From Prevotellaceae bacterium (GTDB lineage: Bacteria; Bacteroidota; Bacteroidia; Bacteroidales; Bacteroidaceae), in the NCBI GenBank assembly GCA_021204845.1, contig JAJPYT010000197.1, forward strand, positions 1-47,400: 47,400 nt of DNA, in the 5' to 3' direction. This document shows positions 1 to 47,400 of the stretch, piece after piece. A program made the position numbers and the translations under genes. The notes below the pieces were generated by a model. It worked only from the letters and a program-made list of their open reading frames with translations. It was not told the origin of the DNA and did not search any database. Numbering within the stretch: position 1 is the first letter of the stretch; every line of letters begins with the position of its first letter.

Positions 1-259
1 CATACCGGGGGTTAGAACCCCCGGCTACCAAGGGGGAGCACCTTCGGCGCTCATTTCTCTCTCGTGCCTTAACCGAGGGTCTAAAGACCCACGGCTAACC
101 CTGTGGAGTGGCTCCGCCACTCGGACCGCCCAGCGAACGGCAAAGCCCTCATCGAAGATAATCTCTATGTGTCTCATTTTGACACACCCTTTTTGCCTCT
201 GGGGCTGTAGAAGAGACCGCGGCTATAAAAGGGAGCACGGTAGCTTCGCTGAGGGGTTA

Positions 260-297
260 TCTTCGCTGAGGGTTCCACCGTTCCATTTTGACGCGCC
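260..297 (-). repeat. Reverse-complement copy of the AACGGTGSAACCCTCAGCGAAG repeat with adjacent CCATTTTGACGCGCC
   Basis: Reverse complement of 260-282 is aacggtggaaccctcagcgaaga, differing at one or two positions from the 19-kb copies; the CATTTTGAYRCGCC motif recurs at 18788-18802 in reverse. Confidence 0.65.
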
Positions 298-487
298 ACC
301 CGGAGAAGCATGCTCGTCTGAAGCCACCTTCGTGGTTTAAGGAATGTGAAACCCCCATGGGTTTGCTGTTAATTACACTGAAATGTGACGCTCCAGGGGT
401 ACAACGTATTGAACCAAGCGTGTAAATTTGCGTCACAGAACTGATGAGACGAGCTGGCAGATATGATAAGAAAAAACGATAACAGCA

Positions 488-1969
488 ATGAAACAGACTA
501 CTAAGAATTGGATAGGCGTGGTCTGCCTGGCATTGGGCAGCAGCGCGGTGACAGGCGCGGTGATGCGCCAGGGAGGCAGAAACATGGATGTCCCCGCCCA
601 GGCAGGGGAGACCGCCACGACCGCCCCGGCGGGGCTGGTGGACCTGACCTACGCCGCGGAGAAGAGCGTGAACAGCGTGGTTTACATCCGTGTGACCATA
701 AACGGAAAGACGCAGAGGGTGCAGACGCAGGACCCCTTCAGCGACTTCTTCGGCGACTTCTTCGGCTTTGGCGGGCGGGGGCAGCAGCCGCGCGAGAGGG
801 AATACAAGACCCCCGACCAGCACGCCGCGGGCAGCGGTGTGATAATAAGCCAGGACGGCTACATAGTGACGAACAACCACGTGGTGGGCGAGGCTGACGA
901 GATAATGGTGAAGCTGAACGACAACCGCGAGTTCAAGGGGCGCATAATAGGCTGCGACGAGACTACCGACCTGGCGCTGGTGAAGATAGAGGCTAAAGAG
1001 CTGCCCGCCATAGCCATAGGCAACAGCGACGAGCTGAGGCTGGGGGAGTGGGTGCTGGCGGTGGGCAACCCCTTCAACCTGACCTCGACGGTGACGGCCG
1101 GCATAGTAAGCGCCAAGGCCCGCTCGCTGGGAGCTAACGGAGTGGAAAGTTTCATACAGACGGACGCCGCCATAAACAGCGGCAACTCGGGCGGGGCGCT
1201 GGTGAACGCGAGGGGCGAGCTGGTAGGGATAAACGCCATGCTCTACAGCCAGACGGGCTCTTACACGGGCTACGGCTTCGCCATCCCCACCACGATTATG
1301 AACAAGGTGGTGGAGGACCTGAAGATTTACGGCACGGTGCAGAGGGCTGTGCTGGGAGTGATGGGAACGGACGTGTCGGGCTACATAGACCAGGAGAAGG
1401 CTAAGGGCAACGACATAGACCTGGGAGCCGTGAGCGGCGTGTGGGTGAGCGAGGTGACCGACGGCAGCGCGGCGCAGGAGGCTGGCATAGAGAAAGGAGA
1501 CGTGATAACGGGCATAGACTCGCGCGAGGTGGGCAAGATGGCCGAGCTGCAGGAGCAGCTGGCGCAGCACAAGCCTGGCGACAAGGTGGAGATAAGCTAC
1601 ATACGCGGCAAAAAACCGCACACCGTGACGGTGACGCTGCGCAACTCGCAGGGCAACACGAAGATTGTGGAGGAGATGGACCTCGACCAGCTGGGCGTGA
1701 GCCTGAAGCCGCTCTCGGAGGAGGAGCAGAAGCAGCTGGGCGTAGGGTACGGACTGGTGATAAACGCCATACGCAACGGCAAGATGAAAGCCGCGGGCGC
1801 CACGAAGGGAACGGTGATTTTGCAGGTGAACGACAACAAGATGACTACGGAGGATGACTGGGAGGAGACAGTGAAAGCCGCCAACCAAAGCACCGACCGC
1901 ACTCTCTGGATAAAAGCCCTCACGCCCAGCGGGCGCAAGGTGTCTTACGTTATCGACCTGAGCGAGTAA
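488..1969 (+). CDS. degP: Do/DegQ-family periplasmic serine endoprotease (trypsin-like domain plus PDZ domains)
   Basis: ORF with GSGVIISQDGYIVTNNHVV (His region), TDLALVKI (Asp), GNSGGALVN (catalytic Ser) and C-terminal PDZ-like GVMGTDVSGY / GSAAQEAGIEKGDVITGI. Confidence 0.95.
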   Translation: MKQTTKNWIGVVCLALGSSAVTGAVMRQGGRNMDVPAQAGETATTAPAGLVDLTYAAEKSVNSVVYIRVTINGKTQRVQTQDPFSDFFGDFFGFGGRGQQPREREYKTPDQHAAGSGVIISQDGYIVTNNHVVGEADEIMVKLNDNREFKGRIIGCDETTDLALVKIEAKELPAIAIGNSDELRLGEWVLAVGNPFNLTSTVTAGIVSAKARSLGANGVESFIQTDAAINSGNSGGALVNARGELVGINAMLYSQTGSYTGYGFAIPTTIMNKVVEDLKIYGTVQRAVLGVMGTDVSGYIDQEKAKGNDIDLGAVSGVWVSEVTDGSAAQEAGIEKGDVITGIDSREVGKMAELQEQLAQHKPGDKVEISYIRGKKPHTVTVTLRNSQGNTKIVEEMDLDQLGVSLKPLSEEEQKQLGVGYGLVINAIRNGKMKAAGATKGTVILQVNDNKMTTEDDWEETVKAANQSTDRTLWIKALTPSGRKVSYVIDLSE

Positions 1970-1996
1970 GCCAAGAGGGGGAGAAACGAAAATAAA

Positions 1997-2035
1997 AATA
2001 AAATCGGGGTTCCGTTAGGAATTCCGGTTTTATTT
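1997..2035 (+). terminator. Probable terminator hairpin between degP and rpoD
   Basis: AATAAAAtCGGggttccgttaggaattCCGGTTTTATTT inverted repeat with T-rich 3' arm. Confidence 0.5.
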
Positions 2036-2038
2036 CGC

Positions 2039-2046
2039 TATATTTG
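2039..2046 (+). promoter_or_regulatory. Bacteroidetes-type -7 box (TAnnTTTG) upstream of rpoD
   Basis: TATATTTG located 20 nt before the rpoD ATG. Confidence 0.5.
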
Positions 2047-2065
2047 CGCCCAAATATGCGCATTT

Positions 2066-2935
2066 TTGATTATGAGACAGCTAAAGATAACCAAAAGTAT
2101 CACAAATCGTGAGAGCGCGTCGCTCGACAAATACCTGCAGGAGATAGGCCGCGAGGAGCTGGTGACCGTGGAGGAGGAGGTGGAGCTGGCCCAGCGCATA
2201 CGCAAGGGCGACCGTGCCGCTCTTGACAAGCTTACGAAGGCCAACCTGCGCTTTGTCGTTTCCGTCGCCAAGCAGTACCAGAACCAGGGGCTCAGCCTGC
2301 CCGACCTTATCAACGAGGGCAACCTGGGACTGATAAAGGCGGCGGAGAAGTTTGACGAGACACGCGGGTTCAAGTTCATCTCCTACGCCGTGTGGTGGAT
2401 TAGGCAAAGCATTCTGCAGGCTCTGGCAGAGCAGAGCCGCATAGTGCGTCTGCCCCTTAACCAGGTGGGCTCGCTCAACAAGATAAGCAAGGCCTACAGC
2501 CGTTTCGAGCAGGAGAACGAGCGCCGCCCCAGCGTGGACGAGCTGGCGGAGGAGCTGGACATGCCTGTGGAGAAGATTAACGACACCATAAAGGTGAGCG
2601 GCCGCCACGTGTCGGTGGACGCCCCCTTCGTGGAGGGAGAGGAGAACAGCCTGCTCGACGTGCTGGTGAACGAGGATTCACCCATGGCTGACCGCTCGCT
2701 GGTGAACGAGTCGCTGGCACGCGAGATAGACCGCGCCATAAGCACCCTGAGCGAGAGGGAGAAGGAGATACTGCAAATGTTCTTCGGGATAGGGCGCCAG
2801 GAGATGACGCTGGAGGAGATAGGCGACGAGTTCAACCTCACCCGCGAGCGTGTGCGCCAGATTAAGGAGAAGGCCATACGCCGCCTGCGCAACAACTCCA
2901 AGAGCCGGCTGCTGAAATCCTATCTCGGCTCATGA
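2066..2935 (+). CDS. rpoD: Primary RNA polymerase sigma-70 factor (RpoD/SigA), short Bacteroidetes form
   Basis: Region 2 [39 protein letters not shown]; region 4 [27 protein letters not shown]. Confidence 0.96.
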
Positions 2936-3468
2936 CGATGAGACGCCTGTCGCTTGCCCTGGCGCTTTCGCTTGGCCTTGCCCGCGCATGGGCAGCCTCG
3001 CCTGTGCTCACGGGGGTCTATATGTTCGGCTTCGCCGCCTCTTTCACCGATTCTGTGGCTTACATAACTGACATACAGATGGTGGACTCGGCCTACGTCT
3101 ACAAGAAGACGGGCTTCCTTGCCGACCGCACGCTCTATGCCTCGCAGCTGAGCTCGTGGCTGCTCACCAACCTGCAAAGGGAGAACATGACGTGTGTGGT
3201 CTTTTTCAGCCCCAAAAGGGCGAGCTTGGAGAAGCAGCTGGCAAGGGTGAAGAAGAAATACCAGACAGGGCAGGCGGTGGTACTGACCCCGCTCACGAGC
3301 GACACCTTCCGGTTCACTGGCGAGGAGTGGATAGAGTCATTCGAGGTGCAGACCTCTGCCGAGGAGCCCAAGGAGAAGCGGAAAATGGAAGGTCTGCCCT
3401 TCGACGGCAGCGAGCAGCCCGACGGCCCGCCAGCCGCGGGAGGCTTCGGCATGGGCGGCCCGCAGTAA
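2932..3468 (+). CDS. Conserved hypothetical exported protein overlapping the end of rpoD
   Basis: ORF with N-terminal signal peptide ([15 protein letters not shown]); ATGA overlap with rpoD; no recognised domain. Confidence 0.75.
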
Positions 3469-3671
3469 CGCCCAGCGCCCAAGTTTATCGGGAAATATTC
3501 GAGGCTCTCCCTTATGCCACGGAAAATGAGGCTGAAAGGAGAGTTTTCCACTTCTAACTTTTTTTATATTTTCAAAGTTGGCGATAAGCGGCAAAAGCAG
3601 TACTTTTGGGGACTTTTAGGCGACAAAACGAGAAAAAACACATAATAAACACATAAAAAACAGCGACAACG

Positions 3672-4667
3672 ATGGCAGAATCAATAGACATCCGCGAACT
3701 GAACGAGCGAATAGAGCGCCAAAGCGCATTCGTTACAAACCTGCAAACCGGCATGGGGCAGACGATTGTGGGGCAGAAACATCTGATAGAGTCCCTCTTC
3801 ATAGGGCTGCTTAGCGACGGACATGTGCTGCTGGAGGGCGTGCCGGGCCTGGCAAAGACGCAGGCCATAAAGACTCTCGCAAGCCTTGTGGACGCCAAAT
3901 TCAGCCGCATACAGTTCACCCCCGACCTGCTGCCCGCCGACCTGATAGGCACCATGATTTACAGCCAGAAGGACGAGAGATTCGTGGTGGAGCAGGGACC
4001 GGTGTTCGCCAACTTCGTGCTGGCTGACGAGATTAACCGCGCCCCCGCGAAAGTGCAGAGCGCCCTGCTCGAGAGCATGCAGGAGCGGCAGGTGACCATA
4101 GGCAAGCAGACCTACCAGCTGCCCGACCCCTTCCTGGTGCTCGCCACGCAGAACCCAATAGAGCAGGAGGGAACTTACCCGCTGCCCGAGGCGCAGGTGG
4201 ACCGCTTCATGCTGAAGGTGGTGATAGACTACCCGAAACTGGAGGAGGAGAAGAAAATCGTGCGCATGAACATTGGCGGGGAAAGCCGCAAGGTCACACC
4301 CATACTGCGCACGGAGGACATAAAGGAAGCCCGTGCCGTGGTGCGACAGGTTTACATCGACGAGAAGATAGAGCAATACATTGCCGACATCGTTTTTGCC
4401 ACCCGCTACCCTGAGAAGTATGGGCTAAAGGAGCTGAAGGACTACATAGAGTTCGGCGGCTCGCCACGCGCCAGCATCAATCTGGCGCTCGCCGCCCGCG
4501 CCTTCGCCTTCATCAAGCGCCGCGGCTATGTGATACCCGAGGACATCCGTGCCGTGGCTCACGACGTGCTGCGCCACCGCATAGGGCTCACCTACGAGGC
4601 GGAGGCCAACAACGTGACCACCGAGGAGATAGTAAGCCAGGTGATAAACAAGGTGGAAGTGCCCTGA
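3672..4667 (+). CDS. MoxR-family AAA+ ATPase
   Basis: EGVPGLAKTQAIK Walker A, FVLADEINRAPAKVQSALLESMQERQVT, LATQNPIEQEGTYPLPEAQVDRF. Confidence 0.95.
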   Translation: MAESIDIRELNERIERQSAFVTNLQTGMGQTIVGQKHLIESLFIGLLSDGHVLLEGVPGLAKTQAIKTLASLVDAKFSRIQFTPDLLPADLIGTMIYSQKDERFVVEQGPVFANFVLADEINRAPAKVQSALLESMQERQVTIGKQTYQLPDPFLVLATQNPIEQEGTYPLPEAQVDRFMLKVVIDYPKLEEEKKIVRMNIGGESRKVTPILRTEDIKEARAVVRQVYIDEKIEQYIADIVFATRYPEKYGLKELKDYIEFGGSPRASINLALAARAFAFIKRRGYVIPEDIRAVAHDVLRHRIGLTYEAEANNVTTEEIVSQVINKVEVP

Positions 4668-5536
4668 TGGAGACAGTAGAGATACTGAAAAGGGTTCGCC
4701 AGATAGAAATAAAGACGAAGGGGCTGTCGAACAACATCTTCGCCGGCGAATACCACTCCGCCTTCAAGGGCAGGGGCATGGCTTTCAGCGAGGTGCGCGA
4801 ATACCAGTACGGCGACGACATACGCGACATAGAGTGGAACGTGACGGCCCGCTTCAACAGGCCCTACGTTAAGGTCTTCGAGGAGGAGCGCGAGCTCACC
4901 GTAATGCTGCTGGTGGACGTGAGCAAGAGCCTCGACTTCGGCACCACACGCCAGTACGAGCGGGACATGCTCACCGAGATAGCCGCCACGCTTGCCTTTT
5001 CGGCCATACAGAACAACGACAAGATTGGGGTGATATTCTTCTCCGACCGCATAGAGAAGTTCATCCCCCCGAAGAAAGGGCGCAAGCACATTCTTTATAT
5101 CATACGCGAGCTGCTGGACTTCCAGCCCCAGAGCCGCCGCACCTCCATAGGCTTGCCTCTCGAGTATCTCACCCAGATAATAAAGCGGCGCTGCACAGCC
5201 TTCGTGCTAAGCGACTTCCTCGACACGGGCGACTTCCAGACGGCTCTCACGATAGCCAACAGAAAGCACGACATTGTGGCGATAAGAATTTATGACCGCC
5301 GCATGGCAGAGCTGCCCGACGTGGGTCTCGTGAAAGTTTACGATGCGGAGACCATGCACGAGCAGTATTTAGACACAGGCAGCCGCGCCGTCAGGAAGGC
5401 TCACGCCCAGTGGTGGAACAAGCTCAGCGGCAGGCTTGCCGACACGTTCTCGAACAGCAACGTGGACAATGTGACCATAAGAACCGACCAGGACTACGTG
5501 TCCGCCTTAATGACCTTGTTTGCCAAGAGATGTTGA
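4667..5536 (+). CDS. DUF58 domain protein
   Basis: GRGMAFSEVREYQYGDDIRDIEWNVTAR; VSKSLDFGT; position directly after moxR. Confidence 0.92.
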   Translation: METVEILKRVRQIEIKTKGLSNNIFAGEYHSAFKGRGMAFSEVREYQYGDDIRDIEWNVTARFNRPYVKVFEEERELTVMLLVDVSKSLDFGTTRQYERDMLTEIAATLAFSAIQNNDKIGVIFFSDRIEKFIPPKKGRKHILYIIRELLDFQPQSRRTSIGLPLEYLTQIIKRRCTAFVLSDFLDTGDFQTALTIANRKHDIVAIRIYDRRMAELPDVGLVKVYDAETMHEQYLDTGSRAVRKAHAQWWNKLSGRLADTFSNSNVDNVTIRTDQDYVSALMTLFAKRC

Positions 5537-6618
5537 GCAGGAGTAGTAGAAGAATATTAGCCCTTGTGGCTGCGGTTCAGCTGGCTCTCGCGGCTGGAGC
5601 GCAGGTCACTGTCGACGTAAGGATAGACAGTCTGCAACTGCTGGTGGGCGAGCAGACGGGCATCACGCTCGACGTGAGCTGCAACGCCAATCAGAAAGTG
5701 CAGCTGCCCGCCTTGCAGCTGGGCCACCAGCTGGTGCCCGACGTGGAGGTGGTGAAGATTTTGCCTGCCGATACCACATATCTCAATGACCGCGCCCGCT
5801 TGCAGGTGACGCAGAAATATATAGTTACCGCCTGGGATTCCTCCTTCTACTATCTGCCTCCCATGGCAGTAATGGTGGACGGCAAAAAGTACGAGTCCAA
5901 GAGCCTGGCGCTAAAGGTTTATACCATGGACGTCGACACGCTGAACCTTGACAACTACTTCGGCCCGAAGAGCGAGATGGACGCCCCCTTTGACTGGGAA
6001 GACTGGCGCTGGGTGGCATGGGGCAGCCTGCTAATGGTGCTGCTCGCCCTCGTGGGCGTGACGGTGCTTGTCTCGCTCAGGACAGGAACTCCCATAATCC
6101 GCATCATACGCCGCAAACCCAAACTCCCGCCACATCAGGTGGCTCTGCAGGAGATAGAGAAGATAAAGAATGAGCGCACGTGGGCGCAGGAGGACAGCAA
6201 GGAGTATTACACCCAGCTTACCGACACGCTGCGCACCTACATAAGAGACCGCTATAAGTTCAACGCCCTGGAGATGACCTCCGGCGAGATTATAGAGAGG
6301 CTCACGGAGGAGAACGACGAGGAGGCGCTAAGGGAGTTGCGCGACCTCTTCAACACCGCCGACCTGGTGAAGTTTGCCAAGTACAGCACGCTCATAAACG
6401 AGAACGACGCCAACCTGATGACTGCCCTCGAATATATCAACCAGACAAAAGTGGAGGTGGACGAGCGGCAGGAACAGGAAGTTGAGATAGAGACACCCGA
6501 GGTGAAGCACCACCGCATAGCCAAGCTCACGAAACGCTGCGTAGTAGCCGTGTGCGCCCTTGGCTTCTTGGGCTTGCTTTGCTGGATAGTCTACAGAGTG
6601 GTTGACCTATTGCTATAA
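5530..6618 (+). CDS. BatD-operon membrane protein (exported N-terminus, TM, cytoplasmic tail); start corrected to ATG 5530
   Basis: The tabulated ORF starts at 5410 inside the DUF58 gene. An internal start at 5530 gives MLSRSSRRILALVAAVQLALAAGAQ (signal peptide) with ATGTTGA overlap to the upstream stop. Confidence 0.8.
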   Translation: MLSRSSRRILALVAAVQLALAAGAQVTVDVRIDSLQLLVGEQTGITLDVSCNANQKVQLPALQLGHQLVPDVEVVKILPADTTYLNDRARLQVTQKYIVTAWDSSFYYLPPMAVMVDGKKYESKSLALKVYTMDVDTLNLDNYFGPKSEMDAPFDWEDWRWVAWGSLLMVLLALVGVTVLVSLRTGTPIIRIIRRKPKLPPHQVALQEIEKIKNERTWAQEDSKEYYTQLTDTLRTYIRDRYKFNALEMTSGEIIERLTEENDEEALRELRDLFNTADLVKFAKYSTLINENDANLMTALEYINQTKVEVDERQEQEVEIETPEVKHHRIAKLTKRCVVAVCALGFLGLLCWIVYRVVDLLL

Positions 6619-6636
6619 GAGAGAGGAAGAAGTAAG

Positions 6637-7635
6637 ATGTTTTTTGCAAACCCGCTATATTTGTTGCTGCTATTGCTGCTGGTGCCATACGTGGTTTGGT
6701 ATCTGCTGCGGCACCGCACGGCTCACCCCATGCTGCTCGTCAGCACCACGGAGGCTTACCGCTTCCTGCGCCGCACGTGGAAGCAATATCTCATCCATGC
6801 CCCCTTTGTGCTGCGCTGCGTCTGCTACGCCGCCCTCGTCGTGGCGCTGGCCCGTCCGCAGACCATGAATAACTGGAAGCAGACCGACATAGAGGGCATC
6901 GACATAATGCTCTGCGTCGACATAAGTTCCAGCATGCTGGCTGAGGACATAAAGCCCAACCGCGTGAAAGCCGCGCGAGAGGTGGCTATAGAGTTCGTCT
7001 CGGGTCGCCCAAACGACAACATAGGTCTCACCCTTTTCGCCGGCGAGGCGTTCACACAATGCCCCCTCACAGCCGACCATAGCGTGCTCATAAACATGCT
7101 GCAAAACCTGCAGTGCGACATGACGCAGCACGGAATGATAGAGGACGGCACGGCGATAGGAATGGGGCTCGCCAGCGCCATATCGCGCCTGAAGGACAGC
7201 CATGCCAAGAGCAAAGTGATAATTCTGCTCACCGACGGCGTTAACAACCGCGGTGACATGTCGCCCCTCACGGCAGCCGACATAGCAAAGACTTTCGGCA
7301 TACGCGTCTATACCGTGGGGGCGGGCAAGAACGGACTGGCGCCTTATCCCATGCCAGTGGCTGGCGGGGTGCAGTATGTGCAGGTTCCTGTTGAGATTGA
7401 CGAGAAGACACTTCGCGGCATAGCTAACGCCACCGACGGCAAGTTCTACCGGGCGGAGAGCGCCAAGTCGCTGCAGAAGATTTACGAGGAGATAGACCAA
7501 ATGGAGAAGACGAAGCTCTCCACCAAGAAGTTCAGCAAGCGCTACGAGGCTTTCATGCCTTTCGTGCTGGTGGCTCTCGTCTCGCTGCTGCTGGAGCTGC
7601 TCCTGCGAATTACAATACTTAAACGCATACCGTGA
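6637..7635 (+). CDS. batA: BatA-like VWA-domain membrane protein
   Basis: MIDAS DISSSMLAEDIKPNR; TDGVNNRGD; TM helices at both ends; operon context. Confidence 0.9.
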   Translation: MFFANPLYLLLLLLLVPYVVWYLLRHRTAHPMLLVSTTEAYRFLRRTWKQYLIHAPFVLRCVCYAALVVALARPQTMNNWKQTDIEGIDIMLCVDISSSMLAEDIKPNRVKAAREVAIEFVSGRPNDNIGLTLFAGEAFTQCPLTADHSVLINMLQNLQCDMTQHGMIEDGTAIGMGLASAISRLKDSHAKSKVIILLTDGVNNRGDMSPLTAADIAKTFGIRVYTVGAGKNGLAPYPMPVAGGVQYVQVPVEIDEKTLRGIANATDGKFYRAESAKSLQKIYEEIDQMEKTKLSTKKFSKRYEAFMPFVLVALVSLLLELLLRITILKRIP

Positions 7636-9329
7636 TGTTCCGTTTCGAGAATCCTGAATATCTCTATTTCCTGGTAGTGATTCCCCTGCTGGCTTTGCTC
7701 CACTACTGGACCGACTTCCACAAGCGGGCTCGCCTGCGCGCCTTTGGCGACCCGCTGCTGCTCCGCGGGCTCATGAAGGATGTCAGCCGCTGGCGTCCGC
7801 AGGTGAAAATATGGTGCCTTTTGCTGGCTTTGGCTTGCGTCATAGTGGCTGCCGCCCGCCCGCAGTTCGGCACCAAGGTAGACACAACTGAGCGCTACGG
7901 CATAGAGGCCATCATAGCCATGGATGTGTCTAACAGCATGCTTGCCGAGGATGTTAGCCCCAGCCGTTTGGACAAGGCTAAGATGCTCTTCAGCAACATG
8001 ATAGATGGCATGCGCAACGATATGGTGGGAGTGGTGGCTTTCGCCGGCGACGCTTTCGTGCAGCTGCCCATAACGAACGACTACGTCTCTGCCAAGATGT
8101 TTCTCGACCAGATTAACCCCTCGCTTATCCGTGTGCAGGGTACTGATATAGGCGGGGCGATTGACCTTAGCATGAAGTGTTTCACTCAGAAGAAGGATGT
8201 CTCACGCGCCATTTTTGTGGTCACTGACGGAGAGGACCACGAGGGTGGGGCAGTGGAGGCGGCTAAGGCGGCTGCTAAAAAAGGCATACACGTATATGTC
8301 CTCGGCATTGGCAGTCCAGAGGGAGCGCACGTCCCTATACCAGGTACTGGCCAGTACATAATAGACGACCAGGGAGAGCCCGTCGTCTCACGCCTAAGCG
8401 AGGACATGTGCCGCGAGATAGCTCTTGCGGGCAACGGGGCTTACATCTACGTCAACAACAGCTCATCGGCGCAGGAGAGTTTGGCAAAATATATCGACAA
8501 ACTCGCCAAGGCTCATCTGGAGACCAACGTATATAGTGAGTTCGACGAGCAGTTCCAGGGCTTCCTCATAATTGCTCTTGTGCTGCTCATCCTGGATGTG
8601 CTGCTGCTCGAGCGAGAGAACCATATCTTTAAGTCGTGGCATTTCTTCAAGCGCATCTCCCTCGTGCTTGTGATTTCCGCCCTCGCCTTGGGCGCACAGG
8701 CGCAAAGCTACCGCGACTACATAAGGCGCGGCAACCGACTTTTCCGCGACAGTGTGTTCGACAAGGCGCAGGTGGAATACCAGAAGGGCTACCAGCGCGA
8801 TTCCAACAGCGTGCAGGTTCTCTACGACCTCTCCAATTCCCTGCTCTATCAAGACCAGGCGGAGGATGCCATGAAACTCCTCCAGAAAGCCAGCCAGATG
8901 GAGCGTAACCCCTCTCGACGCGCCAAGATATTCCACAATATGGGAGTTATCATGCAGGGGCAGAAGCAGTTCCGCCAGGCAATAGAGTGCTACAAGGAAT
9001 CGCTGCGCAACAACCCTGGCGACAACGAGACGCGCTACAATATGGTGCTCTGCCAGCGCCAGCTTAAGGATGACGAGAACGGGCAGCAGAACCAGAACGA
9101 GCAGGACGACCAGGGCAAGAGCAACAAGCAAGACGAGCAGCAACAGCAACAGCAGCAGGAGAAGCCCGACCAGCAGCAGCAACAGCAGCAGACCGACAAG
9201 AACGAAATGAACAAGGACAACGTGGAGCAGATGCTGAAAGCGGCACTGCAGAACGAGCGCCGCACGCAGGACAAACTCCAGCAGCAACAGCAGCAGCCAC
9301 AGTCCAGAAGACTACAGAAACAATGGTAA
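7632..9329 (+). CDS. batB: BatB (VWA) fused to BatC-like TPR protein
   Basis: MIDAS DVSNSMLAEDVSPSR and TDGEDHEGG, then TM, a signal-peptide-like segment RISLVLVISALALGAQAQ, TPR repeats and a Gln-rich tail, in one uninterrupted ORF. Confidence 0.88.
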   Translation: MMFRFENPEYLYFLVVIPLLALLHYWTDFHKRARLRAFGDPLLLRGLMKDVSRWRPQVKIWCLLLALACVIVAAARPQFGTKVDTTERYGIEAIIAMDVSNSMLAEDVSPSRLDKAKMLFSNMIDGMRNDMVGVVAFAGDAFVQLPITNDYVSAKMFLDQINPSLIRVQGTDIGGAIDLSMKCFTQKKDVSRAIFVVTDGEDHEGGAVEAAKAAAKKGIHVYVLGIGSPEGAHVPIPGTGQYIIDDQGEPVVSRLSEDMCREIALAGNGAYIYVNNSSSAQESLAKYIDKLAKAHLETNVYSEFDEQFQGFLIIALVLLILDVLLLERENHIFKSWHFFKRISLVLVISALALGAQAQSYRDYIRRGNRLFRDSVFDKAQVEYQKGYQRDSNSVQVLYDLSNSLLYQDQAEDAMKLLQKASQMERNPSRRAKIFHNMGVIMQGQKQFRQAIECYKESLRNNPGDNETRYNMVLCQRQLKDDENGQQNQNEQDDQGKSNKQDEQQQQQQQEKPDQQQQQQQTDKNEMNKDNVEQMLKAALQNERRTQDKLQQQQQQPQSRRLQKQW

Positions 9330-11155
9330 AAAAATTACTATATATAGCGTTTCTCTCCTGCCTCGCCACGCTTCATGCGGCGGCTCAGGTGAAGGTGACA
9401 GCCAAGGCTCCCTCCCAGACCGAGGAGGGGCAGCGCATAACAGTTAGCTACACGGTTAACACTCAGGATGTTGACGATATCAGCGTGGGAGATTTCCCTG
9501 GCTTCGAGCTGCTCTATGGGCCCACGGCAAGCCGCCAGAGCAGCTATTCTATCATAAACGGCAAATCGTCCACCAGTAGCTCCATCACCTACACATACAC
9601 GCTCCTCGCCTCTAAGGAGGGCACATACAAGCTCCCCGTAGCCACCGTGAAGTCGCACGGCAAGGAATATAAGAGCAACCAGCTGAGCGTGCAGATTCTG
9701 CCCGGCACGGGGGGAGGCTCTTCCTCTGGCGGCACTGGCGGCGCAGGTCAGCAGCAGGGAGCCTCGCGCATGCGCACGCAGGACGCTGGAGACAAAATCA
9801 CCTCCAACGACCTCTATTTCACCGTCACTGCCAGCAAGACCAACGTTTATGAGCAGGAAGCTATTTTGCTCACTTACAAGCTCTACACGCTTGTCTCCAT
9901 AGACCAGTGCGACGGCAAGATGCCCGACCTCGACGGCTTCCTCATCCAGGAGCTTCCGCTGCCCCAGCAGAAATCGCTTAAATACGAGAACGTTAACGGC
10001 AAAAATTACGGCACCGTTGTCTGGAGCCAATATCTCCTCTTCCCGCAAAAGACCGGCACAATGAAGGTGCCAGCCCTGAGTTTCGAGGCTGAAGTGGTGC
10101 AGCAAGACCGCAGCCTCGACCCATTCGACGCTTTCTTCAGCGGCGGAGCCTCGCTGGTGAGGGTGAAAAAGACTGTGGTAGCCCCGGCTGTGGAGTTCCA
10201 GGTTAATCCCCTGCCCGACAAGCCAGCCAATTTCTCTGGTGCAGTGGGCACTGATTTCCACATCAGCGGCTCGCTCTCTCCAGAGCAGGTGGATGCCAAC
10301 GATGCCGTGCAGCTGCGCCTCGTGGTGAGCGGTACTGGTAACATGAAACTCATGAATTCTCCCACAGTCGACTGGCCCAAAGATTTCGAGACTTACGACC
10401 CGAAGGTTAACGACAAGACGAAGCTCGGCGCTGGCGGTGCCACGGGCAATGTGGTTTACGACTATACAGCCGTTCCTCGCCATGGGGGCAAATACTCCAT
10501 CTCGCCCGTTGAGTTCTGCTATTTCGATACTGGGACGCGCAGTTACCGCACCATCACGACCGACTCCTTCCACGTGGCGGTGGCAAAGACTTTCTCAAAA
10601 GTCTCTGACACGAAGGTGAACCAGGAGGACCTGAAAGTGCTGAACAGCGACATACGTTACATAAAGATAGGCTCAAAGGGGGCTCAACATCAGGGTGTCG
10701 ACTTCTTCGCCAAGCCCGCCTACTTCCTTGCTTATCTCATCCTGCTGCTGCTGTTCCTCGCCTTTGTAGTAGTCTACTATCGCGTGGCGAGGAGCAAGTC
10801 CAACGTTGTGCGTCGCCGTGCTGGAAAGGCAGGCAAGGCTGCCGCAAAACGTCTCAGGCTGGCCAGTCAGTTGCTCCGCCAGTCGCGTGCCGACGAGTTC
10901 TACGACGAGGTCATGCGTGCCCTCTGGGGCTACGTGAGCGACAAGCTTAATCTGCCCCTCACCAGCCTCTCCAAGGACAACGTGGGCGAGCAGCTTAAGA
11001 GCCGCGGCGTGGAGGAGGAGGTTGTGAGCCGCTTCCTTCAGGCGCTGGAGGACTGCGAGTTTGTCCGCTTCGCTCCAGGCGACCCCAGCGCCACCATGGA
11101 CAAGCTTTACGCTGATGCCACAGAAGTGATAAATCTCTTAGATGCCAAGTTATGA
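9323..11155 (+). CDS. batD: BatD-like protein
   Basis: Signal peptide, VTAKAPSQTEEGQRITVSYTVNT, beta-rich repeats, C-terminal TM; operon position. Confidence 0.9.
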   Translation: MVKKLLYIAFLSCLATLHAAAQVKVTAKAPSQTEEGQRITVSYTVNTQDVDDISVGDFPGFELLYGPTASRQSSYSIINGKSSTSSSITYTYTLLASKEGTYKLPVATVKSHGKEYKSNQLSVQILPGTGGGSSSGGTGGAGQQQGASRMRTQDAGDKITSNDLYFTVTASKTNVYEQEAILLTYKLYTLVSIDQCDGKMPDLDGFLIQELPLPQQKSLKYENVNGKNYGTVVWSQYLLFPQKTGTMKVPALSFEAEVVQQDRSLDPFDAFFSGGASLVRVKKTVVAPAVEFQVNPLPDKPANFSGAVGTDFHISGSLSPEQVDANDAVQLRLVVSGTGNMKLMNSPTVDWPKDFETYDPKVNDKTKLGAGGATGNVVYDYTAVPRHGGKYSISPVEFCYFDTGTRSYRTITTDSFHVAVAKTFSKVSDTKVNQEDLKVLNSDIRYIKIGSKGAQHQGVDFFAKPAYFLAYLILLLLFLAFVVVYYRVARSKSNVVRRRAGKAGKAAAKRLRLASQLLRQSRADEFYDEVMRALWGYVSDKLNLPLTSLSKDNVGEQLKSRGVEEEVVSRFLQALEDCEFVRFAPGDPSATMDKLYADATEVINLLDAKL

Positions 11156-11898
11156 AGATATTCTATTTCATCGTTATATTTCTCGCCCAGGGCGTTGTCT
11201 GCCGTGCCGCCCAGCCCGATTCGCTTAAGGTGTCTGCCGACAGCGCCTACGCGGCAGAGGACTATCATCTTGCCGCCCGGCTCTATTCGCAAGCGGAGCC
11301 CACGGCGGCTGTTTGCTACAACTTGGGCAATTGCTATTACCGGCTCGACGAGATGGCGCGCGCAGTGCTCTGGTACGAGAGAGCCTCGATGCTCGACCCC
11401 AGCGATGCCGACATTCGCTTCAACTTAGGCATGGCGCGTGGCAAGACTATAGACAAGGTGGTTCCCAAACACGAGATTTTCTTTGTCAACTGGTACACCT
11501 CCCTCGTCAATGTGGCAAGTGTGGACGAGTGGGGGCGCCTCTCCTTAGCCTTTTTTGCCTGCGCCCTGGTCTGCCTCGTTCTCTGCGTCACGCTCAGGTC
11601 CATAGTGTTGAAGAAGATTTCTCTCTCCGCCTTTGCCGTGCTGCTCGTGTTCACCGTTGTGGGCAACGTCTGCGCTTTCTCGCAGCGTTACCGCCTGCTT
11701 CACCGCACGGGAGCCATAGTGATGGATGCCTCGGCCGTGGTGAAGAGCACCCCATCCTCTTCGGGCAGCGACCTTTTTGTGCTACACGAGGGCACAAAAG
11801 TGGAGATAAAGGACAGCACCCTCAGCGACTGGTACGAGATTGAGCTTGCCGACGGCAAGGTGGGCTGGATAGAAAGCCGCCAGATAGAGATTATTTAG
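11152..11898 (+). CDS. batE: BatE-like TPR / SH3-domain protein
   Basis: TPR (AVCYNLGNCYYRLDEMARAVLWYERASMLDP), two TMs, C-terminal SH3-like GTKVEIKDSTLSDWYEIELADGKVGWI. Confidence 0.88.
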   Translation: MKIFYFIVIFLAQGVVCRAAQPDSLKVSADSAYAAEDYHLAARLYSQAEPTAAVCYNLGNCYYRLDEMARAVLWYERASMLDPSDADIRFNLGMARGKTIDKVVPKHEIFFVNWYTSLVNVASVDEWGRLSLAFFACALVCLVLCVTLRSIVLKKISLSAFAVLLVFTVVGNVCAFSQRYRLLHRTGAIVMDASAVVKSTPSSSGSDLFVLHEGTKVEIKDSTLSDWYEIELADGKVGWIESRQIEII

Positions 11899-11921
11899 TC
11901 ACTGCTCGCGCACCGCTCCCC

Positions 11922-12602
11922 ATGGACCAGCTTAGGGCGACAGACCAGAGCTTGCTTCTCCTCCTAAACGGAGCTCACTGCCCCTGGCTCGACGGTGTCA
12001 TGTGGGCTCTCTCCGACACACTCACTTGGTCGCTCCTTGCCCTTGCCCTGCTCTTCCTCGTGGTAAGGGCATATAATTTACGCCAGTTCCTTGTTTTTCT
12101 CACCATGTTTGCCCTCGCCATCCTTCTGGCAGACCAGCTTAGCAGCTCTCTTTTGAAGCCTCTCTGCCACCGCTTGCGCCCCACTCACGACCCCTCGGTG
12201 GCAGGCATGGTGCACACTGTCCGCGGCTACCTTGGCGGTCAATACAGTTTTGTCTCCAGCCACGCCGCCAATCTCTTCGCTCTTGCCACCTACGTTTCCA
12301 TGGTGCTGCGAGGTCGCCTGCTCACTGTCTCGCTTTTCCTGTGGGCAGCCCTGGTGGGCTATTCCCGTGTTTATCTTGGCGTTCACTATCCTGGCGACGT
12401 GTTGTGCGGAGCCATGCTTGGCATTCTCGTAGGCTGGGTATGCTACCAGCTTTTCGCCCTCCTCTTCACTCCTGGGCAGCGTCCTCCCGCCTTTTCCTTC
12501 CTCCCTTCTTGCCCAGGCGCGCCCATCCCCCACAGCGCAATCCTTCTCCTCGCCCTCCTATTCACCCTCCTTGGCGTTTGCGTGTGGGCTGTTTTCATTT
12601 AA
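11922..12602 (+). CDS. PAP2-family phosphatase
   Basis: LKPLCHRLRP ... SFVSSHAAN ... YSRVYLGVHYPGDV phosphatase motifs and TM segments. Confidence 0.92.
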   Translation: MDQLRATDQSLLLLLNGAHCPWLDGVMWALSDTLTWSLLALALLFLVVRAYNLRQFLVFLTMFALAILLADQLSSSLLKPLCHRLRPTHDPSVAGMVHTVRGYLGGQYSFVSSHAANLFALATYVSMVLRGRLLTVSLFLWAALVGYSRVYLGVHYPGDVLCGAMLGILVGWVCYQLFALLFTPGQRPPAFSFLPSCPGAPIPHSAILLLALLFTLLGVCVWAVFI

Positions 12603-12828
12603 CTGTCGGGATTATCTCTTTAGTTTTCTATCTCTATTTCTACATTTTCTAATCCCTTACGGGCACTTTTGTGGGATATTGAGATAATCTCTCCTCTTAA
12701 TAGCTATGAACCCATATAAGGACAAAACTAAGGACGTAGATTCGCCTTCAAATATACGTTTGATGATAAATATGTAATCTTGAAGCGATTTTTTCATATT
12801 TGTTCTTTTCTAATTCAGAAAAAAACCA

Positions 12829-12836
12829 TACCTTTG
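12829..12836 (+). promoter_or_regulatory. TAnnTTTG -7 box upstream of the candidate ncRNA
   Basis: TACCTTTG; an upstream TTTG at 12799-12802 is 26 nt away, longer than the usual spacing. Confidence 0.4.
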
Positions 12837-12842
12837 ACATTG

Positions 12843-13150
12843 CCTAACCCACGCTGATACTTCTTCGGAGGTGGATGTTAAGGGTGGGTGCAAACATAGT
12901 AAAGGCGTTTACTGGCGCTTCGGTTTTGACTCTGTAGAATCTCGCAAATTCACTGTTCGTCAAAAACAAAGCGATGTCAACGTCCCTGGGGTGTATCTCA
13001 TACAGTTCGTGTTGGATTTCCATTGTACCAACAAGGCTTATGGATACCTGCTCAGCGTGGGGCTCTTGGCGTTGCTCGTTTCGACGAACAGGGCATGCGA
13101 GAGCCTTACAGGGTGGAACGGGCGGCAGACCGGCTCCACGTTTTTTATTA
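12843..13150 (+). ncRNA. Candidate structured non-coding RNA (~300 nt), unassigned
   Basis: Upstream TACCTTTG box; inverted repeats GTTTTGAC(12923)/GTCAAAAAC(12959), GGCTCT(13061)/AGAGCC(13100) enclosing TCGT-TTCG-ACGA(13076-13087); 3' hairpin GTGGA..TCCAC(13113-13139) followed by TTTTTT. Confidence 0.5.
13113..13147 (+). terminator. Rho-independent-like terminator at the 3' end of the candidate ncRNA
   Basis: GTGGAacgggcggcagaccggcTCCACgTTTTTTATT. Confidence 0.5.
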
Positions 13151-13305
13151 TGTCTGCCATGAGAAACAAATAAAGTCCGTAAGGAAGCCGACGGAATAGG
13201 GCGCTTATGGATAAGTTGCTTGTTAGTTTTGAGGTACTTCTCCTTTCGTTTGCTGAGAGCAAACGAGGCGATGCGACTATATAAATAAACCAAAAACTAA
13301 TTACT

Positions 13306-14367
13306 ATGGAAGGAAAAAATTATCTTAAGTTAGTGTGGTTGCTTGGCTATATAGCCTTTGCAGCAGTAAGTTGTTGGGCGACGGCAGAATCATTATATAT
13401 GCTATTGCCAAGTTGGCCAAAGGTGATGTGCTGGGTAGTTACAGTGGGTTTCTTCATTGTTGCCTCAATCGGCACAAAGATGATAGTGGACAGCTTCAAC
13501 CCAAACATCTATCTGGAGCATCGAGGAATGCGCCTTGTGGGTGGAATCATCATTGTACTGATGTTTTGGCTAATATGCAGTATGCCTACGAACACGCATA
13601 CGTTTTTCTACCGAAATGTTATCAGTGAAACTGTGGCACGCGACATCTCCACTACGCAAAGCTACCTTCGTCAGATAGAAAACAACACCTATAACAAGGC
13701 ACAGGCAGAACTAAAGGTAAGTGAGCTTAGAAATAAAGTGGAACTAAAATTAGGTGAACTCGAAGCTGAGATAAAGAATGAAGCAAATCCAGGTGATGGT
13801 CCTAAGTCGCAAGAAATTCGGAGAGAACTCGCATCGTTGCTGAATGTTCCCAAGATAGAATCGCTTACATATAAAAGCACTACCAAACAACAGCGGGAAA
13901 TATTATGTGACGCTTATCGCTCTAAAATATATGCCTTGCTTGATAACAGAATAAGCAATATCAGAAATGAGATACTATCTCCCAGCCCTCAAATAGTTAA
14001 GGAAGCAAAGACAGCAGGGAAGAATCTGGTAGAATTGAAGGGATTTATTGACGACGGAACCGTAAACTTGTATAACGCTAAGGATATAACCACTCAGGTT
14101 TGTGACAAACTTAACAATGGTTATAATATAATAAAACTGAATAGCATCTTTGTTAACTTCAATTCTGTGGATGATGAAAAGAAATACACAGACAATGACC
14201 CTGTCACGAGGGTTAAGAGCCTGAACAGCGTCTTTGACGTATGGTGTGATTATATCAAGGGGGAATATAATGGTCAGGGCTTTATCTACTGGATACTTAT
14301 ATCTATCCTTGTTGATGTTGCCGCCTTTGTGTTCTTTGACTTAGCATTTAGAAAAACAGAAGAATAA
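13306..14367 (+). CDS. Membrane protein: three N-terminal TMs, large helical loop, one C-terminal TM
   Basis: Hydrophobic segments near residues 10-30, 38-58, 78-95 and 325-345; charged, coiled-coil-like middle; first gene of a tight operon. Confidence 0.8.
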   Translation: MEGKNYLKLVWLLGYIAFAAVSCWATAESLYMLLPSWPKVMCWVVTVGFFIVASIGTKMIVDSFNPNIYLEHRGMRLVGGIIIVLMFWLICSMPTNTHTFFYRNVISETVARDISTTQSYLRQIENNTYNKAQAELKVSELRNKVELKLGELEAEIKNEANPGDGPKSQEIRRELASLLNVPKIESLTYKSTTKQQREILCDAYRSKIYALLDNRISNIRNEILSPSPQIVKEAKTAGKNLVELKGFIDDGTVNLYNAKDITTQVCDKLNNGYNIIKLNSIFVNFNSVDDEKKYTDNDPVTRVKSLNSVFDVWCDYIKGEYNGQGFIYWILISILVDVAAFVFFDLAFRKTEE

Positions 14368-14391
14368 ACAATCATTTAAAACAATACGACT

Positions 14392-15429
14392 ATGCCAGAG
14401 CTAAATTTAAATTCTAAGGAAGAAAGTTCTCAAATAAAAATAGACCAACCAAACGCTCCAACAGAAGTGATTAGTTCCACAGAAAATTCTCCAACTACAG
14501 TTGTACAAGAAGGTCCTTCGTCGGAAGTATTTGATAACTCTAACAAAAATCCCATAGATATACATGACAAAGAAAAACCAATAACAGTTGTACAAGAAGG
14601 TTCTTCGTCAGAAGTAGTTGATGACCCTAACAAGATTCCCATAGATATACCTGACAAGGATACACCTATAATCATTTTTTTTGGACCGCGTGGTTGTGGC
14701 AAGACAATGACGTTAGTGAGGTTAAGCCGTTATTTGATAGGGAAAAGTTATAAAGTCAACCCCGAGGAATCTTTCAGACCAAATGATGATACGAAATACA
14801 AGCAACTGTGTAAAAACTTTGATTCAATGATTAACAAAAGCCTTGCAGCAGGCTCAACAAATAAGATTGATTATTTACTTGTGAAAGTTTATGATAAGGT
14901 TGGAAATCCGCTATTCCAAATTTTGGAGGGGCCAGGAGAGAATTATTTCGATCCCAAAGATCCAGAGAAACAATCCCCTGCTTATTTGAATTACATTATC
15001 AACAGAAATAACAGAAAGATATGGGTTGTTATGCTCGAACCTGTCAGCACGAAATATGGTATGGTGGAGAAAGATAGAAAAGGCTATGTGGATAAGATAA
15101 ATAACCTGAAAAAAAGAATAAAGCCTGCAGACAAGGTGATATTTCTATTAAACAAGATAGATGAAACGGCTTTCGTTATTTCTCCTGGGAATGTAAATAT
15201 GAGGCAGGCTAGAAAGTACGCAAATGATAACTATCCTAACATATTCGAAGCGTTTAAGAATTCTGTGCCTATACTCAACTGGTTTAAACCCTATAATTGT
15301 GACTTCACCGTATTTCAAACAGGTGATTACACGGTTTTAAAAGATGGCGTGACTCAGAGTTTTCAACAAGGAGATGAAATTTATCCCCGAAAATTATGGA
15401 ATCTTTTATTGAAGAAGATTAGAGGGTAG
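14392..15429 (+). CDS. P-loop GTPase-like protein with an N-terminal repeat region
   Basis: Walker A/G1 GPRGCGKT (nt 14683-14706); IFLLNKIDE as G4 NKxD (nt 15151-15162); LEGPGENYFDP in the G3 position. Confidence 0.82.
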   Translation: MPELNLNSKEESSQIKIDQPNAPTEVISSTENSPTTVVQEGPSSEVFDNSNKNPIDIHDKEKPITVVQEGSSSEVVDDPNKIPIDIPDKDTPIIIFFGPRGCGKTMTLVRLSRYLIGKSYKVNPEESFRPNDDTKYKQLCKNFDSMINKSLAAGSTNKIDYLLVKVYDKVGNPLFQILEGPGENYFDPKDPEKQSPAYLNYIINRNNRKIWVVMLEPVSTKYGMVEKDRKGYVDKINNLKKRIKPADKVIFLLNKIDETAFVISPGNVNMRQARKYANDNYPNIFEAFKNSVPILNWFKPYNCDFTVFQTGDYTVLKDGVTQSFQQGDEIYPRKLWNLLLKKIRG

Positions 15430-15434
15430 AAGTT

Positions 15435-16838
15435 ATGCAGGTTGATTTGTTTGTAGGAGGAGTTCCCCAGGGACAAGACTTCTGGGGAAAAGAAGAAGAT
15501 AGAGCCTACATAGAAGGTTTTTATGTGAAAGATGATAAGCAGAAGTTTCTCGTGCAGATACGTACTCTGAACTATAAACCATATTGTTGTTATAATTATT
15601 TGATGTATCGGGATGTCATTGCTTATGATAGTAGAGGGGGCTCCTATATAGGTCTTACATTAAGGTTTGATGCTTATTGTAGGGACATTCTTACCATATA
15701 TAACATACTTGACCTCGTTTATAAGAAGTATATATTAGGCAGTATATTAAAAGGTGAAAAAGGAAAGTTGAAATACACTGTTGGGCAGTTTGAGAATACG
15801 TCAGCTGTATTTAAACAAATGGAAGATGAGATTGTAACGTTAATAAATAATAAATGCTCATCGAGTAGCTTTGCTTCTTTGAACGGTTTCCCCTTGTTGG
15901 GAGCGAACTGTCCCCAGATATATCTATATGATGGTTATACAAATGATGATCTTGATACTTTAGTGAGGCAGTATGGAGGAGTGGCTATATCTCCTTATTA
16001 TAAGAGTAAACAGACTGCTACTTTGGAGCAGACGTACGAAACGAGATTACTGAGCGCGAAGCAACAGTATGAAAAGGAGTTGCAATGGAAGAAACAAGAA
16101 TACGAAAAAATTATAAATGATAATAATGCGGCTCTATCTATGGCTATGAAAACGCTTCAGGAACAGTTGCAAACGATAGCCAGTGGGTTGGAAGCTGAGG
16201 TTAAAAGGCTTGGTCGTGTAAGGGATGTCTCTGACATAGTTGCTAAGATAGAAGAGCCTCTTAAACAGATTGCGAATCCTATAGTGGAATTAGCTACTGC
16301 AATGCGTAGCTTTGAACATGGAGAAAACAATCTTGAGGAAGAAGGGGATGGAGGTATGGTATCTAAGCTTAGGCACAGAACCCAGAAGTTTTTGCCATTT
16401 GTTCTTGTAGTAATAAGCTTCATATTATTGCTCTACATAGCATATAACATCCATGGTCTACGTTCTTCGAGGATAAGCAGTAGTGAAACTAAGGTCGAGG
16501 AAACAGAGAGCAAAATAACCTTATCCGAAGAAATGGCTGAGCAACCTGATGGGTCACAAGCAAGCGAAGAGGTAGCAAAGTCCCAGCCAGTACCTGGTGT
16601 CGATGATGTCGCGATAAATATTGTGGAATATTCTGGTAAGGGCAACTTGCGGATAGGTACGACTTATACTGTTGAGGCTAAAAACGGTACTTCTAATGGG
16701 CGATGGAAAGTGGACGGCGCACATATGGAGAATGTGCCTGATAACAGAATAAAGATCACACCGGATAGCACGTCTGTGAGCATTATATATGCTATAGATG
16801 GTAAGGAAATAAAAAGAAGAGAATTAAGAGCGCAATGA
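15435..16838 (+). CDS. Novel N-terminal domain + coiled coil + single TM + C-terminal beta-rich domain
   Basis: KFLPFVLVVISFILLLYIAY TM; coiled coil before it; beta-rich ~120-aa tail with GRWKVDGAHMENVPDNRIKITPDSTSVSIIY. Confidence 0.78.
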   Translation: MQVDLFVGGVPQGQDFWGKEEDRAYIEGFYVKDDKQKFLVQIRTLNYKPYCCYNYLMYRDVIAYDSRGGSYIGLTLRFDAYCRDILTIYNILDLVYKKYILGSILKGEKGKLKYTVGQFENTSAVFKQMEDEIVTLINNKCSSSSFASLNGFPLLGANCPQIYLYDGYTNDDLDTLVRQYGGVAISPYYKSKQTATLEQTYETRLLSAKQQYEKELQWKKQEYEKIINDNNAALSMAMKTLQEQLQTIASGLEAEVKRLGRVRDVSDIVAKIEEPLKQIANPIVELATAMRSFEHGENNLEEEGDGGMVSKLRHRTQKFLPFVLVVISFILLLYIAYNIHGLRSSRISSSETKVEETESKITLSEEMAEQPDGSQASEEVAKSQPVPGVDDVAINIVEYSGKGNLRIGTTYTVEAKNGTSNGRWKVDGAHMENVPDNRIKITPDSTSVSIIYAIDGKEIKRRELRAQ

Positions 16839-17374
16839 GAGTACAACAATTTATTTTAGGGTTGCTTTTGTTTGCAACCATTATCGCCTGCGGTGACGGA
16901 AAAAACGTTAGAGTTCCTGTATATACTGAAGTTGATGATGACGAAGAGGAGGAAGTGGAGCAGGATATTAAAACTGGTGATGAGGTAGTAGTGCCTTTCC
17001 GCAGCGAGAATGGTGTTAAGTATGTGCAGGTTAAGTTGAATGGTGTCGGCTTAGAGATGGTTTTCGACACAGGTTGCTCAGGAATGCATATATCTGTTGC
17101 GGAGGCGCAGTACCTTTACAGTAAGGGGACACTTACAGAAGAAGACTTTCTTGGTGTTTCGCCAACACAAACTGCAGACGGTAGTGTCAATGTGAATATG
17201 GTGGTGAATCTTCGAGAGGTTATTATTAATGATCAGATAAGATGCCCCGATGTTACTGCTACCGTCTCGGACAACACAAACGCTCCCCTACTTTTAGGAA
17301 ATGACGTGTTGGATAGGCTTGCGACCATCACGATAGATAATGTTAATAGTAATCTAATCTTCACGTTCAAGTAA
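16835..17374 (+). CDS. Retropepsin-like (clan AA) aspartic protease, predicted lipoprotein
   Basis: Lipobox LLLFATIIAC; catalytic VFDTGCSGMHIS (DTG at nt 17066-17074); LLGNDVLD hydrophobic-Gly motif. Confidence 0.85.
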   Translation: MRVQQFILGLLLFATIIACGDGKNVRVPVYTEVDDDEEEEVEQDIKTGDEVVVPFRSENGVKYVQVKLNGVGLEMVFDTGCSGMHISVAEAQYLYSKGTLTEEDFLGVSPTQTADGSVNVNMVVNLREVIINDQIRCPDVTATVSDNTNAPLLLGNDVLDRLATITIDNVNSNLIFTFK

Positions 17375-17375
17375 C

Positions 17376-18734
17376 ATGAATTGCACATCATACGTTTTCG
17401 CCAGCATTCGTGGAGTCTACTCTCAATACCCTAACGACTACACAAAACCATTATTCCATAAGTTCCTTGAGCTATCTTCAGCCAATTCTCAGATAATAAT
17501 GCACAGAAACGAAGGACTTGTCTATCACGGATATGTCCGCAAGTTAGAAGGAGGCTTGTCGTATATAGGCTTCTGCGTGGTACTAAACGGAGCTATGTTT
17601 GCCCGTACTAAACAGATGTTTCCTGTATTTGAGAAAGTGCTGACGAGTATGGCAGAAACTTATGGATTGCTTGCGTTGAACGACAAAGGAGATGTTATCC
17701 CCAGTTTCTCGGAATTTACTGAGCACCAAAAGAAGGTGGAGAATATCATTGTCGATATCAATAAGAATATAGAAGCCTCTGTTACGGATAGAGATTTGAA
17801 AGCGATACTCCGTGAGACTTATACGAATACGAGTGTCGAGTATAAAATATTTCCTGCAGAGGAAAAGGCAGAAGATATATTTGAGGCTGTTAAGTTATAC
17901 GGCTATGTGTGCGTGACAAACGATAAACACTATGTCTCCACTTTCCTTGCCAATTACCAAAAGGAGATTGAAACCTATGTTGCCAAAGTAAAAGAAATCG
18001 AAAAGGAATACAGCGAGCTAAAGGAGAAGTACGACAAGCAAGATGCGCAGAACAAGGTATCCGCGATAATAAAGGGGCTAAGCAAGATAGTTATAACTGC
18101 GGGTATATGCCTATGTGCAGTACTTCTGTTTATTCGTTTAGAGGATAAAATTACTTTGGAAAAGACTAAAACGGAACTGAATGATGCGCAGTCTTCAATT
18201 GAATCACAAAATGAAACTATAGCGGGACTAAGAGATAAAGTAACCAATTTGCAAGAAGACGTGAACAATTTGCAAGAAGACGTGAAATCGGAACAGAAGC
18301 GGACGACAGAAGCAGAAAGTGAATATGCCGATTTCAAGCGCTACGTAGGTCGCTATATGCCTGTGGTGATAACTGATGTGAAAATAGGAAATGTATATAA
18401 AGATGGAGATATTGAAACGGATTACGGCAATCATATTAAAAGTAACAGTACTATGTTCCTTCAGCCCCAGATAACTTATACGGGAATAATAACAGATGTG
18501 TCAATAACTGTATATATTAGGCTTTATACTCCATCTGGAAAAATGTCTAAGGTAGACTCCCAGAGGGACTATTCAACATCTGACAGTTTTTATGTAAATA
18601 GTGGAGATAGCAATACCATAACATTAGTAGGATTGAGGAACGCCTCACAAGGATACTGGTCAAAAGGAGATTATAGATACGAAATCTGGTATGGCAAGGT
18701 GTGCTTATACGCCAAGACTTTTACTATTTATTGA
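17376..18734 (+). CDS. N-terminal domain + TM + coiled coil + C-terminal Ig-like beta domain
   Basis: TM IVITAGICLCAVLLFIRL; heptad coiled coil; C-terminus WSKGDYRYEIWYGKVCLYAKTFTIY; 1-nt spacing to the previous gene. Confidence 0.78.
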   Translation: MNCTSYVFASIRGVYSQYPNDYTKPLFHKFLELSSANSQIIMHRNEGLVYHGYVRKLEGGLSYIGFCVVLNGAMFARTKQMFPVFEKVLTSMAETYGLLALNDKGDVIPSFSEFTEHQKKVENIIVDINKNIEASVTDRDLKAILRETYTNTSVEYKIFPAEEKAEDIFEAVKLYGYVCVTNDKHYVSTFLANYQKEIETYVAKVKEIEKEYSELKEKYDKQDAQNKVSAIIKGLSKIVITAGICLCAVLLFIRLEDKITLEKTKTELNDAQSSIESQNETIAGLRDKVTNLQEDVNNLQEDVKSEQKRTTEAESEYADFKRYVGRYMPVVITDVKIGNVYKDGDIETDYGNHIKSNSTMFLQPQITYTGIITDVSITVYIRLYTPSGKMSKVDSQRDYSTSDSFYVNSGDSNTITLVGLRNASQGYWSKGDYRYEIWYGKVCLYAKTFTIY

Positions 18735-18958
18735 TGTTTTTGTTATGAGATTGAGTGATATAGGCTTATTTCTATAAAATTATAGAGGGCGTATCAAAAT
18801 GGATTTTGCAAGTGGTCTGAGAGACGGAGCCACTCAATAGGGATGTTTCGAGGTGAAACCACCGAGGTCTACTGCTGCCAGAAGCCTTTCACATCCTTCT
18901 TCTGTCGTATAACGATATGAATGATGACAGGTAACAGCCCTTTTAAGAAGCCACAGAA

Positions 18959-19282
18959 AGTTTATTATATTAGATTTTATATATATAATATCATATAATA
19001 TAAACTATCCTATCAAATAAGAACGGTGCAACCCTCAGCGAAACTAACCTTGCGATAAGCGAGAGGAGAGGGGGCCTCGACACTCTCCCGAGCGCCAGCA
19101 AGCTCAGCGAAGCCAATGATACTAAGTATTTACCCCTGTGCTAAAAGTTTATCAGATTATCACATACGCGCATATATAGATAATGATAAACTGATAAACT
19201 TCTTGCTGGCGGTCAATCCTCGGCGAAGCTACGAAGTTTATATTATATGTGCGTATATAGATAAATATAATATAATAAACTT
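18959..19282. repeat. Three AT-rich palindromes with AGTTTAT...ATAAACT ends
   Basis: 18959-19006; 19145-19201 (11-bp perfect arms AAGTTTATCAG/CTGATAAACTT); 19234-19282. The last two share a core like CRYATATATAGATAA. Confidence 0.65.
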
Positions 19283-19358
19283 TTTGTAAATCTTCAATTG
19301 TCTGTTTATTAGCGAACAAGCCAGGTTACAGTCAACGGTGCAACCCTCAGCGAAGCTA
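19022..19358 (+). repeat. Interspersed direct repeat AACGGTGCAACCCTCAGCGAARCTAA (copies at 19022 and 19334)
   Basis: Two near-identical copies; near-identical reverse-complement copy at 260-282. Confidence 0.75.
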
Positions 19359-19392
19359 AACGAACCTAACGCTACCTGTTCCGCTTCCCCTA

Positions 19393-19474
19393 AATCACCG
19401 TACTGACATGCGTGAATCACCGCATTGACGCACGTGGATCAGTGCGATGACACGCGTGAATCAGTGCGGCGATA
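19393..19474. repeat. Degenerate 22-bp tandem repeat (3 full copies plus partial)
   Basis: AATCACCGTACTGACATGCGTG / AATCACCGCATTGACGCACGTG / GATCAGTGCGATGACACGCGTG / AATCAGTGCGGCGATAAC. Confidence 0.75.
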
Positions 19475-19643
19475 ACTACTTGTTAGTGCTATGAGTGTTA
19501 CTCCTATCGCTGTGGGCTATCTGACCTGCGTCACCCTCTCCGCAACTCCCTATATTTCGGCTATATGGAAACTTTGCTCTTGCATTTGGAGTGATTGGCA
19601 TAGTTTTTGCTTACTGTGAAGGAAGAAAACAACAGATAAAGAT

Positions 19644-20231
19644 ATGGCAGAAGAGAAAGCACGAAACATAGCGGACGAGGAGATTCTGGGAAATACTCCT
19701 GAGGCAGGGAAAAAACAGGAGGCTAACGCAGGCGATATGCCTGAGAGAGAGGCAAATGACACTGCGCAGCCATCGCTGGAGGAGCGGCTGGCACAGGCTG
19801 AGGCACGTGTGGCTGAGCTGGAAAAGGAACGCCTCTACCGTCAGGCGGAGTTCGACAACTACCGCAAAAATGTCATGAAAGAGAAGGCGGACCTGATTCT
19901 GAATGGTGGCAAGAAAGTGCTGGAGTCGATGTTGCCAGTGGTGGACGACATGGAACTGGCTATACAGCACATAGAGACGGCTCAAGACGTGGCTGCCGTG
20001 AAAGAGGGCGTGGAACTGATAAGGAAGAAGTTCATGCAGACGCTGAAATCACACGGCGTGGTGCAGATGGAGGCTGTAGGCAAGGACTTCGACACCGACT
20101 ATCACGAGGCCATAGCGCAGATACCTGCCCCCTCGGACGAGATGAAGGGAAAAGTGGTGGACTGCACGAAGAAGGGCTATACCATGAACGAGAAGGTGTT
20201 GCGTTTCGCCCAGGTGGTTGTAGGAGTGTGA
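19644..20231 (+). CDS. grpE: GrpE nucleotide exchange factor
   Basis: [19 protein letters not shown] ... [11 protein letters not shown] ... [41 protein letters not shown]; upstream of dnaJ. Confidence 0.95.
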
Positions 20232-20259
20232 ACGGAAAAACGAAGAGGGGAGGACGACA

Positions 20260-21423
20260 ATGGAAAAGAGAGACTATTACGAGGTGCTGGGCGTGAGCAA
20301 GAGCGCCACGCAGGACGAGATAAAGGCTGCATACAAGAAGATGGCGATAAAATACCATCCCGACCGCAACCCTGGCAACAAGGAGGCGGAGGAGAAGTTC
20401 AAGGAGGCGGCTGAGGCGTACGACGTGCTGCGCGACGAGCAGAAGCGGGCGCGCTACGACCAGTTCGGTCATGCCGGGCTGCACGGCGGAGCGGCAGGCG
20501 GTGGCTTCTCGGGCGGCATGAACATGGACGACATATTCTCCATGTTCGGCGACATCTTCGGCGGGCACATGGGAGGGGGCTTCAACCCCTTCGGTGGCTT
20601 CTCGTCAGGCGGTGGACGCGCGGGGCAGGTGTACCGTGGCAGCGACCTGCGCATAAAGGTGAAACTGACGCTGAACGAGGTGGCGACGGGCTGCACCAAG
20701 AAATTCAATATACATAAGTATGTGCCCTGCACTCACTGCGGAGGCTCGGGCAGCGAGGACGGACAGCAGCAGACCTGCGCCACCTGCAAAGGCTCGGGCG
20801 TGGTGTACCGCACCGTGAACTTCGGACTGGGCAAGATGCAGACGCAGCAGACCTGCCAAGCCTGTGGCGGAGAGGGCAGCACCATAAAGAATCCCTGCAA
20901 GTATTGCAAGGGCGAGGGCGTGGTGCAGGGCGAGGAGCTGATAGAGGTGAACATACCGAAAGGCGTGGACAACAGCATGGTGGTGACCGTGCAGGGAAAA
21001 GGCAACGCTGGCAGACGAGGAGGAGTGAACGGCGACGTGCAGGTGATAATAGAAGTGCAGGAGCACAAGGATTTCATCCGCCAGGAGCAGAACCTTGTGT
21101 ACAACCTGCTGCTTAGCGTGCCCACCGTGATTCTTGGCGGTCAGGTGGAGGTGCCTACGCTGGAGGGCAAGGTGAAGATAAAGATTGAGCCCGGCACGCA
21201 ACCTGGCAAGGTTATGCGGTTGAGGGGAAAGGGACTGCCCGCAGTGCAGGGCTACGGCTACGGCAACGGCGACCTGATAGTGCATATCAGTGTCTATGTG
21301 CCCGAGACGCTCAACAAAGAGGAGCGCAAGATGGTGGAGCAGTTGCAAAAGAGCGAGAACTTCGCCGCCACCCCTACCGTGAAGAATAAGATATTCAGTA
21401 AGTTCAAGTCGCTTTTTGACTGA
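20260..21423 (+). CDS. dnaJ: Chaperone DnaJ
   Basis: J domain with HPD, G/F region, four CxxCxGxG zinc motifs. Confidence 0.97.
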
Positions 21424-22736
21424 TGATGACATACTCCGAGGCCACAGACTATCTGTTCACCTCAGCCCCCCTGTTCCAGAACGTAGGGGGAGAGGCGTAT
21501 AAGGAGGGGCTGGCAAACACGCTCGCTCTCGACAGCCACTTCCGCCATCCGCACCGCAGTTACAAGACCATACACGTGGCGGGCACCAATGGCAAAGGCT
21601 CTTGCAGTCACACGCTGGCGGCAATCCTGCAAAGTGCGGGCTACAGGGTGGGGCTTTACACAAGTCCGCACCTGATGGACTTCCGCGAGCGCATACGTGT
21701 GAACGGTGAGATGATGCCAAGGCAGGGGGTGGTGAACTTCGTGGATGGGGAACGCGGCTTCTTCGAGCCGCTGCGTCCCTCGTTCTTCGAGCTTGCCACG
21801 GCTCTTGCTTTCCTCTATTTCAAGGAGCAAAGGGTAGATGTGGCTGTGGTGGAGGTCGGTCTTGGCGGCAGACTCGACTGCACAAATGTAATAGAGCCTG
21901 ACCTATCGATAATCACCAACATAAGCTTCGACCACATGCAGTTCTTAGGCAACACGCTGGAGCAGATAGCCGCCGAGAAAGCTGGCATAATAAAGGACGG
22001 AGTTCCCGTGGTGGTGGGTGAGACGAACGGGCACGAGGGCGTGAAGGCTGTGTTCCGAGAGGCTGCCCTGCGACATCACGCCCCGATAGTGTTTGCCGAT
22101 GAGGCTGGAGAGATAGTGAGCTACAAGGAGGCTGCCGGGGGCAGACAGTACGAGACCCGCTCTTTCGGCAGACTCGCTGGCGAGCTCTCCGGGCTTTGCC
22201 AGATACCCAACACTGCTACCGTGCTGAGCGCGCTGAAGTTGCTGCGAGGGAAAGGTTACCGCATCTCGGACAACGACGTGGCGGAGGGCTTTGCTCACGT
22301 GTGCGGTCTCACTGGACTGATGGGGCGCTGGCAGAAGGTGGGCGACGCGCCGACGGTAATTTGCGACACGGGGCATAATCCCGCAGGATTGTCGCTCGTG
22401 GCACGTCATCTGAGAGAAATTCCCTGCTCGCACCTGCACGTGGTGGTGGGTATGGCAGCCGACAAGGACGTGAGGGAGAGCCTCTCCTTGCTGCCCAAAG
22501 AGGCGACATACTATTTCACGCAGGCATCGGTGCGCAGAGCCATGAGGGCGGAATTGCTCGCCGAGGTGGGGCACGCACTCGGCTTGGAGGGGCAGAGCTA
22601 CCCTGGCGTGGAGCCTGCATTCAGTGCCGCCATGGCGAACGCCGAGGCAGGCGACCTCGTCTTTGTGGGCGGAAGCTCGTTCGTGGTGGCGGATTTCCTC
22701 GGGTTTGCGCAAAAATCAGGCAATCTGTCCGTATAA
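21423..22736 (+). CDS. folC: Bifunctional folylpolyglutamate/dihydrofolate synthase
   Basis: VAGTNGKGSCSHTLAAILQSAGYRVGLYTSPHL; ICDTGHNPAG. Confidence 0.95.
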   Translation: MMTYSEATDYLFTSAPLFQNVGGEAYKEGLANTLALDSHFRHPHRSYKTIHVAGTNGKGSCSHTLAAILQSAGYRVGLYTSPHLMDFRERIRVNGEMMPRQGVVNFVDGERGFFEPLRPSFFELATALAFLYFKEQRVDVAVVEVGLGGRLDCTNVIEPDLSIITNISFDHMQFLGNTLEQIAAEKAGIIKDGVPVVVGETNGHEGVKAVFREAALRHHAPIVFADEAGEIVSYKEAAGGRQYETRSFGRLAGELSGLCQIPNTATVLSALKLLRGKGYRISDNDVAEGFAHVCGLTGLMGRWQKVGDAPTVICDTGHNPAGLSLVARHLREIPCSHLHVVVGMAADKDVRESLSLLPKEATYYFTQASVRRAMRAELLAEVGHALGLEGQSYPGVEPAFSAAMANAEAGDLVFVGGSSFVVADFLGFAQKSGNLSV

Positions 22737-22821
22737 ATATAATAAGGTATAAGGGCAGGACTGCCAGAGGCGCTTAATTGGCGCGAATTTCCGTTCATTT
22801 GGCTTTATTTTGCCTCTTTCG

Positions 22822-22853
22822 TTTGTCCGATTGGAAGTTTTTGTTTAAGTTTG
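22822..22853 (+). promoter_or_regulatory. Bacteroidetes consensus promoter upstream of galM
   Basis: TTTG (22822-22825), 20-nt spacer, TAAGTTTG (22846-22853). Confidence 0.7.
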
Positions 22854-22890
22854 CATAGCAAACACTAAACCTTTTAATCGAGAAGAACGA

Positions 22891-23970
22891 ATGGAAACAC
22901 AAAACCTCTCCGGCCTGAAAAGAGAAAACTTCCAGGCTACAGTTCAAGGAAAGCAGACTGACCTTTTCACATTGAGAAATGAGAACGGTATGCAAGTGGA
23001 CATCACCAATTACGGTGGTGCTCTTGTGTCTATAATGGTGCCTGACAGAAACGGCGTTTACGCCAACGTTGTGCAGGGGCATGACAGTATACAGGGAGTG
23101 ATGGACTCCCCCGAACCCTTCCTCTCCACACTCATAGGGCGCTACGGCAACCGTATCTGCAAGGGCAAGTTCACAATGAACGGCAAGGACTACCACCTCG
23201 CCATAAACAACGGACCCAACCACCTGCACGGAGGACCCACGGGCTGCCATGCGAGAGTGTGGGACGCGGAACCAGTGAACGATAACGAGCTGATACTGCG
23301 CTATACCTTCGCTTATTATGAGGAAGGCTATCCAGGCGAGCTTAAGATGGCGGTGCGCTACTTCCTCTCTGATGATAACGAACTGGTGATAGACTATCGC
23401 GGCACCACAAACAAGAAGACTATCGTGAATATGACGAGCCACGGTTTCTTCTCCCTGGCTGGAATAGGCAACCCGACCCCCTCGGCTGAGAACGTGATTC
23501 TGCACATTAACGCCGACTTCTACGTTCCCATAGATGAGACATCCATACCCACGGGCGAGATACTGAAAGTGGATGGGACTCCCTTCGACTTCCGCACGCC
23601 AAAGCCAGTGGGGCTGGACATAGACGCTGACTGCGAGCAGATAAGGAACGGAGCGGGATATGACCACTGCTTCGTGCTGAACAAGAAAGAGCCTAACGAG
23701 ATTACGCTTGCCGCAAGCATGACAGAGCCTGTGAGCGGTCGCACGATGGAGGTGTACACGACGGAGCCGGGAGTGCAGTTCTACAGCGACAACTGGGCTG
23801 ACGGATATGCTGGGCAGAACGGGGCGACCTTCCCGCGCAGAAGCGCCCTCTGCTTTGAGGCGCAGCACTTCCCCGACAGCCCCAACCGCCCATACTTCCC
23901 GCCAGTGGTGCTGAAGCCGGACGGAATATATAAGCAGAAGACGATATATAAGTTCGGTGTAGCTGACTGA
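22891..23970 (+). CDS. galM: Aldose 1-epimerase (cytoplasmic)
   Basis: GRYGNRICKGKFTMNGKDYHLAINNGPNHLHGG; YDHCFVLNK; no signal peptide. Confidence 0.93.
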   Translation: METQNLSGLKRENFQATVQGKQTDLFTLRNENGMQVDITNYGGALVSIMVPDRNGVYANVVQGHDSIQGVMDSPEPFLSTLIGRYGNRICKGKFTMNGKDYHLAINNGPNHLHGGPTGCHARVWDAEPVNDNELILRYTFAYYEEGYPGELKMAVRYFLSDDNELVIDYRGTTNKKTIVNMTSHGFFSLAGIGNPTPSAENVILHINADFYVPIDETSIPTGEILKVDGTPFDFRTPKPVGLDIDADCEQIRNGAGYDHCFVLNKKEPNEITLAASMTEPVSGRTMEVYTTEPGVQFYSDNWADGYAGQNGATFPRRSALCFEAQHFPDSPNRPYFPPVVLKPDGIYKQKTIYKFGVAD

Positions 23971-24005
23971 GCCTGACCAAGCCACGACAAATAAATAATA
24001 AAGAT

Positions 24006-25307
24006 ATGAGCCAAAATAAACCAAAACGTAATTGGATAGCTATCATCACGATGTTCTTCATCTTCGCGATGATATCGTTCGTGACTAACATGGCAGCCCC
24101 CTTCGGCAACATATGGGGCTTCACATACGAGTGGGCAAGCACGGCAGGCATGCTGATGAACTTCATAGCCTACCTCTTTATGGGAATACCCGCAGGTAAC
24201 ATGCTTATCAAGTACGGCTACAAGAAGACTGCCTTGATAGCCCTGCTCATCGGAGCTATAGGCTTGGGCGTGCAGTTGCTCTCCGGCATTGCGGGGGCTG
24301 GTGTTGCCATCTGCACCATAGGAGGTGTGGTCACTTGCCTCAATCTCTTTATCTACCTGCTGGGAGCGCTCATCTGCGGTTTCTGTGTGTGCATGCTTAA
24401 CACGGTGGTCAACCCCATGCTGAATCTGCTGGGTGGTGGCGGCAACACTGGCAACCAGCTCATTCAGGCTGGCGGTACCCTCAACTCACTCTCCGCCACT
24501 GTTACTCCCTTCCTTGCGGGATGGCTCGTGGGTACGCTCACTAAAGACTCCTTCCCCGACGTGGCGCCGCTCATAATCACGGGCATCTGCATCTTCCTGG
24601 CGGCTTTTGTGATAATAAGCTTCATAAAGATAGAGGAGCCGCAGGGCGATATGCGCAAGGTCACTTACGAGCATTCGCCGCTCTCCTTCCGCCACTGTCT
24701 CTTGGGCGTGATAGCAATCTTCTTCTACGTGGGAGTGGAACAGGCTACGCCAAGCATGATGAACCAGTGGATAAGCCGTATGCCCTTCGAGGGCGCAGCG
24801 GCGGTGGCTGGCTCTCTGGCGGCGATATATTGGCTGCTGATGCTCATAGGGCGCTTCATTAGCACGTTTATCTCTGGAGTTATCTCCACACGCACGCAAA
24901 TGATAGTGGTCTCCTCGGTGGGCATAATTCTCGTCGTGGCGGCGATATGCACTGGCAGCGTGGTGGCTACCCTTAACATAAACCTGGGCTTCATAAAGAT
25001 AGCAAATGCCGAGGTGCCGCTCTCTTGCGTGTTCATTTTCCTTTGTGGCATCTGCACCAGCATCATGTGGGGTGGTATATTTAACCTCTCCACCGAAGGT
25101 CTCGGCAAATACACTGCCAAAGCCTCTGGTCTGTTCATGACAATGGTGGTGGGCGGCGGCATAATGCCCTTCATTCAGGACCTCGCCCTGCGCCCCGTGC
25201 TGGGCTATCTGGGATCTTACTGGCTGATAGTGGCAATGTTGGCGTACATACTCTACTACAGTCTGATAGGCTGCAAGAACGTGAACAAGGACATCCCTGT
25301 TGATTAA
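24006..25307 (+). CDS. MFS sugar (glucose/galactose-type) transporter
   Basis: About 12 TM segments; gene context between galM and galK. Confidence 0.85.
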   Translation: MSQNKPKRNWIAIITMFFIFAMISFVTNMAAPFGNIWGFTYEWASTAGMLMNFIAYLFMGIPAGNMLIKYGYKKTALIALLIGAIGLGVQLLSGIAGAGVAICTIGGVVTCLNLFIYLLGALICGFCVCMLNTVVNPMLNLLGGGGNTGNQLIQAGGTLNSLSATVTPFLAGWLVGTLTKDSFPDVAPLIITGICIFLAAFVIISFIKIEEPQGDMRKVTYEHSPLSFRHCLLGVIAIFFYVGVEQATPSMMNQWISRMPFEGAAAVAGSLAAIYWLLMLIGRFISTFISGVISTRTQMIVVSSVGIILVVAAICTGSVVATLNINLGFIKIANAEVPLSCVFIFLCGICTSIMWGGIFNLSTEGLGKYTAKASGLFMTMVVGGGIMPFIQDLALRPVLGYLGSYWLIVAMLAYILYYSLIGCKNVNKDIPVD

Positions 25308-25347
25308 TCTGAAAAGACAAACATAACACACTTAACATTACAGAGAT

Positions 25348-26508
25348 ATGAAGTTGACAATAGACGATGTGAGAAGTCGCTTTATCAAGCACTTCGACGG
25401 GACAACGGGAAGCGTTTACGCCTCTCCTGGACGAATCAACCTAATCGGTGAACATACTGACTATAATAACGGTTATGTGTTCCCGGGCGCAGTGGAGCAG
25501 GGCATAATTGCCGAGCTGAAACCAAACGGCACGCGTACCGTGCAGGCTTATTCCATAGACCTGAAAGACCGCACAGAATTCTCCCTCGACGACGAGAAGG
25601 GACCAAGCGCCACGTGGGCACGATACATCTTCGGCGTGTGCCGTGAGATGATGGCTTTGGGTGTTCCCGTAGAAGGGTTCAACACAGCTTTCGCAGGCGA
25701 CGTTCCTTTGGGAGCCGGAATGTCGAGCTCAGCCGCGTTGGAGAGCACATACGCCTTCGCACTGAACGACATGTTTGGCGACAATAAGATTGAAAAGATG
25801 GAACTGGCTTTGGTGGGTCAGCGCACCGAGCACAAATATGTGGGCTGCAACTGCGGCATTATGGACCAGTTCGCAAGCGTCTTCGGCAAGAAGGGCTCGC
25901 TCATGCGACTCGACTGCCGCAGTGGCGAGTATGCCTACTTCCCCTGGGAGCCGAAGGGCTATAAGCTGATGCTGGTGAACAGCTGCGTGAAGCACGAGTT
26001 GGCTGGCTCGCCCTATAACGAGCGCCGCCTATCATGCGAGAAAGTAGCAGCCATCATCGGTAAGCACCATCCAGAGGTTAAGACACTGCGCGATGCCGAC
26101 ATGGCAATGCTCGACGAGGTAAAGCCGGAGATAAGCGACGAGGAATACCGCAGGGCACGCTACGTGATTGGTGAGGTGCAGAGAGTGCTGACTGTTTGCG
26201 ACGCTCTGCAGGCCGGCGACTACGAGACTGTGGGCAAGATGATGTATGAGACACACCATGGGCTGAGTAAGGAGTACGAGGTTAGCTGCGAAGAACTGGA
26301 CTTCCTGAACGACGTGGCGAAGGAAGAGGGCGTTACCGGCTCCCGCATCATGGGCGGTGGCTTCGGTGGCTGCACCATCAACCTGGTGGCAGAGGAACTA
26401 TACGACCACTTCAAGGAGGTTGTCAAGAAGCGCTTCGCCGAGAAATACGGCAAGGAACCCATTGTAATAGACGTGGTTGTGGGAGATGGCTCACGCAAAC
26501 TTTGCTGA
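25348..26508 (+). CDS. galK: Galactokinase
   Basis: SPGRINLIGEHTDYNNGYVFP signature; GDVPLGAGMSSSAALE; GSRIMGGGFGGCTI. Confidence 0.97.
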   Translation: MKLTIDDVRSRFIKHFDGTTGSVYASPGRINLIGEHTDYNNGYVFPGAVEQGIIAELKPNGTRTVQAYSIDLKDRTEFSLDDEKGPSATWARYIFGVCREMMALGVPVEGFNTAFAGDVPLGAGMSSSAALESTYAFALNDMFGDNKIEKMELALVGQRTEHKYVGCNCGIMDQFASVFGKKGSLMRLDCRSGEYAYFPWEPKGYKLMLVNSCVKHELAGSPYNERRLSCEKVAAIIGKHHPEVKTLRDADMAMLDEVKPEISDEEYRRARYVIGEVQRVLTVCDALQAGDYETVGKMMYETHHGLSKEYEVSCEELDFLNDVAKEEGVTGSRIMGGGFGGCTINLVAEELYDHFKEVVKKRFAEKYGKEPIVIDVVVGDGSRKLC

Positions 26509-26544
26509 TCCAGCGCTGCTACGATTTTAAGCAAAAAGCAAGAA

Positions 26545-26570
26545 GGATGCCTGCCCGGGCATCCTTTTTT
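26545..26570 (+). terminator. Rho-independent terminator after galK
   Basis: GGATGCCtgcccgGGCATCCTTTTTT. Confidence 0.9.
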
Positions 26571-26674
26571 CGCTTCTTTAAGAAAAAAAGTGTGGTTCAA
26601 ACACAATCTTTTTGTTATTTTTGTTATATTTGTAAGGTAAATGTGTTTAAATCATTAATCAAAGACATAGTACT

Positions 26675-27886
26675 ATGAAAAGGGTTTTTAAAAGCTTGAT
26701 GCTCTCTGGAGCGCTTGCAACCGCTCTGGCTGCCTGCACTAGCCAGCAAGAGATGGGCGGTGAACTGACGAAATCTGGGCTCAATCCCCAGGATTTCGAC
26801 ACAGTTTACGTTGATTCCATCCAGGGAGAAAAAGAAGTGCATCTGTATGCTCTGCACAACGAGAGTGGGATGGAGGTGTGTGTGACTAACTTCGGAGGTC
26901 GTGTGGTCTCCATCGTGGTGCCTGACAAGGACGGTAACCCGACGGATGTCGTGCTGGGCTATCCCACAGCCGCAGACTACTTCCCAGAGGTTCATGCCAG
27001 TGACTTTGGCTCGTCGGTAGGCCGTTATGCCAATCGCATACAGAACGGCAAGTTGCCCATCAATGGCGACACCATACAGCTGGCACAGAACAACTATGGT
27101 CACTGCCTGCATGGCGGACTGCACGGATGGATGTATCAGGTGTATGACGCTGAACAGGTGGACGACAGCACACTGAAGCTCTCTCTCACAGCCCCTGACG
27201 GCGAGAATAACTTCCCTGGAGAGGTGAAGGTGACCGTAACAATGAAAGTGACCGAGGACAACGCCCTTGACATAACTTATGAAGGCACGACGGACAAGAC
27301 AACTGTGCTAAACATGACGAACCACAGCTACTTCAACCTGAACGGCGACCCGACGCAGCCTATCACAAACTGCATCGCCCAGATAAATGCGGACCAGTAT
27401 ACCCCAACTGACAACACCTACATGACAACTGGAGAGATAGCCCCTGTTGAGGGAACTCCTTTTGATTTCACTCAGCCGAAGGAAATAGGCGCTGACTTCA
27501 TTTGCGACGAGCCTGCCGAGGCACTGGTGGCAATAGAGGATGGCGAGGACCACACAGGTTATGATCATAACTGGGTGCTGAACACTTATAAGGACGGTCA
27601 GGGTGACGACTCACAAGTTTGCGCCACGGTTTATAGCCCCATAACAGGCATACAGTTGGACGTTTACACCAACGAGCCAGGTATACAGTTCTACACGGGC
27701 AACTTCCAGAATGGCACCGTAGTGGGCAAGAAAGGCATAGCATATCCGAAGAACGCCGCTTTCTGCTTAGAGTCACAGAAATTCCCCGACACACCTAACA
27801 AGCCTGACTGGCCGACTTGCATTTTGAATCCAGGAGAGAAGTATTACAGCCATTGCGTGTTCAAGTTCTCCATCCACGAAGAATAA
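26675..27886 (+). CDS. Aldose 1-epimerase, predicted lipoprotein
   Basis: Lipobox LATALAACTS; VGRYANRIQNGKLPINGDTIQLAQNNYGHCLHGGLHG; GYDHNWVLN. Confidence 0.92.
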   Translation: MKRVFKSLMLSGALATALAACTSQQEMGGELTKSGLNPQDFDTVYVDSIQGEKEVHLYALHNESGMEVCVTNFGGRVVSIVVPDKDGNPTDVVLGYPTAADYFPEVHASDFGSSVGRYANRIQNGKLPINGDTIQLAQNNYGHCLHGGLHGWMYQVYDAEQVDDSTLKLSLTAPDGENNFPGEVKVTVTMKVTEDNALDITYEGTTDKTTVLNMTNHSYFNLNGDPTQPITNCIAQINADQYTPTDNTYMTTGEIAPVEGTPFDFTQPKEIGADFICDEPAEALVAIEDGEDHTGYDHNWVLNTYKDGQGDDSQVCATVYSPITGIQLDVYTNEPGIQFYTGNFQNGTVVGKKGIAYPKNAAFCLESQKFPDTPNKPDWPTCILNPGEKYYSHCVFKFSIHEE

Positions 27887-27920
27887 TCTCAAATCTAAAA
27901 CTTAATAATAAAACATCACA

Positions 27921-29645
27921 ATGAATTGGACCTCAAATGAATTTGTTTGGTTAGACTGGGTGATACTCGCCATCGGTATCATAGGCGTTGTATGGGGCGT
28001 GTACCACGCCATAATGAAAGACAAAAAGGCACAAAAGGGTGCCGACTCCTCAGCCTACCTCTTTGGAAAGGGAGAACCCTGGTACGTAATCGGTATGGCA
28101 ATCTTCGCCGCCAATATCGGTTCGGAGCATCTGGTCGGACTGGCCGGCACGGGAGCAAAGAGTGGTGTCGGTATGGCACATTGGGAGATGCAAGGCTGGA
28201 TGATTCTTATCTTGGGTTGGCTCTTCGTCCCCTTCTATCAGTTGCTAATCAACAAGATGGGAAAGATTATCACCATGCCCGACTTCCTGAAGTTCCGTTA
28301 TACCAAGGCTACGGGCTCATGGCTATCCATAATCACGTTGGTGGCTTATGTGCTCACTAAGGTCAGCGTGACAGCCTACACAGGCGGTATCTTTTTCGAG
28401 TTCCTGCTGGGCATACCTTTCTGGTACGGTGCTATAGGACTTATAATCATTACTTGTATCTTTACGGTGTTTGGCGGAATGAAGGGAGTGATGACTCTTT
28501 CCTCGATACAGACTCCTATTCTTATCATCGGTTCCTTCCTGGTATTGTTCCTCGGACTGGCGGCTCTCGGTGGCGGCAGCATCACCTCTGGCTGGTCAAA
28601 TATGATGAACTATTGCGGGCAGCTTAACAATGGCTACGGAACGACCCACATGTTCCACTGGGATCCGGGTGACAGCATGTATCAAGAATATCCTGGCTTT
28701 GTAGTGTTCATCGGAGCTTCTATTATAGGTTTCTGGTATTGGTGCACCGACCAGCACATCGTTCAGCGTGTGCTCGGTCAGCGCCCGGGAGAGGATAATA
28801 AAGCCGTTATAGCACGTGCCCGCCGTGGTACCATTGCTGCTGGCTTCTTCAAGATTCTCCCTTGCTTCATGTTCTTGATTCCTGGCATGGTTTGTGCCGC
28901 CTTGGCTTCGCAAGGTGCCGTTAACTTGGAGAACACAGACGCTGCCTTCGCCATCATGGTTAAGCACATACTCCCAGCGGGTGTGAAGGGAATAGTGACT
29001 ATAGGTTTTGTCTGCGCCCTTGTGGCTTCTCTGGCAGCCTTCTTCAACAGTTGTGCCACTCTGTTCACCGAGGACTTCTACAAACCTCTGAAGAAAGGCA
29101 AGAGCGAGGCTCACTACGTGTTAGTCGGTCGTATTGCCACTGTGGTAGTCGTTATTCTTGGCTTTATTTGGATTCCAGTAATGATGAGCCTTGGTAGCCT
29201 CTATGATTATCTTCAGGGCATACAGTCGCTGCTTGCGCCGGCAATGGTGTCTGTGTTTGCTCTTGGTATCTTCAGCAAGAGAATTACGCCTAAAGCAGGT
29301 GAGTGGGGTATGGTAGGTGGTTTCATAATAGGTATGATTCGCCTGATTACTAACGTTATAACTGATACTGGCAAAGCTCAGATGGAGGGCGCTTTCTGGG
29401 ACTGCACCCGCTGGTTCTGGCACACCAACTGGCTCGTCTTCGAGTGCTGGCTGCTTGTCTTCATCATCGTAATGATGTTTGTGGTTTCCATGTTCACCGC
29501 CAAGCCAAGTCAGGCGCAGATCGACGCTATCACATTCACTAAAGACTATAAGAAAACTATCAAGGAGAGTTTTGGCGTATGGGATATTGTCGGCACGCTT
29601 GTCGTAGTAGGTCTCTGCGCCGCTTTCTATGCATATTTCTGGTAA
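27921..29645 (+). CDS. SGLT-type sodium/sugar symporter
   Basis: ANIGSEHLVGLAGTGAKSGVGMAHWEMQGWMIL; WYWCTDQHIVQRVLG; multiple TMs. Confidence 0.95.
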   Translation: MNWTSNEFVWLDWVILAIGIIGVVWGVYHAIMKDKKAQKGADSSAYLFGKGEPWYVIGMAIFAANIGSEHLVGLAGTGAKSGVGMAHWEMQGWMILILGWLFVPFYQLLINKMGKIITMPDFLKFRYTKATGSWLSIITLVAYVLTKVSVTAYTGGIFFEFLLGIPFWYGAIGLIIITCIFTVFGGMKGVMTLSSIQTPILIIGSFLVLFLGLAALGGGSITSGWSNMMNYCGQLNNGYGTTHMFHWDPGDSMYQEYPGFVVFIGASIIGFWYWCTDQHIVQRVLGQRPGEDNKAVIARARRGTIAAGFFKILPCFMFLIPGMVCAALASQGAVNLENTDAAFAIMVKHILPAGVKGIVTIGFVCALVASLAAFFNSCATLFTEDFYKPLKKGKSEAHYVLVGRIATVVVVILGFIWIPVMMSLGSLYDYLQGIQSLLAPAMVSVFALGIFSKRITPKAGEWGMVGGFIIGMIRLITNVITDTGKAQMEGAFWDCTRWFWHTNWLVFECWLLVFIIVMMFVVSMFTAKPSQAQIDAITFTKDYKKTIKESFGVWDIVGTLVVVGLCAAFYAYFW

Positions 29646-29725
29646 ATTGGGAAAAAGAGGTGGCAGGGAATCTTTTCCTTGCTGCCTTTAGCAAAAAAGC
29701 ATCTCTATATTAAAAACATAAAAAT

Positions 29726-30406
29726 ATGAACAAAGATTTCTATGAAAAGAACCCCAAGTTCTACGTTGCAGTGGATTGTATAATCTTCGGCTACATCGAT
29801 GACCGGCTTAAAGTGTTGTTGCAGAAGCGTGACTTCGAGCCCTTCTCGGGCGAGCTGAGTGTCGAGGGAGGCTTCGTGCAAGAGGGAGAGAATATAGATG
29901 ATGCGGCTCTACGTGTGCTCTACGAACGGACTGGCATTAAGGATGTTTATATCAACCAGGTCGGCACTTTTGGCAAAGTTGACAGAGACCCAGTGGACCG
30001 CGTCATATCTACGGCCTACTCTTGCCTTATCGACATTCACTTGTGCGACAGCGAGATTGTTGAGCGACATCACGGAATGTGGGTAGATGTGGACAACCTG
30101 CCCCCCTTGCATTTCGGTCACGACGAAATGGTGAGACAGGCTCTCTTACAGTTGCAGACGAGCATAGGGAGAAAGCCCATAGGCTTCCACTTGCTCCCGC
30201 CCCTGTTCACTCTCACGCAGTTGCAGAAACTTTACGAGGCTGTGTTGGGAGAGAAGATAGACAAACGCAACTTCCGTAAGCGTATATCCGAGATGTCTTT
30301 CATCGAAAAGACCAATCAGATAGATAAGGAGCATAGCAAGAGGGGAGCAGTGTACTATAAATATAATGAGGAACTCTATAAACTAATAAACAAATTTAGA
30401 TTGTAA
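29726..30406 (+). CDS. araR: NUDIX-fold transcriptional regulator of arabinose genes (AraR/NrtR type)
   Basis: NUDIX-like N-terminus with degenerate box ([24 protein letters not shown]), C-terminal winged-helix region; directly upstream of araD-araA. Confidence 0.85.
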
Positions 30407-30410
30407 CGAT

Positions 30411-31121
30411 ATGTTAGAAGAACTGAAAGAAAAGGTATACAAAGCAAATCTTGATCTGGTTAGGCAAGGCTTGGTCATCTTCACGTGGGGAAACGTGAGT
30501 GGAATAGACCGTGAGAAAGGGCTTGTAGTGATCAAGCCCAGTGGCGTAAGTTACGATGTTATGAAGCCAGGGGATATGGTTGTCGTTGACCTTAAGTCTG
30601 GCGGAGTCGTGGAAGGTGTGCTTAATCCTTCGAGCGACACACCCACGCATCTGGTGCTATATCGCTCTTTCCCTAATATTAAGGGTGTGGTTCATACCCA
30701 CAGCACCTATGCCACTGCGTTTGCGCAGGCTGGTCGCGACATTCCCAACATCGGCACGACGCACGCCGACTACTTCTACAAGGACATCCCATGCACGCGC
30801 GACATGACGGAGGCTGAGGTAAAAGGTCAGTATGAGCTTGAGACTGGCAACGTGATTGTGGACGAAATATTGAACATCCGTAAGATTAATCCTGATCACA
30901 CACCCGCTGTCCTGGTTAAAAACCACGGACCCTTTAGTTGGGGCACAAGTCCCGACAATGCTGTTTATAACGCAAAAGTGATGGAGCAGTGTGCAAAGAT
31001 GGCCTTCGTGGCTCTCTCTGTTAATCCTGACTTGACAATGAATCCTCTGTTGGTGGAGAAGCACTACATGAGGAAACATGGACCTAACGCATATTACGGA
31101 CAGAAAGGACAAAAACATTAA
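30411..31121 (+). CDS. araD: L-ribulose-5-phosphate 4-epimerase
   Basis: [52 protein letters not shown]. Confidence 0.95.
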
Positions 31122-31149
31122 TTAATAGTAATCTTTAAATTTAATAGCT

Positions 31150-32685
31150 ATGTACGAGAATTTTGAAATTTGGTGGGTGACTGGCGCACAGTTGCTCTAC
31201 GGAGGTGAGACAGTAAAAATAGTAGATGGCCACTCTCAGGAGATGGTTGCGGGGCTTAACGCAAGCGGCAACATCCCGGTGAAGATTGTCTATAAGGGCA
31301 CGGCCAACAGTTCCAAGGAAGTGGAAACTGTGATGAAGGCAGCTAACAACGACGAGAAGTGCATCGGCATTATCACATGGATGCACACCTTCTCTCCTGC
31401 CAAGATGTGGATTAAGGGCTTGCAGGCTCTCCAGAAGCCTTTGCTGCACTTCCACACGCAGTATAACCAGGAGATTCCCTGGGACACGATGGACATGGAC
31501 TTCATGAATCTGAACCAGAGCGCACACGGTGACCGCGAGTTTGGTCACATCTGCGCGCATCTGCGCAAGCCTCGCAAGGTGGTAAGCGGCTACTGGAAGG
31601 ACGAGAAGCCCCAGAAGGCTATTGCCGTTTGGGCACGCGTTTCCGCCGCCTGGGCTGACGCTCACGACATGCGCATCCTGCGCTTTGGCGACCAGATGAA
31701 CAATGTTGCCGTGACGGATGGTGACAAGGTCGAGGCTGAGGTACGTCTTGGCTACCACGTTGATTATTATCCCGTAAGCTCCCTGATGGAATATTACAAG
31801 AAGGTGACCGACGCTGAGATCGACGCTTTGGTTGAGGAGTACAAGAAGCTCTATACCATAAAGATTGACGAGTCTGGCGAAGAGGTTTATTGGGAGAAGG
31901 TAAGGAATAGCGCAAAGGCAGAGATAGCTCTTCGCAGAGTGTTGAAGGACGAGGGCGCGAAGGGCTTTACCACTAACTTTGATGACCTGGGCGGTGCTGA
32001 CGTTGACGATCCTCACTTCTTGGGCTTTGACCAGATTCCTGGCTTGGCTTCACAGCGCTTGATGGCTGAGGGTTACGGTTTTGGTGCTGAAGGCGACTGG
32101 AAGACCGCCGCTCTCTATCGCACCGTATGGTTTATGACTCAGGGCATGGGCAAGGGCTGCTCCTTCTTAGAGGATTACACATTGAACTTCGACGGTGCCA
32201 ACAGTGCTATCCTGCAATCACACATGCTGGAGGTTTGCCCGCTCGTCGCAGCTAACAAGCCTCGCCTGGAGGTTCACTTCCTCGGCATAGGCATACGCAA
32301 GAGCCAGACCGCTCGCCTCGTGTTCGACAGCAAGACTGGCGACGGTGTCACAGCTACCGTAATAGACCTTGGCAATCGCTTCCGCCTGATTGTGAATGAC
32401 GTTAAGTGCATAGCTCCGAAGCCACTGCCAAAACTCCCTGTTGCCAACGCCCTGTGGATTCCGCAGCCTAACTTCGAGGTAGGAACAGAGGCTTGGATTC
32501 TGGCGGGTGGCACTCACCACAGTGCAATGTCTTACGACATTACCCCAGAGTTCTGGGAAGACTATGCCGAGATTGCAGGTATCGAGATGGTGCACATCAA
32601 CAAGAACACCACCGTGGCTGAGATTAAGCGCGAGCTTCGCAATGGTGAGATTTATTACATGTTGAACCGCTCAGTACTGCTCTAA
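31150..32685 (+). CDS. araA: L-arabinose isomerase
   Basis: FEIWWVTGAQLLYG; CIGIITWMHTFSPAKMWI; LHFHTQYNQEIPWDTMDMDFMNLNQSAHGDREF. Confidence 0.97.
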   Translation: MYENFEIWWVTGAQLLYGGETVKIVDGHSQEMVAGLNASGNIPVKIVYKGTANSSKEVETVMKAANNDEKCIGIITWMHTFSPAKMWIKGLQALQKPLLHFHTQYNQEIPWDTMDMDFMNLNQSAHGDREFGHICAHLRKPRKVVSGYWKDEKPQKAIAVWARVSAAWADAHDMRILRFGDQMNNVAVTDGDKVEAEVRLGYHVDYYPVSSLMEYYKKVTDAEIDALVEEYKKLYTIKIDESGEEVYWEKVRNSAKAEIALRRVLKDEGAKGFTTNFDDLGGADVDDPHFLGFDQIPGLASQRLMAEGYGFGAEGDWKTAALYRTVWFMTQGMGKGCSFLEDYTLNFDGANSAILQSHMLEVCPLVAANKPRLEVHFLGIGIRKSQTARLVFDSKTGDGVTATVIDLGNRFRLIVNDVKCIAPKPLPKLPVANALWIPQPNFEVGTEAWILAGGTHHSAMSYDITPEFWEDYAEIAGIEMVHINKNTTVAEIKRELRNGEIYYMLNRSVLL

Positions 32686-32688
32686 GCC

Positions 32689-34281
32689 ATGGATGCAAAA
32701 TCAACTATCACGTCCGGCAAAGCCATTCTCGGTATAGAGTTTGGCTCTACCAGGATCAAGGCTGTCTTGATAGATCAAGAGAACAAGCCTATTGCACAGG
32801 GTAGCCATACTTGGGAAAACCAGTTGGTTGACGGACTTTGGACCTACAGCATCCCTGCTATTTGGTTTGGATTGCAGGACTGCTATGCAGACCTTCGTAA
32901 GAATGTCGTTGAGAAATACGAGGTTGAGATTGAAAACCTGGCAGCTATAGGCATCAGTGCCATGATGCACGGCTACATGGCTTTTAATACCGAGCAGAAG
33001 ATTCTGGTGCCCTTCCGTACATGGCGTAATACCAATACGGGAAAGGCGGCAGCAGAGCTTTCCAAGCTCTTCAACTACAACATTCCTCTTCGTTGGAGCA
33101 TCTCTCACCTCTATCAATGCATCCTCGACAATGAGGAGCATGTCAAGGACATAGACTTCCTTACCACTCTGGCAGGGTACGTTCATTGGCAGATAACGGG
33201 CGAGAAAGTCATTGGCGTAGGCGACGCTTCTGGAATTATTCCAGTTGACCCAGCCACCAAGACTTACGACGCTACCATGGTCGATAAGTTCGACAAGTTG
33301 GTTGCTCCTCACAAGTTCCCGTGGAAACTTCTCGACATACTGCCAAAGGCACTCAATGCTGGAGAGAACGCAGGCTTCCTTACTCCTGATGGCGCAACGA
33401 AACTTGATATCTCTGGTCATCTGAAGCCAGGTATCCCCGTATGTCCTCCCGAAGGCGACGCTGGCACTGGTATGGCTGCCACCAATTCAGTCAAGCAGCG
33501 CACTGGCAATGTATCAGCGGGCACTTCGTCGTTCTCCATGATAGTTCTGGAGAAGGAGCTGAGCAAGCCTTACGAGATGATAGATATGGTAACTACTCCT
33601 GACGGCTCTCTGGTAGCGATGGTGCACTGCAACAACTGCACATCCGACATCAATGCCTGGGTGAAGATATTTAAGGAGTTCATGGAAATTACGGGACAGG
33701 AGGTTAATATGGGCAAGCTCTATGCCGACCTCTTCAACGTTGCCATGAAGGGTGAACCCGACTGCGGCGGACTTATCTCTTACAACTATGTCAGCGGTGA
33801 GCCCGTGACTGGTCTCGAGGATGGGCGTCCTCTCTTTGTTCGCTCTGCCAACGACAAGTTCAATCTCGCCAACTTCATGCGTACTCACCTCTATGGTGCA
33901 ATTGGCGTGCTGAAGGTAGGTAATGATATTCTGCTGAAGGAAGAGAAGATTAAGGTCGACCGCATCACTGGTCACGGTGGCTATTTCACCACTCCGGGTG
34001 TTGGTCAGCGTATGCTGGCAGCTGCCCTCAATTCCCCAATTTCTGTCATGGAGACCGCTGGAGAGGGTGGCGCGTGGGGTATTGCCCTGCTGGCTTCCTA
34101 CGTAGTCAATAATCCTGACCACCGTAATCTTGCCGACTGGCTGGACCGCATGGTATTTGCCAACAACACTGGCACAGAGGTTATCCCCACTCCAGAGGAC
34201 GTGGCAGGATTCGATAAGTATCTTGAGAACTACAAGCGTGGGCTTGCAATTGAGAAGGCAGCTGTAAAGAGTAAAAAGTAA
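32689..34281 (+). CDS. araB: FGGY-family carbohydrate kinase (ribulokinase by context)
   Basis: ILGIEFGSTRIKAVLID; GVGDASGIIPVD; downstream of araA. Confidence 0.8.
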   Translation: MDAKSTITSGKAILGIEFGSTRIKAVLIDQENKPIAQGSHTWENQLVDGLWTYSIPAIWFGLQDCYADLRKNVVEKYEVEIENLAAIGISAMMHGYMAFNTEQKILVPFRTWRNTNTGKAAAELSKLFNYNIPLRWSISHLYQCILDNEEHVKDIDFLTTLAGYVHWQITGEKVIGVGDASGIIPVDPATKTYDATMVDKFDKLVAPHKFPWKLLDILPKALNAGENAGFLTPDGATKLDISGHLKPGIPVCPPEGDAGTGMAATNSVKQRTGNVSAGTSSFSMIVLEKELSKPYEMIDMVTTPDGSLVAMVHCNNCTSDINAWVKIFKEFMEITGQEVNMGKLYADLFNVAMKGEPDCGGLISYNYVSGEPVTGLEDGRPLFVRSANDKFNLANFMRTHLYGAIGVLKVGNDILLKEEKIKVDRITGHGGYFTTPGVGQRMLAAALNSPISVMETAGEGGAWGIALLASYVVNNPDHRNLADWLDRMVFANNTGTEVIPTPEDVAGFDKYLENYKRGLAIEKAAVKSKK

Positions 34282-34295
34282 AAAAACGTAAGAAA

Positions 34296-36323
34296 ATGGC
34301 TAATTCAATTGAAGTTCTGAATAAAGCCGCGGACAACATCCGCATTCTTGCCGCCAGTGCGGTTGAGAAGGCTAAGAGTGGTCATCCAGGAGGTGCTATG
34401 GGTGGAGCGGATTTCATCAATGTCCTCTTCAGCGAGTACTTGCAGTTCGACCCGGAGAAGCCCGCGTGGGTAGGTCGTGACCGCTTCTTTCTTGACCCTG
34501 GTCACATGGCACCGATGCTTTACAGCCAGTTGTGCCTCATAGGGAAGTTCACGCTCGATGAGCTTGCCAGCCTGCGTCAGTGGGGTTCTCCTACCACGGG
34601 ACATCCCGAGTTTGAGATCGCTCGCGGCATTGAGAATACCTCTGGTCCTTTAGGACAGGGACATTGCTTCGCTGTAGGAGCTGCCATAGCTGCAAAGTTC
34701 CTTGCCGCCCACACTGGCAATCCCACTTTTGAGAAAGAGACAATCTACGCCTACATCTCAGATGGTGGCGTGCAGGAGGAAATTTCCCAAGGCGCGGCAC
34801 GCATAGCTGCTACTTTAGGTCTTGACAACCTCATCATGTTCTACGACAGCAACGACATCCAGCTCTCCACCGAGACAAGTGTAGTGATGAGCGAGGATAC
34901 TGGCGCCAAATATCGTGCTCTTGGTTGGGAAGTCATAGAGATTAACGGTAACGATGCCGCTCAGATCCGTGCTGCCCTTGACCAGGCAAAGCAGGTTACT
35001 GGCAAGCCGACCCTCATCATAGGTAAGTGCATAATGGGTAAGGGAGCCCTTAAGGCCGACGGTTCGAGCTATGAGCGCAATTGCAAGACTCACGGGGCAC
35101 CTCTGGGAGGCGACGCGTACACTAACACCATCAAGAACCTTGGTGGTGATCCTGCCAATCCATTCAGCATATTCCCCGAAGTGCAGGAGATGTATAACAA
35201 CCGCATCGAGGAGCTGCGCGGCATCTCTGCCAAGCGTCATGCCGAGGAGGCTGAATGGGCAAAGCAGAATCCAGAGAAGGCTGCCGCACAGGATGAATGG
35301 TTCAGTGGCAAGGCTCCGCAGATTGACTGGAGCAAGTGTGTGCAGAAGGACAACGATGCCACGCGTAACGCAAGTGCAGCTTGCTTGGGCGTTCTCGCTC
35401 AGCAGGTGCCCAACATGATTTGCGCCAGCGCCGACCTCTCCAACAGCGACAAGACCGACGGCTTCCTGAAACAGACCCATGCCCTGCAGGCTGGCGACTT
35501 TAGCGGAGCGTTCTTCCAGGCTGGTGTCGCCGAGCTTAGCATGGCTTGCTGCTGCATAGGCATGTCCCTGCATGGTGGTGTTATTCCCGCTTGCGGTACA
35601 TTCTTCGTGTTCAGTGATTACATGAAACCCGCTGTCCGCATGGCTGCATTGATGGAATTGCCTGTGAAGTTCATCTGGACTCATGACGCTTTCCGTGTGG
35701 GAGAGGACGGTCCCACTCACGAGCCGGTAGAGCAAGAGGCGCAGATACGCCTGATGGAGAAGCTGAAGAATCATCATGGCAATAACTCCATGCTTGTTCT
35801 GCGTCCCGCAGATGCCAAGGAGACGACTGTCGCTTGGGCGATGGCTATGGAGAATACTAGCACACCTTCGGCTCTCATTCTCAGCCGTCAGAACATCAAC
35901 AACCTCCCCGTGGGCAACGACTACGAGCAGGCTCGCTGCGGAGGTTACGTTGTGGCTGGCAGTGATGCCAATCCCGATGCGGTTCTCGTTGCCACTGGGT
36001 CAGAGGTTTCCACTTTGGTTGCCGGTGCCGAGTTGCTCCGCAAGGATGGCGTGAAAGTGCGCATCGTCAGTGTTCCCAGCGAGGGCCTCTTCCGCAATCA
36101 GTCAGCTGAGTATCAGCAGAGTGTGGTTCCTTGTGGCTCCAAGGTGTTCGGTCTCACGGCTGGTCTGCCTGTAAACTTGCAGGCTTTCCTGATTGGTGCC
36201 GACCCAAAGAGCAAGGTTTGGGGTCTGGAGAGTTTCGGCTTCTCCGCTCCTTACAAGGTTCTGGACGAGAAACTTGGCTATACTGCCGAGAACGTTTACA
36301 ATCAAGTAAAGTCTATTCTCTAA
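34296..36323 (+). CDS. tkt: Transketolase
   Basis: KSGHPGGAMGGADF; GPLGQGHCFAVGAAIA; THDAFRVGEDGPTHEPVEQ. Confidence 0.95.
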   Translation: MANSIEVLNKAADNIRILAASAVEKAKSGHPGGAMGGADFINVLFSEYLQFDPEKPAWVGRDRFFLDPGHMAPMLYSQLCLIGKFTLDELASLRQWGSPTTGHPEFEIARGIENTSGPLGQGHCFAVGAAIAAKFLAAHTGNPTFEKETIYAYISDGGVQEEISQGAARIAATLGLDNLIMFYDSNDIQLSTETSVVMSEDTGAKYRALGWEVIEINGNDAAQIRAALDQAKQVTGKPTLIIGKCIMGKGALKADGSSYERNCKTHGAPLGGDAYTNTIKNLGGDPANPFSIFPEVQEMYNNRIEELRGISAKRHAEEAEWAKQNPEKAAAQDEWFSGKAPQIDWSKCVQKDNDATRNASAACLGVLAQQVPNMICASADLSNSDKTDGFLKQTHALQAGDFSGAFFQAGVAELSMACCCIGMSLHGGVIPACGTFFVFSDYMKPAVRMAALMELPVKFIWTHDAFRVGEDGPTHEPVEQEAQIRLMEKLKNHHGNNSMLVLRPADAKETTVAWAMAMENTSTPSALILSRQNINNLPVGNDYEQARCGGYVVAGSDANPDAVLVATGSEVSTLVAGAELLRKDGVKVRIVSVPSEGLFRNQSAEYQQSVVPCGSKVFGLTAGLPVNLQAFLIGADPKSKVWGLESFGFSAPYKVLDEKLGYTAENVYNQVKSIL

Positions 36324-36327
36324 AGAA

Positions 36328-36768
36328 ATGAAAGTCACCGTGATAGGGTTAGCCAGTGATCATGCTGGCTACCCTTTAAAGGAATTCGTTAAGCGCTACC
36401 TCGATGAGCACGGAATAGCATGGAAGGATTTCGGCACTGACAGCACCGCTTCTTGCGACTATGCCGACTTTGGACACCCCCTGGCTCTTGCCGTTGAGGC
36501 TGGCGAATGCTATCCTGGCATTGCCATTTGTGGGAGTGGAGAGGGCATCTCCATGACGCTAAACAAGCATCAGGGCATTCGTGCCGGTCTGTGCTGGATA
36601 CCAGAGATTGCTCACCTTTGCCGTCAGCACAACGACTCCAACGTACTTGTCATGCCAGGTCGTTTCATCTCCGAGGAGATGGCGGCCAGCATCATGGATG
36701 AGTTCTTGTCCACTGACTTTGAGGGTGGTCGTCATCAGAAGCGCATCGAGAAGATTCCAGTGCAATAG
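36328..36768 (+). CDS. rpiB: Ribose-5-phosphate isomerase B
   Basis: IGLASDHAGYPLKEFVKRYL; AICGSGEGISMTLNKHQGIRAGLC. Confidence 0.95.
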   Translation: MKVTVIGLASDHAGYPLKEFVKRYLDEHGIAWKDFGTDSTASCDYADFGHPLALAVEAGECYPGIAICGSGEGISMTLNKHQGIRAGLCWIPEIAHLCRQHNDSNVLVMPGRFISEEMAASIMDEFLSTDFEGGRHQKRIEKIPVQ

Positions 36769-36791
36769 ACTTTATTTATAGTACAAAAGCG

Positions 36792-36837
36792 GATGCCGCG
36801 TCAAAGGCGAGAGCCAAAGGCGCGGCATCTCTTTTTT
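36792..36837 (+). terminator. Rho-independent terminator after rpiB
   Basis: GATGCCGCG ... CGCGGCATC TCTTTTTTG. Confidence 0.9.
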
Positions 36838-36875
36838 GTCCTAACCTGGTATCTTTGGGAAATCCGTGCGTTCCC

Positions 36876-38903
36876 TCACTTCCGCCCCCACTGCGGAGTC
36901 AGTTCCACAAGAATTTCGAAGTTGCGCCCAGCCATGGGGTGTGAGAGAACGGTAACGTATTCTGTATTAAGGAGATTGTTTATAGCTCCTTTTATGGAGG
37001 CGTGGAGCACTCGCCACTGGAACTGCTTCTCCAAGGTCACGTCGCTCATGTAGTAAGGCTTCAGACGACCTGTTATGTAGTCGGGTTCGTTGCTTGTGGT
37101 GGTGTAGCGCTCGCTGTAGTGCGTCCACGTGTATGCCACTGACCAGCTGCGCCACTTCAGGGTTGCGGAGACGTTGGCTGAGGTCTTTGGCACGTAGCAG
37201 AGTTGTTTGCCGTAAGAGGCATCGTTGCTGTTCGTCTTGCGCCCCTTGTTTATGGAGGGCGTGTAAGCATAATTGCCGCGCAAGAGGAGAGACCATTCTT
37301 TGCCCATCATTATTTCCGCCTCAGCCTCAGCCTCCAGTCCATAGTTATGCACTTTCTTCACGTTCGAGGGCTGCCAATAGCCCTTTGCGTTTGGTGTCCA
37401 CAGAATCCAGTCGGTGATGTGAGAGTCGAAGGCTGAGGCGTTGATGTGCAGGGAGTAGCGCGGCTTCCTTATTTGCATTTCCACTCCACCGTCGTAGCTG
37501 AAGCCCCGTTCTGGCTGTAGGTCGGGATTGCCGCCAGGCTGGAAGTAGAGGTCGCTCATGGTAGGATAGCGGTAGTTCCTTGCGATGGATGCCTTAAGTT
37601 TCAGATTCCAAGGCTTGTAGAGTACATAGTCGGCAAAGATGGCAGGTACAAGAGGCACGAAGTCTCTTTTGTAAACCTCCTCGCGCAAAATGGCGGAGAG
37701 GGAAAGACGCTCCACTGGTCGCCATTTGGCTGAGAGACTGAGATTATATTCCATCCGCCCGAGGTTGAAGTTGTCACCAATGTGAAAGGGGCTGCGGTCC
37801 CAGCTGCGCACGTGGTTATAATACATGGCGAGGGTAGCTGTGAGAAGCCAGTTTTCCCGAGGCATATAGTCAGCACCAGCCTGCATGAAGCCCGTGTTTG
37901 CCTTGCTGCGGCTGTGCGTTATGTCAGTATTTACTTCCTCGCGTGTTGTGAAATAGTCGTATGCTATGTCCTGGAATGTATAGCCTGCCTTCAGTTCCGA
38001 GCTCCAGTTGCTGCCCGTGTGAGACCAAGAGAGGGCGCTGTTGAGCGAGTTTTGTTGGTGCTCGTTTGTAAAGTCGTTTACGTCCTTGTAGTCAACGCTC
38101 AGGAATGGCAGTCCTCTGAGGCTGTAGCTGTACCAGATAGCGGCGCTTACTGTGTTTCCCCGTCCGTCGTTGTAATGCAAGTCCTGCATAGCGTTTACGT
38201 CGTGGAAGTATCCGCTTTTGTTCCGTTCCTTGGGGTGGTAGCTGCTTATTATATTGCCTTCCTCATCTCTTAGGTCCACCATTTTGTCGTAGTTCGTGTA
38301 ACGGAAATTATTTTTGCTGCTGCTGTACATTAGGCGTGTGCTCGAGCTCCAGTGCTTGTTGGCATAGTTAAGGCGCAGAAACTGGTCGTAAGTGGAGAAT
38401 GAGCCTATGCCTTGAACGTATTGTAGCCCCCAACCCTCTGTAGTTATTGGTCGTGTGCGCATCTCTATTGCACCGCCAAGTCCGCCTCCCACGGCTGTAA
38501 GAGACGATGCGCCATGCAGTAGTGTTACCTCATCCACAAAATATCCTGGTATATAAGATAGGTCCACCGTGCCCAGCATGGGAGAGTTAATCTTCATGCC
38601 GCTCCATGTCACCTGCGTGTGGCTGGGGCTTGTGCCGCGGAATTCAGCCGTGCTTTCGGTGGCGCGACCGTAGCTTTTAATGAAAAGGGTGGTGTGTTTC
38701 GTGAGAATGTCTGCCAGCGATTGTGAAACATTCTGGTGCAAAACGGTCGTGTCGAGCACCGTTTGTTGAAGGCCTGTATCTTTAAGTCTATGGGTGGAGT
38801 TTACTTCCACTTCCTCCATCTCTACCAGCTTCTGTGCGGCGGCAGACTGGCAAAAGAGCAGGAACAGAGGGCAGAGAAGAGGTGTTACTACTTGCCGCCA
38901 CAT
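36876..38903 (-). CDS. TonB-dependent outer-membrane receptor, BtuB-like (start adjusted)
   Basis: Plug-domain motif VLDTTVLHQNVSQSLADILTKHTTLFIKSYGRATESTAEFRGTSPSHTQVTWSGMKINSPM; C-terminal beta-barrel; likely start MWRQVVTPLLCPLFLLF about 16 codons into the tabulated ORF (38951). Confidence 0.85.
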   Translation of the reverse strand: MWRQVVTPLLCPLFLLFCQSAAAQKLVEMEEVEVNSTHRLKDTGLQQTVLDTTVLHQNVSQSLADILTKHTTLFIKSYGRATESTAEFRGTSPSHTQVTWSGMKINSPMLGTVDLSYIPGYFVDEVTLLHGASSLTAVGGGLGGAIEMRTRPITTEGWGLQYVQGIGSFSTYDQFLRLNYANKHWSSSTRLMYSSSKNNFRYTNYDKMVDLRDEEGNIISSYHPKERNKSGYFHDVNAMQDLHYNDGRGNTVSAAIWYSYSLRGLPFLSVDYKDVNDFTNEHQQNSLNSALSWSHTGSNWSSELKAGYTFQDIAYDYFTTREEVNTDITHSRSKANTGFMQAGADYMPRENWLLTATLAMYYNHVRSWDRSPFHIGDNFNLGRMEYNLSLSAKWRPVERLSLSAILREEVYKRDFVPLVPAIFADYVLYKPWNLKLKASIARNYRYPTMSDLYFQPGGNPDLQPERGFSYDGGVEMQIRKPRYSLHINASAFDSHITDWILWTPNAKGYWQPSNVKKVHNYGLEAEAEAEIMMGKEWSLLLRGNYAYTPSINKGRKTNSNDASYGKQLCYVPKTSANVSATLKWRSWSVAYTWTHYSERYTTTSNEPDYITGRLKPYYMSDVTLEKQFQWRVLHASIKGAINNLLNTEYVTVLSHPMAGRNFEILVELTPQWGRK

Positions 38904-40354
38904 CTTATGCTGTAAACCTCGGTGCTTATCTCCCCAAGGTTGGGGGTCCATCCGTTTTGGGCGGTCTGCACTTTCACGAAGTCGATGTATTGCAGATTTG
39001 CCTCTTCTCCATCGTAGGTACGTGCGTTGTGGATGCTGTAGCGCCCTGTGTCAGTGTAGTCAGAGCCCTTGTTGTCTGCGTAGCCCCAACTGTAAGCTGG
39101 CATATTGGATACACCTTTCTCGTAAGTGTGGTAGCTCACCAGGCGGCTGCCGAAGTAGGTGTGCTCTGTTCCTTCTATCCAGGACTGCCAATAATAATCT
39201 GAAGAATTCCAGTAGCTTAGGTATGGGATGTAGTCAGAATTGCCGTTGCAGTCTTTCCACACGGTGGCTGATTTTGTGCGTATTGGGCGGTAGTATGTGA
39301 TTGCATATTCCGTTTGCTCATTTGCGGTGCCATATTCCGAGCCTGCCAGTTCAAACCATTGGTCGTTTGGCAGTCCGTCGCCGTTGTCGTCTTGGCTCAC
39401 CCATATTATGCCTGGCTCGTTCTGGTAGTCGTAAGGATTGCCTGTAATTAATAGTTCCTCGCCTCCCTGTTCAGCCACGCTGTGGTCAAAGCCCGCAATC
39501 AGGTAGCCTCCTTGTCCGCCAAGGCTCACCATCCACTCGCGCTTTAGCAGAGCCAGCACCGTGTCTTGCGCTTGCTCTGCGGTGCAGTCGGATGGGAAGC
39601 GTTGACCTACCACAACGTAACCGTTCACCATGTGCCCAGGCGCAGGGGAGTAGTCATAAATTCTGTTCACGAGACTGTCACCTGTGCCTGCTCTGCGATA
39701 TGTGCCTTCGGGACCGCAAACGTTTATGCTGAATGTCTGAGAGCGTTGGCAGGTGTCGTTCACCATTGTCAGCCTAACCTCATGTTTCCCTTGGCTTTCA
39801 GCGTGGAAGAGGTATGCCACCTCCTCGCTAAGACCAGTCACCTCTTGCCCGTCGAGAGTCCACGTGTAGTGAGCATTTCCCTCGTTCTCAATGAAGTAGG
39901 CTTTCAGTTTCAAAGTTCTGCCTTGTGCCATATTCATCTCGGTCCAAGGGAAGCGCCAGCTGAATGTGGAGTCATTGTCAGGCACTTCGGGAATCTCGTT
40001 GTTTTCTGGCTCCAGCACTGTCACTTTCACCTCGTCCTCGGCATAGCCGTAAGAGTTCGTTACTCGAAGACGAATGTAGTATGTGCCAGCTTCCTGGCGC
40101 ACGAAGGTATAGCTGTCTCCCGTGGCAAGTATGCTGCCGTCGTCTGCTGTCCAGATTATTTGTGTCTTATCGTCAGTGTTTTCCAATGTGGGCACAAGGG
40201 TCAGTGCCTCGCCAGTGTAAGTCTGGTAGCGGGCGGAGCTAACATCCCACGATATTTGGGGCAGCAACTGTGCAGAAACCTCCTCATCGTCGCTCTTGCA
40301 GGAGCAGAGGAGGCACAGAGCCAAGGCAAATAAAGGAAGCAGACGCTTAATCAT
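38888..40354 (-). CDS. PKD/Ig-like-domain surface lipoprotein of the cobamide operon
   Basis: Lipobox ALCLLCSC; PKD-like GSILATGDSYTFVRQEAGTYYIRLRVTNSYGYAEDEVKVTV. Confidence 0.82.
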   Translation of the reverse strand: MIKRLLPLFALALCLLCSCKSDDEEVSAQLLPQISWDVSSARYQTYTGEALTLVPTLENTDDKTQIIWTADDGSILATGDSYTFVRQEAGTYYIRLRVTNSYGYAEDEVKVTVLEPENNEIPEVPDNDSTFSWRFPWTEMNMAQGRTLKLKAYFIENEGNAHYTWTLDGQEVTGLSEEVAYLFHAESQGKHEVRLTMVNDTCQRSQTFSINVCGPEGTYRRAGTGDSLVNRIYDYSPAPGHMVNGYVVVGQRFPSDCTAEQAQDTVLALLKREWMVSLGGQGGYLIAGFDHSVAEQGGEELLITGNPYDYQNEPGIIWVSQDDNGDGLPNDQWFELAGSEYGTANEQTEYAITYYRPIRTKSATVWKDCNGNSDYIPYLSYWNSSDYYWQSWIEGTEHTYFGSRLVSYHTYEKGVSNMPAYSWGYADNKGSDYTDTGRYSIHNARTYDGEEANLQYIDFVKVQTAQNGWTPNLGEISTEVYSIRCGGK

Positions 40355-41466
40355 TTGAAGGCGAATCCGTTAGGGTTAATGCCGACACGAAAGCTGTCCG
40401 TCAGACTGCCCTCTGCCGTATATCTGTAAACCGTGCCGCTCTGCATGTAGTCCACCGCGTCACCCACGTAAATGTCTCCATTGTGAGGGTCCACTCCTAT
40501 GCCGTAGAGCTTGTGGCGAGTGCCGTCCTCGTCAGTTGGCGCCCCAATGAAGGGTCTCACTGGCGGATGGCTCTCCGTTATTCCCATGCGGTAGATGTCG
40601 TTGTTCAGTATGTAGAGGTAGCTGCCTGTCGCGTCAAGCGCCAGTTCTACGCTCGCCTCGTCGGTATCCATTTCCCAGTCGTCTTCTATTACCCACGTTT
40701 CCGCATCTATGCGGTAAAGGTGCGGAACGTCATTTTGGAAGGTCTCATGTTCGGTGCCGTAGCCCCCGTCGGTTATTACCCACAGCTTGCCACGGCTGTC
40801 CAACACCATGCGCTTCGGTTGCCAGCTGGAGAGCGTGATGCTGTCGCAAACGGCATCCTTCTCAGTATCAATCACTAAAATGCTGCGGCTGTAGCACCAG
40901 CAGTTGGCAAACACATACTTGCCCCACTGCACCAACTGCTCCGTGGAACTGTAGCCATAGGCTGTCGGTTGCCCTGTCGGTATGCTCCCGATATAGGCGT
41001 AAGTCTGTGGGTTAAAGATAGTTATGTAAGGAGCGTAAAGGTCAGTTACGTAGGCTTTCGTTTGGCTCACTGGCAGCATATAGCGAGGATTAGTCATGTG
41101 TTCCGTGTCGCCTGTGGTCAATTGCCCTCGCACTCGGAAGGTTTCAGCGTCCATGCCCCAGATTATTCCGCTGTTCTCCACCGTTATGTAAGCCACTCCT
41201 TCGCTCAGCACTATAGCTTGCCCCGTGTCGCCCAACTTGCGGTCGTTGGCTCGGCGGAACACTCCGTTCTCCACCGTCCGCGTTTCGGGGTCATAGTAGC
41301 TCAGGCTTGCGTTTCCGCTTTGATAGTTGCCCTCGCAGAGCACGAACACTCCCTGCCCTTCCTCCAGAAAGACCGCTTCCTCAGAGCCATCATAGCTGGA
41401 GCAAGCTGCCAGACCCAAGAGAGCCAGAGCGGCGCAAATATTTGGCAGAGAGCCTTTAAGCGTCAT
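40351..41466 (-). CDS. YncE-like beta-propeller surface lipoprotein (BtuG-like)
   Basis: Lipobox LALLGLAACSS; repeated propeller blades (GQGVFVLCEGNYQSGNASLSYYDPETR, AYVTDLYAPYITIFNPQT); operon and riboswitch context. Confidence 0.82.
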   Translation of the reverse strand: MTLKGSLPNICAALALLGLAACSSYDGSEEAVFLEEGQGVFVLCEGNYQSGNASLSYYDPETRTVENGVFRRANDRKLGDTGQAIVLSEGVAYITVENSGIIWGMDAETFRVRGQLTTGDTEHMTNPRYMLPVSQTKAYVTDLYAPYITIFNPQTYAYIGSIPTGQPTAYGYSSTEQLVQWGKYVFANCWCYSRSILVIDTEKDAVCDSITLSSWQPKRMVLDSRGKLWVITDGGYGTEHETFQNDVPHLYRIDAETWVIEDDWEMDTDEASVELALDATGSYLYILNNDIYRMGITESHPPVRPFIGAPTDEDGTRHKLYGIGVDPHNGDIYVGDAVDYMQSGTVYRYTAEGSLTDSFRVGINPNGFAFK

Positions 41467-41484
41467 GGTTTCCTTACAAGTTGG

Positions 41485-42222
41485 TTATCTCCCTACAACC
41501 ACGTTGTCGAAAGCGAAGTAGGCAGGAGTGTTAAGCCCCCAGTCGCCGCTGTCGCTGCCATCCATTGAGAAGAAGAGGCTCGTGACCTTGCCAAGCTGGC
41601 TGAGGTCCACAGTCTTCCACATTTGCACTATGTCTCCGTCACGTGCGAAGTCCATGTCTAATGTAGCTCCCGTGTCGGCTGTTATTGTCAGGGTCATGTA
41701 GCTTCCCTCCTCTGTCAGTGCAGAGGCGTAATCGCTGCCATATAGCTCTATGCCAAGGAGATAGGTAGTTGGGCAAATCTGCATGCTCTTTATCTCACGT
41801 GCCACTCCGTCGCTGAAGGTCACGGTGGCTGGGCAGTAGGCTATCACGAAGTTCTGGCTGCCGTTGCTCACAGGCACGCTCAGCTGATAGTCGTATGTGC
41901 TGTGCTCTGCCGTGAGGGCGTCTATGTAGTTAGATATTGCCGTGCCTCCTTCCGAGAAGCCGTAGTAGCCGCCCCACGAGTTGGTCATTCCGCCTTGCAG
42001 CGAGGTCTCCTCGTCTGTCCAGCTATACTGGTTCGCGTTTGGACCATAGAGCAGTTCGCCGTTATATTGTTCGCTGTCTATCAGGCTGTCCCAGTGGCTG
42101 CCCTCGAAGGTGATGGTAGTGTAGTTGTCGCTCTCTTCCGCTTCATCGTCGTCGCTGCACGATGTCACTGCCCAGCCAGTGCCTAAAAGCATCAGCAGAG
42201 CCATAAATTTGATTGTCTTCAT
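41485..42222 (-). CDS. DUF4465-like surface lipoprotein (BtuH-like)
   Basis: Lipobox GTGWAVTSCSDDD; MTNSWGGYYGFSEGGTAISNYID; C-terminal LNTPAYFAFDNVVV; first gene behind the cobalamin riboswitch. Confidence 0.8.
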   Translation of the reverse strand: MKTIKFMALLMLLGTGWAVTSCSDDDEAEESDNYTTITFEGSHWDSLIDSEQYNGELLYGPNANQYSWTDEETSLQGGMTNSWGGYYGFSEGGTAISNYIDALTAEHSTYDYQLSVPVSNGSQNFVIAYCPATVTFSDGVAREIKSMQICPTTYLLGIELYGSDYASALTEEGSYMTLTITADTGATLDMDFARDGDIVQMWKTVDLSQLGKVTSLFFSMDGSDSGDWGLNTPAYFAFDNVVVGR

Positions 42223-42269
42223 TCGTATGTTGTTAAGTTAAACACGTTCTCCTCGGTTCGTGATACCCT

Positions 42270-42395
42270 TTTGTGCGGCAGTCTGGCTGGGAGGTATTCT
42301 GGCTTGTCCTCCTCGCACAGGGAGGCTTACAGTTGCGGGACAGCTGGAGCTTTTCACTCTCGTTCCCCTCTGGTCAGATTCGTATTGCGAAGTTA
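42270..42395 (-). promoter_or_regulatory. Cobalamin (adenosylcobalamin-class) riboswitch
   Basis: Minus strand: GGGGAACGAGAGTGAAAAGCTCCAGCTGTCCCGCAACTGTAAGCC...AAGCCAGAATACCT, the conserved core and B12 box; boundaries approximate. Confidence 0.9.
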
Positions 42396-42583
42396 GCTAT
42401 ACTTTCTGATATAGAGAAAATTTTCCCTTTCTTTTTTCCATTGGTTTCGGATAAATGTTGAAAGGGGAAAGAAAACATCTATTATTTTTTATGGGAATCC
42501 ATTGCGACTTCGCCAAACTACAGCCGTTATTTTCAGAATGACCCAGTGCGCCATTCGGGAACTGACGTACGTCATTGGGCAAA

Positions 42584-43585
42584 TTATTCAGTCTCTCTCT
42601 GGCAAAGGCGAGGCAGAATATCGTTGTCCATTATATGGAATATATCGGTCACAGTGTCGGCTCGCAAGAGGCGGATGCGAGTGTCGCGGAAATCGGGTAT
42701 GCCCTTGAACAGAGGGGTGGAGGCAAGGTGGCGGCGCACGTGGAGAATGCCGCGTCGCTCGTCGAGCTGGGAGACGCTGGTGAGTACCTGTCGCTTCAGC
42801 AGTGCCAACTGCTCTCTGACGGTGAGGGGAGGCAGGGCAGTGCCGTCGAGCAAGGAGCGAATCTCACGGAATATCCATGGGCGGCCAAAAGAGGCACGTC
42901 CCACCATGACGGCATCCACCCCATAGCATCGGAAACACTCCTCTGCCCGTTCAGCGGAAGTGATGTCGCCGTTGCCTATTATCGGGATGTGGATGTGTGG
43001 ATTTTCCTTCACACGCCCTATGAGAGTCCAGTCCGCCTCGCCCGAATACATCTGAGCGCGTGTGCGGCCGTGTATGGTAAGAGCCTGTATGCCACACTCT
43101 TGAAGCCGCTCGGCAAGGTCTTCTATTATCAGGTGGTTGGCATCCCAGCCGAGGCGTGTCTTAGCGGTGACTGGCGTAGATGGCACAGCCTGCACTACGG
43201 CACGGGTAATTTCCTCCATGAGGGGAACGTTTTGCAACAGCCCCGCTCCTGCTCCCTTGCCGGCTATCTTGCGCACGGGGCATCCGAAATTGAGGTCTAT
43301 CACGTCGGGGTGAGCCTCCTGGCAGGCTATGCGCGCAGCCTCTGCCATGGCATCGGGGAAGCGGCCGTAAATCTGAATGGCGACGGGGCGTTCCTCATCG
43401 CTCACCTGAAGTTTCTGGAAACTGCGGCTAACCTGGCGCACGAGAGCGTCGCTCGCCACAAACTCGCTGTAGACCATGCTGGCTCCCATCTCGCGGCAGA
43501 GAGTGCGGAAACCCATGTCGGTGACATCCTCCATGGGGGCGAGGAAGACGGGGCGGGGACCAAACTCTACGTTGCCTATCTTCAT
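42584..43585 (-). CDS. dusB: tRNA-dihydrouridine synthase
   Basis: VFLAPMEDVTDMGFRTLCREMGAS; DLNFGCPVRKIAGKGAGAGLLQ; HGRTRAQMYSGEADW; IIGNGDI. Confidence 0.94.
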   Translation of the reverse strand: MKIGNVEFGPRPVFLAPMEDVTDMGFRTLCREMGASMVYSEFVASDALVRQVSRSFQKLQVSDEERPVAIQIYGRFPDAMAEAARIACQEAHPDVIDLNFGCPVRKIAGKGAGAGLLQNVPLMEEITRAVVQAVPSTPVTAKTRLGWDANHLIIEDLAERLQECGIQALTIHGRTRAQMYSGEADWTLIGRVKENPHIHIPIIGNGDITSAERAEECFRCYGVDAVMVGRASFGRPWIFREIRSLLDGTALPPLTVREQLALLKRQVLTSVSQLDERRGILHVRRHLASTPLFKGIPDFRDTRIRLLRADTVTDIFHIMDNDILPRLCQRETE

Positions 43586-44004
43586 GCGCCCTTAGCCTGG
43601 AACGCCAAAGCGTAAAGCTTCATTTGCCCCAGCATGGCCAGCAAGCCGTTGCTGCGGGTGGGGGAAAGGTGGTCGCGAAGACCTATGGCATTGATGAAAT
43701 AAAGGTCGGCTGAGAGAATGTCGGCTGGGGTCTGACCGTCGAGAACACGCACCAATAGAGCCACTATTCCCTTGACTATCAAAGCGTCCGACTCGGCACG
43801 GAAGTGCACACGCCCGTCCTTTAGCTCTGCCCAGAGCCACACGCGGCTTTGGCAACCGTCTATGAGGTTTTGCTCCGTCTTATACTCGTCGGGGAGAGCA
43901 GGTTGCTCGTTTCCCATGTCTATGAGCATTTGGTAGCGGTCCATCCAGTCGTCGAAGTCGCTGAACTCGCTTATTATCTCCTCTTGAATCTCGTTTATGG
44001 TCAT
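43582..44004 (-). CDS. sufE: SufE-family Fe-S assembly protein
   Basis: NLIDGCQSRVWL catalytic-Cys region; GLRDHLSPTRSNGLLAM C-terminus. Confidence 0.93.
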   Translation of the reverse strand: MTINEIQEEIISEFSDFDDWMDRYQMLIDMGNEQPALPDEYKTEQNLIDGCQSRVWLWAELKDGRVHFRAESDALIVKGIVALLVRVLDGQTPADILSADLYFINAIGLRDHLSPTRSNGLLAMLGQMKLYALAFQAKGA

Positions 44005-44009
44005 ATAGC

Positions 44010-45014
44010 TTAATTGTCGTTATAAATAAGTTGCAGCACGCTTTGCCCTACAGCCTCCAGCACTGAGGGGTCTATATTTTCTGGCGTGTCGGCGAGAGTG
44101 TGCCACGTGGGACCGAAGCAGCTGGGGCCGTCCTCGTGGTAAGGCACTATGTCTATGCAGGGAATTTGCGCTATGCGGTTGACCGGCACGTGGTCGTCAG
44201 TTATGAATCCTCCGTCTCTCAGGGGAAAATAATGTCCGTAGCCTAACTGAGCCGCGAGATGCCATAGCATTTGCACCACGGGCTCGGCATACTGCTTGGA
44301 GATGCCCTCCATGGAGAAAGTGCTGCCGCGGCCGCCCACCATGTCGAAGAGAATGCCGTAACGGGCGCGGTAATTGTTCTGAGCCGCCTGAGCTGCCCAA
44401 TACGAGGAGCCAAGGCACCACGTGGAGCCAGTGTCTACGGAGTCTACCTCTGCCCACTGGGGGCAACCGGCATCCTCCACATCGAAGCAGACGAAATCGA
44501 GCCCCGTGGGAAGCGAGACGTCAAACTGGGAGATGGCACGGGCAATCTCCAGCATCAGCGCCACTCCGCTGGCTCCGTCGTTTGCCGCTGGCACGGGGCT
44601 GTGGTGGTTTGCCTCGTCGGGGTCGTTGTCTGCCCAAGGGCGGCTGTCCCAGTGGGCGCAAAGGAGTATGCGGTCCTTCTTGTCGGGAGAGAGGCTGGCT
44701 ATAATATTGTTGCAAGGAGCGGTGGTGCCGTCGTAGAGCGTTACGGTGGTCTGCTGCCCGCGCACCTCACAGCCAACCGCCTGGAAGGCTGCCACAATCC
44801 ACTCTCCGCACCGTTGCCAAGCCTCCGAGCCTGGCACGCGGGGACCGAACTGGCACTGCGCCACTATGCTGCGCATGGCGCTGTCTGCCTGGAACGCTGG
44901 GCAAGGGCTGAGACTTATGGTGTCGGGACGTGATACGCCGCTGTCGGTGCGGTGGCCACATGAACAGAGCGTAAAGGCTGTGGTTGCCAGTAGGGTAGTG
45001 AGAGCGTATTTCAT
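44010..45014 (-). CDS. M28-family peptidase / glutaminyl-peptide cyclotransferase-like lipoprotein
   Basis: Lipobox TTAFTLCSC; LLCAHWDSRPWADNDP; PAANDGASGVALMLEIAR; VCFDVEDAG. Confidence 0.9.
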   Translation of the reverse strand: MKYALTTLLATTAFTLCSCGHRTDSGVSRPDTISLSPCPAFQADSAMRSIVAQCQFGPRVPGSEAWQRCGEWIVAAFQAVGCEVRGQQTTVTLYDGTTAPCNNIIASLSPDKKDRILLCAHWDSRPWADNDPDEANHHSPVPAANDGASGVALMLEIARAISQFDVSLPTGLDFVCFDVEDAGCPQWAEVDSVDTGSTWCLGSSYWAAQAAQNNYRARYGILFDMVGGRGSTFSMEGISKQYAEPVVQMLWHLAAQLGYGHYFPLRDGGFITDDHVPVNRIAQIPCIDIVPYHEDGPSCFGPTWHTLADTPENIDPSVLEAVGQSVLQLIYNDN

Positions 45015-45060
45015 AACTTGTTCCTCTTTCTTAATTTATTTAGATAACAGTGTGTGGGGG

Positions 45061-46821
45061 TTAACTTTGTGTTTCGTTGTGGGGCGAGCCGGTCGCCTGG
45101 CACAGGCTCATGAGGCGCAGGAAATTGCCGCCCCAGAGAAGTCGCAGGTCTGCCTCGCTATATCGCTCACGCAAGAGACGGCGTGTGAGATTGATTACCT
45201 CGGCCGCATTAGCCACTCCTGGCACTCCCCCGTCACCGTCGAAATCCGTGCCTATTCCCACGTGTTGTATGCCCATCACGGAGACGGCGTGGTTGATGTG
45301 CTCGATTGCGTCGAGTATGGAGGCGTTGCCTCCCCCCCGGAGGAAACCGTCGTAGAGGGTGACTTGCATCACTCCCCCTCGCCGTGCGAGAGCTTGCATC
45401 TGCTCATCGGTGAGATTGCGCGGATGGTCGCAGAGGGCGCGGCAACTGCTGTGGCTGCACACTATGGGTGTGGAGGAAAGCTCCAGCGCCTGCCAAAACG
45501 AGGTTTCGGCAGCGTGGCTGAGGTCAACCATCATGCCAGTGCGGTTCAGCTCCCTTACCACCTCGCGGCCGAAAGGGCTAAGCCCGCCATGCTCGCCCTG
45601 CCCGCGTGCTGAGTCGCAAATGTCGTTGTCGCCATTGTGGCAGAGGGTCATATATACCACGCCACGGCGGCGGAAATGCTCTATCTGTGACAAATCCTTG
45701 CCTATGGCGTATCCGTTTTCTATGCCAAGGAATATGGCTTTCTTTCCCTCGCGCTTCAGACGGGGGAGGTCTTCGGGTTTCAGGGCAATGTCCACGAGAG
45801 TGCAATTGTCTGCCACCAGGCGTTCTATTTGGCCCAGTATGCGGTCAGTCTTTGCTGTTGTGGCAATGAGGGTTTCTGGGTCTCGCTCTCCCTGAGGCAG
45901 GTAAGCCACCATTACGGCAGAGTCGAGATGACCAAGACACATGCGGGGCAGGGTGGTGAGCCGTTCCTCCGAAGTGCCGAACTTCATTGGCGTGTCGCAG
46001 TGCGAGTCGAGCGTGAGTATGCGGTCGTGTAGGGACACCGCCTCGCGGAAGCTGGCAGCCTCGCCAGTGAGCCACGAGAAAAGTGGCATCATGGAAGTGT
46101 CGCCGCGCAAGATGAAGCATTCGGGATGCCACTGCACACCTAAGATGCTCTTATGTTCCGAACTCTCCACAGCCTCAATTACCCCGTCGGGCGCTATGGC
46201 TGAGACACGTAGATGAGGTCCCGGCTGGCTCACTGCCTGGTGGTGGAAAGAGTTTACTGCCACACGTTCCTGCCCCAAGATGGAGCGGAGCAGGCTTCCC
46301 TCGCAAAGGCTGACGGTGTGGGAGGCGTAAGTGCGCGGCTCGTCCTGGCTGTGTTTCAGCAGTTTTGCCTCTGGCAGCCCCTCTGCGATGTCCTGATGAA
46401 CCGCTCCGCCAAGGGCTGCCGCAAGCATCTGAACGCCACGGCACACAGCCAATATGGGCAGCTGAAAGTCGAAAGCAAGGCGGATGAGCAGCAATTCCCC
46501 CTTGTCACGCTCTGGAGTGATGGAGTGCAGGGCAGGCGAGGGCTCCTCGCCAAGGAATAGCGGGTTGAGGTCTACACCGCCAGAAAGCAAGAGCCCGTCC
46601 ACTCGTGACAGGGTGGAAAGGATGGCTTTGCGGTCCTCGTGAGGAGGAATGACGAGAGGCACGCCCCCAGCCTCCAGAACGGAGCGGTAGTAGCCCTCAG
46701 CCAACTCGCAGCCGCGCTCGCCAAAGTTGCCCGTGATTCCTATCACAGGTTGGCGCCCCAGTGCGGGTATGGCATGGTGCATTTCCGCATACGCCGCTTT
46801 CCAGTCGTAGTAGTCACTCAT
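45061..46821 (-). CDS. Fusion of a class I GATase/gamma-glutamyl hydrolase (peptidase C26) and M19 membrane dipeptidase
   Basis: N-terminal PVIGITGNF, GLLLSGGVDLNP, ILAVCRGVQMLAAALGG, VQWHPE; C-terminal TLDSHCDTP, VDLSHAAE, CSHSSCRALCDHPRNLTDEQ, GIGTDFDG. Confidence 0.93.
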   Translation of the reverse strand: MSDYYDWKAAYAEMHHAIPALGRQPVIGITGNFGERGCELAEGYYRSVLEAGGVPLVIPPHEDRKAILSTLSRVDGLLLSGGVDLNPLFLGEEPSPALHSITPERDKGELLLIRLAFDFQLPILAVCRGVQMLAAALGGAVHQDIAEGLPEAKLLKHSQDEPRTYASHTVSLCEGSLLRSILGQERVAVNSFHHQAVSQPGPHLRVSAIAPDGVIEAVESSEHKSILGVQWHPECFILRGDTSMMPLFSWLTGEAASFREAVSLHDRILTLDSHCDTPMKFGTSEERLTTLPRMCLGHLDSAVMVAYLPQGERDPETLIATTAKTDRILGQIERLVADNCTLVDIALKPEDLPRLKREGKKAIFLGIENGYAIGKDLSQIEHFRRRGVVYMTLCHNGDNDICDSARGQGEHGGLSPFGREVVRELNRTGMMVDLSHAAETSFWQALELSSTPIVCSHSSCRALCDHPRNLTDEQMQALARRGGVMQVTLYDGFLRGGGNASILDAIEHINHAVSVMGIQHVGIGTDFDGDGGVPGVANAAEVINLTRRLLRERYSEADLRLLWGGNFLRLMSLCQATGSPHNETQS

Positions 46822-46857
46822 GGCAGGCAGTCTGGGTGGGCGTCCCTTTCGGGCAGC

Positions 46858-47352
46858 TCAGATATTGTCTATTTTAGGTGCGGTCTCCTTGCGTATTCCG
46901 CCAATGGGCACCTCTTTCTTCAGGCTTTGCTTAAGGGAGATGAGCGTCTCGGTGGCTATTACTCCAGGTATCTCCTGAATCTTGTTGTTGAGCAGCTCCA
47001 TCAGATGGGCATTGTCACGCGCGTAGAGCTTTACGAGCATGGTGTAGGGCCCCGTGGTGAAGTGACACTCGACAATCTCTTGAATCTTGGCGAACTCCTC
47101 GCAAACTCGGTCGTACATGCTGCCACGCTCAAGGGTTATGCCTATGTAGGTGCAGGTGTTGTAGCCCAGACTTGCGGGATTCACGTGGTAACCGCTGCCG
47201 ACGATGACTCCCATGTCTATGAGCCGCTGCACTCGCTGGTGGATGGCGGCACGGCTCACGCCGCATTCGGCTGCCACGTCTTTAAAGGGAATTCTGGCAT
47301 TGTTTGAGATGATTTCCAAGATTCTTTTGTCCAAGTTGTCTATCTTTTCCAT
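46858..47352 (-). CDS. Lrp/AsnC-family transcriptional regulator
   Basis: LDKRILEIISNNARIPFKDVAAECGVSRAAIHQRVQRLIDMGVI; C-terminal RAM-like domain. Confidence 0.94.
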   Translation of the reverse strand: MEKIDNLDKRILEIISNNARIPFKDVAAECGVSRAAIHQRVQRLIDMGVIVGSGYHVNPASLGYNTCTYIGITLERGSMYDRVCEEFAKIQEIVECHFTTGPYTMLVKLYARDNAHLMELLNNKIQEIPGVIATETLISLKQSLKKEVPIGGIRKETAPKIDNI

Positions 47353-47400
47353 GGAGAAAATTCTTCTTATAGGTTAGTCTTCTATTATACAAAGTTACCA

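What the first reader, a model, noticed from the sequence alone, without database searches (positions are those of the whole stretch)
13306..18734. Uncharacterised five-gene membrane GTPase / retropepsin operon in an accessory island
Seen: five co-directional ORFs with gaps of 24 and 5 nt, a 4-nt overlap, then 1 nt, visibly AT-richer than the degP-bat and grpE-folC blocks and placed between PAP2 and grpE. Products: a 4-TM protein with a large loop, a P-loop GTPase (GPRGCGKT, NKID), two single-TM proteins with coiled coils and C-terminal beta domains, and an aspartic-protease lipoprotein. Known: Kaur, Burroughs, Iyer and Aravind described NTPase-centred bacterial conflict systems in which GTPases sit beside adaptors, TM proteins and peptidases. 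Inference: this may be an envelope-spanning signalling or defence machine in which the GTPase couples periplasmic sensing to membrane or protease output. I recognise no named system with this composition.
Basis: partly seen in the sequence, partly recalled or inferred. Interest (0 to 1): 0.9.

Follow-up and report, generated by a model that had tools for sequence, protein, structure and literature searches.

The report
Mobile five-gene membrane GTPase cassette
Gut bacteria of the order Bacteroidales pass around a previously unnamed five-gene unit that links a membrane-bound molecular switch (a GTPase) to fast-changing parts and a protease outside the cell membrane, most likely a sensing device used in conflicts such as phage attack, though that use is not yet shown.

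Summary
In detail: five co-directional genes A-E (13306-18734; gaps 24, 5, -4, 1 nt; about 39% G+C in a 56% neighbourhood). They are a conserved, horizontally moving unit: the GTPase has 108 detected relatives among 85,462 species genomes, nearly all Bacteroidales; of 55 loci with both ends in the contig, A is in 53, C in 49, E in 50, D in 40. Tree and host families disagree. C and E share a paralogous N-terminal cytosolic domain (hhalign 3e-24; weakly longin/profilin-like). A second clade elsewhere in Bacteroidota keeps the order 4TM-GTPase-C and links the GTPase to the DO-GTPases of Kaur et al. 2020: several second-clade members pass Pfam's cut-offs, the window's own does not. GAP1, GASH and FNIII were not found, so it is not filed as such a system. 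The periplasmic tails of C and E evolve fastest (25% identity where A, B and D keep about 60%). A-D and B-C distances are specifically coupled. A few loci add ZorAB-like motor genes. Best reading: an envelope-spanning GTPase switch with periplasmic sensing and an optional protease, probably for conflict. Defence is unproven; neighbours are not clearly defence genes. New variant of a known kind.

The parts
13306..14367 (+). gene A: inner-membrane protein, 3 TM + ~230-residue (predicted periplasmic) loop + 1 TM
   Evidence: conserved in 53 of 55 complete loci; homologous to the 4TM protein of the second clade (hhalign 98%, E 5e-14)
14392..15429 (+). gene B: Ras/TRAFAC-like GTPase, distant DO-GTPase relative; P-loop GPRGCGKT, G3 LExPGE, G4 NKID; low-confidence (probably disordered) N-terminus with an internal 87-nt direct repeat (14491-14664)
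15435..16838 (+). gene C: N-terminal alpha/beta domain (res. 1-190, longin/profilin-like model), coiled coil, one TM, short periplasmic tail (Ig-like by weak Pfam match)
16835..17374 (+). gene D: retropepsin-type aspartic protease lipoprotein (DTGCSG; Cys19)
   Evidence: Pfam PF13975 2.9e-10; conservation; absent from some loci
17376..18734 (+). gene E: N-terminal domain paralogous to that of C, coiled coil, one TM, periplasmic coiled coil and C-terminal tail
   Evidence: hhalign C-N vs E-N 99.7%, E 3.4e-24

Best explanation
The cassette encodes one envelope-spanning signalling machine. In the cytosol the GTPase B is held at the membrane by the N-terminal domains of C (and probably E), which sit on TM stalks through coiled coils. 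A is the inner-membrane hub; its large loop faces the periplasm, where the lipoprotein protease D acts on it or binds it. The fast-evolving periplasmic tails of C and E sense something outside the inner membrane and, through their stalks, change the GTPase state; the output goes through A (membrane or envelope action) and, where present, through D. The most likely use is conflict: phage or other invaders, or envelope attack. Shown: unit conservation, homologies, topology by hydropathy, tail hypervariability, pairwise coupling A-D and B-C. Inferred: sensing direction, GTPase cycle, protease substrate, output, and the conflict role.
For: Conserved order A-B-C-(D)-E in dozens of loci at different genomic places. 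Core triad 4TM-GTPase-C retained in a second clade: A 98% E 5e-14, B 97% E 8.6e-11, C-N 74% E 2.7e-5. Second-clade GTPases L153, L194, L206 and L209 pass a Pfam DO-GTPase cut-off, and the second-clade profile matches true DO-GTPase pairs at 96-98%; L209 carries a retropepsin lipoprotein, L153 a subtilase beside the triad. Partial Mantel, controlling for the other genes: A-D 0.66 (0 of 500 permutations) although A and D are not neighbours; B-C-N 0.56 (0 of 500); the neighbours A-B only 0.19; D couples more to the loop of A (0.38) than to its TM part (0.19). Across 118 pairs: B 0.61, A 0.64, D 0.59, C-N 0.42, E-N 0.40, tails 0.25 and 0.25. HGT: host families interleave in the tree of A; G+C below flanks in 64 of 71 loci. 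MotB-like genes in 4 loci, with a MotA/ExbB-like gene beside it in L084, PADLOC ZorB 3.5e-11 and ZorA 5.8e-9; in Zorya, ZorAB is the membrane motor of an anti-phage system (PMC11890865).
Against: No experiment and no direct phage link. Neighbouring genes are mixed and largely housekeeping, not clearly defence; the cassette was found in one contig classed as viral and in no phage or plasmid record. No nuclease, TIR or other known toxic effector is encoded, so the output is unidentified. Tail variability may partly reflect loose linkers. The direct B-to-DO-GTPase match is moderate (88%, E 2.8e-6), and B itself fails Pfam's DO-GTPase models. Mantel tests do not fully remove relatedness, and B-C coupling could reflect gene adjacency.
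Confidence: 0.5

Rival explanations
1. Envelope housekeeping or stress machine (motility, polarity or secretion aid, like MglA with its roadblock-domain partner MglB) that is simply accessory: GTPase plus longin-like partners organise a membrane complex, with D as a maturation protease.
For: Ras-like GTPase fold with a longin/profilin-like partner (TagF E 2.8e-3, FNIP2 prob 0.99); ZorAB-like genes are also kin to gliding and Ton motors (PMC11890865).
Against: Very patchy presence (8 of 139 genomes of the genus), horizontal spread and low G+C, fast tails.
Confidence: 0.25
2. Inter-bacterial antagonism or immunity module: the variable tails bind or neutralise toxins or surface proteins of rivals.
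For: RHS-repeat giant proteins lie directly upstream of the triad in L206 and L207; hypervariable periplasmic tails; the nearest fold match of C-N is the T6SS regulator TagF (weak).
Against: The RHS neighbour is seen only in one genus of the second clade and was not noticed beside the Bacteroidales cassettes; no known toxin or immunity family found in A-E.
Confidence: 0.15
3. A canonical DO-GTPase/GAP1 conflict system whose GAP1 has diverged beyond recognition (C and E as GAP1-N proteins).
For: GTPase homology chain; C follows the GTPase gene as GAP1 does; C-N and GAP1-N1 align in register (columns 1-95 to 4-103); tandem GTPases in L113 and L126.
Against: C-N vs GAP1-N1 hhalign is only 7.5% and E-N vs GAP1-N1 0.6%; no Pfam GAP1 match; no GASH or FNIII gene.
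Confidence: 0.1

Closest known systems
DO-GTPase/GAP1 GTPase-centric conflict systems (Kaur et al. 2020, eLife 52696, PMC7159879)
   Same: GTPase of the same broad branch by profile chain; G3 motif [DE]xxGE; partner gene downstream; membrane and peptidase themes; occasional tandem GTPases
   Different: no GAP1, GASH or FNIII component found; near-constant 4TM protein A; two paralogous single-TM partners; lipoprotein retropepsin; the words 'aspartyl', 'retropepsin' and 'MotA' do not occur in that paper
Zorya anti-phage system (ZorAB)
   Same: optional MotA/MotB-like genes beside the cassette in a few loci; envelope sensing with a long cytosolic relay
   Different: most loci have no ZorAB; no ZorC, ZorD or ZorE seen among the neighbours scanned; GTPase-based core
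MglA-MglB and Rag-FLCN/FNIP type GTPase with longin/roadblock partner
   Same: Ras-like GTPase with an alpha/beta partner whose model resembles longin domains
   Different: only weak structural similarity (best E 2.8e-3); partners here are TM proteins; MglA/MglB comparison is from general knowledge, not tested
DUF4407 4TM proteins
   Same: 4 TM segments with a long loop
   Different: profile comparison finds no relation (about 2%)

Membership tests
DO-GTPase/GAP1 conflict system (Kaur 2020) | GTPase of the DO-GTPase family (TRAFAC, conserved Glu in Walker B) | tested here: inconclusive
   B fails Pfam PF19975/PF19993 but matches a second clade at 97% E 8.6e-11, which matches DO-GTPases at 96-98% and partly passes Pfam cut-offs; G3 LExPGE; YchF control 0.3%
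DO-GTPase/GAP1 conflict system (Kaur 2020) | GAP1 protein with GAP1-N, -M and -C domains | tested here: not met
   no Pfam GAP1 match among those listed for C or E members; C-N vs GAP1-N1 hhalign 7.5%, E-N 0.6%
DO-GTPase/GAP1 conflict system (Kaur 2020) | GASH or FNIII-repeat component | tested here: not met
   no such Pfam match in A-E
DO-GTPase/GAP1 conflict system (Kaur 2020) | highly variable components beside a constant core | tested here: met
   periplasmic tails of C and E at 25% identity where A, B and D keep about 60%
Zorya | ZorA (MotA/ExbB) and ZorB (MotB) as core | tested here: not met
   absent from the window's five genes; present in only a few loci
Retropepsin (clan AA) protease, gene D | D-[TS]-G catalytic motif and hhG motif | tested here: met
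   Pfam PF13975 2.9e-10; D78, G80, L153 and G155 at 100% in 63 homologues
Longin/profilin-like fold, N-terminal domain of C | beta-beta-alpha-beta-beta-beta-alpha order and similarity to solved longins | tested here: inconclusive
   order matches at pLDDT 96.7; best PDB hits TagF E 2.8e-3 and FNIP2 prob 0.99, TM-score about 0.3
DUF4407 | profile homology to PF14362 | tested here: not met
   hhalign about 2%

The most novel reading that the evidence does not exclude
A previously undescribed class of envelope-guarding immunity in Bacteroidota: a membrane GTPase switch read out by hypervariable periplasmic receptors (C and E), with a periplasmic retropepsin that cleaves the 4TM hub, sometimes coupled to a ZorAB ion motor, so that a small GTPase transduces an outside signal across the inner membrane of a bacterium.
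Probability: 0.35. Interest if true: 0.9.

Novelty: new variant of a known kind. Interest (0 to 1): 0.72.

Why it matters
It is a horizontally spread unit in about a hundred species of mostly gut and rumen Bacteroidales (including Segatella copri and Parabacteroides distasonis genomes) with no name and no function. It ties a Ras-like GTPase to periplasmic receptor-like tails and an aspartic protease, a layout for which the paper library searched gave no example, and would extend the GTPase-centred conflict systems into the envelope. The coupling statistics give sharp, testable predictions (D acts on A; B binds the N-domain of C).

Tried and rejected
Rejected: A as DUF4407; B as an AAA, STAND or SRP-type ATPase (only weak matches around the P-loop in Pfam and PDB; fold is Ras-like); the weak genus-wide matches of the B profile in 77 genomes (P-loop stretches only; 8 of 139 are real). 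Led nowhere: plasmid and phage collections; the whole L153 GTPase protein as query, which drew repeat proteins through its N-terminal repeats; empty-site reconstruction, because the PAP2/bat genes are not upstream of grpE in the relatives inspected; tRNA, Rfam and promoter scans; literature search for the composition (none). Canonical GAP1 membership was considered and not adopted. The D-presence label on the tree of A shows repeated change, not one clade.

Full report
OBSERVATION. Hydropathy gives A four TM segments with a large loop, C and E one TM each, and D a signal peptide ending in a Cys. D is a retropepsin by Pfam. B has P-loop and NKID motifs and folds like Ras/TRAFAC GTPases (AlphaFold2 pLDDT 84.5; Foldseek top matches include a Nog1-like protein, Roco, Rab and G-alpha).

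IT IS A UNIT. In the genus, 8 of 139 genomes hold a full-length B (the other matches of that search are short P-loop stretches). Six relatives examined keep A-B-C-D-E, one of them without a recognised D and one with a shortened E, each at a different genomic place. A pattern-plus-tblastn scan of 85,462 species genomes found 108 relatives and returned 80 loci, nearly all Bacteroidales (the few titled Clostridia, Bacilli, Clostridiales or Opitutales are short metagenome contigs and may be misbinned). Among 55 loci with both ends inside the contig: A 53, B 55, C 49, D 40, E 50; the exact string ABCDE in 25, ABCE in 12. The genes are scored with profiles from six or seven rows, so these counts are lower bounds.

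IT MOVES. G+C is below the flanks in 64 of 71 loci (mean -7.4 points). In the tree of A, Prevotellaceae, Bacteroidaceae, Muribaculaceae, Tannerellaceae and Porphyromonadaceae interleave, and loci from the window's genus are scattered. The presence of D changes about 12 times on that tree. No tRNA or flanking direct-repeat pair marks the ends in the window; PAP2 and bat genes are not upstream of grpE in the relatives inspected, so no empty site could be defined.

C AND E ARE PARALOGUES. Profile comparison of their first ~190 residues gives 99.7%, E 3.4e-24. The model of the C domain is very confident (pLDDT 96.7) with strand/helix order b-b-a-b-b-b-a; its nearest solved structures are TagF and the FLCN-FNIP2 complex (FNIP2 carries a longin domain), with weak scores. 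I read it as a longin/profilin-like GTPase-partner domain, tentatively.

A SECOND CLADE. Outside Bacteroidales, loci L194, L195 and L204-L209 carry 4TM-GTPase-C in the same order. Profile comparisons: A 98% E 5e-14; B 97% E 8.6e-11; C-N 74% E 2.7e-5. L209 adds a DUF805 gene and a retropepsin lipoprotein. L153 has a 4TM protein, a GTPase and a C-like protein with a subtilase next to them; its 4TM protein shows no sequence relation to A on its own. Second-clade GTPases L153, L194, L206 and L209 pass a Pfam DO-GTPase cut-off, and the second-clade profile matches genuine DO-GTPase operons (loci L151, L152, L230-L235) at 96-98%; B itself matches at 88% (E 2.8e-6), the TRAFAC control YchF at 0.3%. 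The G3 motif runs hhDxxGE in most DO-GTPases, F[LI]ExSGE in most of the second clade and LExPGE in the window family. The window GTPase is therefore a distant branch of, or sister to, the DO-GTPases. GAP1, GASH and FNIII, which define the published systems (PMC7159879), were not found, so I do not file it there.

HOW THE PARTS DEPEND ON EACH OTHER. In 43 loci with all five genes, partial Mantel correlations, each controlled for the other three, single out A-D (0.66, 0 of 500 permutations) and B-C-N (0.56, 0 of 500), then D-E-N (0.29); neighbours A-B give only 0.19. A and D are not adjacent genes, so linkage alone does not explain it; D follows the loop of A (0.38) more than its TM part (0.19). 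This fits D acting on the periplasmic loop of A, and B docking on the cytosolic domain of C. D is absent from many loci, so it is a modulator, not the core.

VARIABILITY. In 118 locus pairs whose B is at least 55% identical, mean identity is B 0.61, A 0.64, D 0.59, C-N 0.42, E-N 0.40, but only 0.25 for the parts of C and E beyond the TM; L048/L050 have A 0.90, B 0.85, C-N 0.83, but C tail 0.38 and E tail 0.19. Conserved machinery with fast outer tails is the pattern of receptors in an arms race. Linker disorder may exaggerate it.

OPTIONAL PARTS. MotB-like genes lie in or beside the cassette in L069, L074, L084 and L095; of the neighbours scanned, two score as ZorB (best 3.5e-11) and one as ZorA (5.8e-9), with weak Pfam MotA_ExbB and MotB_plug matches. 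In Zorya, ZorAB is a peptidoglycan-binding ion motor needed for phage defence (PMC11890865). Tandem GTPases occur in L113 (56% identical) and L126 (81%); diverged extra copies lie in L105 and L091. A scan of 140 neighbouring ORFs shows mixed genes with a few accessory families (DUF4143/AAA_14, YhcG nucleases, HipA, Fic, integrases), not a clear defence island; no background set was scanned for comparison.

VERDICT. A real, conserved, mobile and unnamed envelope-spanning GTPase unit. Signalling across the inner membrane is the best-supported mechanism (about 0.5); conflict is the most likely purpose but rests on circumstantial evidence. Novel as a composition; by its GTPase it is a variant of a known kind.

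Noticed in passing
L069:11402-13709, L074:530-1213, L084:4387-6722, L095:1680-2351: MotB-like (ZorB-like) genes, in L069 and L084 with a MotA/ExbB-like or large TM neighbour, embedded in or next to the cassette operon.
   Followed up: partly
L206:52-5100 and L207:5227-10563: Giant RHS-repeat-like proteins (1682 and 1778 aa, read by eye) end about 70-80 nt upstream of the 4TM-GTPase-C triad, same strand, in two genomes of one genus of the second clade.
   Followed up: no
L016:12278-13396: The E-type protein of this locus appears, by eye, to end in MORN-like repeats instead of a beta domain, an example of tail swapping.
   Followed up: no
window 14491-14664: Tandem 87-nt in-frame duplication (85% identical) in the low-confidence N-terminus of the GTPase gene B.
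   Followed up: no
window 19022-19047 and 19334-19359; 18953-19287: 26-nt direct repeats and long AT-rich inverted repeats in the 0.9-kb gap between the cassette and grpE.
   Followed up: no
L108:16157-16846: SIR2-domain protein (Pfam 7e-14) a few genes downstream of a cassette, in the same direction.
   Followed up: no
L127 (IMG/VR contig): One cassette relative lies on a contig classed as viral; whether it is a true prophage was not checked.
   Followed up: no
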